64,000 bases of DNA from Pseudofabraea citricarpa (Eukaryota > Ascomycota > Leotiomycetes > Helotiales > Dermateaceae). The DNA lies in NCBI GenBank assembly GCA_029641185.1, contig JAPWGK010000005.1, positions 1,798,001-1,862,000 on the forward strand. The letters run 5' to 3'. The notes under the pieces are model-generated. The model saw only the letters and a program-made list of their open reading frames with translations. It had not been told where the DNA came from and did not search any database. Positions 1 through 64,000 of this stretch are shown here, one piece after another (positions within the stretch are counted from its first letter, which is position 1; every line of letters begins with the position of its first letter). Made by a program: the position numbers and the translations under genes.

Positions 1-359
1 GATTGGCTGGATTCGCTGTATTGGCTGGACTGGCCACTGTCTGAGCTTGGCCCGTTTCACTGATGGCGAGCCTGGGTTTCATGCCAGGGTGTCTGACACC
101 CCGTAGTCCCGTACCTCACAGCGTACGGAAGTACCTCACGGCGTCCCTCACATTATTGTACAGCCCTGGCCTGGAGGCTGGCGTCGCAAAGAACCCACTA
201 CAGCCACCATCCTCGATTAAGCTTCTCTCTCGCCTACTGTACTGCTCTACACTTCTGTAGCGAACCGCTGAGAATCCAATTCAGCCCAACTGACTTTCTC
301 GCTGTTGATTATTTTTGGCCTGCCGCCCTCGGGACCCGTTACCACAACTCTGATCAACT

Positions 360-400
360 GGACTGCACTGCACTGCACTGCACTGCACTGCACTGCACTT
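360..400. repeat. CACTG pentanucleotide microsatellite
   Basis: About seven to eight head-to-tail copies of the pentamer CACTG. A similar but interrupted CACTG/GGACT tract occurs near 59165-59235 in front of the zinc-finger gene. Confidence 0.9.
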
Positions 401-2293
401 GGACCCTGGCCAGCCAGCCTGCCTGTCTGCCTGTGGCGACTCGACCACGCATGGACAAACGATAATGCAACTTTATATGTCCCGAGCCGCAACTCTTCTT
501 CTTTTCCAGAATGCCGTCGCCTGCCTCGCTGCCTACTTTGGTCTTCGTCCCATCTATCCTGCAGTAGATCCCGAAACACACAGAGATAGTGAGCTGGCTG
601 GCTGGCTGGATGGATGGCGAGTGGGCGATGTTCGTCAAGACCGTTTCCTAGCCTCATCGAGAGCTTGTTCTCACCTCGTGCTCCCCCCAGCCCAACCAAG
701 CCTGGTGAGCCTCTGTTCATCCAACGGGATACCGGTAGGGAAACATATCCATCCATCCACGATAGGTGGAAGGTTTGTCTATTTTCATTGCCCTCATCGC
801 TTGGCCATCTTATCTCTCTCCTCAAACAAACCACATCCAGATTCGGGATTGATACTCGAGGTTGATTCCCATGAGCCCCAGGTCCCGAGTGTGCTGCTGA
901 GTCTGGTTCAAACATTTCCCTGCGGTACCCTGGAATCATTCTGGAACGAGGACCCGTGTGCGTGAGGATATCCTCCGTCAGGTCGATGCCATGATGCCAT
1001 CTCTGCTTCCGCGCTTGGGGACCACCGACCACGATTCAGGTTTGCTGCGCAGAGAAGCCGATGCTCTGGTATGGCCACGATGTGATACTTGCACATGTTT
1101 GCTGTTTGGCCCACGGAAACAGCCACGCTGTCAGGTGTGGTTCCGGTTCCAGCCACCCATTCACTCACTCACTGACTGACTAACTGACTGATTCATCCAT
1201 CCGCGGGGCCCTGGGGAGGGAGGAGGGAGACGACGGAGATGCTCCTCCACCATTCTTACGCATTACTTGCAAAGCAGCTCGAGCCTGGACTTGTGGATAA
1301 TTGGAATCCTAAGATCCTACCGCCCGCGCGCCCGGGGGCTTGTCAGATCCATCATCGGGTTCCATACCGTAGTCGGATTTTCAGAGCAGAGCAATAGCAA
1401 GAATCAGCTCACCATGTTACCCAACTCCACCTGCTGCTCCGCCCTCGAAACATTCTTGCACCTGCCCGCCTGCCCATTCCACATTTCCCACCCACGGCAC
1501 TCCTGACCGGGTTCGCCTGGGAAGGCCAACAAGACCAGAAAGAGTCGGGCCAGCAGCCGGCAGACCCAAAGCATTGCTGATGGCTGATGCGAGTGGGTCC
1601 CTGGCCACTACAGGACCCTACGGTACCGTCGCCTTCGATGAAATGTCCGTTTCTCCGGAGGAACATAGCAGCAGCTTTGGACGTGGCTGCACCCGCGTCA
1701 CGGGAGATCCGCAGGCAGAAACCATCTTGGAAACACCAAGAGCCTCAGGTCTGCTAATCAGATGTTTTGGGCTAGAACCACATCCGGCTTCTACTCATAA
1801 AGCACTAGCATCTTTCGTCGAGCCTCAAACAGAACAATCATCCTTATCAACTTGATTCGAACGACGATGGGAATCCTGGCTTCATCTTAAGCATACAGAG
1901 GAAGCATGAAAAACAATGGACGAAGAGAAAGTATACTGGCCTGCTGTATACTGGCCTGCTCTGTGAGAGAGTCGTCTTCTCACCTATGGTATTACTTGGC
2001 AGGTAAAGCCCATCATCCTCTTGATAGTTTACCTTTGCACGAGACACGCAGCATGTTCATGGGGATGGGAAGCCGAAGCATGCAAGATGTTCTTCTATTG
2101 TCATGCCAGACGCTCGCACATGCTAACTTCCTCCCCTTGCTGCTTCAAAAACACAACTTCCTTCGACTCTTAATAGCAAGACCATTCACCCCCGATGAAA
2201 CAGACCCAGTGAAGACCAAATAGTTTGAAAAGTGTTCATTGACGCCAGCTAACCTTAACGCATCGAGAGAAGAAGAAATTAAGACTGTTCCGT

Positions 2294-3305
<1,012 letters not shown>

Positions 3306-4163
3306 GGCGACGGTTGTGTGTGTATGTGAGGGGAAGGGTGGGAGACGGTGGATGTCGAGTATTTGATGTTCGAGGGTCACGGCAAACGGGAGATCGTTGG
3401 CTCTGTTGGAAGGAGAATGGTTAGCGAAGGATTAAATAGCACGCCAGCCTCGCTGCCACGTTTTTCCATGACGCAGAAGATGGTCAGCAACGCGGTCGCA
3501 CTTACGCTGTGGTGAGTGTACGGAGGAGATGTCAAGAGACGTCGAGGTAGACCAGCCGGGGTGAGTCTGTAGATGTTGTTGTCAGGAGGAGCGAGGGCAG
3601 CTGCGAAAGAATCTGGCTCGTCGCTAGCGTGGCGGCTTGCCCCCCAAGAAAAACGCTGATGACTGATGGCCACTGCAAGCTGAAAAATAACAATCAACAA
3701 CTGGTGAACCACTCAGGCTCGACGCGAGAACATTCTTTCTTGCCTATCTAAAGCCGCTTCCAGCAGTTTGCAAATGCCTATACACAAAGCCATCACCACC
3801 GTAGCGCTTTCATCCCGAATTATGGCCTATCCCAAAGGCTTTTGTTTCATGACGTCTTTCCGAAGACGGCCAATGTCGAGTCATTAATCGCCTTCAACCT
3901 CAGCCATGGTCCAAAGTCAACAACGCATGAGGATTATAGGAACGGCACGCAGATTTCAGACGAGATGAACATAAACGTTTTTCTATTTTCTAGTATCACC
4001 AGTCGTACGATTATCAAACGGGAAGCCGAAGTACACGGATTCACCTGAAGCGGCCCAGCCCTTGGTAGGGCTCTGGGCGAAGCTCAACTATCTCCACTTT
4101 CCCATGGCAGAGATACAAGACCCTACTTTTCATCCGATGAACCTGATCTACAACTACCCGGGC
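3306..4163. other. Intergenic: Ubc4 promoter side and 3' flank of GCDH
   Basis: Holds the upstream region of Ubc4 (minus strand, starting at 3305) and the downstream region of the glutaryl-CoA dehydrogenase gene. I see no exon chain with a recognisable product. Transcription of Ubc4 probably begins here and could include a 5' UTR intron, which I cannot place. Confidence 0.5.
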
Positions 4164-5541
4164 TCATACGAAAGCTTGGAGGCCAGTGATTGCTCTACCA
4201 AGAATCAAGCCTGAGACAGGATCAGCTTCTATCAATGAGGGAAACAAACATGGAAACTTACTGTGGATATCACTCTGGCCCTCATATGTTTGGGTCACAA
4301 ACAAGTTCGCTACATGCCTTCCAATGCCGTACTCATCACTCACGGCATTTCCACCAAAAATCTCCTGCAAAACTCTGGAATTATGCAGAGCACGGTCGCA
4401 GTTCTGCCTCTTGATCATACTAATCATCTCTGGTGCTGCCTGGCCGGCATCCTTCAGTCTTCCAACTTGGATAGCAGCAAGAGTACCGAACGCAGCATCT
4501 GTAGTCGCGTCTGCCAGCTTCTTCTGTACTAACTGATATTTGGCAATCGGATTGCCCTTGAATTGCTTCCTCTCCAGAGCATACGTTCTTGCTCTAGATA
4601 TACAATCTTCGAGTGCACCAATCGTACCCCACGCAATACCATATCTCGCACTGTTCAAACAGGTAAAGGGCCCTCTTAGACCCTCAACATCTGGGAACAT
4701 ATTTGCTTCTGGTACTGGGCAGTCATCCAGTTGGATCATACCGGTAAGAGAAGCTCTGAGTCCGTTCTTGTTCTTGATAGCGGGTGTCTCCAATGTCCCT
4801 GGTGGGCACTCTGATCTTTCCACCAAGAACCCTCGAATCTTGCCTGTCTCATGATACTTGGCCCATACAAGCAAGACATCCGCTATTGGAGAGTTCGTGA
4901 TCCATGTTTTAGCGCCCGAGAGTGAAAGATATCCCTTTTTCGTAGGATGAGGCTTTGCCACTGTCTCCATAGATCCAGGATCGCTACCGTGGTTTGGTTC
5001 TGTGAGACCAAACGCACCAAGCAGTTGTCCCTTTGCCATCTTAGGTAAGAACTTTTCCTTTTGCTCTTGTGTGCCAAATTCATCGATACCCCCCATTACA
5101 AGGGACGATTGTACAGACATGCCTGATCGGTAACCACTATCAACTCGTTCGACGGCCTTGGTGATGAGTCCGGAGGCTACATTTGAAACACCTGCGCAAT
5201 CATATCCTTTGATCGTGGCGCCGAGTAGCCCGAGTTCGCCCATTTCCTCGAGGATCTTCTTGTCATAGTACTCGTCTCGATACGCATCTACTACTGTTAG
5301 AATTGCCACCGAGACTTAGAATTTACATACCCAGAACTCGTGGCAGCATGCGCTCTTGGCAATATGCTTCTGCAGTTTCTGAAATGGCCAATTCTTCTTC
5401 AGTCAGCAAGTGGTTAGATCCCAAGGGATCTTGCCAATTGAAGGGCTGTGGAGTAGCATGTTCGGCATAACCTCTGACAGCTACCGGACGGGCAGTAGCT
5501 GTCAATTGACGAGCAGTACATCGTAAGGTAGATCTGTACAT
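4164..5541 (-). CDS. GCDH: Glutaryl-CoA dehydrogenase, mitochondrial
   Basis: FAD-dependent acyl-CoA dehydrogenase that oxidises and decarboxylates glutaryl-CoA to crotonyl-CoA in lysine/tryptophan breakdown. Exons: 5331-5541, about 4262-5293, 4164-4210; about 429 residues. The first 30 residues are rich in Arg/Ser/Thr/Ala and lack acids, like a mitochondrial presequence. The acyl-CoA dehydrogenase signatures GLTEPNHGSD and KTWITNSPIADV are present, and the catalytic Glu lies in QTYEGQSDIH just before the last intron; the C terminus GRAITGLQAF is characteristic. The acceptor of intron 1 is ambiguous by 3-6 nt (TAGTAG series). The last intron (4211-4261) is 51 nt and has no in-frame stop, so retention would simply insert 17 residues. 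It starts 504 bp from FEN1, divergently. Confidence 0.93.
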
Positions 5542-6045
5542 GTTGAATATAGGTAGGAATCAGGAATCTGAGGGTATGCAATAGGTCCAAAATGGAAGAT
5601 GTCGTGGAAGTTCAGAACGACCACGGCTGTTGATCATATAGCCCCGCGCCAGCCTTGTTCGATTTTATGCTCCGAGGCATCGAGGATGTCGGCAAGGCAA
5701 GTCACAGCGAGACTCGGTCGTAGACAGCGTCAACAGCGCCGCAAGTAAAGCCATGATCAAGCATTGACTTGAAAGACAAAATATTGTCTGGAGATAGATT
5801 ACACAGCGGCTTCAAACTCGAAGCCAAGAAATAGATGAATGTTACTTCTATTCATTGGATTAGATAGTAGACAGCAGGGGGTATCAGCACCAGTCAAAGG
5901 CTGCTTAGTCATCACTACTCAACGCGCTCGGGACGCCTACCTACGCGATTTGGGGAACTTCAATCGCGTCACTTCCAAAAAAGCAAATGAACCTGCTACC
6001 TACCCATCTCTCACCAACCACCAACACCTGCAACAAGCCGCAAAG
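5542..6045. promoter_or_regulatory. Divergent promoter between GCDH and FEN1
   Basis: 504 bp between two divergent start codons. Three ACGCG cores lie within about 125 bp upstream of the FEN1 start: 5922-5926 (+), 5943-5947 (+) and 5965-5969 (as CGCGT). ACGCG is the core of MBF/MCB sites that drive G1/S expression of replication genes in fungi. The link is an inference from motif and position only. Confidence 0.45.
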
Positions 6046-7377
6046 ATGGGTATCAAGCAACTCTTCTCCATCATCCGCGAGGAAGCACCAGATGCTGTCA
6101 AGGAGGGCGAGATCAAGAACCAATTCGGCAGAAAAGTAGCCATTGTAAGTCGATCAATAGATCTGCAAAGTACCCAAGCTAATCAAGATATAGGATGCGT
6201 ACGACACATGTTTCCACCTCTCGTATTGTCACTAATTCTACTTAGGTCCATGAGCATCTACAGTTTCCTCATCGCCGTACGATCAGGAGGAGAAATGCTC
6301 ACAAATGAAGATGGAGAGACGACTTCGCATCTGATGGGCATGTTCTACCGCACAATACGAATTGTCGATAATGGAATTAAGCCTTTATACGTTTTCGACG
6401 GTGCTCCTCCTAAGCTCAAGTCTGGCGAGCTCGCAAAGCGCTTCCAGAGAAAAGCAGAGGCAACAGAAGGTTTGGAGGAAGCCAAGGAAACTGGTACAGC
6501 AGAAGATGTAGAGAAGTACTCCCGACGATCTGTCAGAGTCACTCGCGAGCATAATGCCGAGTGTCAGCGATTGTTGAAGCTTATGGGAATTCCTTATATT
6601 GTTGCTCCGACTGAGGCAGAAGCCCAATGTGCTGCGCTTGCCAGAGCTGGAAAGGTCTATGCAGCTGCTAGTGAGGATATGGATACTCTCTGCTTCGATT
6701 CTCCAATTCTTCTCAGGCATCTCACTTTCAGTGAGCAGCGTAAAGAACCAATTCAGGAAATCAATCTGGAGAAGGTGCTAGCGGGTTTGAATATGGAGAG
6801 AAAGCAGGTTTGTATTTGATCGCGAATCTTCAAATCACGCAGCTAATTTCCATAGTTTGTCGACCTCTGTATTCTTCTCGGATGTGATTATCTCGATCCT
6901 ATTCCAAAAGTTGGACCCAACACAGCACTCAAGCTCATCCGCGAACACGGCTCACTGGAGAAGGTTGTAGAATGGATCAAATCAGACAAGAAGGAGAAGT
7001 ATGTCATACCAGAAGACTGGCCATATACCGACGCCCGCGAGTTGTTCTTCAACCCTGACGTACGACCAGCCGATCACGCTGATTGCGATTTCAAATGGGA
7101 AGCGCCTGACGTTGATGGACTTGTTCAATTTCTAGTCACCGAGAAAGGCTTCTCTGAAGATCGAGTCCGTGGCGGAGCTACGAAGTTGGCAAAGAATCTG
7201 AAGACTAGCCAGCAAGCCCGACTGGAAGGATTCTTCAAGCCGATTCCCAAGACGGAGGAGGAGATCAAGAACTTGAAGCGCAAGAACGAGGAGAAGAATG
7301 AGCTGAAGAAGAAGAAGCTCAAGGAGGAGAAGAAAGAGAAGAAAACTGCCAAGGCCAAACCCAGAGGTACGGCTTAG
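6046..7377 (+). CDS. FEN1: Flap endonuclease 1 (FEN1/Rad27)
   Basis: Structure-specific 5' nuclease that removes flaps in Okazaki-fragment maturation and long-patch base excision repair. Exons: 6046-6144, 6194-6198, 6246-6807, 6856-7377; 395 residues, the normal length. XPG-N domain starts at residue 1 ([10 protein letters not shown]), XPG-I follows ([28 protein letters not shown]). Metal-binding acids are visible: Asp34, FDGAPP, the two Glu of EAEAQ, the two Asp of EDMDT and LGCDYLD. A PCNA-binding PIP box (QARLEGFF) and a Lys-rich tail close the protein. Exon 2 is only 5 nt (GATGC) and supplies the codon for catalytic Asp34. The frame is open 69 codons further upstream, but the conserved MGI start, whose Gly is needed for DNA binding, decides the start. 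Confidence 0.96.
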
Positions 7378-8956
7378 ATTCTTGTCGTGTATAGTCTTTC
7401 GGGTGGGTTCTAGGTTTGCTTTAGGTGCATACGGTCTGGCTGGTAGGTTTTGTACGGTGTGGTCGTATTCCCAGGTGTTCAACGGAGTACATATGGAGCA
7501 TGGCAAAAGCAATTATTTTGCTCTCGGAGAAGCAAAACATTATGATAATGGCACATTCTAGATGGTCAAGAAATGCAAGAATCTTCTATTTCTACGCGTG
7601 AGGCGAAACTGCCTGTGCGATATCATGTTCGTTCTAGCGTTGAATGGTACTGGAATTCTGGCTTGGTCCTTGTATGGGAGATAAACCAGGTCTCCGAGAT
7701 CTCCCAGATCTCTCAGGCCTCTCAGGTCTTCCAGGTTTTCCAGGTCCTACAGTTCTACGAGGTCTTCTACTTCTCAGAGACCAAACTCGATTCCAAGCCA
7801 GCAAAATGTCACCGAGGATAGGAACTTTATTCTCTTTCCCTCTTCTGACCTTTTTTCGTTTACTTTACCACCAAGACCTTTCCCCTAGCCATAGTGGCCA
7901 CCAAACCGACCGACCGACCAACCATCCAGCCGCCAGCCAGCCAGCCATTCCCTGCAACTGGTATCCCCAACAACACGAACAACACGAACAACACGAACAA
8001 CACGCAGCACAGTGCATACGGTACTGCATACCCAGGTATCAAATAAAGACGACGAATAGGATGTAGGAACCTAACGTACAGTACAGTATGAATCGCTTAA
8101 GAGCCCCATCTATGCACCTATGCATGCATGCCGTACATATATACATACATATACATACATAGGTCCATAGGTACATGTATGTATGTATGTATGTATGTCT
8201 CATCTAAACGAGGCGATATATGAACCATTATCAATCACATCGTCACATATAGGCCACCCCTCACAGCTAGTATTCCCTGAAGACCCAACCCAACCCAACG
8301 TACCAAAAAAAGAAAGCTAACTAAGGTCGAGGTGAGATAGATTCTTATTGGGCGCACCAAGTCCCCGGGAAGGGGGCGTTTTTCTTAGTACCTACCTATA
8401 GGTGAGCCAAGAGAGAAGTCGGGTTGTGTTGTCTGTCGTGCGTGCATGCATGGGTCTGTCTGTCTTGTGCCAACGAACTGGAGGGGAAGAGGTCGAGAAA
8501 AATCGAACCAGGGAACGGGGGACATCCGATGATATGATGAGGTGAGGTGATATGATGGATGTGATAGATATTAATTTAAGATTCTCGTCGCCTCGTGATT
8601 TGTCTGCTTCTATGGTTTATTAAAACTCTTGCGAGTATCCTCCTCGTCCTCCTCTTCATCTTCTGCTTCCTCTTCTTCTGCTTCCCGAGGAGGCTGTTTA
8701 AGGTATGTATAGCTAGGTAGGTAGGTAGGCGGTTTAGATGGAGAAATATATGCCTCGCGGAAAAAGAGAAGAAAAAAAGCGAGACAAAGCAAAACAAAAG
8801 AAAACGGAGATGACTTGAAAAAGCGAACTCCCTCTAAACGCCGCCCACCAACCCGGGGATATCATAGCACACCACCTCTCCAGGATATAAACAACAAAGG
8901 AAAACGATAAACAAGAGCCTCACGAAGAGGTCAGTCAGCCAGTCAAAATTTGCAGC
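7378..8956. other. Intergenic region with simple repeats
   Basis: Convergent gap between FEN1 (+) and the hypothetical gene (-). It contains a pyrimidine-rich CTCAGGTCT-like degenerate stretch (about 7680-7760), an AACACG repeat (about 7970-8002) and a GTAT/ATAC tetranucleotide tract (about 8130-8200). No exon chain with a recognisable product is visible; it presumably holds the two 3' UTRs. Confidence 0.5.
8130..8200. repeat. GTAT/ATAC tetranucleotide repeat
   Basis: Runs of ACAT/ATAC on the left and of GTAT on the right form an imperfect inverted repeat of simple sequence that could fold into a hairpin. Confidence 0.7.
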
Positions 8957-9861
8957 TCAGGCGAGAAAGGCATAGATCCTCGCACACAGAGTATTCCCAC
9001 CGTACTCCTTATTCCTCAACCTGCGCTCCTTCTTCAGCACTCTGGTCCTCTTCCGGCGGATCTCCCACTTCCTCCTCGTGCGATCATCTCTGCCATCGAA
9101 CCAGCGCTCCCAGAACCAGTACTTGCGCACCTGGATGCCCGGCCACTTCTCGCTCTCGTTGCGCTCCCACGTCACGTCGGCCTCGCGCTCGGCATCGACG
9201 AGCTCCATGAGTTTCATCTCCTCGCAGCCACGCATGTCTCTGAGGCGCTTCGCGAAGTCGCTTTTGGCGGCCGCGCTGTCGCTGTTGCGGCTGCTCTCGC
9301 TCTGCGCGCGCGCATCCTCCAGGATATCCAGGGCGCGCTCGCGGTACGTACGTGCTACGGCCGGGCTTCTGCGCTCCAGGTCGTCGAAACAGAGGATTCG
9401 CCGGCATCGCCAAGACACACACGTGCACCGCTTGTACAGTGGGTGATCCTCGGGGACAAGAGCGCGGAAGTTCTTATGACACACTGATTCCGCGCAGTGG
9501 CATTGATAATAGATACGCTGATACTCCCTGTAGGCTGCAGGTGCAATTGACTCGAGTCAGCGGGGTCTCTTGTGTCTGGGGGGGGAAGGTGGAAGGTGGA
9601 AGGTAGAAGGTGGGAGGTGGGAGAGGGTAGAGAGAGAAATGTGGAAGAGGATATACCTAATTCGCGAACCTCTGCAGTATTCAATGCTTCCTCGTCTACG
9701 GGCGTCATGGACGACGAGCTGGTGTACGCACGCAGGGCAATGCGAGGCAGCGTCACGGGTTCCGACCCCTCCTTCTCTGCCAGCGTGCGAGCAATCTCGT
9801 TGTGCTTGAGCCGTTCGTGATCCGACGGCGGCACATAACTCGACATGTTAGGCGTCGCCAT
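8957..9861 (-). CDS. Hypothetical fungal protein with Cys-rich central segment
   Basis: Unknown function. Two exons: 9658-9861 extended by one base (9657) and 8957-9534, split by a 122-nt intron (donor GTATATCC, acceptor CTGCAG); joined they give about 260 residues. The central part has closely spaced cysteines (YQCHCAESVCHKNF, then KRCTCVSWRCRRILC), which suggests a small metal-binding or disulfide-rich fold, followed by a charged, Arg/Glu/Lys-rich helical half (ERALDILEDAR, KLMELVDAEREAD). There is no signal peptide or membrane segment. In-frame codons continue upstream to 9960, so a start 33 codons earlier is possible; another Met lies 5 codons downstream. I do not recognise the family; conservation of the splice frame and the Cys pattern argue that it is a real gene. 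Confidence 0.65.
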
Positions 9862-10701
9862 CTCTCCTCCTTCTCCTCCTGCTGCTGCTACTGCTGCTGC
9901 TCTGAGGGTGACAGCTGGATCCGGGGTCGAGCAGTCGAGATAAAGAAGAAGAGGGGTCAAGAATGTTGGGCAGTAGCTGCGTCGTCGGCGTGGTGGTACA
10001 AGTACAAAACGTCATGCCATAGCATATCCTGTCCTTACTTTGATCCAGATCTGCATGCGCAGGACTAGCGAGCTGCTGGTAGACACCAGTGAGTGCTGTT
10101 TCAAACTCTAAGCTGTGTCGAGTCGGTATCGCTCGTTTCATCGGGCCTGGGAGTGGGAGTGGGAGGATGTCAAAAGGGTTGGGAGCTGACGGGCGCGAGC
10201 ATGCTGAACAATGGACGGGCTGAAGATATATCTTGCTCACCCACGATGATCCTGCTGAGGTCAGTGAGGGGCAATATCACTTGGCCATGTCCAGTGATAT
10301 TGCTAGCGCCGGATAGCCGACGACCGTGTCGGTCATAAATGGCAAATCTGGTTACATATCCGGTGCCAATAGTCCCCTCACTTGCTGACGTTCAGATGCC
10401 AGAGGCTCAGGTCCTCACTCCAAGAAGGTTGGCAAGCGTCAATTGGTCACGAAATATGCTTAAATGCCGATCGACTTTGGGTTTGAGACAGTGCTATTTC
10501 CACTTAGTAGTGCTAGTCTACTTGGCTGCTCTGCCTTCAGCAACTGACAGTCTAAAAGTCTGAAGTCTGAAAGTCTGAAAGTCTGAAAGATAGCCATTCT
10601 TCGCAACGGAGCAATTCCACCCCATTAGTCTGCTTGTGACAGACCCCACCGAACTATGTCTATCCATAAGCAAACCATCTGAACGCTGGCCAAGTCTATG
10701 T
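9862..10701. other. Intergenic region
   Basis: Upstream region of the minus-strand hypothetical gene and 3' flank of the RRM gene. An AGTCTGAA octamer repeats about four to five times at roughly 10550-10590. A GCT/GCTGCTACT tract lies at 9885-9905. I see no coding exon. Confidence 0.5.
10550..10592. repeat. AGTCTGAA octamer tandem repeat
   Basis: Short minisatellite of the unit AGTCTGAA in the 3' flank of the RRM gene, with slightly varied outer copies. Confidence 0.8.
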
Positions 10702-13255
10702 CTAATACATCTCTTGGTCGGAAGGGCTCATGTCTTCGATTTCTTCCTTGGTCCAGTCGGCCACATCTCGAGCTCTCTTGATCGCAAAGTAGACATCTTT
10801 TCTCTCCATTCCATTGAGATTCTCCATGGCTCTTGAAGCATCAGACTCCTTCTCGAAGCGTACATAAGCGGCATTCATCCTAACTCCATACTTGTTGTGG
10901 ATAAATTGTACCTTTTCGACATAGCCGTAATGGGCAAACCAATGCCTAATGTTTCCTTCTCGGACACTTCTCATAAAACCCGCAACACAAAGGTTTCGTG
11001 GCGACATATCCTTTGAGAGGTCGTCTCTGATGGTTTGTAGGGGCACTTGGCGAAGAGGTTGGACCCATTTTTCAGCTTTATGCTTGCTAATGATGGCCCG
11101 GAATTCAAGCTTCACGAAACCAGTAAACTTTCGCTTTCTAGCATAGTCTGGCATGAAGGTCCTACAGAACTCTTGGGCCATGGCTTGTGCCAACTCAACC
11201 TCTGGAGAAGCGGGCGTCACGGTGTCCTCGGATGAGCTTGTAACTGAACTTGTAACCGAACTCTTTCGCTTGGCTGGTGGGAGAGCAGGCCAAGAATTAG
11301 CATCATCCAAATCTGGCAGAGGTGATTTTGCATCTTCATTGCCAACATGGACATGCCAGATGTAACCTTTGGGCTCGCCGAAAACAAACTCCGAGTTAGC
11401 AGCATGGATGGGTGTACCAAATTGATGAGCGAACGACTTATTTTGAGTTCCAGCATGTTGGGACAATGACGATTGGCCATATTGTGCTCCATTACCGACG
11501 GATTGAAAGGCCGAAGGAGAAGCATTCGATGGATTTGCAGCCTTGTCGATGGTGTATTTGATAATATTGCTGGCATTGGCTACTGGCTTACTTTCCTCCC
11601 GCGTACTGACCCAGTTTGTTATCTTGTCGACAGCACCTTGTGCGATAGCTTGCTTTTGAATGGCGGTGTTCTCGTCCGAAACTGGGAAGGGAATCACATC
11701 TGTACCTGAACCACCCATCAACTTTGGAGCATGTTCAACAGTTTCTGCCTTCAATGGAGCTTTAGCTTCTTTGACTTCTTCAGACAAGTAGTCGAGGTTG
11801 TTCTTAGAGGCCTCTTCAGTCTGTGAAGTTATTGAACCACCTGTCTTTGCTGCAGTATTGTGCTCGTCAATGCTGCTGGCTCCAGATCCAGGACTGGCTT
11901 CGTTCTTCACAAGTGTCGATCGACGAGAAGATTTCTTGATGCTCTCGTACAAGCTACCAAGCTGGCTGCCTGTACCGAACTCATGATGCTTCTCAGATCC
12001 TGAACCTCTGCGTTGCTGAGTAAAGATCTGAACCGAAGGTTGACCTGGTTTAGTAGTCTGCTCAATATCATTGTGGCCATCCCGTCGACGTTGACCATCC
12101 GCAGATTTCTGCGGGCTTGAGATTCCTTCATCCGCCCACTTTGCACTCTTGTGCTTTTGGACAAGGCGTCGGATATCAGGATCCATCTCGGCTTTTATTT
12201 TCTCCTTCTTTGCGTAATCTGGAAAGAAGGTGATAGTGAACTCCTTTGCTTGTGCTACGGCTATGTCGTATGGGTCGACACAAGCAGTTGCGTTAAATGG
12301 CTGCAGAGAAGGGCGCGGAGGTGGGGATAGAGGTGGTGGACTGAAGAGAGCAGGGGAAAGTTTCTGCGGGACAAAGTTAGTGCTCAATTCTTGAGTTGAA
12401 GTGCCTTTGTTATACCTTTGGACTGCATAAAACGGGGGAAAGTTCCTGCGGATGATGTTAATGCTCAGTTCTTGAGTTGAAGTGTCTCTATCGTACCTTG
12501 TGGCTACAGAAAACGGGGGAAAGTTCCTGCGAATGATGTTAATGCTCAGTTCATGAATCGGGATATCTTTATTATACCTTTGGGCGGACGAAAACGGGGC
12601 AAAGTGCCTGCGAGAGAGTAAGTGCTCAGTTCGTGAATTGGGGTGTTTTTTGTCGTACCTTTGGACTGAAGAGAACGGGGAAAGGTTCCTGCGGAGGATG
12701 TTAATGCTCAGTTCGTGAATCGGGACATCTTTGTCATACCTTTGGGTTGGGGAGAACGGGAGAAAGTTCCTGCGGAGGATGTTAGTGCTCAGTTCGTGAG
12801 TGCTCAGTTCGTGAGTTGAGGTGTCTTCGTCGTACCTTTGGGCTCAAGTGCAGCCTGGGAAGTAGAGTGATTATTGGTCGTTGGTTCTCGACTTGAGAAG
12901 ACTGAAGAGTTTTACATGAGACCGTGGTTCACGGAACCATCTAGACGGTAACGGAACTTACCTTGCACGGGGTATCCTCATGGACCGCAGAAATCTTCCC
13001 ATGGACCGCAGGAATATCTTCCCGCACCGCAAAAACTTCCTTGCGAATCGCAGAAACATTCTCATAAACCGCAGGAATATTCTCACGAACCGCAAAGACC
13101 TCCTCGTGGACCCCAGAAATCTTCTCTTCGACTGCAATGATCTCGTGGATCTTGATGACCTCGAGGGGTTCGGCGGTCGATGAGACAGGCTGGGCTTTGG
13201 GTGACCAGTCCCAGTCGGCCAGCTCGAGCAGGTCACTCCTGATATTTAAAGACAT
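10702..13255 (-). CDS. RRM-domain protein built by tandem exon-intron duplication
   Basis: Predicted RNA-binding protein of 723 residues; I do not recognise a named orthologue. Exons: 12962-13255, 12836-12901, 12740-12769, 12659-12688, 12578-12607, 12497-12526, 12416-12445, 10702-12363; all junctions are phase 0. Residues 39-94 are eight 7-residue repeats (IIAVEEK, ISGVHEE, VFAVREN and so on) with hydrophobics at positions 1 and 4, hence probably a coiled coil. Five 10-residue exons follow (consensus ELSPVLxSPK). A motif of about 45 residues occurs twice (about 204-246 and 561-604; pattern AQ-EF-TF-PDYA-KHK-KW). A single RRM lies at about 627-697 with RNP2-like LCVAGF and RNP1-like MNAAYVRF. 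The middle is Ser/Thr-rich and probably disordered. The introns contain stops in frame, so splicing is required. The start at 13255 is the first ATG of an open exon; exon 2's acceptor is my best reading. Confidence 0.8.
12364..12902 (-). repeat. 81-bp tandem array of exon-intron units
   Basis: Donor-side exon ends fall at 12416, 12497, 12578, 12659 and 12740, exactly 81 bp apart, then 12836 (81+15). Each unit is a 30-nt exon and a 51-nt intron. Introns share the donor GTAYRA, a TGAGCAYTAAC branch region and a CGCAG acceptor. The fifth intron on this scale (12770-12835) is 66 nt because 15 bp inside it are duplicated; the last (12364-12415) is 52 nt. Exon and intron parts are both still similar between units, so the expansion is fairly recent. 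Confidence 0.92.
13034..13141 (-). repeat. 21-bp heptad-coding repeats in RRM-gene exon 1
   Basis: The coding strand repeats a seven-codon unit eight times (residues 39-94, about 12974-13141). A higher-order period of three heptads is visible: ISGVHEE-VFAVREN-IPAVYEN and VSAIRKE-VFAVRED-IPAVHGK, followed by ISAVHED. This suggests duplication of a 63-bp block. Confidence 0.8.
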
Positions 13256-14150
13256 GGTCGGGTTTGCTCAACACTACCTCATATAATACCACAAGATACT
13301 TAAACACAACTTTCGACAAAGAATGTAGTTTTGGGATAGAAATGTGGGTTTCCTGAAACTCCTTCTTTCTGCAAGATGTGGTTTCGTCTTGTGGATAATG
13401 AGGAAAGTGCAGCTTGCCGTGTGCATAGGTTAAGATAGGAAAGCACCGTTTGAGCTCTCGCGGGACATGACACCATGTTTGGTATCTTTGTCATCCACCG
13501 CTTTTCTAGCACTGTCTCCGCAAAGGACAAGTTCGAAATATTTGTCAACAACACCAAGTGATCTGTTCACAGTAGCAGGTTTTGTACCTGGTTGCTAAGC
13601 TTGTGATATCAAGAAGTTTGGGATATGTTGGTCTTGGGAGGATTTGGTGCAGAATAATTTTTAAGTGAGACATTTTCTTGTGCGAAACGGGATCATATAC
13701 TCCCTCCCGTTGAGAGAATCATTCTTGGGTTACATGATGAGGAGTTGAATATTTGTGTCTGGTCGAAGCTTCCAAATGTGAAATAAAACTTGGAAGCAAT
13801 ATTACCGAGCTACCGTACCTTGTCTAGCTCGGGTCCTCACCCAAATATTCTATGCAAAATCTTCATCGACTTTAAGTATTCCATTACTAACTACATAGTT
13901 AATTGTGAAGCTTAGAAAGCCCGCCTGTCATTATTTTATATCAGACAGTTAGATTTTTTCTTCTTTTCTTTTTCACATGACAGACTTCCAAGTAGCTGGG
14001 TGATTCAGTGAATAAAAACCTCTGAAGATCATATTCCAAGAGAATGAAAGTAATTCGATTATATAAACAGACTTTCGACCTTTCTTTGCTTTTACAAGCC
14101 ACTCTTGAAGCTTCAGCAACCTTCCTTCAACCCTCAACTGGCCAGTTAGA

Positions 14151-15236
14151 CTTTCGTTGCATGACGGACCTTTCAGTGAATGAGTAAACATGGATTATTT
14201 TGGTGTAATATAGTACTCTTAAAGCTGGTTGAACTTTCGTTGCATGACGGACCTCTCAGTGAATGAATAAATTTTAAAGCTTTAGGACCTTTCTTCAACC
14301 CTCAGCTGACCAGGCAGAGTTTCGTTGCATAACGGACCTCTTAAGTGAATTCCATAAATTATACAAATTTCAGTGTATAGTAGTAGTTGTAAAGCTGGTT
14401 GGACTTTCGTTGCGTGACGGACCTTCTAGTGAATGTGGAAGCTGTAGAAATTAGCAGTCTTGAAGCTGGTCAGACTTTCGTTGCGTGACGGACCTTCCAG
14501 TGAATATATAATCTGTAGAAATTAGCAGTCTTGAAGCTGGTCAGACTTTCGTTGCGTGACGGACCTTCCAGTGAATATATAATCTGTAGAAATTAGCAGT
14601 CCTGAAGCTGGTTGGACTTTCATTGCGTGACGGACCCCTCAGTAACTGAGCGAAAAATAAATCGAATTGACTAAAACCAAATTTACACCTAGCAGAAACG
14701 GAGTTTTCGTTGCGTGACGGACCTTGTCAGTGAATTTGGGTAAATCGTGGATGATCTTGTTTGTACAGCAGTCTTGGAGGTTCGGGGGCTGTTTTCAAAG
14801 TACCAGTCGGTTGACCTTTCGTTGCGCGACAGACCCTTCAGCAATTGAATGCTTGCTACAGATTAAAGCAGAGTAGCAAATTTAAGACGTGAGAAGATTT
14901 GCAGTTTCGTTGCGTGACGGACCTGTCAGTGAATGGGTGAATAACAGATTAGAACAGAGTAGAAAACTTAAGACATCGAGGGATTCATAGTTTTCATCGC
15001 ATGACGGACCCCTAAGTAACTGGATGAATCATGAAATGGACAATAAATTAATTGCAAAATAAGCAAGGTTGAGAATTTTGATGTCTTAGGAAACCTGCAA
15101 AATTTCGTTGCACGACAGACCCATCAGTAACTGAGCAAGATACGGAATAAAAGAAAAATATCAGAAACGAGTTTAAAAGTCTTAATTTCTCTCCCTTGAA
15201 ATTCGTTGCGTGACGGACTCCTAAGTAACTGAATGA
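14151..15236. repeat. 13-copy degenerate tandem repeat, core TTTCGTTGCRTGACGGACC
   Basis: Copies of a roughly 31-bp core (19-bp most conserved part TTTCGTTGCRTGACGGACC, then a weaker TTCAGTGAAT) begin near 14151, 14234, 14319, 14404, 14475, 14546, 14617, 14704, 14816, 14904, 14990, 15102 and 15201. Spacing is exactly 71 bp for four neighbouring copies and 83-112 bp otherwise. The sequence between cores is partly repeated too (AGCTGGT and CTTCAACCCTCA segments). A possible decayed extra copy lies near 13973. Neither strand gives a consistent coding or splice pattern, so I regard it as non-coding. Confidence 0.9.
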
Positions 15237-16113
15237 TACCTACTAAGATATAACTGACCAACATCTATATAACTAGCAGGTTGATATTTCTACTAATCCT
15301 TCTTATATCCTCACCATCTATCCATGTATCTAAATTAAGCGAGCACCCACCTCCATCCCTCTCTTTTTCTCCCTCTCCCCCTCTCTCCCTGTTACCAAGA
15401 ACATAGCCTCACAAACCCACAAAAACAAAGCAAATCAAAGAACACCACAAACCAGCAGATAGAACAATAGATAAGATAGAAGATATAATATATATACTAT
15501 AAAACTACCTACCCACCTACCCACCAAACCCAAACCCAACCCAAACCCAACCTATTCCAATCTATAAAAACCTCAAGTCCAACACTCTTTTTCTTCTCTC
15601 TTCTGTCTTCTCTCCTCTTCTCTATTTTACTACTCTCCTAACACAGACACACCGTCCTATCTAAGATACACAAAAGACGGAAGAAAAAGAAAGAAAAAAA
15701 CAAGAAGAAAAAAACAAGTCTAGATATATACGGAGAGAAAAGAAAAGGAGAGGGGAGGTATATGTGTGTGTATTCTAAAAGACAAAGGAAAAGAGTTCAT
15801 GATGATAAATAGTATGAGATGAATGATGTGATATCTCATGTCATGCTAGTGGTGGTGACAGTGATGATGATGTTCTTCTTTTTGTTGCTGTGCAGTGTAG
15901 AGAGGAGGGGTATATATGTAGGTGAGGTAAGGTAGGGTTGGTAGGGTAGCATAAGCGACGAAAACAGGAGACGAGATGATGGGAGAGAAGAGGAGAGTAG
16001 AGGGGGTAGGATAGCGTAGGAGGACAGAAATAACAATAACAATCAAGGATCGGGATTGGGATGATAAGAGCATGAGGTAGGTAAGGTAGGCAGGGGAGGG
16101 AAATAGCATATCG

Positions 16114-16116
<3 letters not shown>

Positions 16117-16144
<28 letters not shown>
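16117..16144. repeat. CT dinucleotide microsatellite
   Basis: Uninterrupted run of about 13 CT units in the 3' flank of the Mss4 gene. Confidence 0.9.
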
Positions 16145-16149
<5 letters not shown>

Positions 16150-16476
16150 CGTGCTTCCTTTTTCCACGTCACATGAAAATTAAAATTTCCGCCTCCCACC
16201 CAACAAGCTTCCTGTTTCCTCTTCCCTCTCAGCCTCTTTCCTTCTCAAAAAAAGACCCGATGTCCCTCCCTTCCTCCACACAGCGATATAACAGACAGTA
16301 AAAGAAAAAAGTAAAACGAGGGAATAAAGAACAAATGAAACGATATAAAAAAAAACAACGCTTTAATCGAGCTGGTATCGTGCGTGGTATTGTTAAACTG
16401 AGACTCCCGTTGCTTTGTCCTTTCCCATCAATGTGTTGTGCGCTGTTTTCAAGGCTCCCCCTTCTCCTCGTCTCGT

Positions 16477-19432
16477 CTACTGCGGCGGTAGTGGTGGCAG
16501 ATCCTTCTCCAGACTGCTTCGACTGATGGTCTTCTTGATTCCCCGGCCCATGGGTGATCCATCTAGCATTCGCCCGCTTTCTCGACTAAGCCTTTGGGGA
16601 TAATCTTTTGCCGGTGTTCGAGGCCTGCTTCCATACTCGGCTCCGTTATACTCTTTGGAAGGAGTTAATGGTCTGAGCTCGCCACTCCTATCGCTTCTAC
16701 CACCAGTGCTACTCGCTTCTCCTGCTTCTTCAACAATCGGGAGTGTCTGCCCTTGCATACCTCCTGTACGTTCAGCTGATGGGCTTCGGACAGTGCTTAT
16801 CATGCGTGGGTCCGGTCGATCGCTTTCTATACCCTGTCCATCCTTCGCTTCAGTCTTGAGCGCTTCGGTTTCGTTTCTCTGAATCGTACTGTTGGTCGTG
16901 TTGGTGCGATGCATGGGTTGCGTCTGGCTTCCCGAACGTTTTCTTGAATACTCTAGAGAATTGCTAGGGTGGACGCCCTCAAGATTTGTAGTCGGGTTGG
17001 CAGGATTGAGCGCTGCCTCGCGTGCAGCTTCCTCAGGGTTCTTGGTGATACCTTCGATGAATTCAAGGAAACGTGTACCATAAGGATCTGGATTTATTGG
17101 TGAAATGAGCTTTTTGTCGTTGCTAAGTCCCTCTGTATAATGGTCAGCAGTGCAAAATCGGGCTACGCAAATAGACTTACTCCAAAAGTTTTCGAGCTTC
17201 TTTACAGTTCCGTAGTGTGTTAAACAATCAATAATCGACAAGAAAAAAATCTCTTCTCCAGGACTGTTGTCCTCGTGTGTTGCCCTGAACCCCCCGTCGT
17301 CGCTGTAGAAAGTGAATTCCTTCTTGACTGTGTTCTCTTCCATCTGCTCCAGCATTCTCGAACTACTCTGACCGAGTGGGACTGGCTTCTCCTGTTTGAT
17401 GATTTGTCTGAGTTCTCTTGCCTTCCGAGCACTTTCCAATTTGCTCGGTGTTCTCATAAGCACGCCTCTTTCAGGTCCCCTCTCAGGATCATCAGCACCA
17501 CTGTCTCCGCCTGGCTGGAATACCTGGAGGGTCTTGTCTCGCAGATTTTCCTGGTTACCTTTCTGGAGATCATGAATTCCAACCAACATGCTGTAGTCCA
17601 TAATCTTGAGCCGCTGGAGAAGTTCTACATCTTTCCTCATCTGTTCAACAAAAAGTCTCTTCTTCTCGGGCCCAAATTCCAAATGTAGATTTCTTCGCAA
17701 CCAGTTAAGGTCCTTCAAAGTAGCTCGAGGATTTTTTTCCAGATCTTCTTCCCGGAAGTCCCGCCCAATGGTCGACCCCTTCAAATCGAATGTCTGGTGG
17801 ATGTCTCGGTGAGGAGGGAAGAGATTGTTCATAACGACAAAGTGAATCTTTCGTCCGTAAGGTATCTTAACTCGGTGAAGTCCGTAGAATTGCGACAGTA
17901 GAGTATTTGGGTTCTCTTCAACATGAGCATAATATTCCTTTAAAATCTTCCGCAGAAACTTGTGCTCAGCGTGGTGAATCGTCTTTATGATATATTTGTA
18001 GTCCCGCGAGAAGTAGAAAAAGCTGCCACTTTTACCAGGTGAACCTAATTCCGACAGGATGTATTTGCTAGTCAACGACATAAGGTAATCCGCAGGATCC
18101 AGCTTGAACTTCGCTCGCAGATGTCGGAAGACCCATGGCGCGTAATCTTTGAACTTGAAATCGTACTTCGCTGAAGGAGTCAATTCGTTTCCGGTACTGC
18201 GGCCAGTTAGCAGATTTCCATACCCATACAAGTCAAACATACATGTCGAATGAGAACTTATGCTTTGCCTCAAAGTCTGCGTCAGTTAGAGGCCTATCCA
18301 ATTTCGCATTTGTCCTTGACACTGTAAATCGGATACCAGTCAACATGTTGTATGCCGTTACCCAGTTAACATGATTTTGATCAACCTTAGTACCAACAAC
18401 CACTCTATCGTCATCTTCTTCGTCCTTCTTCTTTCTCTTGCTAGCTCTCTTCTGCCGTACAGCTTCTGCCCACCGCAATGCATCTTCATCTGGCTGTACT
18501 TCCTCATGGGGCATATTTGAGTGTATAGATTGAGTATTCCTTCGGTTGAGACTCAGAGAGCCTCTTCGTGGCCCTCCCACCGCTCCAGTCGGGGAAAATC
18601 TTCCAGTGCTGTAGACGGCATCGTCTCCATCGCGTGAGCTGCGGCTAGTGCCAGTTCTGGGAACTTGTAAAGTATGTCTGTGTTTGAGCTGCGAGGTTCC
18701 AGGATGTGGTATAGATTGTGATTGTGATGGTGCAGAGGGCGAGGGGGCGGGAGAAGGATATGCAGAAGGAGACGAGAATCGATGTGCAGATGTGGAGGTG
18801 GTTGATGCTCGAGTGGGAGTGTCGTCTGATAATGGAGTTGCCGGAAGTAATGAGGAAGTGTAGGTCAACGGCCCCGTACTCTGAGGGTTGGTAGATATCG
18901 GAGCGGGAATGGATACCCTCCTCGAAGGACCGCTGTCACCATTAGTCGTTGGGTTTGAGCCATTATCGGCCGAGGAACCTTGGGCAGTCCCGTTGGTAGA
19001 GGCATAAGAGCTCCGGTTCGCATCTCCATTGGCATGCCTCGAAGCACCATTCTGAGGGCCAGGACTCCTTCTATCATTCTCTGATATCCCATTCACAGCC
19101 CCATTCACCGAGTAGGTGCTTCCGTTCCTTGAAGATCTGTGGTCCCAACTGCTCACGCTCTGTCTTCCGTTTGTCACGGAGCTGAGATTTTCGTCATGGT
19201 GCATGGCGCCATTCATTTGATGTCTGTGGCCATTGACAGCATCGGGATAGATATCAGAACCTTCCCCCAGACTCCCCTTCACTGAAGTATGCGAGGAGGT
19301 CCTTCCGTTTCCATTGGTCTTCTCATGCGAGTGTCGGATGTGACTGGGCAAGTCGAGGGGAGGGCGGGTCGACGATAACATAGGTCCTGTATCATCCGTC
19401 AGGAACGATGGCATCTCGACCGCGTGTGGCAT
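16477..19432 (-). CDS. MSS4: Phosphatidylinositol-4-phosphate 5-kinase (Mss4-like)
   Basis: Makes PI(4,5)P2 from PI4P at the plasma membrane, controlling actin, endocytosis and polar growth. Exons: 18243-19432, 17181-18196, 16477-17132; 953 residues. The first about 330 residues are Ser/Asn/Gly/Pro-rich and probably disordered, with a Lys/Arg-rich patch ([13 protein letters not shown]) before the catalytic region. The PIPK core is clear: [44 protein letters not shown] with the ATP-binding Lys, [23 protein letters not shown] and the end motif [16 protein letters not shown]. The tail is again low-complexity. The second intron (17133-17180) is 48 nt and stop-free in frame, so an unspliced form would insert 16 residues at the ENFW motif; removal restores the conserved sequence and a CTGAC branch site is present. 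Confidence 0.94.
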
Positions 19433-19614
19433 TCGAACGTCGGTCGTAGGGTATCACCAGCTTATCGCGCACACACGGATGAGGGTGGGAGTGATGGGCC
19501 CTGGGCTCGAAAGGAGATGCGATCTGCGTGGGCGTCTTGCGCTGGAAATTGGTCGTAATTCGTGGCACCTTAAGGATAGTAGTGAGGAGTAGGGTGTTCT
19601 CAGGGAGGAGTGGT

Positions 19615-19663
19615 GTTGGTGGTGGTGGTGGTGGTGGTGGTGGTGGTGGTGGTGGTGGTGGTG
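19615..19663. repeat. GGT trinucleotide microsatellite
   Basis: About 16 copies of GGT/TGG without interruption, roughly 190 bp upstream of the Mss4 start codon. On the transcribed (minus) strand it reads as ACC repeats and could lie in the 5' UTR. Confidence 0.95.
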
Positions 19664-20006
19664 GTGAGGAGGAGTTCAGCGTGTGGTGGTGCAGTTGTCG
19701 GCATATCTTTACAGTGGTGAGGATATCATTAGGATGGTGTTGATTTCATGGGTCATTGCGTCGTTCTAGGGAGCATCTTTCACAGGATCGGGTCGCTGGA
19801 GATGAATACGACTTTAGCGTGGCTCCCCGTCTGGCTCAGCCAAGGGCCACCCTGAACGCCAACTCACAAAGCAATTGTCACCTACTGTACGACGGGCCCA
19901 GAATAGCAGCCGGCAAGGAGAGGATGGATGTTCAAGACCGGCTTCTGCTCATACGCTATATGCACGCACTATAGAATGTAAAGCCCATCAACGATTCTAC
20001 TCCTGC

Positions 20007-20009
20007 TAT

Positions 20010-20044
<35 letters not shown>

Positions 20045-20045
20045 G
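20007..20045. repeat. GTTGCT hexanucleotide microsatellite
   Basis: About six copies of TTGCTG in an otherwise non-repetitive interval. Confidence 0.9.
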
Positions 20046-20559
20046 CTGTAGCCGTAGCCGCTGTGAGCTCCATCGTCCAGCCATACGAGCTACGACTTCT
20101 CCCACTCTGCCAAGCCAAGCCCCAACCCCCAGCCCGGCATAGTGCAGTACTTCGGACGACCGTTTTTTCCATTCCGACCATATCATCCTTTCTTTGAAAT
20201 CCAAACTCGGCCTGTCGACAAAGTCCACAGAGTGGCATTGAAAGGATCACGTCTGGCACAACACAGCACAGCACAGCACAGCATGCCGGAACCCGAGAGT
20301 GCTTTCTCCCTTCACTGCGATTCTGTTTCATAGCCACAGAAGGAATCTTGGTTCTCTGGTATGTCGCAACGTCCCAAGTGACGAAACAATTGTTTCGTAG
20401 CCGTCTCTGTTGCTTCATCTACGGTACTGGTGGTACGGCAGTCATCCATATCAGGTGCGAGAACAGGAGAATGGGAGACAAACAAAGAGAGAGATGGTAT
20501 GGTATTTCGTCACAAGAGGGACTCAGATGATCGTTCTTGATCGACCCGCTGGATGTCCT

Positions 20560-20606
20560 TGTCCAGGGCTCTCTTCCAGGGCTCTTCCAGGGCTCTTCCA
20601 GGGCTG
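20560..20606. repeat. 11-bp minisatellite TTCCAGGGCTC
   Basis: Four head-to-tail copies of the 11-bp unit; the first one is slightly altered. Confidence 0.85.
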
Positions 20607-21052
20607 TGTTATTGCGATGGGCAGTACCTGAGCTGGCGGTGCGGCTGCATCCGAGTACCCGGACGTCCAAAATAGGTCTGTCCATCTCGCGGGTACCTTA
20701 TGACATGACTCCCGCTCCACACGGTCGTCATCTTAAAGGGGGCTTCATGCCAGTTACCTTACCACTGGTACTATCATAAGTCTGGAGAGCTCTCAGACTG
20801 TGGGCGTTATTGAGGCGATCTGGATCAACTTCCAAGTTCCAGCTGATTTGCACGTGCTAGTATCACAAGTGCAACATCAATTGGCAGCACAATGCTACTG
20901 TACCTCTTGACCTCTTGTCACCGCTCTTTCGTAGCTGTGATTGATCATTGATTCCGTGTTTCCATTTCATTGCTCATTAGCCATAACCGGTGTCCCTCCC
21001 ATGCCCCTACCTACGCAATGCAATGCATCCATAATAAAATCAATCATAACGC

Positions 21053-22706
21053 TCATGTTGTCCTCTTCTCTAGCAGCAGTTGACCTGATGCGCCCTCTTT
21101 ACTAACGAAGCCATCGTTGGCCCCGTCTCGTTCGAATATCTTCTTGCCTCGAACCCACGTCTCCTTCACGACTCCTCGCATGGTTTTGCCCTGGTATGGG
21201 GTGACTTTGTTGCGGAAAAGCATCTGCTCTCTGCCTACGACGAACGTGGATTCGGGATCAAAGACACAGATATCCGCATCCATACCTGGTCGCAGTGCGC
21301 CCTTCTTGTGCGAAAGACCAACTTGTGTTGCGGTGTTGACAGCGCAGAGTCGGACAACATCCAGAATGTTGATGTCACGGGATGCGGCCTCGGTCCAAAG
21401 AATTGGTAGACCTAGACCAACAGAGGAGATTCCTCCCCACGAAGCAAAAAAGTCGCCCTTTTCAATCTCATTTTGCTGTTCGGGAGTCAGATCTCCATTG
21501 ACTCCTTTTACGGGAACGGCATGCGAGGTACCGCAGGCGTGAGATAGATGCGAAGGCAGAAGTTTGAGCTCTGGCGTGCAAGGTGAGTGGTCTGAGACGA
21601 TGGTCTGGATGACCGAGTCTGTTCTTGAAAGTTCATCCCAGAGACCACTTCGATTGGTGGCACTGCGAATTGGTGGACAACATTTGTGACGTGTGTCGCC
21701 TTCCTCGACGTCTTCGGAGGCCAAAGAGAGATAATGAAAGCAGGTCTCTGCGGTGATTTTGACACCAGCTTGCCGTGCTGCTCGAAGGAGTGGAATGCCT
21801 TCGACAGCAGACAAATGTACAATATGTAACTGTAATTGCGGTGCTAGATGAGCAAGCGAAAGTACCTCTTCGATAGCATAAGTTTCGAATGAGGGAGGTC
21901 GTGATGATAGAAATGTAGAATACGATGTAAGAGGTCCGGCGGGAGCCATAGGTGGAAGAGAAACTTGAACGTCGTCGCCAACAGATGCCGTGATTGGGGG
22001 GATCATCTCGGCGTGGAACATGAGAGTCGTAGGCGACGAAGCGAGTGCCTTCATCGCAAGTGCAACATCCTCGGAGGAAACAGCCGGGAACTCGTCAACC
22101 TACAAGAAATGATCAGTTTCATTTCTCATTTAAGGGTATCATACCACCTACACCACTCTCTATGAGAAATCCCTTGAATCCTCTCACGCCTGCTTCAACA
22201 AGTGGGAGAAGATCTTTGGCATTTCCAGGTATCATGCCACCGTAGAATCCGACATCCACCCAGCATTGTCCCTGTGCAGCTTTGATTTTCTCTTTCAGCC
22301 CTGCAACTGTTGTAGTCGGGGGTATGGCATTCAATGGCATATCGATCACCGTCGTCACTCCTCCGAAGGCAGCTGCTCTCGTTCCGGTATAGAAGCCTTC
22401 CCATTCTGTCCTACCTGGTTCGTTCAAGTGCACATGGGCATCGACAAGTCCAGGGAGGAGGATGTTTGGTGTGTGGTCGACATAATGAGTGTTCGGTGGG
22501 AAACTTGATGCTGGAAGAATCGAAGGGAGAATCGATACGACAGTACCAGTGTGCGGCGAGACGGCTATAGTAGCTGGCGATAGGACGAGATTGTTCTCCT
22601 CGTCATATATGACTGCTCGTGTAGACACCAAAACCGTAAGTGGGATCGAGTCGTGAGGAGGGGTGAGAGCAGGCGTTGGATGGGTGACGTGAGTAGGGAT
22701 TGCCAT
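21053..22706 (-). CDS. DAL1: Allantoinase
   Basis: Amidohydrolase that opens the hydantoin ring of allantoin to allantoate in purine-nitrogen recovery. Exons 22152-22706 and 21053-22099 join at E-S-G/V-D-E-F to 533 residues. The binuclear-metal ligands of the cyclic amidohydrolase fold are visible: PGLVDAHVHLNEPGR (HxH), GFKGFLIES with the Lys that is carboxylated, LHIVHLSA, CFHYLSL and IVSDHSPCTPELK (Asp). The 52-nt intron has a GTAGGT donor and TTGTAG acceptor. Two CGATAAG elements lie within 115 bp upstream, consistent with AreA/GATA nitrogen control. No neighbour in this window belongs to the same pathway. The start at 22706 (MAIPTHV) is the first ATG of the open exon. Confidence 0.94.
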
Positions 22707-22725
22707 TGTGAGGTCAATACTACTT

Positions 22726-22732
22726 CGATAAG
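22726..22732 (+). promoter_or_regulatory. HGATAR (GATA-factor) site upstream of allantoinase
   Basis: CGATAAG, 20 bp upstream of the start codon on the non-coding strand. Matches the HGATAR consensus bound by fungal nitrogen regulators of the AreA/Nit2 type. Confidence 0.4.
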
Positions 22733-22813
22733 GAAAAAGAAAGACAGGAGAGCAGGACAGCTCCTGTAAAACGAGATTGGGGAGTCAGAAAGATGATTTC
22801 AGCTGGAATTAAG

Positions 22814-22820
22814 CTTATCG
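22814..22820 (-). promoter_or_regulatory. Second HGATAR site upstream of allantoinase
   Basis: CGATAAG read on the minus strand, about 110 bp upstream of the start codon. The same heptamer occurs in inverse orientation at 22726; paired GATA sites are common in AreA targets. Confidence 0.4.
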
Positions 22821-25800
22821 TGTTGTTGGGGGTGGTAGATATAAGGAGGGAAGGACGAGGCCGGTGAATTTAGGGAACGAGCTCGTCTTCACAGGTTACA
22901 CAATGAAGACGCAGAAAGAGAGAGATGTAATGGGAAGACAGAAAGACGGTAAGAAAAGATTCCAGAACGAAGAACAATACGATTTTAAAGGGCCGGGATA
23001 CGGACTGCTGTGGGGTGCATTTCGGCCCACACATGCCACCAGATTCCTTATCTGAAATCGGCAGCCCTTGAATCGATAGCGAAAACACCAGCATAAAAGC
23101 GGATTGGGCCTCAGGAACAACGCTGCAAAGACGGTTAAGCGGGCCTTCGGTGTAATAAACAGTGGGATGCAGCCTATGATAAGTTCCTATCGAGTAAGAG
23201 ACCCTATTCCAGCCACAAGGCTAGGACATGAGGCTGTGTGAGCCATCTTGCTAGGCCGGTGCATCATCATCATCAGTCAATATAGAAGACCTTGCTTCGA
23301 GAGCGACAGGCACTTCATGTCGCTCATCGATGTGTGTTTGATGTTTGCATCCAGAGTCTTTGTGACGTGAGACATAATGCACTATCTCGGAGTCTTGATG
23401 CAGATGCTCGCTGCCGGTTTGTGTCTGTTGGGAAGTTGGTGGTGGTGTGTGTTCTTGCAGTTTGTTGATCTCCGGCGATTTCCGACAGCGCCGGAAACAA
23501 GATTCTCCGACCGAGCGAACGTCAGTCCATGCTTGGGAGAGCTTCAACTTACTCGATAATTACTCGATTATTACTCGACCAAAACTCCTTTACGTATCAT
23601 ACAAGCCACCATCATGCAGCCGACGACAATTGACTTCCCACCGTGCATGCAGCTATATAGGTTCGTTATGGACCTCTCTGTCTCTGCTTCCTAGCTTTCC
23701 GGCCCTCTTAAGCAGGTGCTGTCATTTCCTACTTCCATTCTGTGGCCTGGCCGAGTCAGAGCTCAAATTATGCTGGATCTAAAGTACTAGATAACTATGC
23801 GCATGGTTTATTTGATTTTCTGCTGCATAGACAGACTTTCTCTCATGCTATTCTTGCTCAGTCTATGCCTCACTGCCTTACAAACTGCGAAGTTCAAGTC
23901 AATGGAAGTGAACGGCTCGTTTGCCAGGGGTGGGTCATGTGATCGACGACCACACATGGAAAGTAGGCTGTGCTCCGGAATCATCTCCCTCGAGTCTTCA
24001 ACTCATCTCTCTCGTAAATACAATCTGGAAGTGAGATGACTCATACTGAGAAATGCTGCCTTCAAGTGGAAGAGTCATTCTACCAAGTTGTCTTTGCTAT
24101 TTGTCTTTGATCATGATTTGGTTGGTCCAAGTCTGCTTGTTCTCGGTGTGATCGGTTACTGCTGGTTGCCTTGTTAAACAAACAAATTCAGTCCACGAAA
24201 TGATCTATTGTGATTTGGCCCTTTTCATACCGAGCATGATACATATTGCTTCCGTCTTTATCGATCAAGATTGGTACCAGCTTTGTTACGCCTGACGAAC
24301 AATGGACATTGGAAGGCCAAGATCGTGCACAGATTCTGCTTACGCTCTGGACGAATAGTTAGTCTCAACTGTGGCGTTTGAGTTGACTCATTGATTTCAT
24401 TGTGTATGTTTCTTGATGGTCATTCAGTCATGCTGACCATGAAGAGACCGTTTCGTTCATGTGTCCCCCCATAAATGAGTCCGGTCCGATTTATGATTCG
24501 ACATATTCATGGCACAACCACAACGACTCCTGAGAATTGTATGCTGGATTGCAACATATCGATACATAAATACTGCCATCTGGAGTGGTGGAATAGGATT
24601 TGGTGCAAAGGATTCATAGCATCTGCTGGTAGGAATGGTGACTGCCGATGTCTCCGGTCGCGATTTTCTCTGCCGATTGTCAGCAGCCGAAACAAACCAG
24701 ATTACAGTGGTGCTAAAAAAAAAACCTGGCAATGAAACATGTATTATGAATACCCTGTTCCCATTGCCTGCAGTTATGAATAGCTCAAATAAAAATATAT
24801 GACGAGGAAGAAAAGTGTTGAATGGCTGGCTTGTGATGTGGGCGCTGGAAGCTCGTCGTAGCGTACGCGACCAAACTCGATCAAACTGAACCCCGCACAT
24901 CTTGAGGGAAACCCTTTCGATGACGCCTTGGACTCATCAAGCTGAGTCGACAGTACTCGTACCTGGTCTGCCAGGGAATCTCTCACTGTGGCCAGCTGGA
25001 AAGGAAGTTGACTTTAGCCGGTTTGATTATCTCGTAGGTAGATGTCCACAAACCTCGACGTGTTCGCGATGGTGCTGTCGCCTCGACCCACGCCACCGCT
25101 CGTTCTTAGTTTCTCTGAAACTCATACCACTAGTCGTATAAACATAAAACTGCCTGTGCGAGAAGGCGAGTCTCGATGGCATATGAATGAAGCCAGCGAA
25201 AGAATATCTAAAAGGGGGTGCGCTCCGGCAGGTGGTAGATGAGAAGTCGCGCATTGATGAGGGTGGATCCGATTTTTGCGACAGCGAGAAATGATTGTGC
25301 GAACTGTGAGAAGCAAGAACACAACATTGGCTTATTTTGGCTATTGCTCAAGCTCGGGAACTAAGAAGATTAATACGGGTGAACCAACCATCAAAGATTC
25401 ATACAATGAGAATAGGGATTGTGGTGTCAAGACTTCTTCATCGTGGATGCTTCGGTCGCACGCATCCGAGATCAAAATCCACGATCGCGCACGCCTTGCA
25501 AGATCAATGCATTGATCATGCACCCACCAATATTTTTCTTTCAAATCTTGATGGGTATTCGAAGAGAGCATCGATGAGATGGATAGACAGCTTGGAATGA
25601 AAATCAAGATGGACGGTGATGGGTGGTGGGCTGTGCAGATTCTTGTTGGGATGAAGCCGAGGATCGCGAATAACTTCAAATCTCAAAATCGTTGCGGACA
25701 AAGTAGAGCTCATCCCCCATCACCACGTGCTTCTTGATCGATGATTTAGATGACATTCCAGATGGATAGGTCTATGACGGTATAGAATGCTATCATGAGA

Positions 25801-26460
25801 GATTTTATTGAGCCAAAGACGAGCGTCGACGCGACTGAACATGTCCATATGGACCATTTCACGACGCGCACGCCTCGAGACGACCGCTAAACTTTTATAT
25901 TGACTTATCACGGCTCAGCTAAGAGAGGAGAACGTTTCCAAGCAGCATGGGATTGTGAGGGTTTGGCTCAACAATATGGGAATGGCCTCCCCTCCCATCA
26001 GACACACACAATAATAATGCAGGTGTGCTGTCAATGGAGAGGGTGGTGTGGCAGATCAAGGTCGGGTCGGGGGGTCATGCGATCAAGCGTTGTTCGTTGA
26101 AGACACAAGAGCAAGACGAAGAGCCAGCAGCGACCAATGAGAATTGCCGGTCGCCAGTAAACTCAGAAATCTGAACAATGTCCAAATCGTTGCAGATCCC
26201 AGATAGGAATAGTGCGGAATATGGTTTTCCAGAGGGTCGCTGTGATCTTCGACCATCTGCGTCCTGGGCTCGCTTCCATATTAAACAGCCTCCCCGCCCC
26301 GATGCGCTTTCCCGAGCTTTCTCTCTTTCCACTTCTTGATCCAACGCCGTTTCTGCCACCCACGCCCACAATCATATACTACTAACATTCTCGTCCTCTC
26401 ACTTGGACATCTCGCTTCAAGTATCTCTTTATACAAGATCAATTCACCTTAATTATCAAC

Positions 26461-27575
26461 ATGCCACCAAAGGCCGCTGCCCCCAAGGCGAAGTCCTCCG
26501 ATGCCCCCAGCTATCAAGGTAAGCTTCCCTTCGACACCACAACACGTTCTACCCCAAAGACCGCATATGGTTTCTGGATCGCGTATCCTCTGCGCGTGCG
26601 ATGGTAGCTTTGGATTTGCAAAAAGTAAATAAACTAACGCGTCGTCGCAGGCATGATCACTGATGCGATCATCAACCTGAAGGATGTAAGTACAGTCATA
26701 TACTCATACGTGTATCTCATGCTAACGAATTTGCAGCGTCAAGGCTCCAGGTATGCTTTCCAATCATCCTCGCGATATCCGATATGACTCGACGCGTCTT
26801 GTTTACGAATGCCCCAACTGACTGTGTCTCCCTACAGCCGTATCAAGCTCAAGAAGTACGTGAAGGCGAACAACACCATCACTGTCGGTGATGCTATGTT
26901 CGACTCTCTCTTCAACCGCGCCTTGAAGTCTGGTGTCGAGAAGGGCATCTTCGCTCAGCCAAAGGGTACGCGTTATATCCCTCACTCCACCGACCTCCAC
27001 TAACAAACCGCTACAGGTACTTCAGGAGGAACCAAGCTTGCCGCAAAGGCCCCAGCTGCTGCAAAGGCTGAGAAGAAGGCTCCAGCTGCTAAGAAGCCAA
27101 CCGCCGCAAAGACCGAGAAGAAAGCAGCTGTTGCTAAGAAGCCAGCCGCCACCAAGACCGAGAAGAAGGCACCAGCTGTGAAGAAGGCTGCTGCCCCTAA
27201 GAAGGCCGCCGCACCCAAGGCCGAGAAGACCGAGAAGAAGCCAGCTGCTGCAACTAAGGCCAAGGCTCCAGTGAAGGCCAAGGCACCCGCTGTAAAGAAG
27301 GCTGCTGCACCAAAGAAGCCTGTTGCCGCTGCCCCTAAGCCAAAGAAGGCAGCAACTCCCAAAGCCGTAAGTCATCATTGCTAGTCCTATCTTTACATCG
27401 CCTAACAATCAAACAGGCTCCCGCCGTTGTCGAGAAGCCATCCGTTCTAAACAAGACCAAGTCAGGGCGCGTCACCAAGACAAGCAAGCCTGCTGCCCCA
27501 AAGGCTAAGAAGGCTGCTGCCGCACCAAAGAAGACACCGACCAAGAAGGCCACACCAAAGAAAGCCGCCGCATAA
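26461..27575 (+). CDS. H1: Linker histone H1
   Basis: Chromatin linker histone. Exons: 26461-26518, 26651-26685, 26737-26750, 26838-26965, 27017-27366, 27417-27575; 247 residues. A short N-terminal tail is followed by the winged-helix H15 domain (about residues 15-90: GMITDAIINLKDRQGSSRIKL and KKYVKANNTITVGDAMFDSLFNRAL, with GIFAQPKGTSG), then a long Ala/Lys/Pro tail with TEKK, KKAAAPKK and similar repeats. Exon 3 is only 14 nt, encoding RQGSS and part of the next codon. All intron ends follow GT-AG. Intron density inside the globular domain is high for so short a gene. A CCAAT box lies about 320 bp upstream. Confidence 0.95.
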
Positions 27576-28743
27576 GCATTCCTCCCATGGGACATTTATG
27601 TGACACGACCATGTTTTCTTTGTCTACACTCGGCGTTTATGGATGGTGGGTATACTTTTGTGCTGATGCCCCAGGTCTCTTAGGGGCATCTTTTTCTGGT
27701 TTGGTTTCTTTGGGATCTCTTCAGGTTTAAAATCTCTAGCTGTATGGGTTGAACCATGTCTTTAATTCGTTCTTATGTGGTATCTCATGTATAGAATGAT
27801 GGGGGACTGGATATGGTTCTTCCAGCTCGGAAGTTTGTGGTACCAAATGGATTGGAATGGGAAGCAGGCGTGGCGTGGTGGAGTGATGGAGTGATATCGC
27901 GAAAGCTATTTCTGGATAGCGAAGCTGTACTTTATACCAGGGAACAGGATCAAATTCAATGACTACTTTTTAAAACTTGATGTTCTCCTGCAACATTGCA
28001 TAAAACCCGACGCGACTGGAATATTATTGTGTTGATCTTTGTGAAACCTGAAGCCCTGGACGCGTCTCGATGTTTTGATCTGAATTGGTGGGGCGTGGAC
28101 GAGGTCCTGGATGGGTAGTGGCAGTTTGTCATGTTTGCTCGCCTGGCTCACGGCTCTTGTCTGCAATGCAAGGCGGATCCGAGATCTGCGGCGGGCGGTG
28201 CGCGCACGCACGTCTCAGAGCCGAGCGCTACTGTGTATTTCTGGCTGGCTCTCCTTTTTTTCTTCTCTTCCCCGAGCGAGCCGAGCCTTAGAACGGGGCT
28301 TTCGTCTTTTTTCTTCTCTTTCCCGGAGTTTGTTCTGGAGGCGAGCACAGCCAGCAGGCGAGCGGTCGACGTGGTCATGTGAGGTTGAAAGACGAAATTC
28401 ATGAAGTGTTGGGATTTATGGCAGATACGATACTCAGGTGTACACGTGTTTATTTACGTATTTGTTTTGATTTCGGTGTCTCAGGTGAAGGAATCAAGGT
28501 GAAGACAAAAAGGGCTGGCTGTGCACGTGATGTATATTTGGTTGGATGAGAGTGGGGGCCGGCTTGAAGGGGCAGGCATGCTCGTTTGTTTTTGGCTGCA
28601 TGCTCGACGAGGAAAAACATTTCTTGAATGGACAGCCTGCATGCGGAAAAGAAATAACAAGAAGAAGATCGAGGAGAAGAGACAAAAAAAGAAGGCTTGG
28701 TTGGTTCTGAGCAGAGCAAAAGATCAAAAAGATAATGCAATCC
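27576..28743. other. Intergenic between histone H1 and tRNA-Ser
   Basis: Holds the H1 3' UTR. The stretch 28100-28400 is GC-richer and carries TTTTTTCTTCTCTTCCC tracts twice (about 28256-28275 and 28305-28325). No coding exon recognised. Confidence 0.5.
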
Positions 28744-28824
28744 CGACATTGACAGGATTCGAACCTGCGCGCCCGAAGGCATGAGCTTTCTAGGCTCACG
28801 TATTAACCACTCTACCACAATGCC
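28744..28824 (-). tRNA. tRNA-Ser (anticodon AGA)
   Basis: Class II tRNA without intron. The acceptor stem GGCATTG pairs with CAATGTC (one G-U); D arm with a 3-bp stem around GAGTGGTTAA; anticodon stem TGAGC/GCTCA with a 7-nt loop CTAGAAA, giving AGA (reads TCT/TCC after inosine conversion). The extra arm around CTTC is long, as expected for Ser; the T arm GCAGG-TTCGAAT-CCTGT is standard. The discriminator is G, as usual for Ser. Confidence 0.95.
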
Positions 28825-30055
28825 TTGTTTGGTTGATGTTTCTTGGCAGGGATTGGAGTATTTGGGATTATGTAGACAAGAATGAAGGGGTTAGGAGGGC
28901 AGAAAGGGAGGTAGATAGATAGACAGACGCTGGTAGATGAGAAGATTTGAGGGTCGATATTTTGGTATATAGCATAGGGAATGACATTTGATCATGTGAA
29001 TTATGTTCTTATTTTCTTTATTCTAGAGTGGTCGGATACGAATTGAGGTGGTATATCAGTAGACTTTGACACTGATTTTGGAAAATTATACTGTTATGTC
29101 CAAAGACAACATTTCAGTTGCAAGAACGTGCTTGGTTTGGAAAAGGAGGAACTTGTCTCTGGACTGAGATGAAAACGAGCGGGGTCCGATGAATGGCTGG
29201 ATTAGAACTTGGATGGGTTTATGTAAGCAATAGAAAGGATCGCATCCTATCATCCTTCGCCTGATCCTCTCTTCTCCATCCAATTCCACAAGCTCGCAAC
29301 TCGCAGAGAACACCGACCACTCCCCGACAATGCTGTGCCAAAATACAAGCCCCGAGGTCTCGTCTGCTCATGGTGGCGTCATGGCTCTATTCAGAGATGC
29401 CAAGTGCCTAAAAACTCAATCGTGGTCGGTACTCGGCAAATGCGAAGAGACACAGCCCTATGAAAAATACATCTTGATTCCACGAGCACGAGCACAACCA
29501 TAGCCCTATGAAGTGAAGATGCGTCACCACAGCAGCAGTACCAGCACCAGCCACGAAGCTGTCGTGCCTGTACCTGTACCTGTCAGCCTCTCCATGACGT
29601 ACAGAAGGTACGGAGGAATCCTTTGGTTGGGATAAAGCTTGATGTGGTGTATATCACGACGGGGAAACTGTGGGGCTCTGCTCTGCGTACGCGTCTTTCC
29701 CTTGCCGTTTGCCGTCTGCCGTTCTTCAGCCCTCTCTGGTTCTGGGGTCAGGAACTGGGATGGACGATGTCATTCTTGACCTCCAAGGCTATTCTGCGCT
29801 GCTACGCTCCCACTCTGCTTGTGGCGGATGCGAGAGAAGATTTGTGCAGATGTGTATATAGGTAAGGCGTGGTAAGGAATTGTTTTGCTCTTTTTGTTTC
29901 ACTACTTCATCTTGATATCTCTCTCTCTCACTATCTTTGATATAAGATTTATCCTTACTCGCAGAACTTCTTACTCGTCCTGTTTGAATACCTATCAACG
30001 AAACTCGAAACGTACAATCATATACATACACACAGATATATCCCCAATCGATAAC
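28825..30055. other. Intergenic upstream of the Gly/His-rich gene
   Basis: Contains the upstream region of the tRNA (minus strand) and the promoter/leader of the Gly/His-rich gene. A (TACCTG) repeat lies near 29568-29583. No exon recognised. Confidence 0.5.
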
Positions 30056-30427
30056 ATGGGATCCTGTCTATCAGGCGCAATGGGCGCACGTCGCCAATAC
30101 GGCCAACAATATCCTCAGCAATATCCACAACAGTATGGTGGTGGACCACAATTTGGTGGCGGTGGTGGTGGCCATCATGGCGGCGGGGGACATCATGGAG
30201 GAGGTGGCTTCGGTGGTCCTCCTGGCGGGATGGGAGGTGGTCATCATGGAGGTGGCCATCATGGAGGTCCCGGTGGTGGTGGTGGTTTCGGTGGCCCAGG
30301 TGGTGGAGGCGGCCACCACGGAGGGGGAGGAGGAGGATTTGGAGGTCCCGGTGGTGGAATGGGAGGTGGTGGTGGCGGCCATCACGGAGGCGGAGGTGGA
30401 GGTGGAGGGGGACCTGGTGGATGGTAA
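30056..30427 (+). CDS. Gly/His-rich protein with N-terminal lipidation motif
   Basis: Single-exon gene of 123 residues, unknown function. The start is MGSCLSGAMG: Gly2 with Ser6 fits the N-myristoylation signal and Cys4 fits adjacent palmitoylation, so membrane attachment is likely. A short QYPQQYPQQYGG segment follows, then about 95 residues that are nearly only Gly with repeated HHGGG, FGGPGG and PGGM blocks (about 14 His in pairs). His-His pairs in a flexible Gly matrix could bind metal ions, but this is inference. There is no signal peptide or folded domain. The start is chosen because the lipidation motif and a Kozak-like ACATGGG sit here, although the frame is open 57 codons upstream. 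The low-complexity DNA also gives long frames on other strands; these are shadows. Confidence 0.8.
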   Translation: MGSCLSGAMGARRQYGQQYPQQYPQQYGGGPQFGGGGGGHHGGGGHHGGGGFGGPPGGMGGGHHGGGHHGGPGGGGGFGGPGGGGGHHGGGGGGFGGPGGGMGGGGGGHHGGGGGGGGGPGGW

Positions 30428-30670
30428 ACGACAAATGCTACGACGCCGTGAAAGAGTTGGTAGTGACAAGAGTGTATGATTGATGGGTTTGGGTGGAATA
30501 CTGTGGCGTTTTGGTGTTTATATATCCATGGGTTTGGTTGTTTTCAACACAGGGCTTCTAGATATATCTAGATCAAAAAGCATCAAGAGGAGATAAATTC
30601 TCTCTTGATAATTTTAAACTCATATTATCATATCCCAATGCCGTTTCGTATCTTTATGTGATTTCCATGA

Positions 30671-32124
30671 TCAGGAAATATAATCCATCACATGACCATA
30701 GCTATCAAAAGGCAAGGGTGCAAGCCTCTTCGTCTCCCTCACTACATCATCAATGAACTCCTCCTGTTCATGCTTAGGAACCCAACCTATAGCTCTTGAC
30801 TTGTCGCCACGAGTAAATAGGTTATATCCCCAGAATTGTATCTACAGAAGTATCAGCAAGTCCGGAGAAAAAACAACGGAAGCGAGGAAGCTTGAGTAAT
30901 GTAATTAGAAGAACAATATGGAAATTAGCTCACCGTATAACGGTTCACTTCCTCAGAAGTATACTCATTAGGAGTATCTCTCTTTGAGAAACCAAGCTCA
31001 TGCAGTGTCTTTGCCACGGCACTCGTGACATCCTTCTGCTTAGCTACTCCATGCTCAGCAAAGTAGAAGCCATCTTTCCCATGACTGAACGAAGTGCCGC
31101 TCTCGAGGATCAACAGAAACAGGTTCGAAACTAGCAGATTCATCAGTAGAGCGCTTGAACGCATAATATTAGCGTGACTGGGAAGATTACCATCATCGAC
31201 ATGCACAATTCCAAGTACATTCTCCCCGGGCCCAATCTGTCCAACTGCTCCCCGGTCCACGGAAACGTTGATCAAAATAGGCCCAGGCATGGATGTTGGG
31301 TTTGCCAGTCCTCGCTCGTGGATGAGACCTGTCGCTTGTCCGTACACGCCGACGGGCACGATGATGTATGATATGATGGAACCTGCTTCGTCTGCTTGGA
31401 CGATGGCATCGTCGACATTCCGATCTTTTAAATTAGAGATGCATTTAGTCACATTCCTATGTGGAGCGACTTGGTTGGGTTAGAGACTTACGAGGTTTCG
31501 TCGTGGGGATTGCGTTGATTCTTGCCGATTCGGTGTCGGATACGGGGACTGATGGCGGGAGGCCTTCGACTTCCTCGAAGATGAAGGCTGTTTTGTTAGT
31601 ATCGAGATATAAGAACTTGGTTTTTTATTGGGTTGAGCTTACCACCGCCGGACTGTGAATGCTAGTTAGTTTTCTCTCGCATGATGCAAAATAGATTCGA
31701 GATTCGAGATACATACAGCATGATACAACACGGGAACTTGTCCAGTCTTTTCCTTCCGCTTCTTCATGCCTTTCAAGATCGCTAGCGTAGCTTGAAAAGC
31801 ATCACAATCGGCCTTTAATCAACATATCAGTCTCTAACCCTCTTGCAGCACATCTATAGAAGCCTCGGGACTTACTAACTGAATCACAACTTCATACTTC
31901 TCGACCTCCCTCTCAATCCCCTCCGTATCTCCAAGACTCAAAGAAACAACCTCCAGCCCAGGCAGGAGGTCTTTGATCTTATTCGCCTTCTCGAGGCTCC
32001 GGCTCGCTAGGGTGATCTTGTAATGCTCAGCCGTTGCCGAGCCGTACTTTGCGTAGAGTTGCGAGAGGAACGAACCGCCGATGAGGCCGGTTGCGCCGAA
32101 GAAGAGAACGGTCTTTGGAGCCAT
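30671..32124 (-). CDS. NAD(P)-binding Rossmann protein (NmrA/SDR-like)
   Basis: Probable NAD(P)-dependent oxidoreductase or redox-sensor-like protein; substrate unknown. Exons: 31876-32124, 31717-31812, 31643-31652, 31492-31587, 30934-31424, 30671-30841; 370 residues. The N terminus MAPKTVLFFGATGLIGGSF has the GxxGxxG nucleotide-binding loop; LASRSLEKANKIK follows as the segment after strand beta-2. The middle contains ISYIIVPVGVYG and the C-terminal half VLGIVHVDDGN, as in atypical SDR proteins. Exon 3 has only 10 nt. The acceptor before 31424 (TTTAAAAG) was chosen because the earlier TAG acceptor runs at once into a stop. An upstream in-frame ATG (32136) is possible. No signal peptide or membrane segment. 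Confidence 0.82.
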
Positions 32125-32977
32125 GCCTGCAACCATTTCTTGTTTTTAATAGGAAGATTACAATCGCTCGTGGTGAGGGCTTTTCTTTTATGTTTGGTGA
32201 TGGGGTGCTGTGCCAAGAGGTGGGGTACTTGCTGCTTAGAAATCCAATCCCGCGTGCGTTGGTCAGCTGCTTGTGTGGGCACTGCAATGCCGAGTGGGAT
32301 TCTACGGTTTGCGAATTACTACTACATGAGATGTTGACATCTCACAGTCTATTGGGTTTTTACGCTGCGATTCAAGGGAGCAGTATGAGATCATTAGTGA
32401 TCTGACTCTCGGCACTGGAATGGATGGAGTCTACAGTTGGTGGCAAGTCACCATAATTTCATTAAGTGGATTATCTGAGCTATAAGACAGAGAGACTTGG
32501 TAGGGTTACTCAGATTCCTTCCACATGATTATGTCGATTCGTGATGGAGGTCAGAGCTTTTAAAGTATTGTAATGACGAAGAATACACTTTTCGTCAAAT
32601 GCTTCCTCGCTTACAAAGTTATGCCCACAGCTGTCTCCTCCTGAGTACGTGTATTAGCCTCCCCAAAAGACTCTGTGTCCTATTACTTCCCATGGCTTTT
32701 GGTTCCAATTCTTGAGCGTTATGTTGTTAGTTACTTCCTGACAAGAAGTGTACATCCTCTTGCACTAATAGCCTGCTATGCAATAATGCTGACTTGGATG
32801 ACAAGCAGGCCAGAGCAAACAGATTTGCCCATGCACAAGTTTCCTTGATAGAATGGTCTATGCCCCTCAGAAATATCCAGCGGTGTAAATTCAAAACGAA
32901 ATTTCTTGAATGGTTATGACTGGCTCTTGGGCCGACATGTTTTCGCCAAGTATATGACAATGCATCGCCTGATTTCA
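32125..32977. other. Intergenic, start of the AT-rich block
   Basis: Between the NmrA-like gene (start) and the rhodopsin-like gene (stop), both minus strand. No exon recognised. Base composition becomes AT-richer from here to about 57 kb. Confidence 0.5.
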
Positions 32978-34260
32978 TCATCCTATTTCCTTGTTTATGT
33001 AAGGGTTCCCGCCCTGGCTAGCTTGATGTTGAAGGAGACTAGGTAAATCATCATGGCTTTTCATTTCGATGGATTGTTCGTTTTGATGTTCGTCCTGTTG
33101 AGGTCGTAGGCGATTGAGTCGGCTGTTTGAATTTCCGTAGATATTGCCCGAGAATTTTGACCTGATGGAGGACAGGATTTGAGGTGCGCACTGTCTTATA
33201 AGCGGTTTAGCAGTGGGAGCCGAAACACAAAATATGCCAACACAGACTTCGACAGCAGACCAGATTGAAGTGTCGTATGCGACCCCTAAATATGTCAGAC
33301 TTCGGAGTTCAGCTTGAACTTCTTGATATACTTACAACTTGCATCTTGACCTAGCCTTACTTGATTGACAATTGCAATTATGCGTATAGCCCTTAATAGC
33401 GCCGCGACAACCACACTATCAAACGAATTAGCTTGGATATGATATATAATGCGTCGCTTGAGAGAATCCCTTACAGCCAGCCCATTGTCACAACAAAAAG
33501 TAGTAAGATCTTCTGCATCCTGGGAAGCTGCAGATGCCTAACCTTTACTGCCACCAAGATAATCAACCAGACATCTATAACGATATTGACGGCGATGAGG
33601 GTGTAGAAGATTGGCAAGGTTTCGATACATTTCCCTTCAATGGCCGAATTCCAACTCTTCCGAATGGGTATACAGCTGAATATCGATAGAAAGAAAATAG
33701 GTATTGTATAAGCTGCCACCAGTCCCATCGTCCCTATAACCAGCCATCTTGCCCGACGATCAGGAAAAAGTCTAAGGTAAAAGAGGCAGACGGATATCTT
33801 GGTCGTCGAGAGAGCCATTAAGTAGAAAATCCTGGTTGAGTATTGTATAATGCCGATCGAATTGTTCTCCGACGCAGGAATGTCAATTGAGTGGTGGCCA
33901 AGACCGAAGTACACGCCCACACAGTTTGCGACAATCAGAGCCATTGCGAACAACTTGACAGAATTAGTTTCACTGCGATATTGGTACAGCACTGGGGAGG
34001 ATGAGAGACCCAAGATATAATCACAAAAGTATCATCTATCCCCCAGAGCTTCAATATCACGGCTCGCGACCATACTCGGGCGAAGGTAAAAACGGTGGCG
34101 AGTACCATCGGGAGGATATTTCCAACCAGGATTTGAGAGCCACGCGATTCACCGGCGAATGTCTACTCGAGTTAATACAGCTGAAACAAGCAAAGAACAA
34201 GCGCTGCGGGAAACGCACCTTGCGAGCAAGTATATCGCTCTCCACGAAGCGAGTATACAT
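32978..34260 (-). CDS. Rhodopsin-like seven-helix membrane protein (PTH11-type)
   Basis: Integral membrane protein of the fungal rhodopsin-domain group related to PTH11 receptors; function unknown. Exons: 34219-34260, 34010-34162, 33475-33953, 33336-33415, 32978-33285; 353 residues. Family landmarks: E-S-R-G near the N terminus, LKLWGIDDTFVIISW, YLMALSTTKISVCLFYLRLFP, a Cys-containing loop (CIPIRKSWN, EGKCIETL) and IWSAVEVCVGIFCVSAPTAKPLIR. About seven hydrophobic helices, then a hydrophilic cytoplasmic tail. The second intron (33954-34009) needs an unusual GTCTCT donor but has an ACTAAT branch site and CAAG acceptor and restores the family sequence. Without it the frame shifts, so partial decay of the gene cannot be excluded. 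Confidence 0.78.
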
Positions 34261-36247
34261 GTCGAATCTTCATAACAGAAAAACGTCTGATAGCGAAAGT
34301 TGGTAGCGAGGGAGGGACAAAGAGCAAGAAAGACAGGACGAAAGAATGCGGGAATTAAAGAACATTCTATACCACTGCACGAGATCGGGTAAGGTTTTTT
34401 AGCATGTAGCGGACTCACTGTGGAACTAGCTAAAAGCCCCCTTTAAGTAGAGATGACGAAAACAACGCGAGACGTCAGACGTTCAAACCAGCAGGCCAGC
34501 CGATCGGCATTGTGCCTGTGGTCTTGACCAGTCGTTCTTCGATGGAATTCGAGACTGAAGCTTCTCTGGGCCCGACCCGCCACCATGTTGCTTGCAGAGC
34601 GATGCGCAAGAGCCAAAAGTCTGTTCTGAGAAGCTGTCTTCGTTCTGGGCTCCTGGGGCTCTTTACCGATAAGCCTCGTCGCTAGCGAGTAGGCTCACTT
34701 CCCCAGATTCCCCGATTCCCCGTGCGTTTCATGCCCCGTCTTTGCTTGCAGACTAGTCGGTAGTCAGTGCTTCATTCTGTGCTTGATGTGCCTGATGTGC
34801 CTGCCCGTAAAACAAATGCTCTGGAATGTTGCATAAAGTTTGTGATGCGAGCGAATGCGAATCACATGCTAGACGGCAGAGACGTGGATAATAATGCATT
34901 GTTTGAACCACTGGATTGGTCGTAATTTACTCAGCCCTACTGTGTTGTACGAGGTGCGAGCTCGAAGTTAAAAGAGAAACCATAGCATCAGCAGTGTCAA
35001 ATGCTTGCGAAAATTATCTGATGAAGGGGGAGCAAGCCAAGGGACGACGTTAATACTGCATCAACTAACACAATTTAAATCTGGGGGATCTGCAACAACT
35101 TACGTGTACTTCTCTGATGGATGCTCTATTCTAGCACAAGTATATTGGATGAGTAATCAGTAGGTCGTACACAATTTAGATCCATACATGCTGGAGCTGG
35201 ACGATGGGTCATATTTGAAAGGGAGAAATATCTTGGAGATTGCTCAAATATCACTAGCAGCACTGGTTAATGATTCCAACGGTAGAAAAATACAAAATAA
35301 AACACATGTATATGTATATGTATTCCGTTTTCACTTTTGAGGATTGAACGGATGAGTTATGGATGCTACGAAGATTAAGGATGAAAACTCAATTATGTGC
35401 CATCCAATCTTTCCTGGCAATCATCTAACTATATCCTGTAGATAATAAGACATAATAGATAATCATGCTGCAATCATTAAAAGAAAATAATGAGTTCTCC
35501 TGGACCGCTTGAGTAGAAACAAAAGCCAGGAAGTTTATTTTCTATAAATGGTCAATTCGAATATCTCTAGAAATCAAATGCTTTCTTTTGGGATAGCCGA
35601 CGGCATCAATACTTCCTATTTCTTAGTGTATGAATCAGAGTACAAATATCATGATCTGTTAAAGCTTGAGCTGTCTTCATACTATGTATTGATCTCAAAA
35701 AGTCTCCATAGAGTCCACTAGCCTCCCGTTTCCAATAGCCAATAGATAAATGCAAGGCAAGAATCAGATTTGTTAGTCACGAGAACAACAATTAGTTATT
35801 TATTTTGATTTCCCGAGAAGAACGTTATGTTATCTTGGAAGTAAGGGAAAAGTGCCTATTCTGGAGCAGAAGTGGAGCCTGGGGGTTCTGTTGCACCGCT
35901 TCCGAATGTTCACTAATCGTAGGATTTCGCGATCGGTAAACAAAGTGATCATCCGACCAGTTATGAAAGTCCAATTTCTTGTCGGGATGCAAATTTTGCA
36001 TTTTCAAAAGTCAATAAAGTCAAGTAATTTATCTAAGCTGTCTCCTTTCCCTGTTTCGTTGCCATGCGAGAAATTCAAAACACTCAACATTGACAAATCC
36101 TCGAACGTTCAATTCGCTTCTTCGTCTAATCTTCTTGTCATACGGCACGGTCAGCCCAAGTACAGTACATGTAATATAAAACATCTGATCAACTCTCTGT
36201 TTTAGTTTCTTTCTCAACTCGGACTCATATCCAGACTTTCAGCAAAA
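34261..36247. other. AT-rich intergenic region
   Basis: Divergent gap of 2 kb between the rhodopsin-like gene and the SDR gene. Nothing resembling an exon with known homology, no clear mobile element. Confidence 0.5.
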
Positions 36248-37252
36248 ATGTCTTTCCTCTCTTTCGGCAAGTCGTTTCACCCAAAGACCGATATCCCAGA
36301 TCTCTCAGGGAAAGTAATTGTGGTCACTGGTGGTATGTATCAACTATTATATATCTAAGTATCTTGCTGATATTCATTCGTGATAGGTAATAATGGCCTC
36401 GGCTACCAAACGACTCTCCTTCTTTCTTCACACAACCCTAAGCAAATCTACCTCTGCGCCCGCAGCGAGGAGAAATTCCGCGTTGCACTGAATGAGATCA
36501 AACAGGTGGTCCCAAATCCACCTATCACCTATCTCGAGCTGGACCTATCCTCATTTGCATCGATCCGTGCAGCGGCCAAGAACTTCCTGTCACAGTCTGA
36601 TCGGTTAGATTTGCTATTCCTCAACGCTGGAGTGATGGGCTTAGAGCCCGGGATAACGCAGGACGGCTACGAAATACAATTTGGCACGAACCACATGGGC
36701 CACGCTCTCTTCACGAAACTGCTCATGCCTACTCTCCTCACGACTGCAGCGAGACCAGCCTCTGATGTCCGAGTAATTGTCATCTCTTCGGCCCTACATA
36801 GCATCTCGGTGGAAGGCGGCATTGACTTCAATGGCCTCAAGACTCCGATGGAATCAGCCGCAACTTTGAAAAAATATGGCCAGTCGAAACTCGCTAATAT
36901 CCTATTCGCCAACGCGCTTCATCAGCATTTTGGGGATAAGGGAATCACTGCAGTGTCTCTTCATCCTGGTCTCGTTGCAACTAATATATTGGGAGCATAT
37001 TCGGGTCATAGTTGGTTGGTGGATAAATTGACTCGCTTTGTAGGACCGCTGTTCAGCAAGAGTCCTGAGAACGGGGCAAAGAATCAGCTCTGGGCGGCGG
37101 TAGCAGAGAAAGGCAAGAAAGGAGTTAAAGGGGGAGAGTATTATGAACCAGTTGGTGTAACAGGAAAGCAGAATGCATTTGCTAAAGATGAAAAGCTGAC
37201 CAAGAAGCTTTGGGAGTGGACCGAGAAAGAACTGGATGGCAAGGAGTCGTAA
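36248..37252 (+). CDS. Short-chain dehydrogenase/reductase (retinol dehydrogenase-like)
   Basis: NAD(P)(H)-dependent SDR of the classical/WW-oxidoreductase-like type; substrate unknown. Exons 36248-36332 and 36387-37252; 316 residues. Cofactor loop TGGNNGLG, DLSSFASI after beta-3, LNAGVMG (NNAG motif in LNAG form), catalytic Ser region VIVISSALHSIS and active-site YGQSK (YxxxK) are all present. The intron splits the cofactor loop, with GTATGT donor and GATAG acceptor. No signal peptide. It sits between two rhodopsin-like membrane-protein genes, which may be chance. Confidence 0.92.
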
Positions 37253-38249
37253 TTTTGAAGGTGTCAAATTGGTTTTGCTGAGCTCGCTACTCAATTATTC
37301 TACTAATACTGCTCTTGTTTAATTAGCTAAGTGAACACATAATATAATTCATCATATCTACCTACGAAACGGTCGACGACGAATTCAAATGTCGCCTTGT
37401 GTCCTGGGTGATATAAAAAGCAGTTAATCGAGACAAATTAGTTTATGCTAACTCTAAGCTTAAATGGTAGCGCGATGCTAGACTATAATATGAAAATTTT
37501 GTACCTATGAATAGAGATACTTACCAAATACTCAATTTCAACTTATTCCGAATTGTGTTGCAAGTTCGGTGTCTCCATCTTGTTTATCAAAATCGGGACG
37601 CCCTCAAGAGTTAACGACCGGTGGGGAGAAAGGGAGAAACACCGAGAAACGCATTGCCTTATCATGGCTAATCTGGGTTCTATAGCACTATTGAATAACT
37701 GGATTATATGAGATTTTCTCCTATTCCCTCTGATTCTACGTTATTTGATTAGTATTGAAGTATATATCCACGGACTTGGGATAATCTTTACGGCGACTTG
37801 GCCAAGGAAATAGACCAATTGCTGTTTTGTCGCTAGTTGTGACTCTGTTCTTGTACTATTACACATCCATCACAACTAGTGAACCGATACTTATGCTCTT
37901 AGATAGCTTCTCTGGTACAAGGAGCATGCGTTGTGGGATAGAATTGAGCAAAGAACGATTGAATATGCCGTTATAATTTTGCAGGAAAGTGGTGTTGGTA
38001 ACAGAATCCAAAGCCCTCGATTTGTGCAGGATCTGTGAGTTGAAGTTGTATTATTACTCGGTTTGAATCGGAGGCTAAAAAACAAAATGATCTAACTGGA
38101 AAGAAATAAAATTAAATGCTGATACGTGTAGGAAATCATCATACAAAGTTCATAATTCATTTCACCGACGCTAGCAAAGACCAAATATCCAGCGAGATTG
38201 AAACCACAGCAAACTCGAAAGTGCTCTTGCATGAATGTAAGAAAATATA
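37253..38249. other. AT-rich intergenic region
   Basis: Convergent gap between the SDR gene and the second rhodopsin-like gene; contains presumably both 3' UTRs. No exon recognised. Confidence 0.5.
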
Positions 38250-39595
38250 CTATGGCGCTAAATGGGCAGCTTTCACATCAGTCGTGATAAGATTCTCCTC
38301 ACTGACTGCTCTCGTCCCATAGACATATTCTCCTGGTGTCATGTCCCCGCTCTTTTCACTTGTTGCACTACCCGATTTTGCAGTACGATCAGACATCTCG
38401 ATACTTGTATGAACCATGATCCCGTTCTTGTTGTCTCCGTATTCGAGATCTAATATATCATCGACATCATCGACCTTTCGAAACCCTGAAGACTTCGTGC
38501 CGGTCAAACGACTGTCTAAATGACTTCCCGAACCATCCGGGCGAGTTCTCTGTGTGGTAGAGAGGCTTGCTCGTCTTTTTCGACGGAGGGTATATAGTGT
38601 TGGAATATTTGCGACGAGTGCAGCTGCGAAGGCCTCTGTGGATGCCCATGTAGTCCGGTTATTCTGCAAGGTACTGTTGCTGATGTTCAAGGGCAGGCGC
38701 ACAACTGTAACTACGACGACAAGAAATCCGAGAGAGAAGAGACCGACTAGTCGGAAGCGCCTGACAACAAGTTAGCTGAATGTATAGGAGATATTGCAGG
38801 TTGGTTCGGAGTTAATTTTGAGGTACTTACGCAGCCCAGGATCTTTTGAGTTTAAGCAAAGTTGGTAACGGTAAAATTATAAGCATCACATCCGTTACAA
38901 TGTTCAAGACTCCAAGAACGACTAGCTGAACCAACGCTCGTGAGCATTTCCCTAATGTATGTGTTAGATACCGCCTCGTGTGATGAAATTGACTTGTAAA
39001 TCAAGGATCGGATCAATTTATTTACCTGGAGCTGGTAGGACCTGCCAATACAGATGGATTGGATCACATTCCGAGAAAGTGATAACTTGACATGCCACAT
39101 AGGTAGCTGCTAGAATTGCCCAGTACGCATTCATGACATGATCCGTCCACCAGAGACCACTTAATACACGCCTGATCAGAAGCATGACTACCGCTTTCTG
39201 CAACCAGATACTATATCGAACAGACGGTTTAGCAGAGTTATGGATATTTATTCCGGCAAGTCCACGTACTAGGTATTGTAGAAGGGCCTGTTGACCAGAG
39301 TCAATTTACTCCCAATCTCACGCTCATAGATCTCTCGCGCAGTGAAATCTGTGGCGGCACGGAGCTTTGCGCTCATGTTGTTGGTCCCCCAGTACAGTAC
39401 AACATGAATGCAACCGACGCGGATCAGCAAACACAGTATACATGCCATTGTCAAATAGTCGCTGACATTGAACTTTTGCTGCCGGAGCTTCCTCATAAAC
39501 AATCGCAAGCCCATAACGACAACCGAGCAAAATGTGAAGACCCATAAGATGATGAGCGTATTGAAGGCATCTTGACTCAGATTGCCGGCCGCCAT
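38250..39595 (-). CDS. Second rhodopsin-like seven-helix membrane protein
   Basis: Same broad family as the gene at 32978-34260 but clearly diverged. Exons: 39270-39595, 39026-39210, 38831-38951, 38250-38760; 380 residues. N terminus outside (NLSQ potential glycosylation site), LIILWVFTFCSVVVMGLRLFM as helix 1, VSDYLTMACILCLLIRVG as helix 2, a YIWLQKAVVMLLIRRV segment, CDPIHLYWQVLPAPGKCS loop with paired Cys, VTDVMLIILPLPTLLKLK and a final helix with VRLPLNISNS. The hydrophilic tail is Ser/Thr/Asp-rich. All introns follow GT-AG with in-frame joins. Ligand and role are unknown. Confidence 0.82.
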
Positions 39596-41047
39596 GTGTG
39601 AAGAATTGTTAAAACCCCAAGAGACTGTCGATAATCTGGATCGACGGAAGAGTGCTGATTCTTACTCCGTTAAGTAAGGGCAATCGCTGAGTATAAGCAT
39701 CTGATAGACTTTAATCATGAAGCCTAAATCATGATAGAACGTGGCACCATGCACAAAGCGTACCTGCAGAGTACTTTATGTCTCATCTGCTTGTCTACAG
39801 ACAGGGCTACATCAGCTGCCGAATGCATCAAATGCAAAGTAGCAGTGACTGGGATAGACAAACCTTCATTTATCGGGGACTTGGAGACTCGAAGCCTGAT
39901 CATTGCCTCTTCCAACTTCCAACCGCACCAACCTTGAACCATTCCCATCCCCTGGGACAGCCCAAGGGGGCTCATTTTTACTTTTGTCACCTCTGTGGAG
40001 TTTCCCCTCCACATGGTTCGAGAAAGCAGTCCGGCTTCCACGAATGAGCACCACAGAACTTATCTGGGGCCTTGGTTTCTCTTGGCTAGTACCGGACCTC
40101 ACTTGAGCAGCAGCTGACAAGGTTTCTGTTACCTTTCAAGAGTTTCGACAAGCAAAGCAAAACTTCGATGGCAGCCCTCGTTTGTCGCGATGCCTTGGTT
40201 TTTCGATGACAATCACCTCAACTAGTTGAAACCAAGACAACAATCTTGCCAGAGTTTACAAGTAAGGAGACCTGCAGCGTTCCCAGATGGTTGTCTGCAA
40301 TGGTACCGACCGTAACTTCTCGTACTCTTCTAGAAGAGAAGTTGGAAGACGCCAACAAATCTTCTGCCCTCTTGTGCCAGCAGTGGAGAACTAAGTTTCG
40401 CAGGGTCTCTGGAGGTACCCTACCACATGTCATTAGTAAAACAGACCTGGGTGCCTTGCCCAACTCGCACTTCCGTCGCCAGTACTGTATGGGCTGCAGA
40501 GTGCACAGCTTTCGGATCTGCCAATTGTGTAACCTCCACAGAGTCCACAACAGAGTCCACCCGCCCATCACCCGATGACGGCCATGGATGATATACATTA
40601 AGGTTTTCCGGAGGGGGACGGGGCGGGGTTTGTGGTAAATGTCGTATTTTCCACCCTCGCACAGCCAAATCCATAAGCGGCTTGGCGATTCCCATCAGCT
40701 CAGCAGTGCCGGACAACGGCCTGAGTCGTCGTCCCCAGTCTTCGTCAATCAAGCCTCAGTCAGGGTTGCTGTCGTCTAACATGCCTGCCTCAAATCTCCG
40801 GGCTCGAAGCCGTGCTGGATGCGCCAAGCTAAATTAATAGCCTGGTGGATTAACGGTGATTTGCCAGGAAGCACAATATTCTTAGTCCCTTGTATCGCCA
40901 GCTTGCCCGCAACCCGCAACGAAAAGCCATCCGGGGGTCGGGCAAACGTGCGTGATAATATAAGGCGTGGCGCCGTTGCGATTCTGCTGCATGTCCATCC
41001 CTTCCCATCCCTTTGATCTGGACCGTTGAATTTTGACAGCCGGCAAC
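39596..41047. other. Intergenic region
   Basis: Upstream region of both the rhodopsin-like gene (-) and the hydrolase gene (+). Somewhat GC-richer than its surroundings; open frames on both strands have no recognisable domain and no consistent splice chain. Confidence 0.45.
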
Positions 41048-42301
41048 ATGCACTTTAATTCACTTTTGTTGCTTGCGGCGTCCCTGTTGCTGGGGTCGGG
41101 AGTTCGAGCGGAAAGGGGGGAAGCTTTCGCTAAACGGGACTACTTCATGGTTGGAGGCAACTATGTGAACACCTCGGCTGGACACTTGTTCGTCAATCAG
41201 ATGTACGTTGAGCACCTGACGCCTGAGAAGACGAAGCAGCCCTATCCGGTCATCTTCATACACGGCCAAGGTCAAGATGGAAGTGTAGGTTATATCTTTC
41301 CGAAGGAGTCAAGTAGAGTATATTGATCAATGTATACTAATACGATCTCTGGTAATTTAGAACTTCCTCAACAAGCCTGATGGCTCTAGGGGATGGGCTT
41401 CTTGGTTCTTGAGCAAAGGATATGAGGTTTACATCATTGACCAGACCATGCGAGGTCGATCCGCTTGGTGGCCTGCAAGCGGTGTTGCAATTGGCACATA
41501 TGCTGCAGAGATCATCCAGCAACGCTTCACTGCCATCAAGGATTATATGCTATGGCCACAAGCAAGTCTTCATACTCAATGGCCCGGTGTAAGTGATGAT
41601 ACTCCCTTTGGAGATGCTCTACTTACTCGACATAGACTGGCAAGATGGGTGACCCTGTTTTTGATGCTTTCTATTCTTCGAATTTACAGTTCGCCTCCAA
41701 CACAACTGTCGTTGAAACCACCATGCAAGCTGCCGGTGCTGCACTTCTTGATAAGATTGGATCAGCCATTCTGTTATCTCATTCCCAAGGAGGTCTTATG
41801 CCGTGGCTCTGGGCCGATGCTCGCCCTAAGCTCGTCAAAGCTATCGTGAGCATTGAGCCAACCGGACCACCTTTCCAAGACGCAGTCTTTACCACCACTG
41901 TCACTCGGCCTTATGGATTGACCAACATTCCATTGACATTCTCAGCAGCCGTAAACACGGCAAACACTACTCAGGCGAGGCCAATTGCAACTAAGGTCCT
42001 TGCTGCTAATGAGGAAACCGACGGCTTCAACTGTACCGTTCAAGCGGACCCTCCACGAAAGCTTGTGAACATTGCACAAGTGCCGGTGCTAGTCGAGACG
42101 GCAGAAGCCAGTTACCATGCGGTATACGATAAGTGTACGGCATTGTTCCTTGAGCAAGCTGGTGTTGACGTCACTTTCCTCAACTTGCGTGATGTCGGCA
42201 TACACGGGAATGGCCATATGCAGTTCATGGAGAAGAACAGCGATGATATTGCTGCTGTATTGCACAAATGGATCAAGAGAAGTGTACGAGGGATCAGATA
42301 G
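41048..42301 (+). CDS. Secreted alpha/beta hydrolase (esterase-like)
   Basis: Putative extracellular esterase. Exons 41048-41284, 41361-41588, 41636-42301; 376 residues. Residues 1 to about 21 form a signal peptide (hydrophobic [14 protein letters not shown]). [10 protein letters not shown] holds the oxyanion-hole HG; the nucleophile Ser lies in [16 protein letters not shown] carries a probable acidic Glu and [13 protein letters not shown] the catalytic His. The Ser-Glu-His order with IEP resembles the esterase-713 group, by my recollection. Several N-glycosylation sites (NTS, NTT, NCT) fit secretion. Both introns lie at phase 0. The start at 41048 gives the signal peptide; an in-frame start codon upstream would spoil it. 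Confidence 0.9.
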
Positions 42302-44058
42302 AAGGACAAATAAAAGCATTGCTTTCACCGTTTATACCTATTTTAATTTCAAATAATGTACAGTACGTGGGAGTCAAAACCTCTTGCTCTATCTGAGCGC
42401 ACTTGCATCGTGTTCGGTTGGAAATGTAGCGAGCTTCAGCCAGATTAAAATGTCCTTTCCCAAGATTGCCCGGTGGGAATTTCCCGCTGTCATTCGAAAC
42501 TGTAATGAGAAAGAAGAGGAGAGTTTTACAGTACTGTAATCAACCGATGGCGAAGAAAAACTCTATTTTTGCCAATTCAGAGGTCAGATCATTTTGGAAG
42601 AGCGCCGGACTTGGCTGTTACGCAACCAACTAATGCACTAAACCGCCGATGATAAAGCGAACATGCACAAAAAGATTCCTTGTCATAAACAGCTCAGTCG
42701 CTATAATAACGCTTTGCAATAGTATATAACGGCTTTTGACAGTAATGTAGAGAAAGGGTTTCGAAAATTCTGGTTTTAGAAGGGGTCGAGATAAAAGGTG
42801 CGCGATTTTGATAGCTCGATGATACCGGGCTTTATTTATTGTGATACTCGACCTGGTTAGAAAACAATAATCACCCAAACTTAATGATAGACCATCCCTT
42901 ACATGAATAACGGATCTTCCCGTCTGCCACGTACCCAGTTCGGTTTTAGACTTCTATTAAAAGAAGAAGAAATGAAATCCGAGAGAACCCATATGATCAC
43001 GTGGGCTGTTAGGTTGAATAGAACATGGCCAGAGCAGCAATTATCAGCACGCAAAACTTAGACTCAAAGGTGACTTGATCCAACCGCCAGACCAGCCTTA
43101 TAATCTATTTGAAAGCAAGAAAGTTGATCTTCGCTGGGGGTTGGGAACTCAGTCGTGATACTCCATAATCCTTCAGACAGACCCATTGATCACCACGGGA
43201 CCCTCAGAAGTCCAAGCTCAGGGAAGGGAATTCTCCACTACCAACCTACTGTACCTGAATCTCAAAAGCTCATAGCAGATATTCAATTGTCGTGGCTCAC
43301 TTTGTGTTTTACGCAACAATGCTAGCAAGAATGTTCATATCGTCGATACGGTGTAGAGCAGTGCATTATATGGTAACGACTGGCTCTCGTGATTGTAGAG
43401 CTACGAAAGAGGGAGGGAGGTGGATTATCTCTCAAAACTCTTCATATTTGGCCCGATTTCAGGTTCATCGTGCGATAATATAGATCTTTGAATAGCTTCC
43501 TTCTCTTAGAAATACTCTAGAACACTACAGATATTTCATGAGGATTATGTGATTCTAAACAGCACTCAAAATTTCTTCTTTTCTCATAATGTACATATTA
43601 AGCTATTAGTATTTCCTGTAGCTATCTGGTAGCTTTGAATATCACCACCTCAAGTCGAGCATCCAAGACCCCTTTTTGTCAAGAAATCCGAGATCAAGGA
43701 ACGGTCACAGTAGAGTATGCGAAGAACTTTTACAGCATACATGATACTACAAGAAACAGCCATATAGCCAGACACTCTTGACATCGCAGTAAAGGGTATT
43801 TAAAGGATGGAAATGAAAAAGAAATAGCCACATCAAGCCCAAATATCCATTCATTTGCTAAACCAAGCTTCTCTTCTCTAAGTAAAGTAGTTAATTGTGC
43901 CATTTCACACAAGGGATAAATACCTGTGCTGCTTGTCTAATCTTCCAAATTCACCATGTGAAGCCCGTCACGGCACCAAATCTAACGTCATCGCCAAGTT
44001 CTTGCTCGCTGCTCGCATACCAACTTCATGAAATTGTAAGTAACCCAAAGATCAACCC
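42302..44058. other. AT-rich intergenic region
   Basis: Convergent gap between hydrolase and kinase-like genes. No supported gene, tRNA or mobile element. Confidence 0.5.
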
Positions 44059-45081
44059 TCAACAAATTCTCTCTCTTGTGGAGGTTTCTCCCAACTTAGA
44101 AATCTCCTGCTGGGACCATTTGTCCAAATATTCGCGAACTTGTCGAACCGAACTGGCTTCTTGCTTCCAGCAAAGTTCAATAATCGCTGCAAAAGGGATT
44201 CCATCTAGATCTGGGAACTCGCCAGCAAGGAATTTTTCGTCGACTGTCTCGTCTGGTAGTTCTTCAAACGGCGCTTTGTCTGTGAGGATAAAATAGACTA
44301 AACCGGCAAAAGCGAACAGATCCTCTTTTACGGTTGCTGGATTCCTAAAATTCCAATTCGGATCAGGTGCCGTATATCTTCGCCCGGGACAAACCATGGC
44401 CCTTGATCCCTCGAGCGACGAGCCGCTGAAATCCGCGATTTTAAGCTCCAAATCCACATCTAGTAAGAAATTATGTGGTCCGGTATCGCAATGGAGTATA
44501 TCAGCAGAATGGAGAAGGTCGAGGCCCTCTGCAGCTTGTGTTATCCAGCGAAACCTTTGGACCATCGAGATTTCTTTAGAATGAGACTTTACATAGTCCT
44601 TCAAGGTACCGTTAGACATATACTCCAGTGTCAAAGTATGAGCCTCGGGATCCCAGGCTTTCAGCTTCACAAGGCGTGGGTGTTCCCCTAGCTTCTTATA
44701 TATCTGCGCCTCAACAGCTATTTCCTTGAGTCGATCGCTTGCTCCAATTCCATTTGGCCAGGGAGTCTTGATGATATCGCCCGAAGGTAGAAGTTCCACG
44801 AGGGATGTTGTTCCACCAGATATGAACTCGCCTTTGCCATCAATAACTCCCGCGTCTTCGGGAATCTCAAGTAGCCCGGTGGCTGAATGGTCGTCAGACA
44901 TATCTGGCGCTGCAGTTTGTGTTTTATCAGTGATGGAAACATCACATGCAGAACTGTTGGCGGCTAAGACGTTGTTGGCGATGTTAGAGTCAAGGGCGTC
45001 ATAATTAGCTGAATGTGAGCTTTGGGCCGGGTCAACAATATCTTCGGTCTCTTTTGCGGTCATTTTGTCATTCAGCATCAC
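44059..45081 (-). CDS. Protein kinase-like protein with HCD and DFS motifs
   Basis: Single-exon gene of about 340 residues; the kinase domain covers roughly residues 80-320. The glycine loop is degenerate (ISGGTTSLVELL), the beta-3 Lys is in DIIKTPWP and the helix-C Glu in EAQIYKKLG. The catalytic loop reads LHCDTGPHNFLL (HCD in place of HRD, but Asp and Asn kept) and the magnesium motif is DFSGSS in place of DFG. The N-terminal 75 residues are Ser/Asp/Asn-rich. HCD-type kinases of this build are, in my experience, an expanded fungal family; activity is plausible since Lys, Asp, Asn and Asp are all kept. The first Met (MMLND) is at 45081; later Met codons at residues 2 and 7 are also possible. 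Confidence 0.85.
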   Translation of the reverse strand: MMLNDKMTAKETEDIVDPAQSSHSANYDALDSNIANNVLAANSSACDVSITDKTQTAAPDMSDDHSATGLLEIPEDAGVIDGKGEFISGGTTSLVELLPSGDIIKTPWPNGIGASDRLKEIAVEAQIYKKLGEHPRLVKLKAWDPEAHTLTLEYMSNGTLKDYVKSHSKEISMVQRFRWITQAAEGLDLLHSADILHCDTGPHNFLLDVDLELKIADFSGSSLEGSRAMVCPGRRYTAPDPNWNFRNPATVKEDLFAFAGLVYFILTDKAPFEELPDETVDEKFLAGEFPDLDGIPFAAIIELCWKQEASSVRQVREYLDKWSQQEISKLGETSTRERIC

Positions 45082-46031
45082 GCACTTGAGGATGTGTTGT
45101 ACGACGTGGTCTCACTCAGGTCGTGTCTCGCACGAGGTTGATGTTGGGACTGGTCTTGCAAGAGGGTGATGTTGCGTGTAAGGGAGGGACAAATATCGTG
45201 TCGCTTGTAAAAATTGTAGGCGCGCGCCTGGGGATTGACGGCTGTTAAATAGGATGGAAAGTGGATGTCCATCAATTTGGAAAGCGGTAGCTAAATATAG
45301 ATAGGCAGCAGTTTTTTGTGCCTTATGAACCAGGCTCGCGAAGTTGGATATGTCAATGTAATATTTTTAATGATAGGCAATGTCTTAAATAATCTGTCTT
45401 GAAGAGGAAGTATTATGCTAGCCCTTAAAGCTATTCTGTGTTCGGGCGTCCTTGAGATATGTTAGGTACCTAGGTCATTAACAGCTTCGCTTATCCTTTT
45501 TCATTCATATCTCCATCTAAACCAAAATATCCCAGTATTTGAAGTTCAGGCAATTAAAGATCTGACAACTATGATTCATACAATTAACGAGCATTAATTG
45601 TTAGTTTAGAGCAACTCAGTCTTAGTATAGCGCGCGGTTATTTTATCACAATCACACAAGTAGCCTGTGGTCGGTGTGTTTAGCATGGCCGTGAATTTTA
45701 TTGTTGGTATTGTTAGTAGGCCACAAGGCACAAAAGTCCTGTCGAACCGCTAGCCTCACGAATAGCACAAATTAGCAGTTTCTTTTCTCTAAACCTCGAT
45801 GTATAAAAAGAGAAGAGTTCCTCTATAAGTGAGCTTTAGAAAACAAAGAAGCAGAAAAAAACGCAAAGCAGAAAAAAGCCATCGAATCTCATAACGCTCC
45901 GACATCTCCCAAGTTCATCGACCCAATCATATCATCATCGACTTACGGTTATCAATTTCGCATAATCAATTGACGTACATTTACTTTACATCCAGCATTT
46001 CTATGAAGAATACTACTGACAGTCTCATAGA
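45082..46031. promoter_or_regulatory. AT-rich promoter-like interval
   Basis: Upstream of the kinase-like gene (-) and of the small Cys-rich ORF (+). A good TATA box (TATAAAA) lies at 45802-45808 with an A-rich then C/A/T-rich leader up to the ORF at 46032. No exon recognised otherwise. Confidence 0.4.
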
Positions 46032-46232
46032 ATGTGCAAATGGGTGACATCGACCAAGACATACAGACGCTGCCCTCAAGCTTGCAACACATCAAACACG
46101 GATCTTGTGAAATGCAGCACCGCGATTAGAACTGGGGTCACTTGTCCAAACCCTCCATCATCCTATCTGGCTCAAACAACCATTCGTGGACAGTGCCCAA
46201 ACCATCAAGACGAGGGTTATTCTCAGCGCTAA
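46032..46232 (+). CDS. Small Cys-rich protein (66 residues)
   Basis: Possible small orphan gene. The 66-residue product begins MCKWVTSTKTYRRC and has six Cys (positions 2, 14, 18, 28, 38, 55), so zinc binding or disulfides are conceivable. There is no signal peptide. Support: a TATAAAA box about 225 bp upstream, an unusually A/C-rich leader typical of fungal 5' UTRs and an ATG in a fair context (TAGAATG). Against: short length and no family I can name. Short fungal proteins starting MC with spaced Cys are common as lineage-specific families, but I cannot verify membership. Confidence 0.45.
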   Translation: MCKWVTSTKTYRRCPQACNTSNTDLVKCSTAIRTGVTCPNPPSSYLAQTTIRGQCPNHQDEGYSQR

Positions 46233-47519
46233 GTGTTTAGTATGGAACACAATATTATTTGAGTAAAAATGGCTAACGTTTCGCATAGGCATTGAATTAG
46301 GGAAATATGCAATATATTTACTCCTAACGTGTTCAGAATTGTTTGTTGATGTGAGAAGTGTTATGCGGGCGGTTCGGTTGTCACTCATTTGTATTCCCCG
46401 AACAGAATTAGATGCCAGTCACATGTCTGTACCTCTGTAATTTTAACTCAGAATGAAGATGTCTACAGCTTTGAAATGTTAATTTTCATGAAATAAAACA
46501 CTAACATGTCCGAAATTACCCAGGTTATTAGATGGTTGAAATCAACCTTTAAACATACGACTGAAACTCGTAAAAGAGCGATTGGCAGCGGGGGGGATGA
46601 CTTTTGACAGGTATCTAGAAGCATTGAATTGGTTATTATACGTGGTTATCTACGAAACTCGTGAGTGAAATTATCTTTAAAATATGTAATTTAGTGCTTG
46701 GGAATTGACTTAAATAATATTACCTGCAGCTAGCCTTTGAATACGAAGAAATTATTTACAGCTTGTATCCTAATACAAAACCGTACTTTTGTAATAATAA
46801 CTACCTAGGTAGGTAATTATTCTTACTCAAGCTGACACTTTACCACATGCGATTAAATGCAGCACTGATCGATGGAACGGTGATTAACACTAGCCTGGGA
46901 TGTTCATTTGCAGCAGGAAAAAATGTTGAGAGCTAGATGCAAAGTCGACTACGAGTGTACAACGTGCCAATTTCTAAACCCTCCTGAAATGGGCACTCAG
47001 CAGTAACATTTCTCATGATTTGGTGGGGATTTTCTATCTCTTGTTTAGATATGATTGATTGTCCAAATTTTGTCATCACGAGTTCACGGGAAAGGCAAAT
47101 GAGAAGCAAGATGACTTTTTACTTTCAAGAAACCCTTTTCTTTTACCTTCCTGAATCTGTTGTTATAAAAATATAATAATCAACCAATTAAACATTTATA
47201 CTAGGCCACATTTTTAGCTTCAAACTAATAAAGCTTAGAACAGCATTAAAAGTACTTCTAAAGGATCCGAAGGAAACTTAGCCTATAATAATCATCAGTG
47301 CTAGGAAAATTGCCTACTAAAGGGTTTCGCTATTACTTATAGTCCTGACTACTCCTAAAACTAGTACCCTAAGTGTTGTTAGTATTTGCACTAGCAAGTA
47401 AATATAAATTCAACGGAAGTTCTACTTATTTTCTTTTCCTAAAGTCTTTCTCAACTCTCTTGAAACTTACCACCTGGTATTTCGAAAACAATCCACAAAA
47501 TAACAAATTCCAACCAAAG
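46233..47519. other. AT-rich intergenic region
   Basis: No supported gene. Near 46800-46825 there is a short palindromic ACTACCTAGGTAGGTAAT stretch. Upstream of 47520 lies a leader of the next gene. Confidence 0.5.
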
Positions 47520-48196
47520 ATGTCTCCAACTCTTGAGGTATCCCACAATGGAAACACTACTCAATCAATTCCTGCTGAGAACCCAAACTCGGAACAAAGT
47601 TCCAGAGACGGTCGTTCCAAAAAAGGTGGGGAAATTCACAATGAAACAAACATTGGGCCTACCACTTCAGAGATAGATTTTGAAAAGGAGTTACGACGGC
47701 GGGTCAAAATATTGGCGTACATGAAAACCCGATCTTTCGACACGCAACACAAACTTTCTAATCGGAACATACCAACAATATCATCTGTCATGAACCAGAC
47801 AAATGGAGAGACGTACAGGTCATACCTAACCCTTAACACGGAACTCATCAAGAAACTCGGTAAGCAAAATCTTCTGAAATGTAAAATTAATTGCTAAGTC
47901 TAATAGCTTTCAAAATGTTTTCAATTGAGAACCCGAAGAGAGCTGCATCTTTAGGATCTATAGAAGAACTAGAAAAGTGGAATCCTGATGCTGCCCAGAG
48001 GGAAAAGAAAGCGGCTTTTCTTTTTCTGGAGAAATGCGAAGAAAAGCAGAGGCTGAAACCGGACATCTACCCGATAGTTCAGGATCAACCGCCAAAAAGG
48101 GAGATAGATTTTGAGAGAGAAATGGAGGAACTTGGCAGAAATTTCATTGAAAAGACCCGATTTTATACTATCAATGGAGTTCGGGAAGGAGAATAA
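47520..48196 (+). CDS. Orphan protein with a duplicated EIDFE motif
   Basis: Unknown function. Exons 47520-47859 and 47907-48196 (intron 47 nt, donor GTAAGC, TCTAATAG acceptor) join to 209 residues. It is hydrophilic, without signal peptide or membrane segment. The segment around residues 51-72 (EIDFEKELRRRVKILAYMKT plus RSF) returns around 179-199 (EIDFEREMEELGRNFIEKTR plus FYT), suggesting an internal duplication of a short charged helix. The first 50 residues are Ser/Asn/Gly-rich. The splice restores frame and the AT-rich codon use fits the block; still, it may be lineage-specific. Confidence 0.6.
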
Positions 48197-48323
48197 TTGC
48201 TGGAAACAAGAGACAGAATTGCTTTTTGTTGCTGACTGAGTTTTGAGGACCAGGGAAATCATCAACTTTAGATTATCGCTATTTTATACCCTTTTTGTTC
48301 TCAATACAATTTTCCATCTTCCA

Positions 48324-49309
48324 TCAGATCTCAAGAATTCCTTGCATGACATTGACAGCGGTGCCACTCAGGAGGACTGTCTCAATATTGGCCTCGTCCT
48401 TTCGAGTAACCTCAACGGAGATATCATTCTGACGTCCCATCTCAACACCCTGAGTAAAAGCATACTTAAAAGGGCCATTTCCACTCTCCTTTGGCTCTTG
48501 TAACGCCAACCAACAACCCAAAGCGCAACTTGCGCTCCCAGTTCCAGGATCTTCAATATCTACCAACATTCTTGTGCGGTACCTTTTCCGCCCATGCTCA
48601 TCTTGGCCCTGAGCTGCAAAGAACATGGTTCCAGTCAATCCAATCTGCCAGTCTTTGTCCAGATCGGTTGTACCATCTGTTGACGACAATGATTTGTCGA
48701 CCTTTGCTAGTGCGGCAAGATCTGACAAAGCAACTAGGATGAATGACATTCCCTTGACAATAGACACATAGTCGGCAGGAACGTTAGATAGCTCGCTTTT
48801 AAATTTCTTTTCATGAATGTGGAAATTATGAGCCACATCAGCTTTCACGTTTCCAGTCACTGAATCAGTAGTGATTGGAAATCTTCCGGCTTTAAGCGTG
48901 AGTGCGGTAATAGCATCCTTGCGTGTGTAAAGCAGATGGTGAGCTGTACCGATAGTAGGCTGAAGATCAAGACATGGTAGTTAGTATGCTATTCAAGATG
49001 AATTTGAAATTCTGCAATATGACTCAGAAGATTGTGGATTTCCTGTAATCAAGATTAACTTACGTGACCTGCGAATGGCAGCTCAGATGTAGTAGTGAAG
49101 ATATCGACCACTGGTTCAGTGGACTTTTCGCCAGGTGGAGGGAGGTGCAAGAAGGTCGTCTCTGAGAGGTTAAACTCTGCAGCAATCTTTTGTTTTTGAA
49201 CTTGCGTTAGAGTTGTTTTATACTCGGCTGGAACCTCGATAATTGCCAGCGGATTGCCAGCATAGCGCGTAGCTGTAAAGACGTCGACGGTGGTAAATGA
49301 GAGCTTCAT
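48324..49309 (-). CDS. PhzF-family isomerase/epimerase-like protein
   Basis: Member of the phenazine-biosynthesis PhzF/diaminopimelate-epimerase fold group; the physiological reaction of fungal members is generally unknown. Exons 49064-49309 and 48324-48959; 293 residues. Two-lobed fold with motifs VDVFTATRYAGNPLAI, FNLSETTFL (acid/base Glu), DIFTTTSELPFAGHPTIGTA, and DPGTGSASCALGCWL with the anion-binding GTGSA. The intron falls directly after PFAGH and is GTAAGT...TTCAG. The start at 49309 (MKLSFTTVDVF) matches the family N terminus; an in-frame start 10 codons upstream is less likely. Its neighbours include no phenazine pathway genes. Confidence 0.92.
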
Positions 49310-50636
49310 GTTGGGTGCGGGGAAGATGAGTAATCTCACAAACGGTTATATGCTAATTGGCAAGTTGTGTCTCTGTAAATGAAACGAAATTATGAAGTGA
49401 AGTATGAATATGTATGATGAAGGTCAATTTATAGTTGAGATTCCGATGCAAAGCGCGCCCTTCCCCACTGTTGAGTCATGTCATTTGGGGGTGGAGCATC
49501 ATGTGCCGCGACTCATAGTTGTCAATGCCAAGTATTTGGATAAAAGATCTTGTCAATAACGCCATACAGCTGAAATTCTATGAGTACTTTTGATTTGAAT
49601 GGCCTCATTTATTGAGATGGATTCTGCCGTTTCTTTCCCCCCTTTGGATCTGGCGAAAGTTTGAATGTGTGGCGTGCCCTTCAAGCTATTCTCGTCATCT
49701 AAACAGGCTAATTTCGTACTAGCTTGAACTCCGAAATTCTCTGATCTCAAGGTCCTTCAATTGAGCACACTTAGATTTAATATATGAATAGCAGACCAGG
49801 TAATTTATAAAATTTGTTCTTCGTGTAGTGTTTTCTTTTCCCCACTCCCGATTCGTAACTACAATTAATTTCATGTTCATGTTATAAAAGCTTATATTAG
49901 ATTTGTTAGTATCGGGGTAAGACCTGTAGCCCACCCAGCATGAGCTTTAATCACTTGATATAGCAAAAAGAAATGTCTTCTATTAACATTAGAAGTACGA
50001 TCTGGACGCATATATATTAATTATATGAAAACACAACTTCTATTTTTAGTTAATGGGATTAGATAGGGAAGACGATAAATCAAGCTGATTGATACATACT
50101 TACCTGGGTAGAGAGAACTGTCATGAAATGTTTTTTAGATTATGCTTTCCATTAGTAATTCGTTTATTTTTATGTAAACTTGTCGTTGAAATTCTACTTG
50201 TCGTTATAGTTCTAGTTTTCGGCTTCTCAGGGTCACTTTGAGTCATTTAACACACAATCAAAAAGATGACTGGAGAGAAAAGCATTTAGACTTCGAGATC
50301 AGGTAGCAATTCGAGATTATGTTATCTCTATGTCCTGGAAGTATCACACTTTATACGTAGGCTGAATTCTGTGACATTTGTTTGTTGTAAAGAGATTTGG
50401 TTTTATCAATTATCATCAGAACTGTTGTGAAATATTTACTCGTTGATCTTATTCACTATCATGTGCTTGTTTCTTTAAGTAATCAAATTAACTTGACATA
50501 TATATCAGGTACTTGGGATAGTTAGGTATAGATCATGTATTAAAATAAGTAAGAAATAATTACAAAAAGAAAAGCAAATTTAAGCAAAATACAACCACGG
50601 CCCAATCAAGAAAGAGCCTCCCTATAAGCTACCACT
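49310..50636. other. AT-rich intergenic region
   Basis: Promoter of the PhzF-like gene and 3' flank of the WSC gene. No exon recognised. Confidence 0.5.
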
Positions 50637-53436
50637 TCATTTGATGGAATAAAAACTCAATCTCATGCTCCCACCACACCACTGTGAGGAATTTCCGGGA
50701 CACTTCATGTCACACCCATCAGATGTAACGATTTCGGTGGTATTCCTCCCAGCCCAACACTCCCGTCCATATTCGATACCAGCATACTGATAAGTTGCAT
50801 TCTTTGCAAGAGCCTGACTCATCAAATCCAGACACGTCTCGGCCGTCATTGAATCACTTGCGCCAAGACGGTTCTTGAGGATACGTCCATTTGGAATTTC
50901 GTTCACGCATCCGACATAACGATAACCAAGACTGGTACCGTTGAAGACATTGGTTTTAGGGATCAAGATGGATTTTCGGCTGTACATTGATAGACGTTTC
51001 GATCCTCCGCAGATTTGGTTTGAATTTCCGGTGCATGTCAATTTGCAAGAAGCTTCAGTGGCGTTCGTTGAAGTTGTTTGATTGAGTGTAGTCCCAGCCC
51101 AACATTCTCCACCATACTCGATTCCTGCCCAACTATACTCATCAGCCGCTGCTGCCAGGCATTTTTCTACCGTAGCGGGTTTGGTGATTGTTAGTTGGGT
51201 AGCTAAAGCGCGCCCGTTTGCTGGCTCATTGACACACTGGACTACAATTAGTGAGAAGCGAAATTTAGTTGGAAAGATTCAAGTACTTACAGCGAAATAG
51301 CTGAAGTTTGCATCTCCTGTTACAACCGATGGTCCAGTTGTCGTTGCTGTTGCGGTATATTTGGTTGAAGTGGAAAAGCTTGATACGCTGGAGGTGGACG
51401 CGTCAACGGCTGAGGTTGAAGTTTTTATAGATGAAGACGATGAAGACGATGAAACCGTCAGATATGATGAACTCGTAGCAGATGAAGAAAGTAAAGAAGT
51501 CGAGGAGCTTATTGAAGACGAAGACCTCGTAGAAGACAAGGTGCTTTTGGAACTTGATGAGCTTGAAGAAACCGGTGGGTTCTTGAGTGTATATACTGTA
51601 ACATATGAGTTGTGGTGACTTATTTTGAACCATCCTTCAAGTGCTTACCATTGAGTCTGGATCTACCTCCACAAATCTGATATTTATCTGCAGCACAGGT
51701 CATGTCGCAGTCAGTTGCATTAACTTGCGTACTTGCTGAATCCAGGACATCGCCACAGTAGCACTACGACCAAGCTATTAGCAAATGATGTTCTAGTAAT
51801 AAAATGGGAATATTACATACCTCTAAGCTCCACTCTACCGCCGCAAACATGCTCCCAGAGCAGAATGCAAGACATTGTGGTACAGTATTCGTACTGTTGG
51901 AGTATGATTTCTTTCTTAAAGCTCGACGGCCTGTTGTTTCTTTGAAGCATCCAACAAGTTTATACTCATCATTTCCATCAGAGACCAATGGACCATGCGG
52001 GTTATACTCAGGTGAGCAAGCGACGGAATTTCCACCTGCGCATGTTGTGAGGGATGAAGAAGAGTCCGGTCCAAATCCAGTTGGGGTTATGCAACCCGGT
52101 AAGGAAGTGCCGATGGTACCATGAACTGTTTCGCAAGGATAAATGGGAGATCTTTCAGGGCAGAGAGCTTCAAAAGCATTGGTGTTCGTGGCTTGAAATG
52201 GAGGGCAGTTCTGAACACCTCCATCTCCTGGTGTGCCTGCTCCAGTACCAGTCCCCACCAGACACTGGTCTATACCGGCTTTTAAGGTTGGCGTATCCCA
52301 GCCATTAATGAAGTCTCCATGAAAGCCATAGCCTGTCTCATCTCCGTTGGCAAAGACATACTTACCGCCATCGGTAGCTGGTGAGAATTTATTGACGCTG
52401 TACAAGACCTCATAGAAGAGATGAGGAAGGAGAATCGGGTGTGTTGGTGGGCAGATGCCATTGCTTAGGTTTGAATCAGCGACACGTTTCTAAGCTTAGA
52501 TTGTTGGTACTTACTCAATTCGTGATAAATATGCAACATGGCTCTGATCAGCTGAGGCCAAAGTCTTTCCATCCCAACAACTCTGCATTTGAACTGAAAA
52601 GTCAATTACTTATATTCCAAAATTTGGATTCATTTCACTTACTTTGTGCTCTAAGTCCTTGGGGACATGTCGTATTAAACATTCCATACGACTCCGGTAT
52701 AGAGTTATCGTAATTAATACATACAAAGCTCACCCGTTCGGAGATGGGACGACTTGGATATGTTTTATTTCCCCAAGTTGTGACATTTGAATTATAGGAT
52801 CGTGCATTGGTGTTTCCGGATAGCATTTGAAGTCCTTCGGGGAACGGAACAGCAGCAGAGCCATCGGCACCTTTGCCACGACCGAGGTAATACACCGCCA
52901 TGCCGGAGTTAGGGACTTCTACATATTGACCTGAGGCTTGAAGGTAATAAAGTTGAGGAGTCCAATAGGCCGACTTGTCCGCTAGTCTCGTGTCAACATT
53001 GAATTGAAAAAGAGTTGATATAAAACCTTACCTTGTATCGAGCAACTGGTACATTCTGCTTCTTGAAGACTAGCATACGTAGAATTAATGTTGATATCTG
53101 ACTATGTGTTAGTACTAACTCGTATACATTTTTAGCAACTTGTTTTTTGTTCTTACTTGCAGCACCGGATATTTTGTGTACATGTGATGACGGTGTATTG
53201 TAGTTCACTACAGGATCCTATCCCTGGTCAATATCTCGGCTAAGTTGGACTTCATCAGTTCTAGCTTACAACTCTACCAGTCTGTATGACTGAACAGCTC
53301 ACTAATCAAACGGAATTGTGTTAGCTTTACATTCCCGAAAGAACTTTGATTCAATGAAGAGCCTACTTCGCCAATATCCTTCAACGACAGCTGATAGCAC
53401 ACCAACAGCCACGAGGGCTGTGCCTGAAACTCTCAT
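50637..53436 (-). CDS. Secreted DUF1996 protein with three WSC domains
   Basis: Cell-surface or secreted carbohydrate-binding-type protein. Ten exons: 53367-53436, 53270-53301, 53157-53217, 53032-53097, 52643-52981, 52515-52593, 51821-52463, 51649-51763, 51291-51595, 50637-51236; 769 residues. Signal peptide at 1-20. DUF1996 domain about 25-295 (RMSCSVIQTGRVDPVV, SSHVHKISG, FHGDFINGWD). WSC 1 about 381-468 (LVGCFKETTGRRAL, CYCGD, DKYQICGG), a Ser/Thr-rich O-glycosylation-type linker about 469-565, WSC 2 about 566-655 and WSC 3 about 675-769, each with paired Cys and CGG. No GPI signal or transmembrane helix is seen at the C terminus. WSC domains bind glycans. Two acceptors (53097 and 51236) were chosen over a nearby AG because only these keep the conserved frame. 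Confidence 0.88.
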
Positions 53437-55679
53437 GTTAGCAGTAAATTATGTCTTCGGGTATGCGAAGTATCTCGTATGAGGAAAATTGAATGCTGAT
53501 CCTGAGATGAGGGAAACAGCGAACATTATGAACAAATTTTGGGCAAGCCATTACTGCCTCAAAGAATGCGCCTCGTGTTTACGCCGCAGCCGCAAGGGAA
53601 CAAAGTATCCACAGCCAAAGTGGAGATAGCTTCATTTCCTCTTTTATCCAGATGGTATCTCGTCCTTCCGATAAAGTGACAGTTCTCCTAGAATCTCAGG
53701 CGTCCGTTTGCGGTCGTCCAATGACGTCGCGATACCCGGTTGCGGCCATGCCGATTTCTTCAGTTTCGGCCTTTCTTTCAGAAACACGTGGATGGTCTAG
53801 ATCAGCCGATCAAACGTACAGCAGAGTATTTCGTGGAATCTCAGCAGGTTTCCTGCCCGGAATGCGAACTATTTACAACTTAGAATCCCTTGCTTTCTTT
53901 GTCTCTATCAAGCGAGCTGTCATGGTTTTCCCTCGCTTGGGTACGACCCACAAAATGTTCCATAAAAGTGCCTAGAAAGAAGCTATGTCAATCAAATCTA
54001 CCTGGTATGTCATTATCTTAGCCAAGATCTATCCGCCAGACTTTGATCACGGACCATCATCATTCTATTAACCAATCGGTATTTGTGGGGCTTCGGTGCT
54101 TCCTGCCTGTGCCTCTCTCGTTGTTTTGTCAGTATTGCCTAATGAACTCATCCACACCTTCTCAAGCAGCCATTGGAGTCTCTTCATACCAATACCAGAC
54201 ATTGCATGTTTTCCAAGTATATGAGCATGCCCGGTCATATTTCTGCAACCAAGAGTGGATATTGAAAATATGTTTGCAGTTATTCATACCGAAAGCAATG
54301 CTTTCAACTTCTTATTTGCAGAATGACACGACTTTGAAATGGAAAGTTGTAGTCGGCAGCTCAGAGGTTACCTCAGTAGTTAATGTTTTGGGTTCCCCAA
54401 GATACAATAAAGAATCTTGGTGCTGATAAATCTTTCGGGGAAGGTGCTGTGCCGCAGTCTGCGAGTCCCTCAAAAGTCCCAACTGGAGACACTTTCAAAT
54501 TTGAGGTAGATTTCCGGATGTGGTGTTTACAACATCAAATTTACCAATGCGTTCCGCTACAGGAAATTTATTTGCTTTTGATATGGTGTTGAATTTAATA
54601 ATGTCGGTTTTGCTGTTTTCCTTTGGTTTGTAATTGACCTACCACAGCTCTGTGTCTAAGACTAATTCAACTAGCAGACAGAGAATCAAAGTACCGAGCA
54701 CCTCGACAAACCGAGGATCCTGATCTTGATTTTTTTGCAGTAACGACACTTCAACCAGCGGACAGAGAGAACCAAAGAACAGAGACTCTTAAGAACGGAG
54801 AATTTAATCTCAATCCCGGTCTTGCTTTTATGACAACAAGAGTTTGACTAGCAATAACACAAAATTTCTTGGTTAGGTGCTTAAAAACGCTGAAGTGTTA
54901 TTCCGTGATATTAAATCTCTAAGAACTAAACTATTAGAAGCATAGATTTCTAATCAAGCACTTGAGAACGCGGAAATATTTTAGCGCGTATAATAATAAT
55001 GACACTAAACTGTTCAACTATCTGCGGATTACCAACATCAAGTAGTCACCCGGTTGGGGTCTAATTCTGGTTAAGCTATTTTCACTCATCAGTGTTGCTA
55101 ATATTACAGATACTATCCTGTTGCTAGTAAATTTCTTATTGTTAGTGTATAGGAAAACTTATCAGTCTACTAGTTCAGAAGTGACTACTTGAATGAGAAC
55201 AATCTCCACTTGACAATACCTCCAGATTATTATAAAGGATCATTAATACTACTAGCTTTGACGTAGCCAAGACGAAATATTAGAACCACTACTAACGATA
55301 CAGGGTACAGATATCTGAACCTCAGAGTTACAGTATGAAGTAGGCAAAGAACTTCCTCGGTAATAAGGTCATCACCAAGTTTCATTTCCTTGGGTATTTC
55401 TCTCTGGAAAGAAAAGAAGAAAAAAAGAAAGATATCAGATGTCAAAAAGAAAAGGTAGGTATGTAAAAGTCCCAATATAATACAAAGCATTTCATCTCGA
55501 ACGCCTTTTATTTTAGGAACACACCAGTCACACTATCAAGGTTCAGGCACCTAGCCTCCAGCAAGAAAAGAAAAAAAGCAAATCAAGGGTCTCCAGTTCT
55601 TAAACTTTGGTTCGTCGCCTCGTGGAATCAATTGGCACGCGGCACTTTGAAAAGAGTTCTGCGCTGGCAACCTCGTGAC

Positions 55680-55718
55680 GCCCACACCCACACCCGCACC
55701 CACACCCGCACCCACACG
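55680..55718. repeat. CCCACACCCGCA simple repeat
   Basis: C-rich tandem of CACCCACACCCG-type units, about 3 copies; G-rich on the minus strand with GGGTGT/GGGTGC runs. Confidence 0.85.
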
Positions 55719-58700
55719 AACAGAAAGAAGAAGAGGAAAAGACAAAGGAAACGAGGCAGGGCAAAAGTTTAAAAGTTTGATTTGGCCACACACCGCTCGA
55801 GGTACAGTACTGCCCACCTCGTTTCTTTTGGCACGAAACAGTACTGTACTGTAGAGTATGTGAGGTACAGTACGGGTAGGTATATTGGATGCAGGAACCA
55901 GGGGCGGTTTGGATGCAAGGGAAGGACCCCTTTTTTCTTTTTTCTTTTCTTTTCTTTCGGAGAGGTGGGTTTGCAGATGGAGGAGAGGCCTAATTTGTAA
56001 TTGTTCTTTTCTTTTCTTTCTTCTCTTAAGGGGTGGGGGAGGGAAGACATTGTGCTTAGCTCTACCCAGTGCTTTATAGAGCCAAAGCGCGATATTTGCG
56101 ACCGACCGACCACTTGCAAATGAAAAGGATTTGCTTCATATATCAGTGCTTAACTGTTGAGCGACTGACAACACACAATCTCCCAATTTCAGTAGACAGA
56201 AGAGGCTCGAACTCAACTTGAATAGTGGCATGATCCTCGAGAATCATGCCAACACCCTCAGTGATACGGTAGCAATGAAAAGGTCTAGTAACGGCGCAAA
56301 GGACATGCGAGCCTGTACCGTAGCTCGAATGCAGAACCGCAAAACGCCGATCAGATATGTGTATTCGAGGTACCTAAGACGGCACGCGGAGTCTTTGCAC
56401 GGCGGAGGAAAAAACGTTCTCACAAATCATGCGTCTTAACGTTTTAAAACAAAATGGATAATCAGACACCCGCAGAGAGTTCCCGATAAGTTTCGGCACC
56501 AGGTGTGTTAAGTTCACATGCTAATAGGGGGACTCGGCGCTGGATTGTGTTTCTACGGAAATTCTAAATGTTCTACAGTAGCTGAGCTTGTGAAGCTAGC
56601 TGGCTAATTTGCAGCTGCTTTAGAGTTCGGGACTATTTATACCACGAGCGAGCGAGCTGAACTCTCTGCGGACTTCTAGAAGACACGGTTGCTTTGGGAT
56701 GGTTTGGTGCACTATCGTCAATACGGTAGGCTGTGTTTGAGGTGGAGAGAGGATGAACAGGTTGATAACCTGGGTTGTTTATGGCGAGGCTCTTGAAGCA
56801 ATAGAAGACGAGGTAAACAATCGGTTCATAGATGATAATGTCTTCCTATAGCTAAAATCAATGCATGAAATGGAAAAATACATAGAGAGATTATCCTTTT
56901 GGGTAGGTCTACAATGTGGTCTCGGAAGGTTGTCACTAAGTGCTCTTCGCTTAACATTTGGTTGAGGACGTGAGAGTTTCAAGTGAGGTTGACGGGTATA
57001 GGTTTATCAAACTAAAACTTACTAAGTTCGCTCTATATGAGATTATTTCCTGCGTTCAATTTTTTTAGTTCTAAAATATGGGGTTGATTTAGAAGCATTC
57101 TGACGCTCTGCCATCGTCAAAAGGAGCTCGCTAAGCGGGTTCAACAACCAAGATTAACCTCCTACACAATATAGTAATGAGCAAATATCCTATTCGAAAT
57201 AACTCAGAGGGGCGAGGGGCCATCCTTTGCAGCATAAAAAGAAATTAATGAGGGATCCCATTCTTGACCCGAAGAGCTTACTAAGAGTTGCACGGTACTT
57301 TGTAAGTCACAGAATAGTTTCTTGTAAGTGATCGAGAGGGCAAAACTTGACAAAGTCAAGTGCTGTAATTCGTGGCTAAGCAACTTTGTAACAGGCTGCG
57401 TCATCATGGTGTGGGGATCTTTCTCTGGCTTTGATGATCCATGTTGCTGTGTATAATTATAACAATGATTCGCTATGACCTAGCAGTTGTCCAATGGCAG
57501 CAGCTATGTTTCGTAAGGGTCTGACTGTTTGTGGGATGGCCATAACACAGTATAAAGCCACCAGTAATTCAACCCCAGATCCAGTAACACGGCCCATGCT
57601 TATTCGTTCCGATTACGATGCTCACTGAGCCACGAATTCCGCTGGGAGTTTGCGTTGCACAGTCCGACGTGTAAAGTACTCATCCTCTGTTCCTGAGCTC
57701 CAGCTGAGGCGATGGTCATGCTGCCAATCGGAATGGATGGTTGCACCAGCTGTGTGCCTTGCTTTCACGTGCCGGCTGAGCGGCCCGATCACGTGGACGG
57801 ATAGCGACCCGGGACTGGTTTTCTGCCTGGATGCTCAGGTGAAGAGTTCATCAGGGCGCGCAGTCTATTGGACAGTTAGTAGACAGCCACTTTCCGCGTG
57901 GGCTGATTCTCTCTCTCCTCCAACAACGCAAACAACCAGTTCATACAACATCGAATACCATCTGCAGCGAACATGTCAGCGCTGGGCCATACAACTACAG
58001 ACGAAGACGGATACAAGTCTTAAGTGGCCTAGTTAAGAACAGGGTCGAGCTTATCGAACGAAGAATTTTCGCGAAGACGCCAAGCGGTTGGTCCGACTCT
58101 GGTGCCTTGTGCCTTGTCGACGAGGTCCCTTGTGCTGGGCCTGAGCTTCCTTGCATTTTCACGAGCGAGCGAGCAAGCAAGCAATCAAGCAAGCAAGGCG
58201 TATGGAAGGGTGCAAGGCTGACGGCTGACTCGTCGGACTGCGACTTGTACGAAATAAGGTATCACCAACCACCAACGCGACGCTCTTGTTCTTGTATGTT
58301 GGGCGGTGTGCGAGGCAGAGGCAGGGAAGGCTTGGCCCTGTGGATAAGGTCGAGGCATCCTGCTTGCAAGTTGCGCGCCCCTCCTTCAGATCCTTGACGA
58401 TCATCCGAGAAAAGCCGTGCGAACTTCGACGATGACGTTCATGACGGCGATATCGACGGCAGACGTGATAATATGTCCGATAAGCTGAGAGCATGGCAGC
58501 ATGGCAGCATGGGAGCATGAGAAGATGGGAGCGTGGGAGACGTGGGAGTGTGAGAGCCTGGAGCCGGCGCTGCTGCTACTGCTGCTGTTGTAGCACCCAA
58601 CACTTCCGACTGCGGGAGGTGGAAGAGAGGGGGAGTGAGGAGTGACAGAGAGGGGTCATGAGGTTGGGGCTGAACAATATATTGACGAGGCCCTGTGTTT

Positions 58701-59149
58701 CCATTCCATCTGATAGTGACCATGCGCTCAGGTCCGGGTGGGTTGAGTGGTGGAAGTGGCCTGTAGGCTGAAGGCAAAAGTAAGGTTGAGGGGGGCAGGC
58801 TATGGCGCTGGCTGCTGGACTAGACCGGGCAGGCAAGGTACATTCAGGTACAATTATCATGAAACGCATCGACTAATCAAGCAGAGACCCGCCTGGCTTC
58901 ACTCGAAATAGCGTGCGTGCCTGCTCAGCACCCGCCTAAGCAGTCAGCACCTCCGCTGCTGGTGCTCGTCTCGTCCCCAACAGCCGCCGCCGCCCCTCTT
59001 GCACAATAATACGGTACGGGACCGTACACACACCTCTGGACTGTGGACTGTGGACTCTGGACTCTGCACTTCTTTTTGGGCCGCCTGCTGCTGCTGTTGC
59101 TGCTGCTTGCTGACCCCTATCGCATCGCAACCCTCCTGAACCACCATCC

Positions 59150-59329
59150 TGCAGCACCTCAACTGGACTGGGCTGGACTGTACTGGACTACACTGGATTG
59201 GACTACACTGCACTGCACTGCACTGTACTGGACGATATATCTTCCGCTCTGCCCTACTGTCCTGCTCCCTTGATTCCGCCCTCTCTTGTGGTACCCGTAC
59301 ATGTACCTGGCCAAATCCAACATCAGCAC

Positions 59330-59360
<31 letters not shown>

Positions 59361-59395
59361 CCAACACCACCACAACCACCACTCAACCACTCATT
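59150..59395. repeat. GGACT/CACTG tract followed by CCA/CAC-rich tract
   Basis: Interrupted pentamer tract (TGGACTACACTG... about 59164-59235) and a CCACCA/CAACCA-rich tract (about 59325-59390) in the leader region of the zinc-finger gene. Confidence 0.7.
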
Positions 59396-60259
59396 CCTCC
59401 ACAACCGCCGTCAGCGCTCCCGGGCTCGCTGCCTTCTAACTCGACAGCCACACACCTGTGATTGTGACTGTGACGGCGCGCGCACGATATTATTGACTGT
59501 CTGAACCTTCGTAATCGCCTCGCTTATCTGAGAGTGCTGGGATCGTCCTGAGTCTAGTGTTTAGCTCAAATCCCTCTTCGCCAGCCTTCGACCTTCGAAC
59601 TCTTCCCCTCCAACTTGCATCTCCAGGTCCAACTTCCCTCAGCTGCGCCGCCGACACATATACCCACGAACCTCCTGGCACCCACCCAGTCTCCTCGCCA
59701 TTCCTCTCCTCTCTGCATCGCAGAGTCGCGGCAGCATCATCCATTGCCTTAGACACATGCCGGAGACTTCCTGTCGCACTGACGTTTCCTTACCTGCCAA
59801 CATCCGTCCGTGTCGAGTCGAGCACGTTCACTCGGTCGCATAACCGCCTCCTCTTACCCTCCCCCGCCATCGTCTTATCGACAACCACTATCGCCAAATA
59901 ATCTCCTCATATAGCTTGGAGGAGAACCACTGCTCTATCCACCATCTGCAGAATCTTCGCCTTCACTCGTGCTCGAGTTGTGTTCCCAGCCGCGCTGCCC
60001 GTTGCAATCGAGGCTCGCATTCCCGACCAGCCAAGAGCAGACTTTGGTACCTGGTCAGCTTACAAAGAGCAACACAATTCATTTCATATGTCTTGATGCG
60101 CTGAGGTAGCATTTCCTTCATCACCCGACCACCTCATACCTCTCTCCTCCGACCTCCTTCGAATACCTTCATCCTCTCACCTCGCCTGTTGATCATCTCA
60201 GCCTCATTCGTCATACCTGCATATCATCCTAGCTTGATCAACGCTACTATCTGCCCACG

Positions 60260-62529
60260 ATGGCGACTTTTCGTCCGGTAAATACATCTCTCGCGCCAGA
60301 TGCATACAATCGCAATGGCGAAGAAACAACTCCGACGACACCAAGACCGAGTACTGCTCCCAGCGTCCAGCCGCACCCCATGGGTCGAGACGACGCAACA
60401 ACGCCGACGAGAGCTACATTCGGTGCCATGGCGAACCAACGACCACTTCCTGCATCGCCCTTTCCTTCCGCTCTATCCGTTCCGGTGAAGGCCGAATCTG
60501 ATCAGGCAGGTTTACATCGTGGCGACTCCCAACACTCGACCAAGTCCCGAGAGTCGGAAGATGTTGATATGGAAGATTCGGACGACGGCGAGGAAGGCTC
60601 GGACGAGGGCAGTGTCAATGCAGATGGGACCAGATCATCTAAGAAGAAGAAGTCACAACGATTCTACTGTACAGAATATCCGCCATGCACTCTGAGCTTC
60701 ACCCGAAGCGAACATCTGGCCAGGCATATCAGGTACGTGCACGGAGACTTGGATTGTGACTATGTACGCCCGCTAACACAAACAGAAAACATACTGGTGA
60801 AAGACCGTTTCAATGTCATTGTTCTCGGAGGTTTTCACGATTGGATAACCTTAGACAGCATGCCCAAACTGTGCATGTGAATGAAGAGATCCCACAAGAC
60901 TCGCTAGCTGCTACTGGAACTAGATTTCAAAGACAGGTACGTACGGATAGAGTGAGACCTCCTGGGAGTCGATCGAGAGCATCCACGGCTGGGAGTCAGA
61001 CTCCTCAGCGCGGTCATACTCGCAACGCCCTGTCAACCTCGAGCATCAGTTCGATTGGGTCTACCTACAGCCAAAGGGAAGACATGAGACGTCGCCCACC
61101 CCCTTTGGTTATGGCAGGCGACCCTCGTGCAAGGCTATCTCAAGATATGTATCGCCCAGAAAGTCCGGTTCAATATCAATATCGGCCTTCCTCTCCAGGT
61201 GGCTTCAGCACCCCAACATCGGCAACCTTTTCTACTGGTCAGAACAGTCCCAGGTGGAATTCGGCTATGCAGTCACCCATCTCATCACATTCACGCACCC
61301 AGAGCCTTTATGCTGGACATCGCACACCCGGCCGGCGGTTATCTGTTCCTTCGGCTGGAAACCCATTTCAATCTCCTCACGGCGGCTCTTATGGCCCACC
61401 GGTATTGGGATCGTACAATTCACCAAACCCGGGTCAGTACTCACCATCGGGTAGTACCATGCTTGCCAGTCCGACAACTTCTACGGCCAGTTCACAATGG
61501 TCAAGACGGGAATCGTTGACGAATGCGTCGGACGAAGCTTGGAGGCGCAGGACTTGGCACCCTGACACAGCCTCGCATTTCACAAGCAGACTGCAGAACG
61601 TTACCACTCCGAACTATTACTCTTCAGGACCCCCACCTCAGCCTACCAGTGTTCTGGGGAGCAACGCGCCCCCTCTTCAGATGCCCCGCCTTCCCGGAAT
61701 TGAGAGTTTTGACCCGCTTCCACGACCTGAGGCTGCCAGACCTGCGTCTCCGGTTCGTCGACCACCAAGTCCGATGATGATAGACTCGCCGACCAGAGCT
61801 CCAATCCAACCAACCAGGAATCCGTATGAGCAGGACAGAGCTTTGATGCCACAGCCAGCTGGGCACTATAGTGCTAGAGAAACATCTCAACTGGACGCAG
61901 GTCTGCAAAGAAATCTTGGACGACTTGATATCGCCCAAGGGCCTTCGGTACCAGATACAGCTGGGTCATGGGCCACCGAGGCCAATCGTGCTGTTCAAGC
62001 CCAGGCTGAGCAAGCTCGCGCACAACAAACTGTACGCTTCGAGCAGCCTGCATACTCATCACGAAATGGCCCCTCCAGTGCATACCATCATAGTGCTCCT
62101 CCCATTACGCCCAAAGAATCTAAACGACAGGCTTGGTATCATGGACCGATCTCTCAGCAGACGCAAGAACTCCGCCATCAACGCACTTCTCCGGCAGACT
62201 CAAGTAGCTCTGAAGGTGGTATCCCAGGAACTCCAAGCAGCGTTGCTGCAGCCGAGTACCATCCGACAATTGTTCACTCCAGCGGTCGTGTTGAATCAAA
62301 CGGTACCTCCCACGATGCTTGGGCAGGTCAGCAGCATACACCAAACGGCTATAGCAATTATCCTCCTCAGGGCGATGGAAGCTACACCTATGCCCCAGGA
62401 AACAACCAGCAAACGGTTCACCAAGGTGTCAGCCAGATGCCCAAAACGCAAGATAACAACATGCTTAGATTAGAGGCATTGGTTGCTGTAGCTACAAGCG
62501 AAGAAAATGTTGCTGCTACTGCTTATTAG
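60260..62529 (+). CDS. C2H2 zinc-finger transcription factor (Usv1/Rgm1-like)
   Basis: Nuclear DNA-binding regulator; target genes unknown. Exons 60260-60732 and 60786-62529; 738 residues. The N-terminal 130 residues are Pro/Ser/Thr-rich with a strongly acidic patch ([18 protein letters not shown]) and a Lys/Arg basic run (SSKKKKSQR) just before the fingers. Finger 1, [26 protein letters not shown], has C-x5-C; finger 2, [23 protein letters not shown], has only C-x1-C; the linker is HTGERP. The [10 protein letters not shown] and SRLDNLRQH recognition helices recall yeast Usv1/Rgm1 (my recollection). The intron falls inside finger 1 and the joined sequence restores [12 protein letters not shown]. 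The long C-terminal part is Ser/Pro/Gln-rich and disordered. A very long GC-rich leader precedes it. Confidence 0.9.
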
Positions 62530-64000
62530 GTTTACGAAGTCTACCGGTGCAACTACAGAAGATCGAGATTTCTTTTTGGTGTATATATTAACACAACATT
62601 TTCCTCGTCGTTCTTCTGAAGATACCCGGCATTTATATCTTTACTTTGCCAGTAACGAAATTACGATTTACAACTACGAATACAACGCTCACGCATGATG
62701 CTTCGATAACGAGTCTCACGATCCTACTTCTTGGGGGCGAGTTTCTTGGGAGGCTAGCCGAGCAAGCATTGGTCTTTTGCTTTACTTTGGAGTTATATTA
62801 GCATTCTTTTTAATGATTTTCTGCATGCGACTGCACTTTCAATTATTTGGAGGTTTTCCCATTTGGGGCCTTGTTCGGTTCTCAAGAAGATTTCCTTTGT
62901 GGTCTTGAGTGTGAGGGATTCATTGGGCTCGGCGGTACAGATATGCTTTGAGATACCCATACCCATGCGATCGCTTTTATCTGGGAGGAATGCGGTATAT
63001 GCCATGCGGTTTTTCTTTTCTTTTCTTTTTCTTTTTTCTGAGGATTGGGTTTCTGGGGAATTGAGGGGGATAGGTCAGCGTTTGAGCTTTTCTTGGCTTC
63101 TTATTTTCACGAATGGTCCAACACCGTACCTGCCGTGCCGTACCGTACCTGCCGTGCCGTACCGTACCGCGCCGTCTGCGATGATGGGATTTGTTAGATA
63201 ACCTTTGGTTTTTACTTTTTGCTCTCTCTCTACCTCAACTCAATCCACTACTCTATGATGAAACGGAATTCTTACGTGTCGCATGGGTGACGAACCTTCC
63301 TCTTGTTTCTCTCCATTTATGCTTAACCGTCTATCTGCGTTGGGCTGGTTTCAGGTACCGATTTTGTGACTTGGCGAAGTTGCCGTGAGGTTCTTTTTAG
63401 GTTTCGAGGTCTTGGAGGGAGTGATGTCATGTTATGTAGAGTAGACAATGAGAGGGGAAGGGGGATGAGGATCGGGTTTTATGTTGGATAGATGAGTTCC
63501 GTAGAGCTTGTACGGTGGAGAAGCTCGGGTGGTTCGGGTGGTTCGGGGTGGGTTGACCTTGGATGATCCATCTCTTGGCTCGGCTGCCGTCGCTTAAAAT
63601 TAATTAAGTACCTACAGTAGGACTCCCGTCAAGGAGCTGGGCTGGTGGGCTGGTGAGCTGGTGGACGGGGAGGTTCGTGGTGGATCTTGTGGAGTAAAAG
63701 GTAGAGAATTAGGGACAGAGAGAGTTCGACATTGATTGACTGATTGATTAGTATCTCCGAGTCCCATCTTTTGTTCCTCTTCCTCCCTCTCGGTATTGCA
63801 AGCAAATTATGCTGCTGTTCATTGTTGGTGGGCGCCCCGTGGCTTCTTACTTAGAATCCTGTGCGGTGGGTTCTGAGATTTTATTTTATTGAGTGAGGGA
63901 GGAAGGGATAGATGAACAAGCGAGCTTGGAGAATTGGTTGGTAGGTTGGGGTCGGTTAGGTGGTTTTGTTACGGCTGATTGTCAGACAGTTAAGTTAAAC
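62530..64000. other. 3' flank of the zinc-finger gene, no further gene
   Basis: Likely 3' UTR followed by intergenic DNA. A CCGTACCTGCCGTG-type tandem repeat sits at about 63123-63172. Short GGTTCGG repeats occur near 63525-63545. No supported exon up to the window end. Confidence 0.5.
63123..63172. repeat. 19-bp tandem repeat built of CCGTACC/GCCGT units
   Basis: Two full copies of CCGTACCTGCCGTGCCGTA in a row and a partial third one. Confidence 0.85.

Follow-up and report, generated by a model that had tools for sequence, protein, structure and literature searches.

The gene and its surroundings

The 64,000-nucleotide window analysed here, to which all positions refer, belongs to a genome of 43,985,132 bases in 43 contigs and holds, on its minus strand, a gene whose predicted product ends in an RRM domain. 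The open reading frames adjoining this gene resemble PIP5K, XPG and acyl-CoA dehydrogenase, and these neighbours, together with the short introns, would fit a filamentous fungus. Our model of the gene has eight exons and seven introns (60, 66, 51, 51, 51, 51 and 52 nt, in order), giving a predicted spliced protein of 724 aa that is open throughout; in a base-by-base re-derivation, every join of the spliced model falls in phase 0.

Exon 1 (12962..13255) begins with an ATG at 13255, runs for 98 codons and ends in AAG, directly before the donor GTAAGT. It scores as coding in its own frame only, where the codon score is 0.136; the two remaining frames give −0.440 and −0.251. Much of it (12975–13163) is made of 21-bp repeats that translate into imperfect seven-residue repeats (..AVHEDIP..), so that this exon and the 81-bp array described below place two different minisatellites within the gene. 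Intron 1 of the model (12902..12961; 60 nt, GTAAGT...CTTCAG) showed no good branch motif when its sequence was read directly. Exon 2 of the model (12836..12901; 66 nt, SSQVENQRPIITLLPRLHLSPK) is the least certain of the exons, its codon score of −0.074 lying at percentile 0.10 of coding windows and 0.63 of off-frame windows.

At the other end of the gene, exon 8 (10702..12363) comprises 553 codons and a stop, begins KLSPALFSP and has its first internal ATG at 12186. The RRM domain occupies residues 460–521 of this exon (10801..10986; Pfam RRM_1, 38.2 bits, cut-off 20.7), and its nearest solved chains are ELAV/Hu proteins. In a protein search of its own genome, exon 8 was single copy except that a second, weak match (E 0.0036) covered the RRM region, and among 7889 candidates of the protein collection its product had no homologue at E <= 0.001.

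Anatomy and divergence of the 81-bp array

Between exons 2 and 8, on the minus strand, lie five 30-nt units that start at 12769, 12688, 12607, 12526 and 12445 and are spaced at exactly 81 bp. In the model they are mini-exon 3 (12740..12769, ELSPVLPNPK), mini-exon 4 (12659..12688, EPFPVLFSPK), mini-exon 5 (12578..12607, ALCPVFVRPK), mini-exon 6 (12497..12526, ELSPVFCSHK) and mini-exon 7 (12416..12445, ELSPVLCSPK). The first is preceded by intron 2 (12770..12835; 66 nt, GTACGA...CGCAG), which carries a 15-bp internal duplication recognised by TRF in its own right at 12784–12816. Between the mini-exons stand intron 3 (12689..12739; 51 nt, GTATGA...CGCAG), intron 4 (12608..12658; 51 nt, GTACGA...CGCAG, with a compensated +1/−1 and the branch region CACTTAC), intron 5 (12527..12577; 51 nt, GTATAA...CGCAG) and intron 6 (12446..12496; 51 nt, GTACGA...CGCAG), and intron 7 (12364..12415; 52 nt, GTATAA...CACTAAC...CCCGCAG) leads into exon 8. 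The donors of introns 2 to 7 thus read GTACGA, GTATGA, GTACGA, GTATAA, GTACGA and GTATAA.

Much of this had been described in an earlier, sequence-only reading of the locus, and re-derivation from the window returned the same five 30-nt units at the same spacing, with the same peptides, the same flanks (an exon end in LHLSPK and an exon start in KLSPALFSP), and GTAYRA donors and CGCAG acceptors in six of six array introns. Two of its generalisations hold in part. The intron length of 51 nt applies to introns 3–6, while introns 2 and 7 measure 66 and 52 nt, and the TGAGCAYTAAC branch region is found in five of the six array introns, intron 4 having TGAGCACTTAC in its place. The in-frame stops that it placed in the introns are present, relative to the exon frame, in all six; a point absent from it is that the RRM exon's frame stays open over the full array, from 12843 onwards.

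TRF reports the array at period 81 over 12337–12799 (5.7 copies, 78% matches, score 463) and, with a higher score of 511, at period 162. Six 81-column units have a mean pairwise identity of 0.756, against 0.262 for shuffled sequence and a shuffle maximum of 0.306 (n = 2000), which is far above chance expectation. In every copy a whole intron-like interval, together with exon ends, forms the tandem unit in the same register, with GT and AG in place in all six. All indels (the 15-bp duplication, the +1/−1 and a +1) are confined to introns; the spacing from the last mini-exon to exon 8 is 82 rather than 81. Taken as an intron plus the exon that follows it, the units are 67–83% identical, and the array introns by themselves 71–88%. 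The closest intron pairs are 3 with 5 (0.88) and 2 with 6 (0.86), a likeness that fits some duplication at the level of two units. In a DNA search of the 44-Mb genome that scored the best candidates, the array matched only its own locus.

The sequence-only reading had also proposed that the array serves as a splicing-based way of varying protein length. Such a role is putative; the units differ from one another at 17 to 33% of columns, a divergence that leaves the array without the look of one that is freshly expanding. It is doubtful, on our assessment, that the array is a minisatellite of actively spliced mini-exons in which weak donors admit zero to five of the exons per transcript and the number of units varies between strains, so that copy number and alternative splicing together would yield graded protein lengths.

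Evidence bearing on splicing of the units

That the units are exons is something we infer from sequence rather than observe. The main contest is between spliced mini-exons and one 598-nt intron, and we put the probability that the mini-exons are spliced, at least in large part, at roughly 60%. The preference has two grounds: each unit repeats the branch and acceptor module that is needed at 12364, and a GT that lay in phase by chance would seldom be kept through five copies.

The first of these grounds follows from how exon 1 can reach the RRM frame. Counting single-intron joins alone, there are 116 formal joins from exon 1 into that frame, of which five combine a GT[AG]NG donor with a YAG acceptor. 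Two of the five skip the array, running from GTAAGT (12961) and GTGCGG (13027) to the acceptor of intron 7 at 12364, through which exon 1 leads into the RRM exon in phase 0; the other three run from GTGAGA (13086) to acceptors inside the array, with introns of 421, 583 and 664 nt. The only one of the formal joins to use a GTAAGT donor ends at 12364, so the branch and acceptor module there must work in such models, and it is this module that the five upstream units repeat.

The second ground is statistical. GTA and CGCAG are invariant in six of six introns, while 23 of 51 intron columns are variable (for this count the 15-bp duplication of intron 2 was set aside, as were a single A from intron 4 and a single C from intron 7, and one gap was added). 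Of 20000 neutral runs on a star tree, a tree that overstates the number of changes, 3.2% retained both GT and AG in every one of the five units. When the acceptor module was held fixed and the exons were required to be open, the probability that a donor would lie in phase by chance and be kept in all five copies was 0.012–0.051 for GT and 0.001–0.009 for GTA (three divergence settings, 20000 runs each). Should the ancestral unit already have carried GT, the probability that all five copies keep it is 0.10–0.33, and retention would then be unremarkable.

The same figures bear on the other side of the contest, in which GTAAGT at 12961 is joined directly to the CGCAG acceptor at 12364, the array is a minisatellite inside a single 598-nt intron, and the product has 651 aa. 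Such a join would use a strong donor, is in phase 0 on both sides and leaves the protein open, and it would account for array donors that are weak and for units that lack codon-level constraint. It would, however, require five upstream acceptors with near-identical branch and acceptor modules to be ignored, and the in-phase GT of five units to be a coincidence, at the chance probabilities just given or at those for an ancestral GT. An intron of 598 nt is long for a fungus. We consider this arrangement unlikely, while treating it as the principal competitor of spliced mini-exons.

Several features of the array count against splicing of the units. All six array donors have A at position +6, and two of them are GTATAA. 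The consensus branch sequence ACTAAC occurs in two of the six array introns, ATTAAC in three and ACTTAC in one. Nor does the coding content of the units speak for selection on a peptide: among mini-exons 3–7, with exons 2 and 8 left out of the count, changes fall at codon positions 1, 2 and 3 in the numbers 5, 9 and 6, so that the mini-exons show no codon-position bias and hence no protein-level constraint; counts of this kind fail to separate the candidate frames. Read in the exon frame, the mini-exon codons score 0.024, at percentile 0.19 of coding windows and 0.91 of off-frame windows; in the read-through frame, that of the RRM exon, the same stretches score −0.186 (percentiles 0.00 and 0.29). 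The whole array in the read-through frame has an intermediate score of −0.023, at percentile 0.05 of coding and 0.89 of off-frame windows. All array codon scores are weak evidence, since copies of a single unit, five in number, do not count as independent.

These properties, namely weak donors and units free of codon-level constraint, would also be expected if the upstream part of the gene were degenerate or untranslated, the RRM protein starting at ATG 12186 within exon 8 and the array belonging to a 5' region that is in decay and spliced erratically. The poor score of exon 2 points the same way, as does the failure of the exon 8 product to find a detectable homologue among the candidates searched. 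Against such decay, exon 1 has a coding-like score in no frame but its own, exon 8 is open through all 59 codons that precede ATG 12186, its first 50 codons score 0.122, as coding sequence does, and the full 724-codon frame is open. On balance, we hold a degenerate or untranslated upstream region to be quite unlikely.

The open frame of the RRM exon raises one further alternative, that the array is a 27-residue protein repeat read through within one exon (NFPPFSSAQRYDKD...HELSINIIRR), to which the GT and AG borders are incidental. Translation in this frame would yield the peptide DVPIHELSINILR, and between 12843 and the RRM exon the frame meets no stop codon; the unit length of 81 is divisible by 3, as is the difference from 51 nt in five of the six intervals between units. 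The frame nevertheless has no ATG inside the array, the score of its mini-exon parts is that of non-coding sequence and is exceeded by nearly all coding windows, and the single-intron joins by which exon 1 enters it within the array start from donors that are poor or far away. Since 26% of neutral runs would leave such a frame open in each of the five units, its openness needs no explanation. This expectation and the poor or distant joins from exon 1 together leave read-through very unlikely. Spliced mini-exons stay our preferred reading.

Donor usage across the genome

We compared the array donors with matches throughout the genome to a donor followed by a branch and acceptor pattern, which numbered 1044 for GTAYGT, 353 for GTAYGA, 329 for GTATAA and 157 for GTATCA. 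Normalised by hexamer counts from a 262-kb sample, the rate before a YTAAC...YAG tail is 0.0273 for GTAYGT, 0.0093 for GTAYGA and 0.0070 for the control GTATCA; the rate for GTAYGA is hardly above the control, which makes the array donor class at best a minor one. The donor GTATAA of introns 5 and 7 was left out of this comparison because AT-rich blocks inflate its count, and a reversed-pattern control was not taken as background since its words differ. Strikingly AT-rich repeated stretches do occur among the GTATAA matches, on contigs C3, C4, C6 and C8 among others. Such a composition would be expected of decayed repeats where a fungus has repeat-induced point mutation (RIP).

The branch letter gives a similar picture. 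Among the first 50 matches listed for each donor, counted approximately by eye, CTAAC and TTAAC stand at 40:10 for GTAYGT, 32:18 for GTAYGA, 34:16 for GTATCA and 16:34 for GTATAA, and the resemblance of the GTAYGA ratio to that of the control speaks against the array donors. Attempts to learn donor preferences from the locality were less informative: a set of frame-joining introns from 200 kb of neighbouring sequence and the window gave nearly flat donor columns, and stricter intron training sets came to just 9, 7 and 5 groups. Near 71 strict branch and acceptor tails we found GTACGA, GTATGA and GTATAA 0 times each, GTAAGT and GTATGT 5 times each and GTACGT 3 times, too few donors for training.

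Tested pairing and neighbouring repeats

The 21-bp repeats of exon 1 are partly reverse-complementary to the 3' splice sites of the array (12351–13087). The pairing was matched by 1 of 200 dinucleotide shuffles of exon 1, by 0 of 200 shuffles of the targets and by 8 of 300 random genomic pieces. It was equalled by 32 of 200 synonymous permutations of exon 1 and by 4 of 36 tiles of exon 8, and we rejected a splice-guiding pairing of the docking-selector, Dscam-like kind.

Between the start of the gene and the PIP5K gene, the region 14152–15218 contains 13 spaced copies of TTTCGTTGCGTGACGGAC, all on the plus strand (counted with at most 3 mismatches; chance expectation 0.05). Three to four of these copies fall within a 71-bp tandem repeat, and in a DNA search of the genome the region's sole match was its own locus.

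Proposed origin and relation to known systems

The sequence-only reading attributed the array to tandem copying of whole units of intron and exon. Copying of such a block is the best reading of the anatomy; the part of the claim that the copies splice as exons is, with donors this weak, only likely. The homology between units can be followed from CC.AAAG, which directly precedes intron 2's donor, to a point about 26 nt inside exon 8 (CTCTTCAGTCC), after which ACC follows in exon 8 and AAAG in mini-exon 4. From these boundaries, and from the observed register, open spliced frame, single locus and sequence decay between copies, a course of events may be proposed in which the splicing, the order of the steps and any role of the repeats are inferred.

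The ancestor would have had an ordinary short fungal intron of about 51 nt, preceded by an exon ending ...CCAAAG and followed by the RRM exon, which begins AAACTTTCCCC... To judge by the block boundaries, a tandem duplication would have taken in this intron and about 26 nt of the next exon, and the joint, between CC and AAAG, would have carried a donor along with the copy. Each extra block would then bring its own branch region, a CGCAG acceptor, 30 coding nucleotides in phase 0 and a donor in the context AAG/GTAYRA. Repeated duplication, perhaps partly at the 162-bp level, may have produced the five mini-exons, and the six array introns are most likely removed singly, which would add up to five imperfect 10-residue repeats before the remaining protein. 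As each unit is 30 nt long and in phase 0, the frame survives the omission of any of them from the transcript, and partial skipping would be tolerated.

The suggestion that a minisatellite built of complete exon and intron units is rare is fair, although the kind has been described before, in Cryptococcus CNN00420 (PMC2395259) and in Arabidopsis TOUCH3 (cited in PMC2395259 and PMC4974935). By analogy with these, the array appears to belong to a known class, intron gain through tandem duplication of an intron-bearing block, with splicing putative in the present case. Cryptococcus neoformans CNN00420 has repeats of about 107 nt, each with exon ends and a whole intron, that are supported by ESTs and vary between strains (PMC2395259). 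Shared features are exon ends and one whole short intron per unit, several near-copies, a single-copy gene and GT and AG borders. In CNN00420, introns 3–5 are identical and the unit is about 107 nt (PMC2395259), whereas here the unit is 81 bp and the introns are 71–88% identical; there, ESTs support splicing and repeat number varies among strains, whereas splicing of the present array is predicted. With units 67–83% identical, the array is older than the CNN00420 repeats.

TOUCH3 is cited as a case of intron multiplication by tandem duplication (PMC2395259, PMC4974935), and in potato RdRp an intron was gained by duplication of an intron-exon block, its donor newly recruited at the joint (PMC4974935). 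In both, the duplicated block brings a branch site and an acceptor, as would the block proposed here; they differ in involving one or two duplications of larger blocks, against five 81-bp units here. Yeast FLO-type coding minisatellites, as cited in PMC2395259, likewise have a tandem unit that is a multiple of 3 within a gene, but they are read through in one exon, whereas here the gene start reaches the read-through frame in the array by poor or long joins only.

Two other comparisons were set aside. Introners share with the array the presence of many near-identical introns, but they lie at many loci and the array block at one; an introner identity was rejected on the single genome match among the best candidates scored, as opposed to matches at many unrelated loci. 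The SP7 effectors of Rhizophagus were weighed as an earlier case of one repeat per exon and dropped, since in the portion of PMC11333574 consulted a conserved intron precedes the first repeat rather than one accompanying each repeat; passages on SP7 in PMC3886924 added nothing to the comparison.

We give the finding moderate weight, as it concerns a single predicted gene model of a kind already described. If the units are spliced, it would be a very compact case, at 81 bp, of intron number rising through expansion of a DNA repeat, and would show that short in-phase units of exon and intron can multiply without breaking the frame. The locus would also offer a small test bed for a spliceosome that faces six near-copies of one intron in a row.
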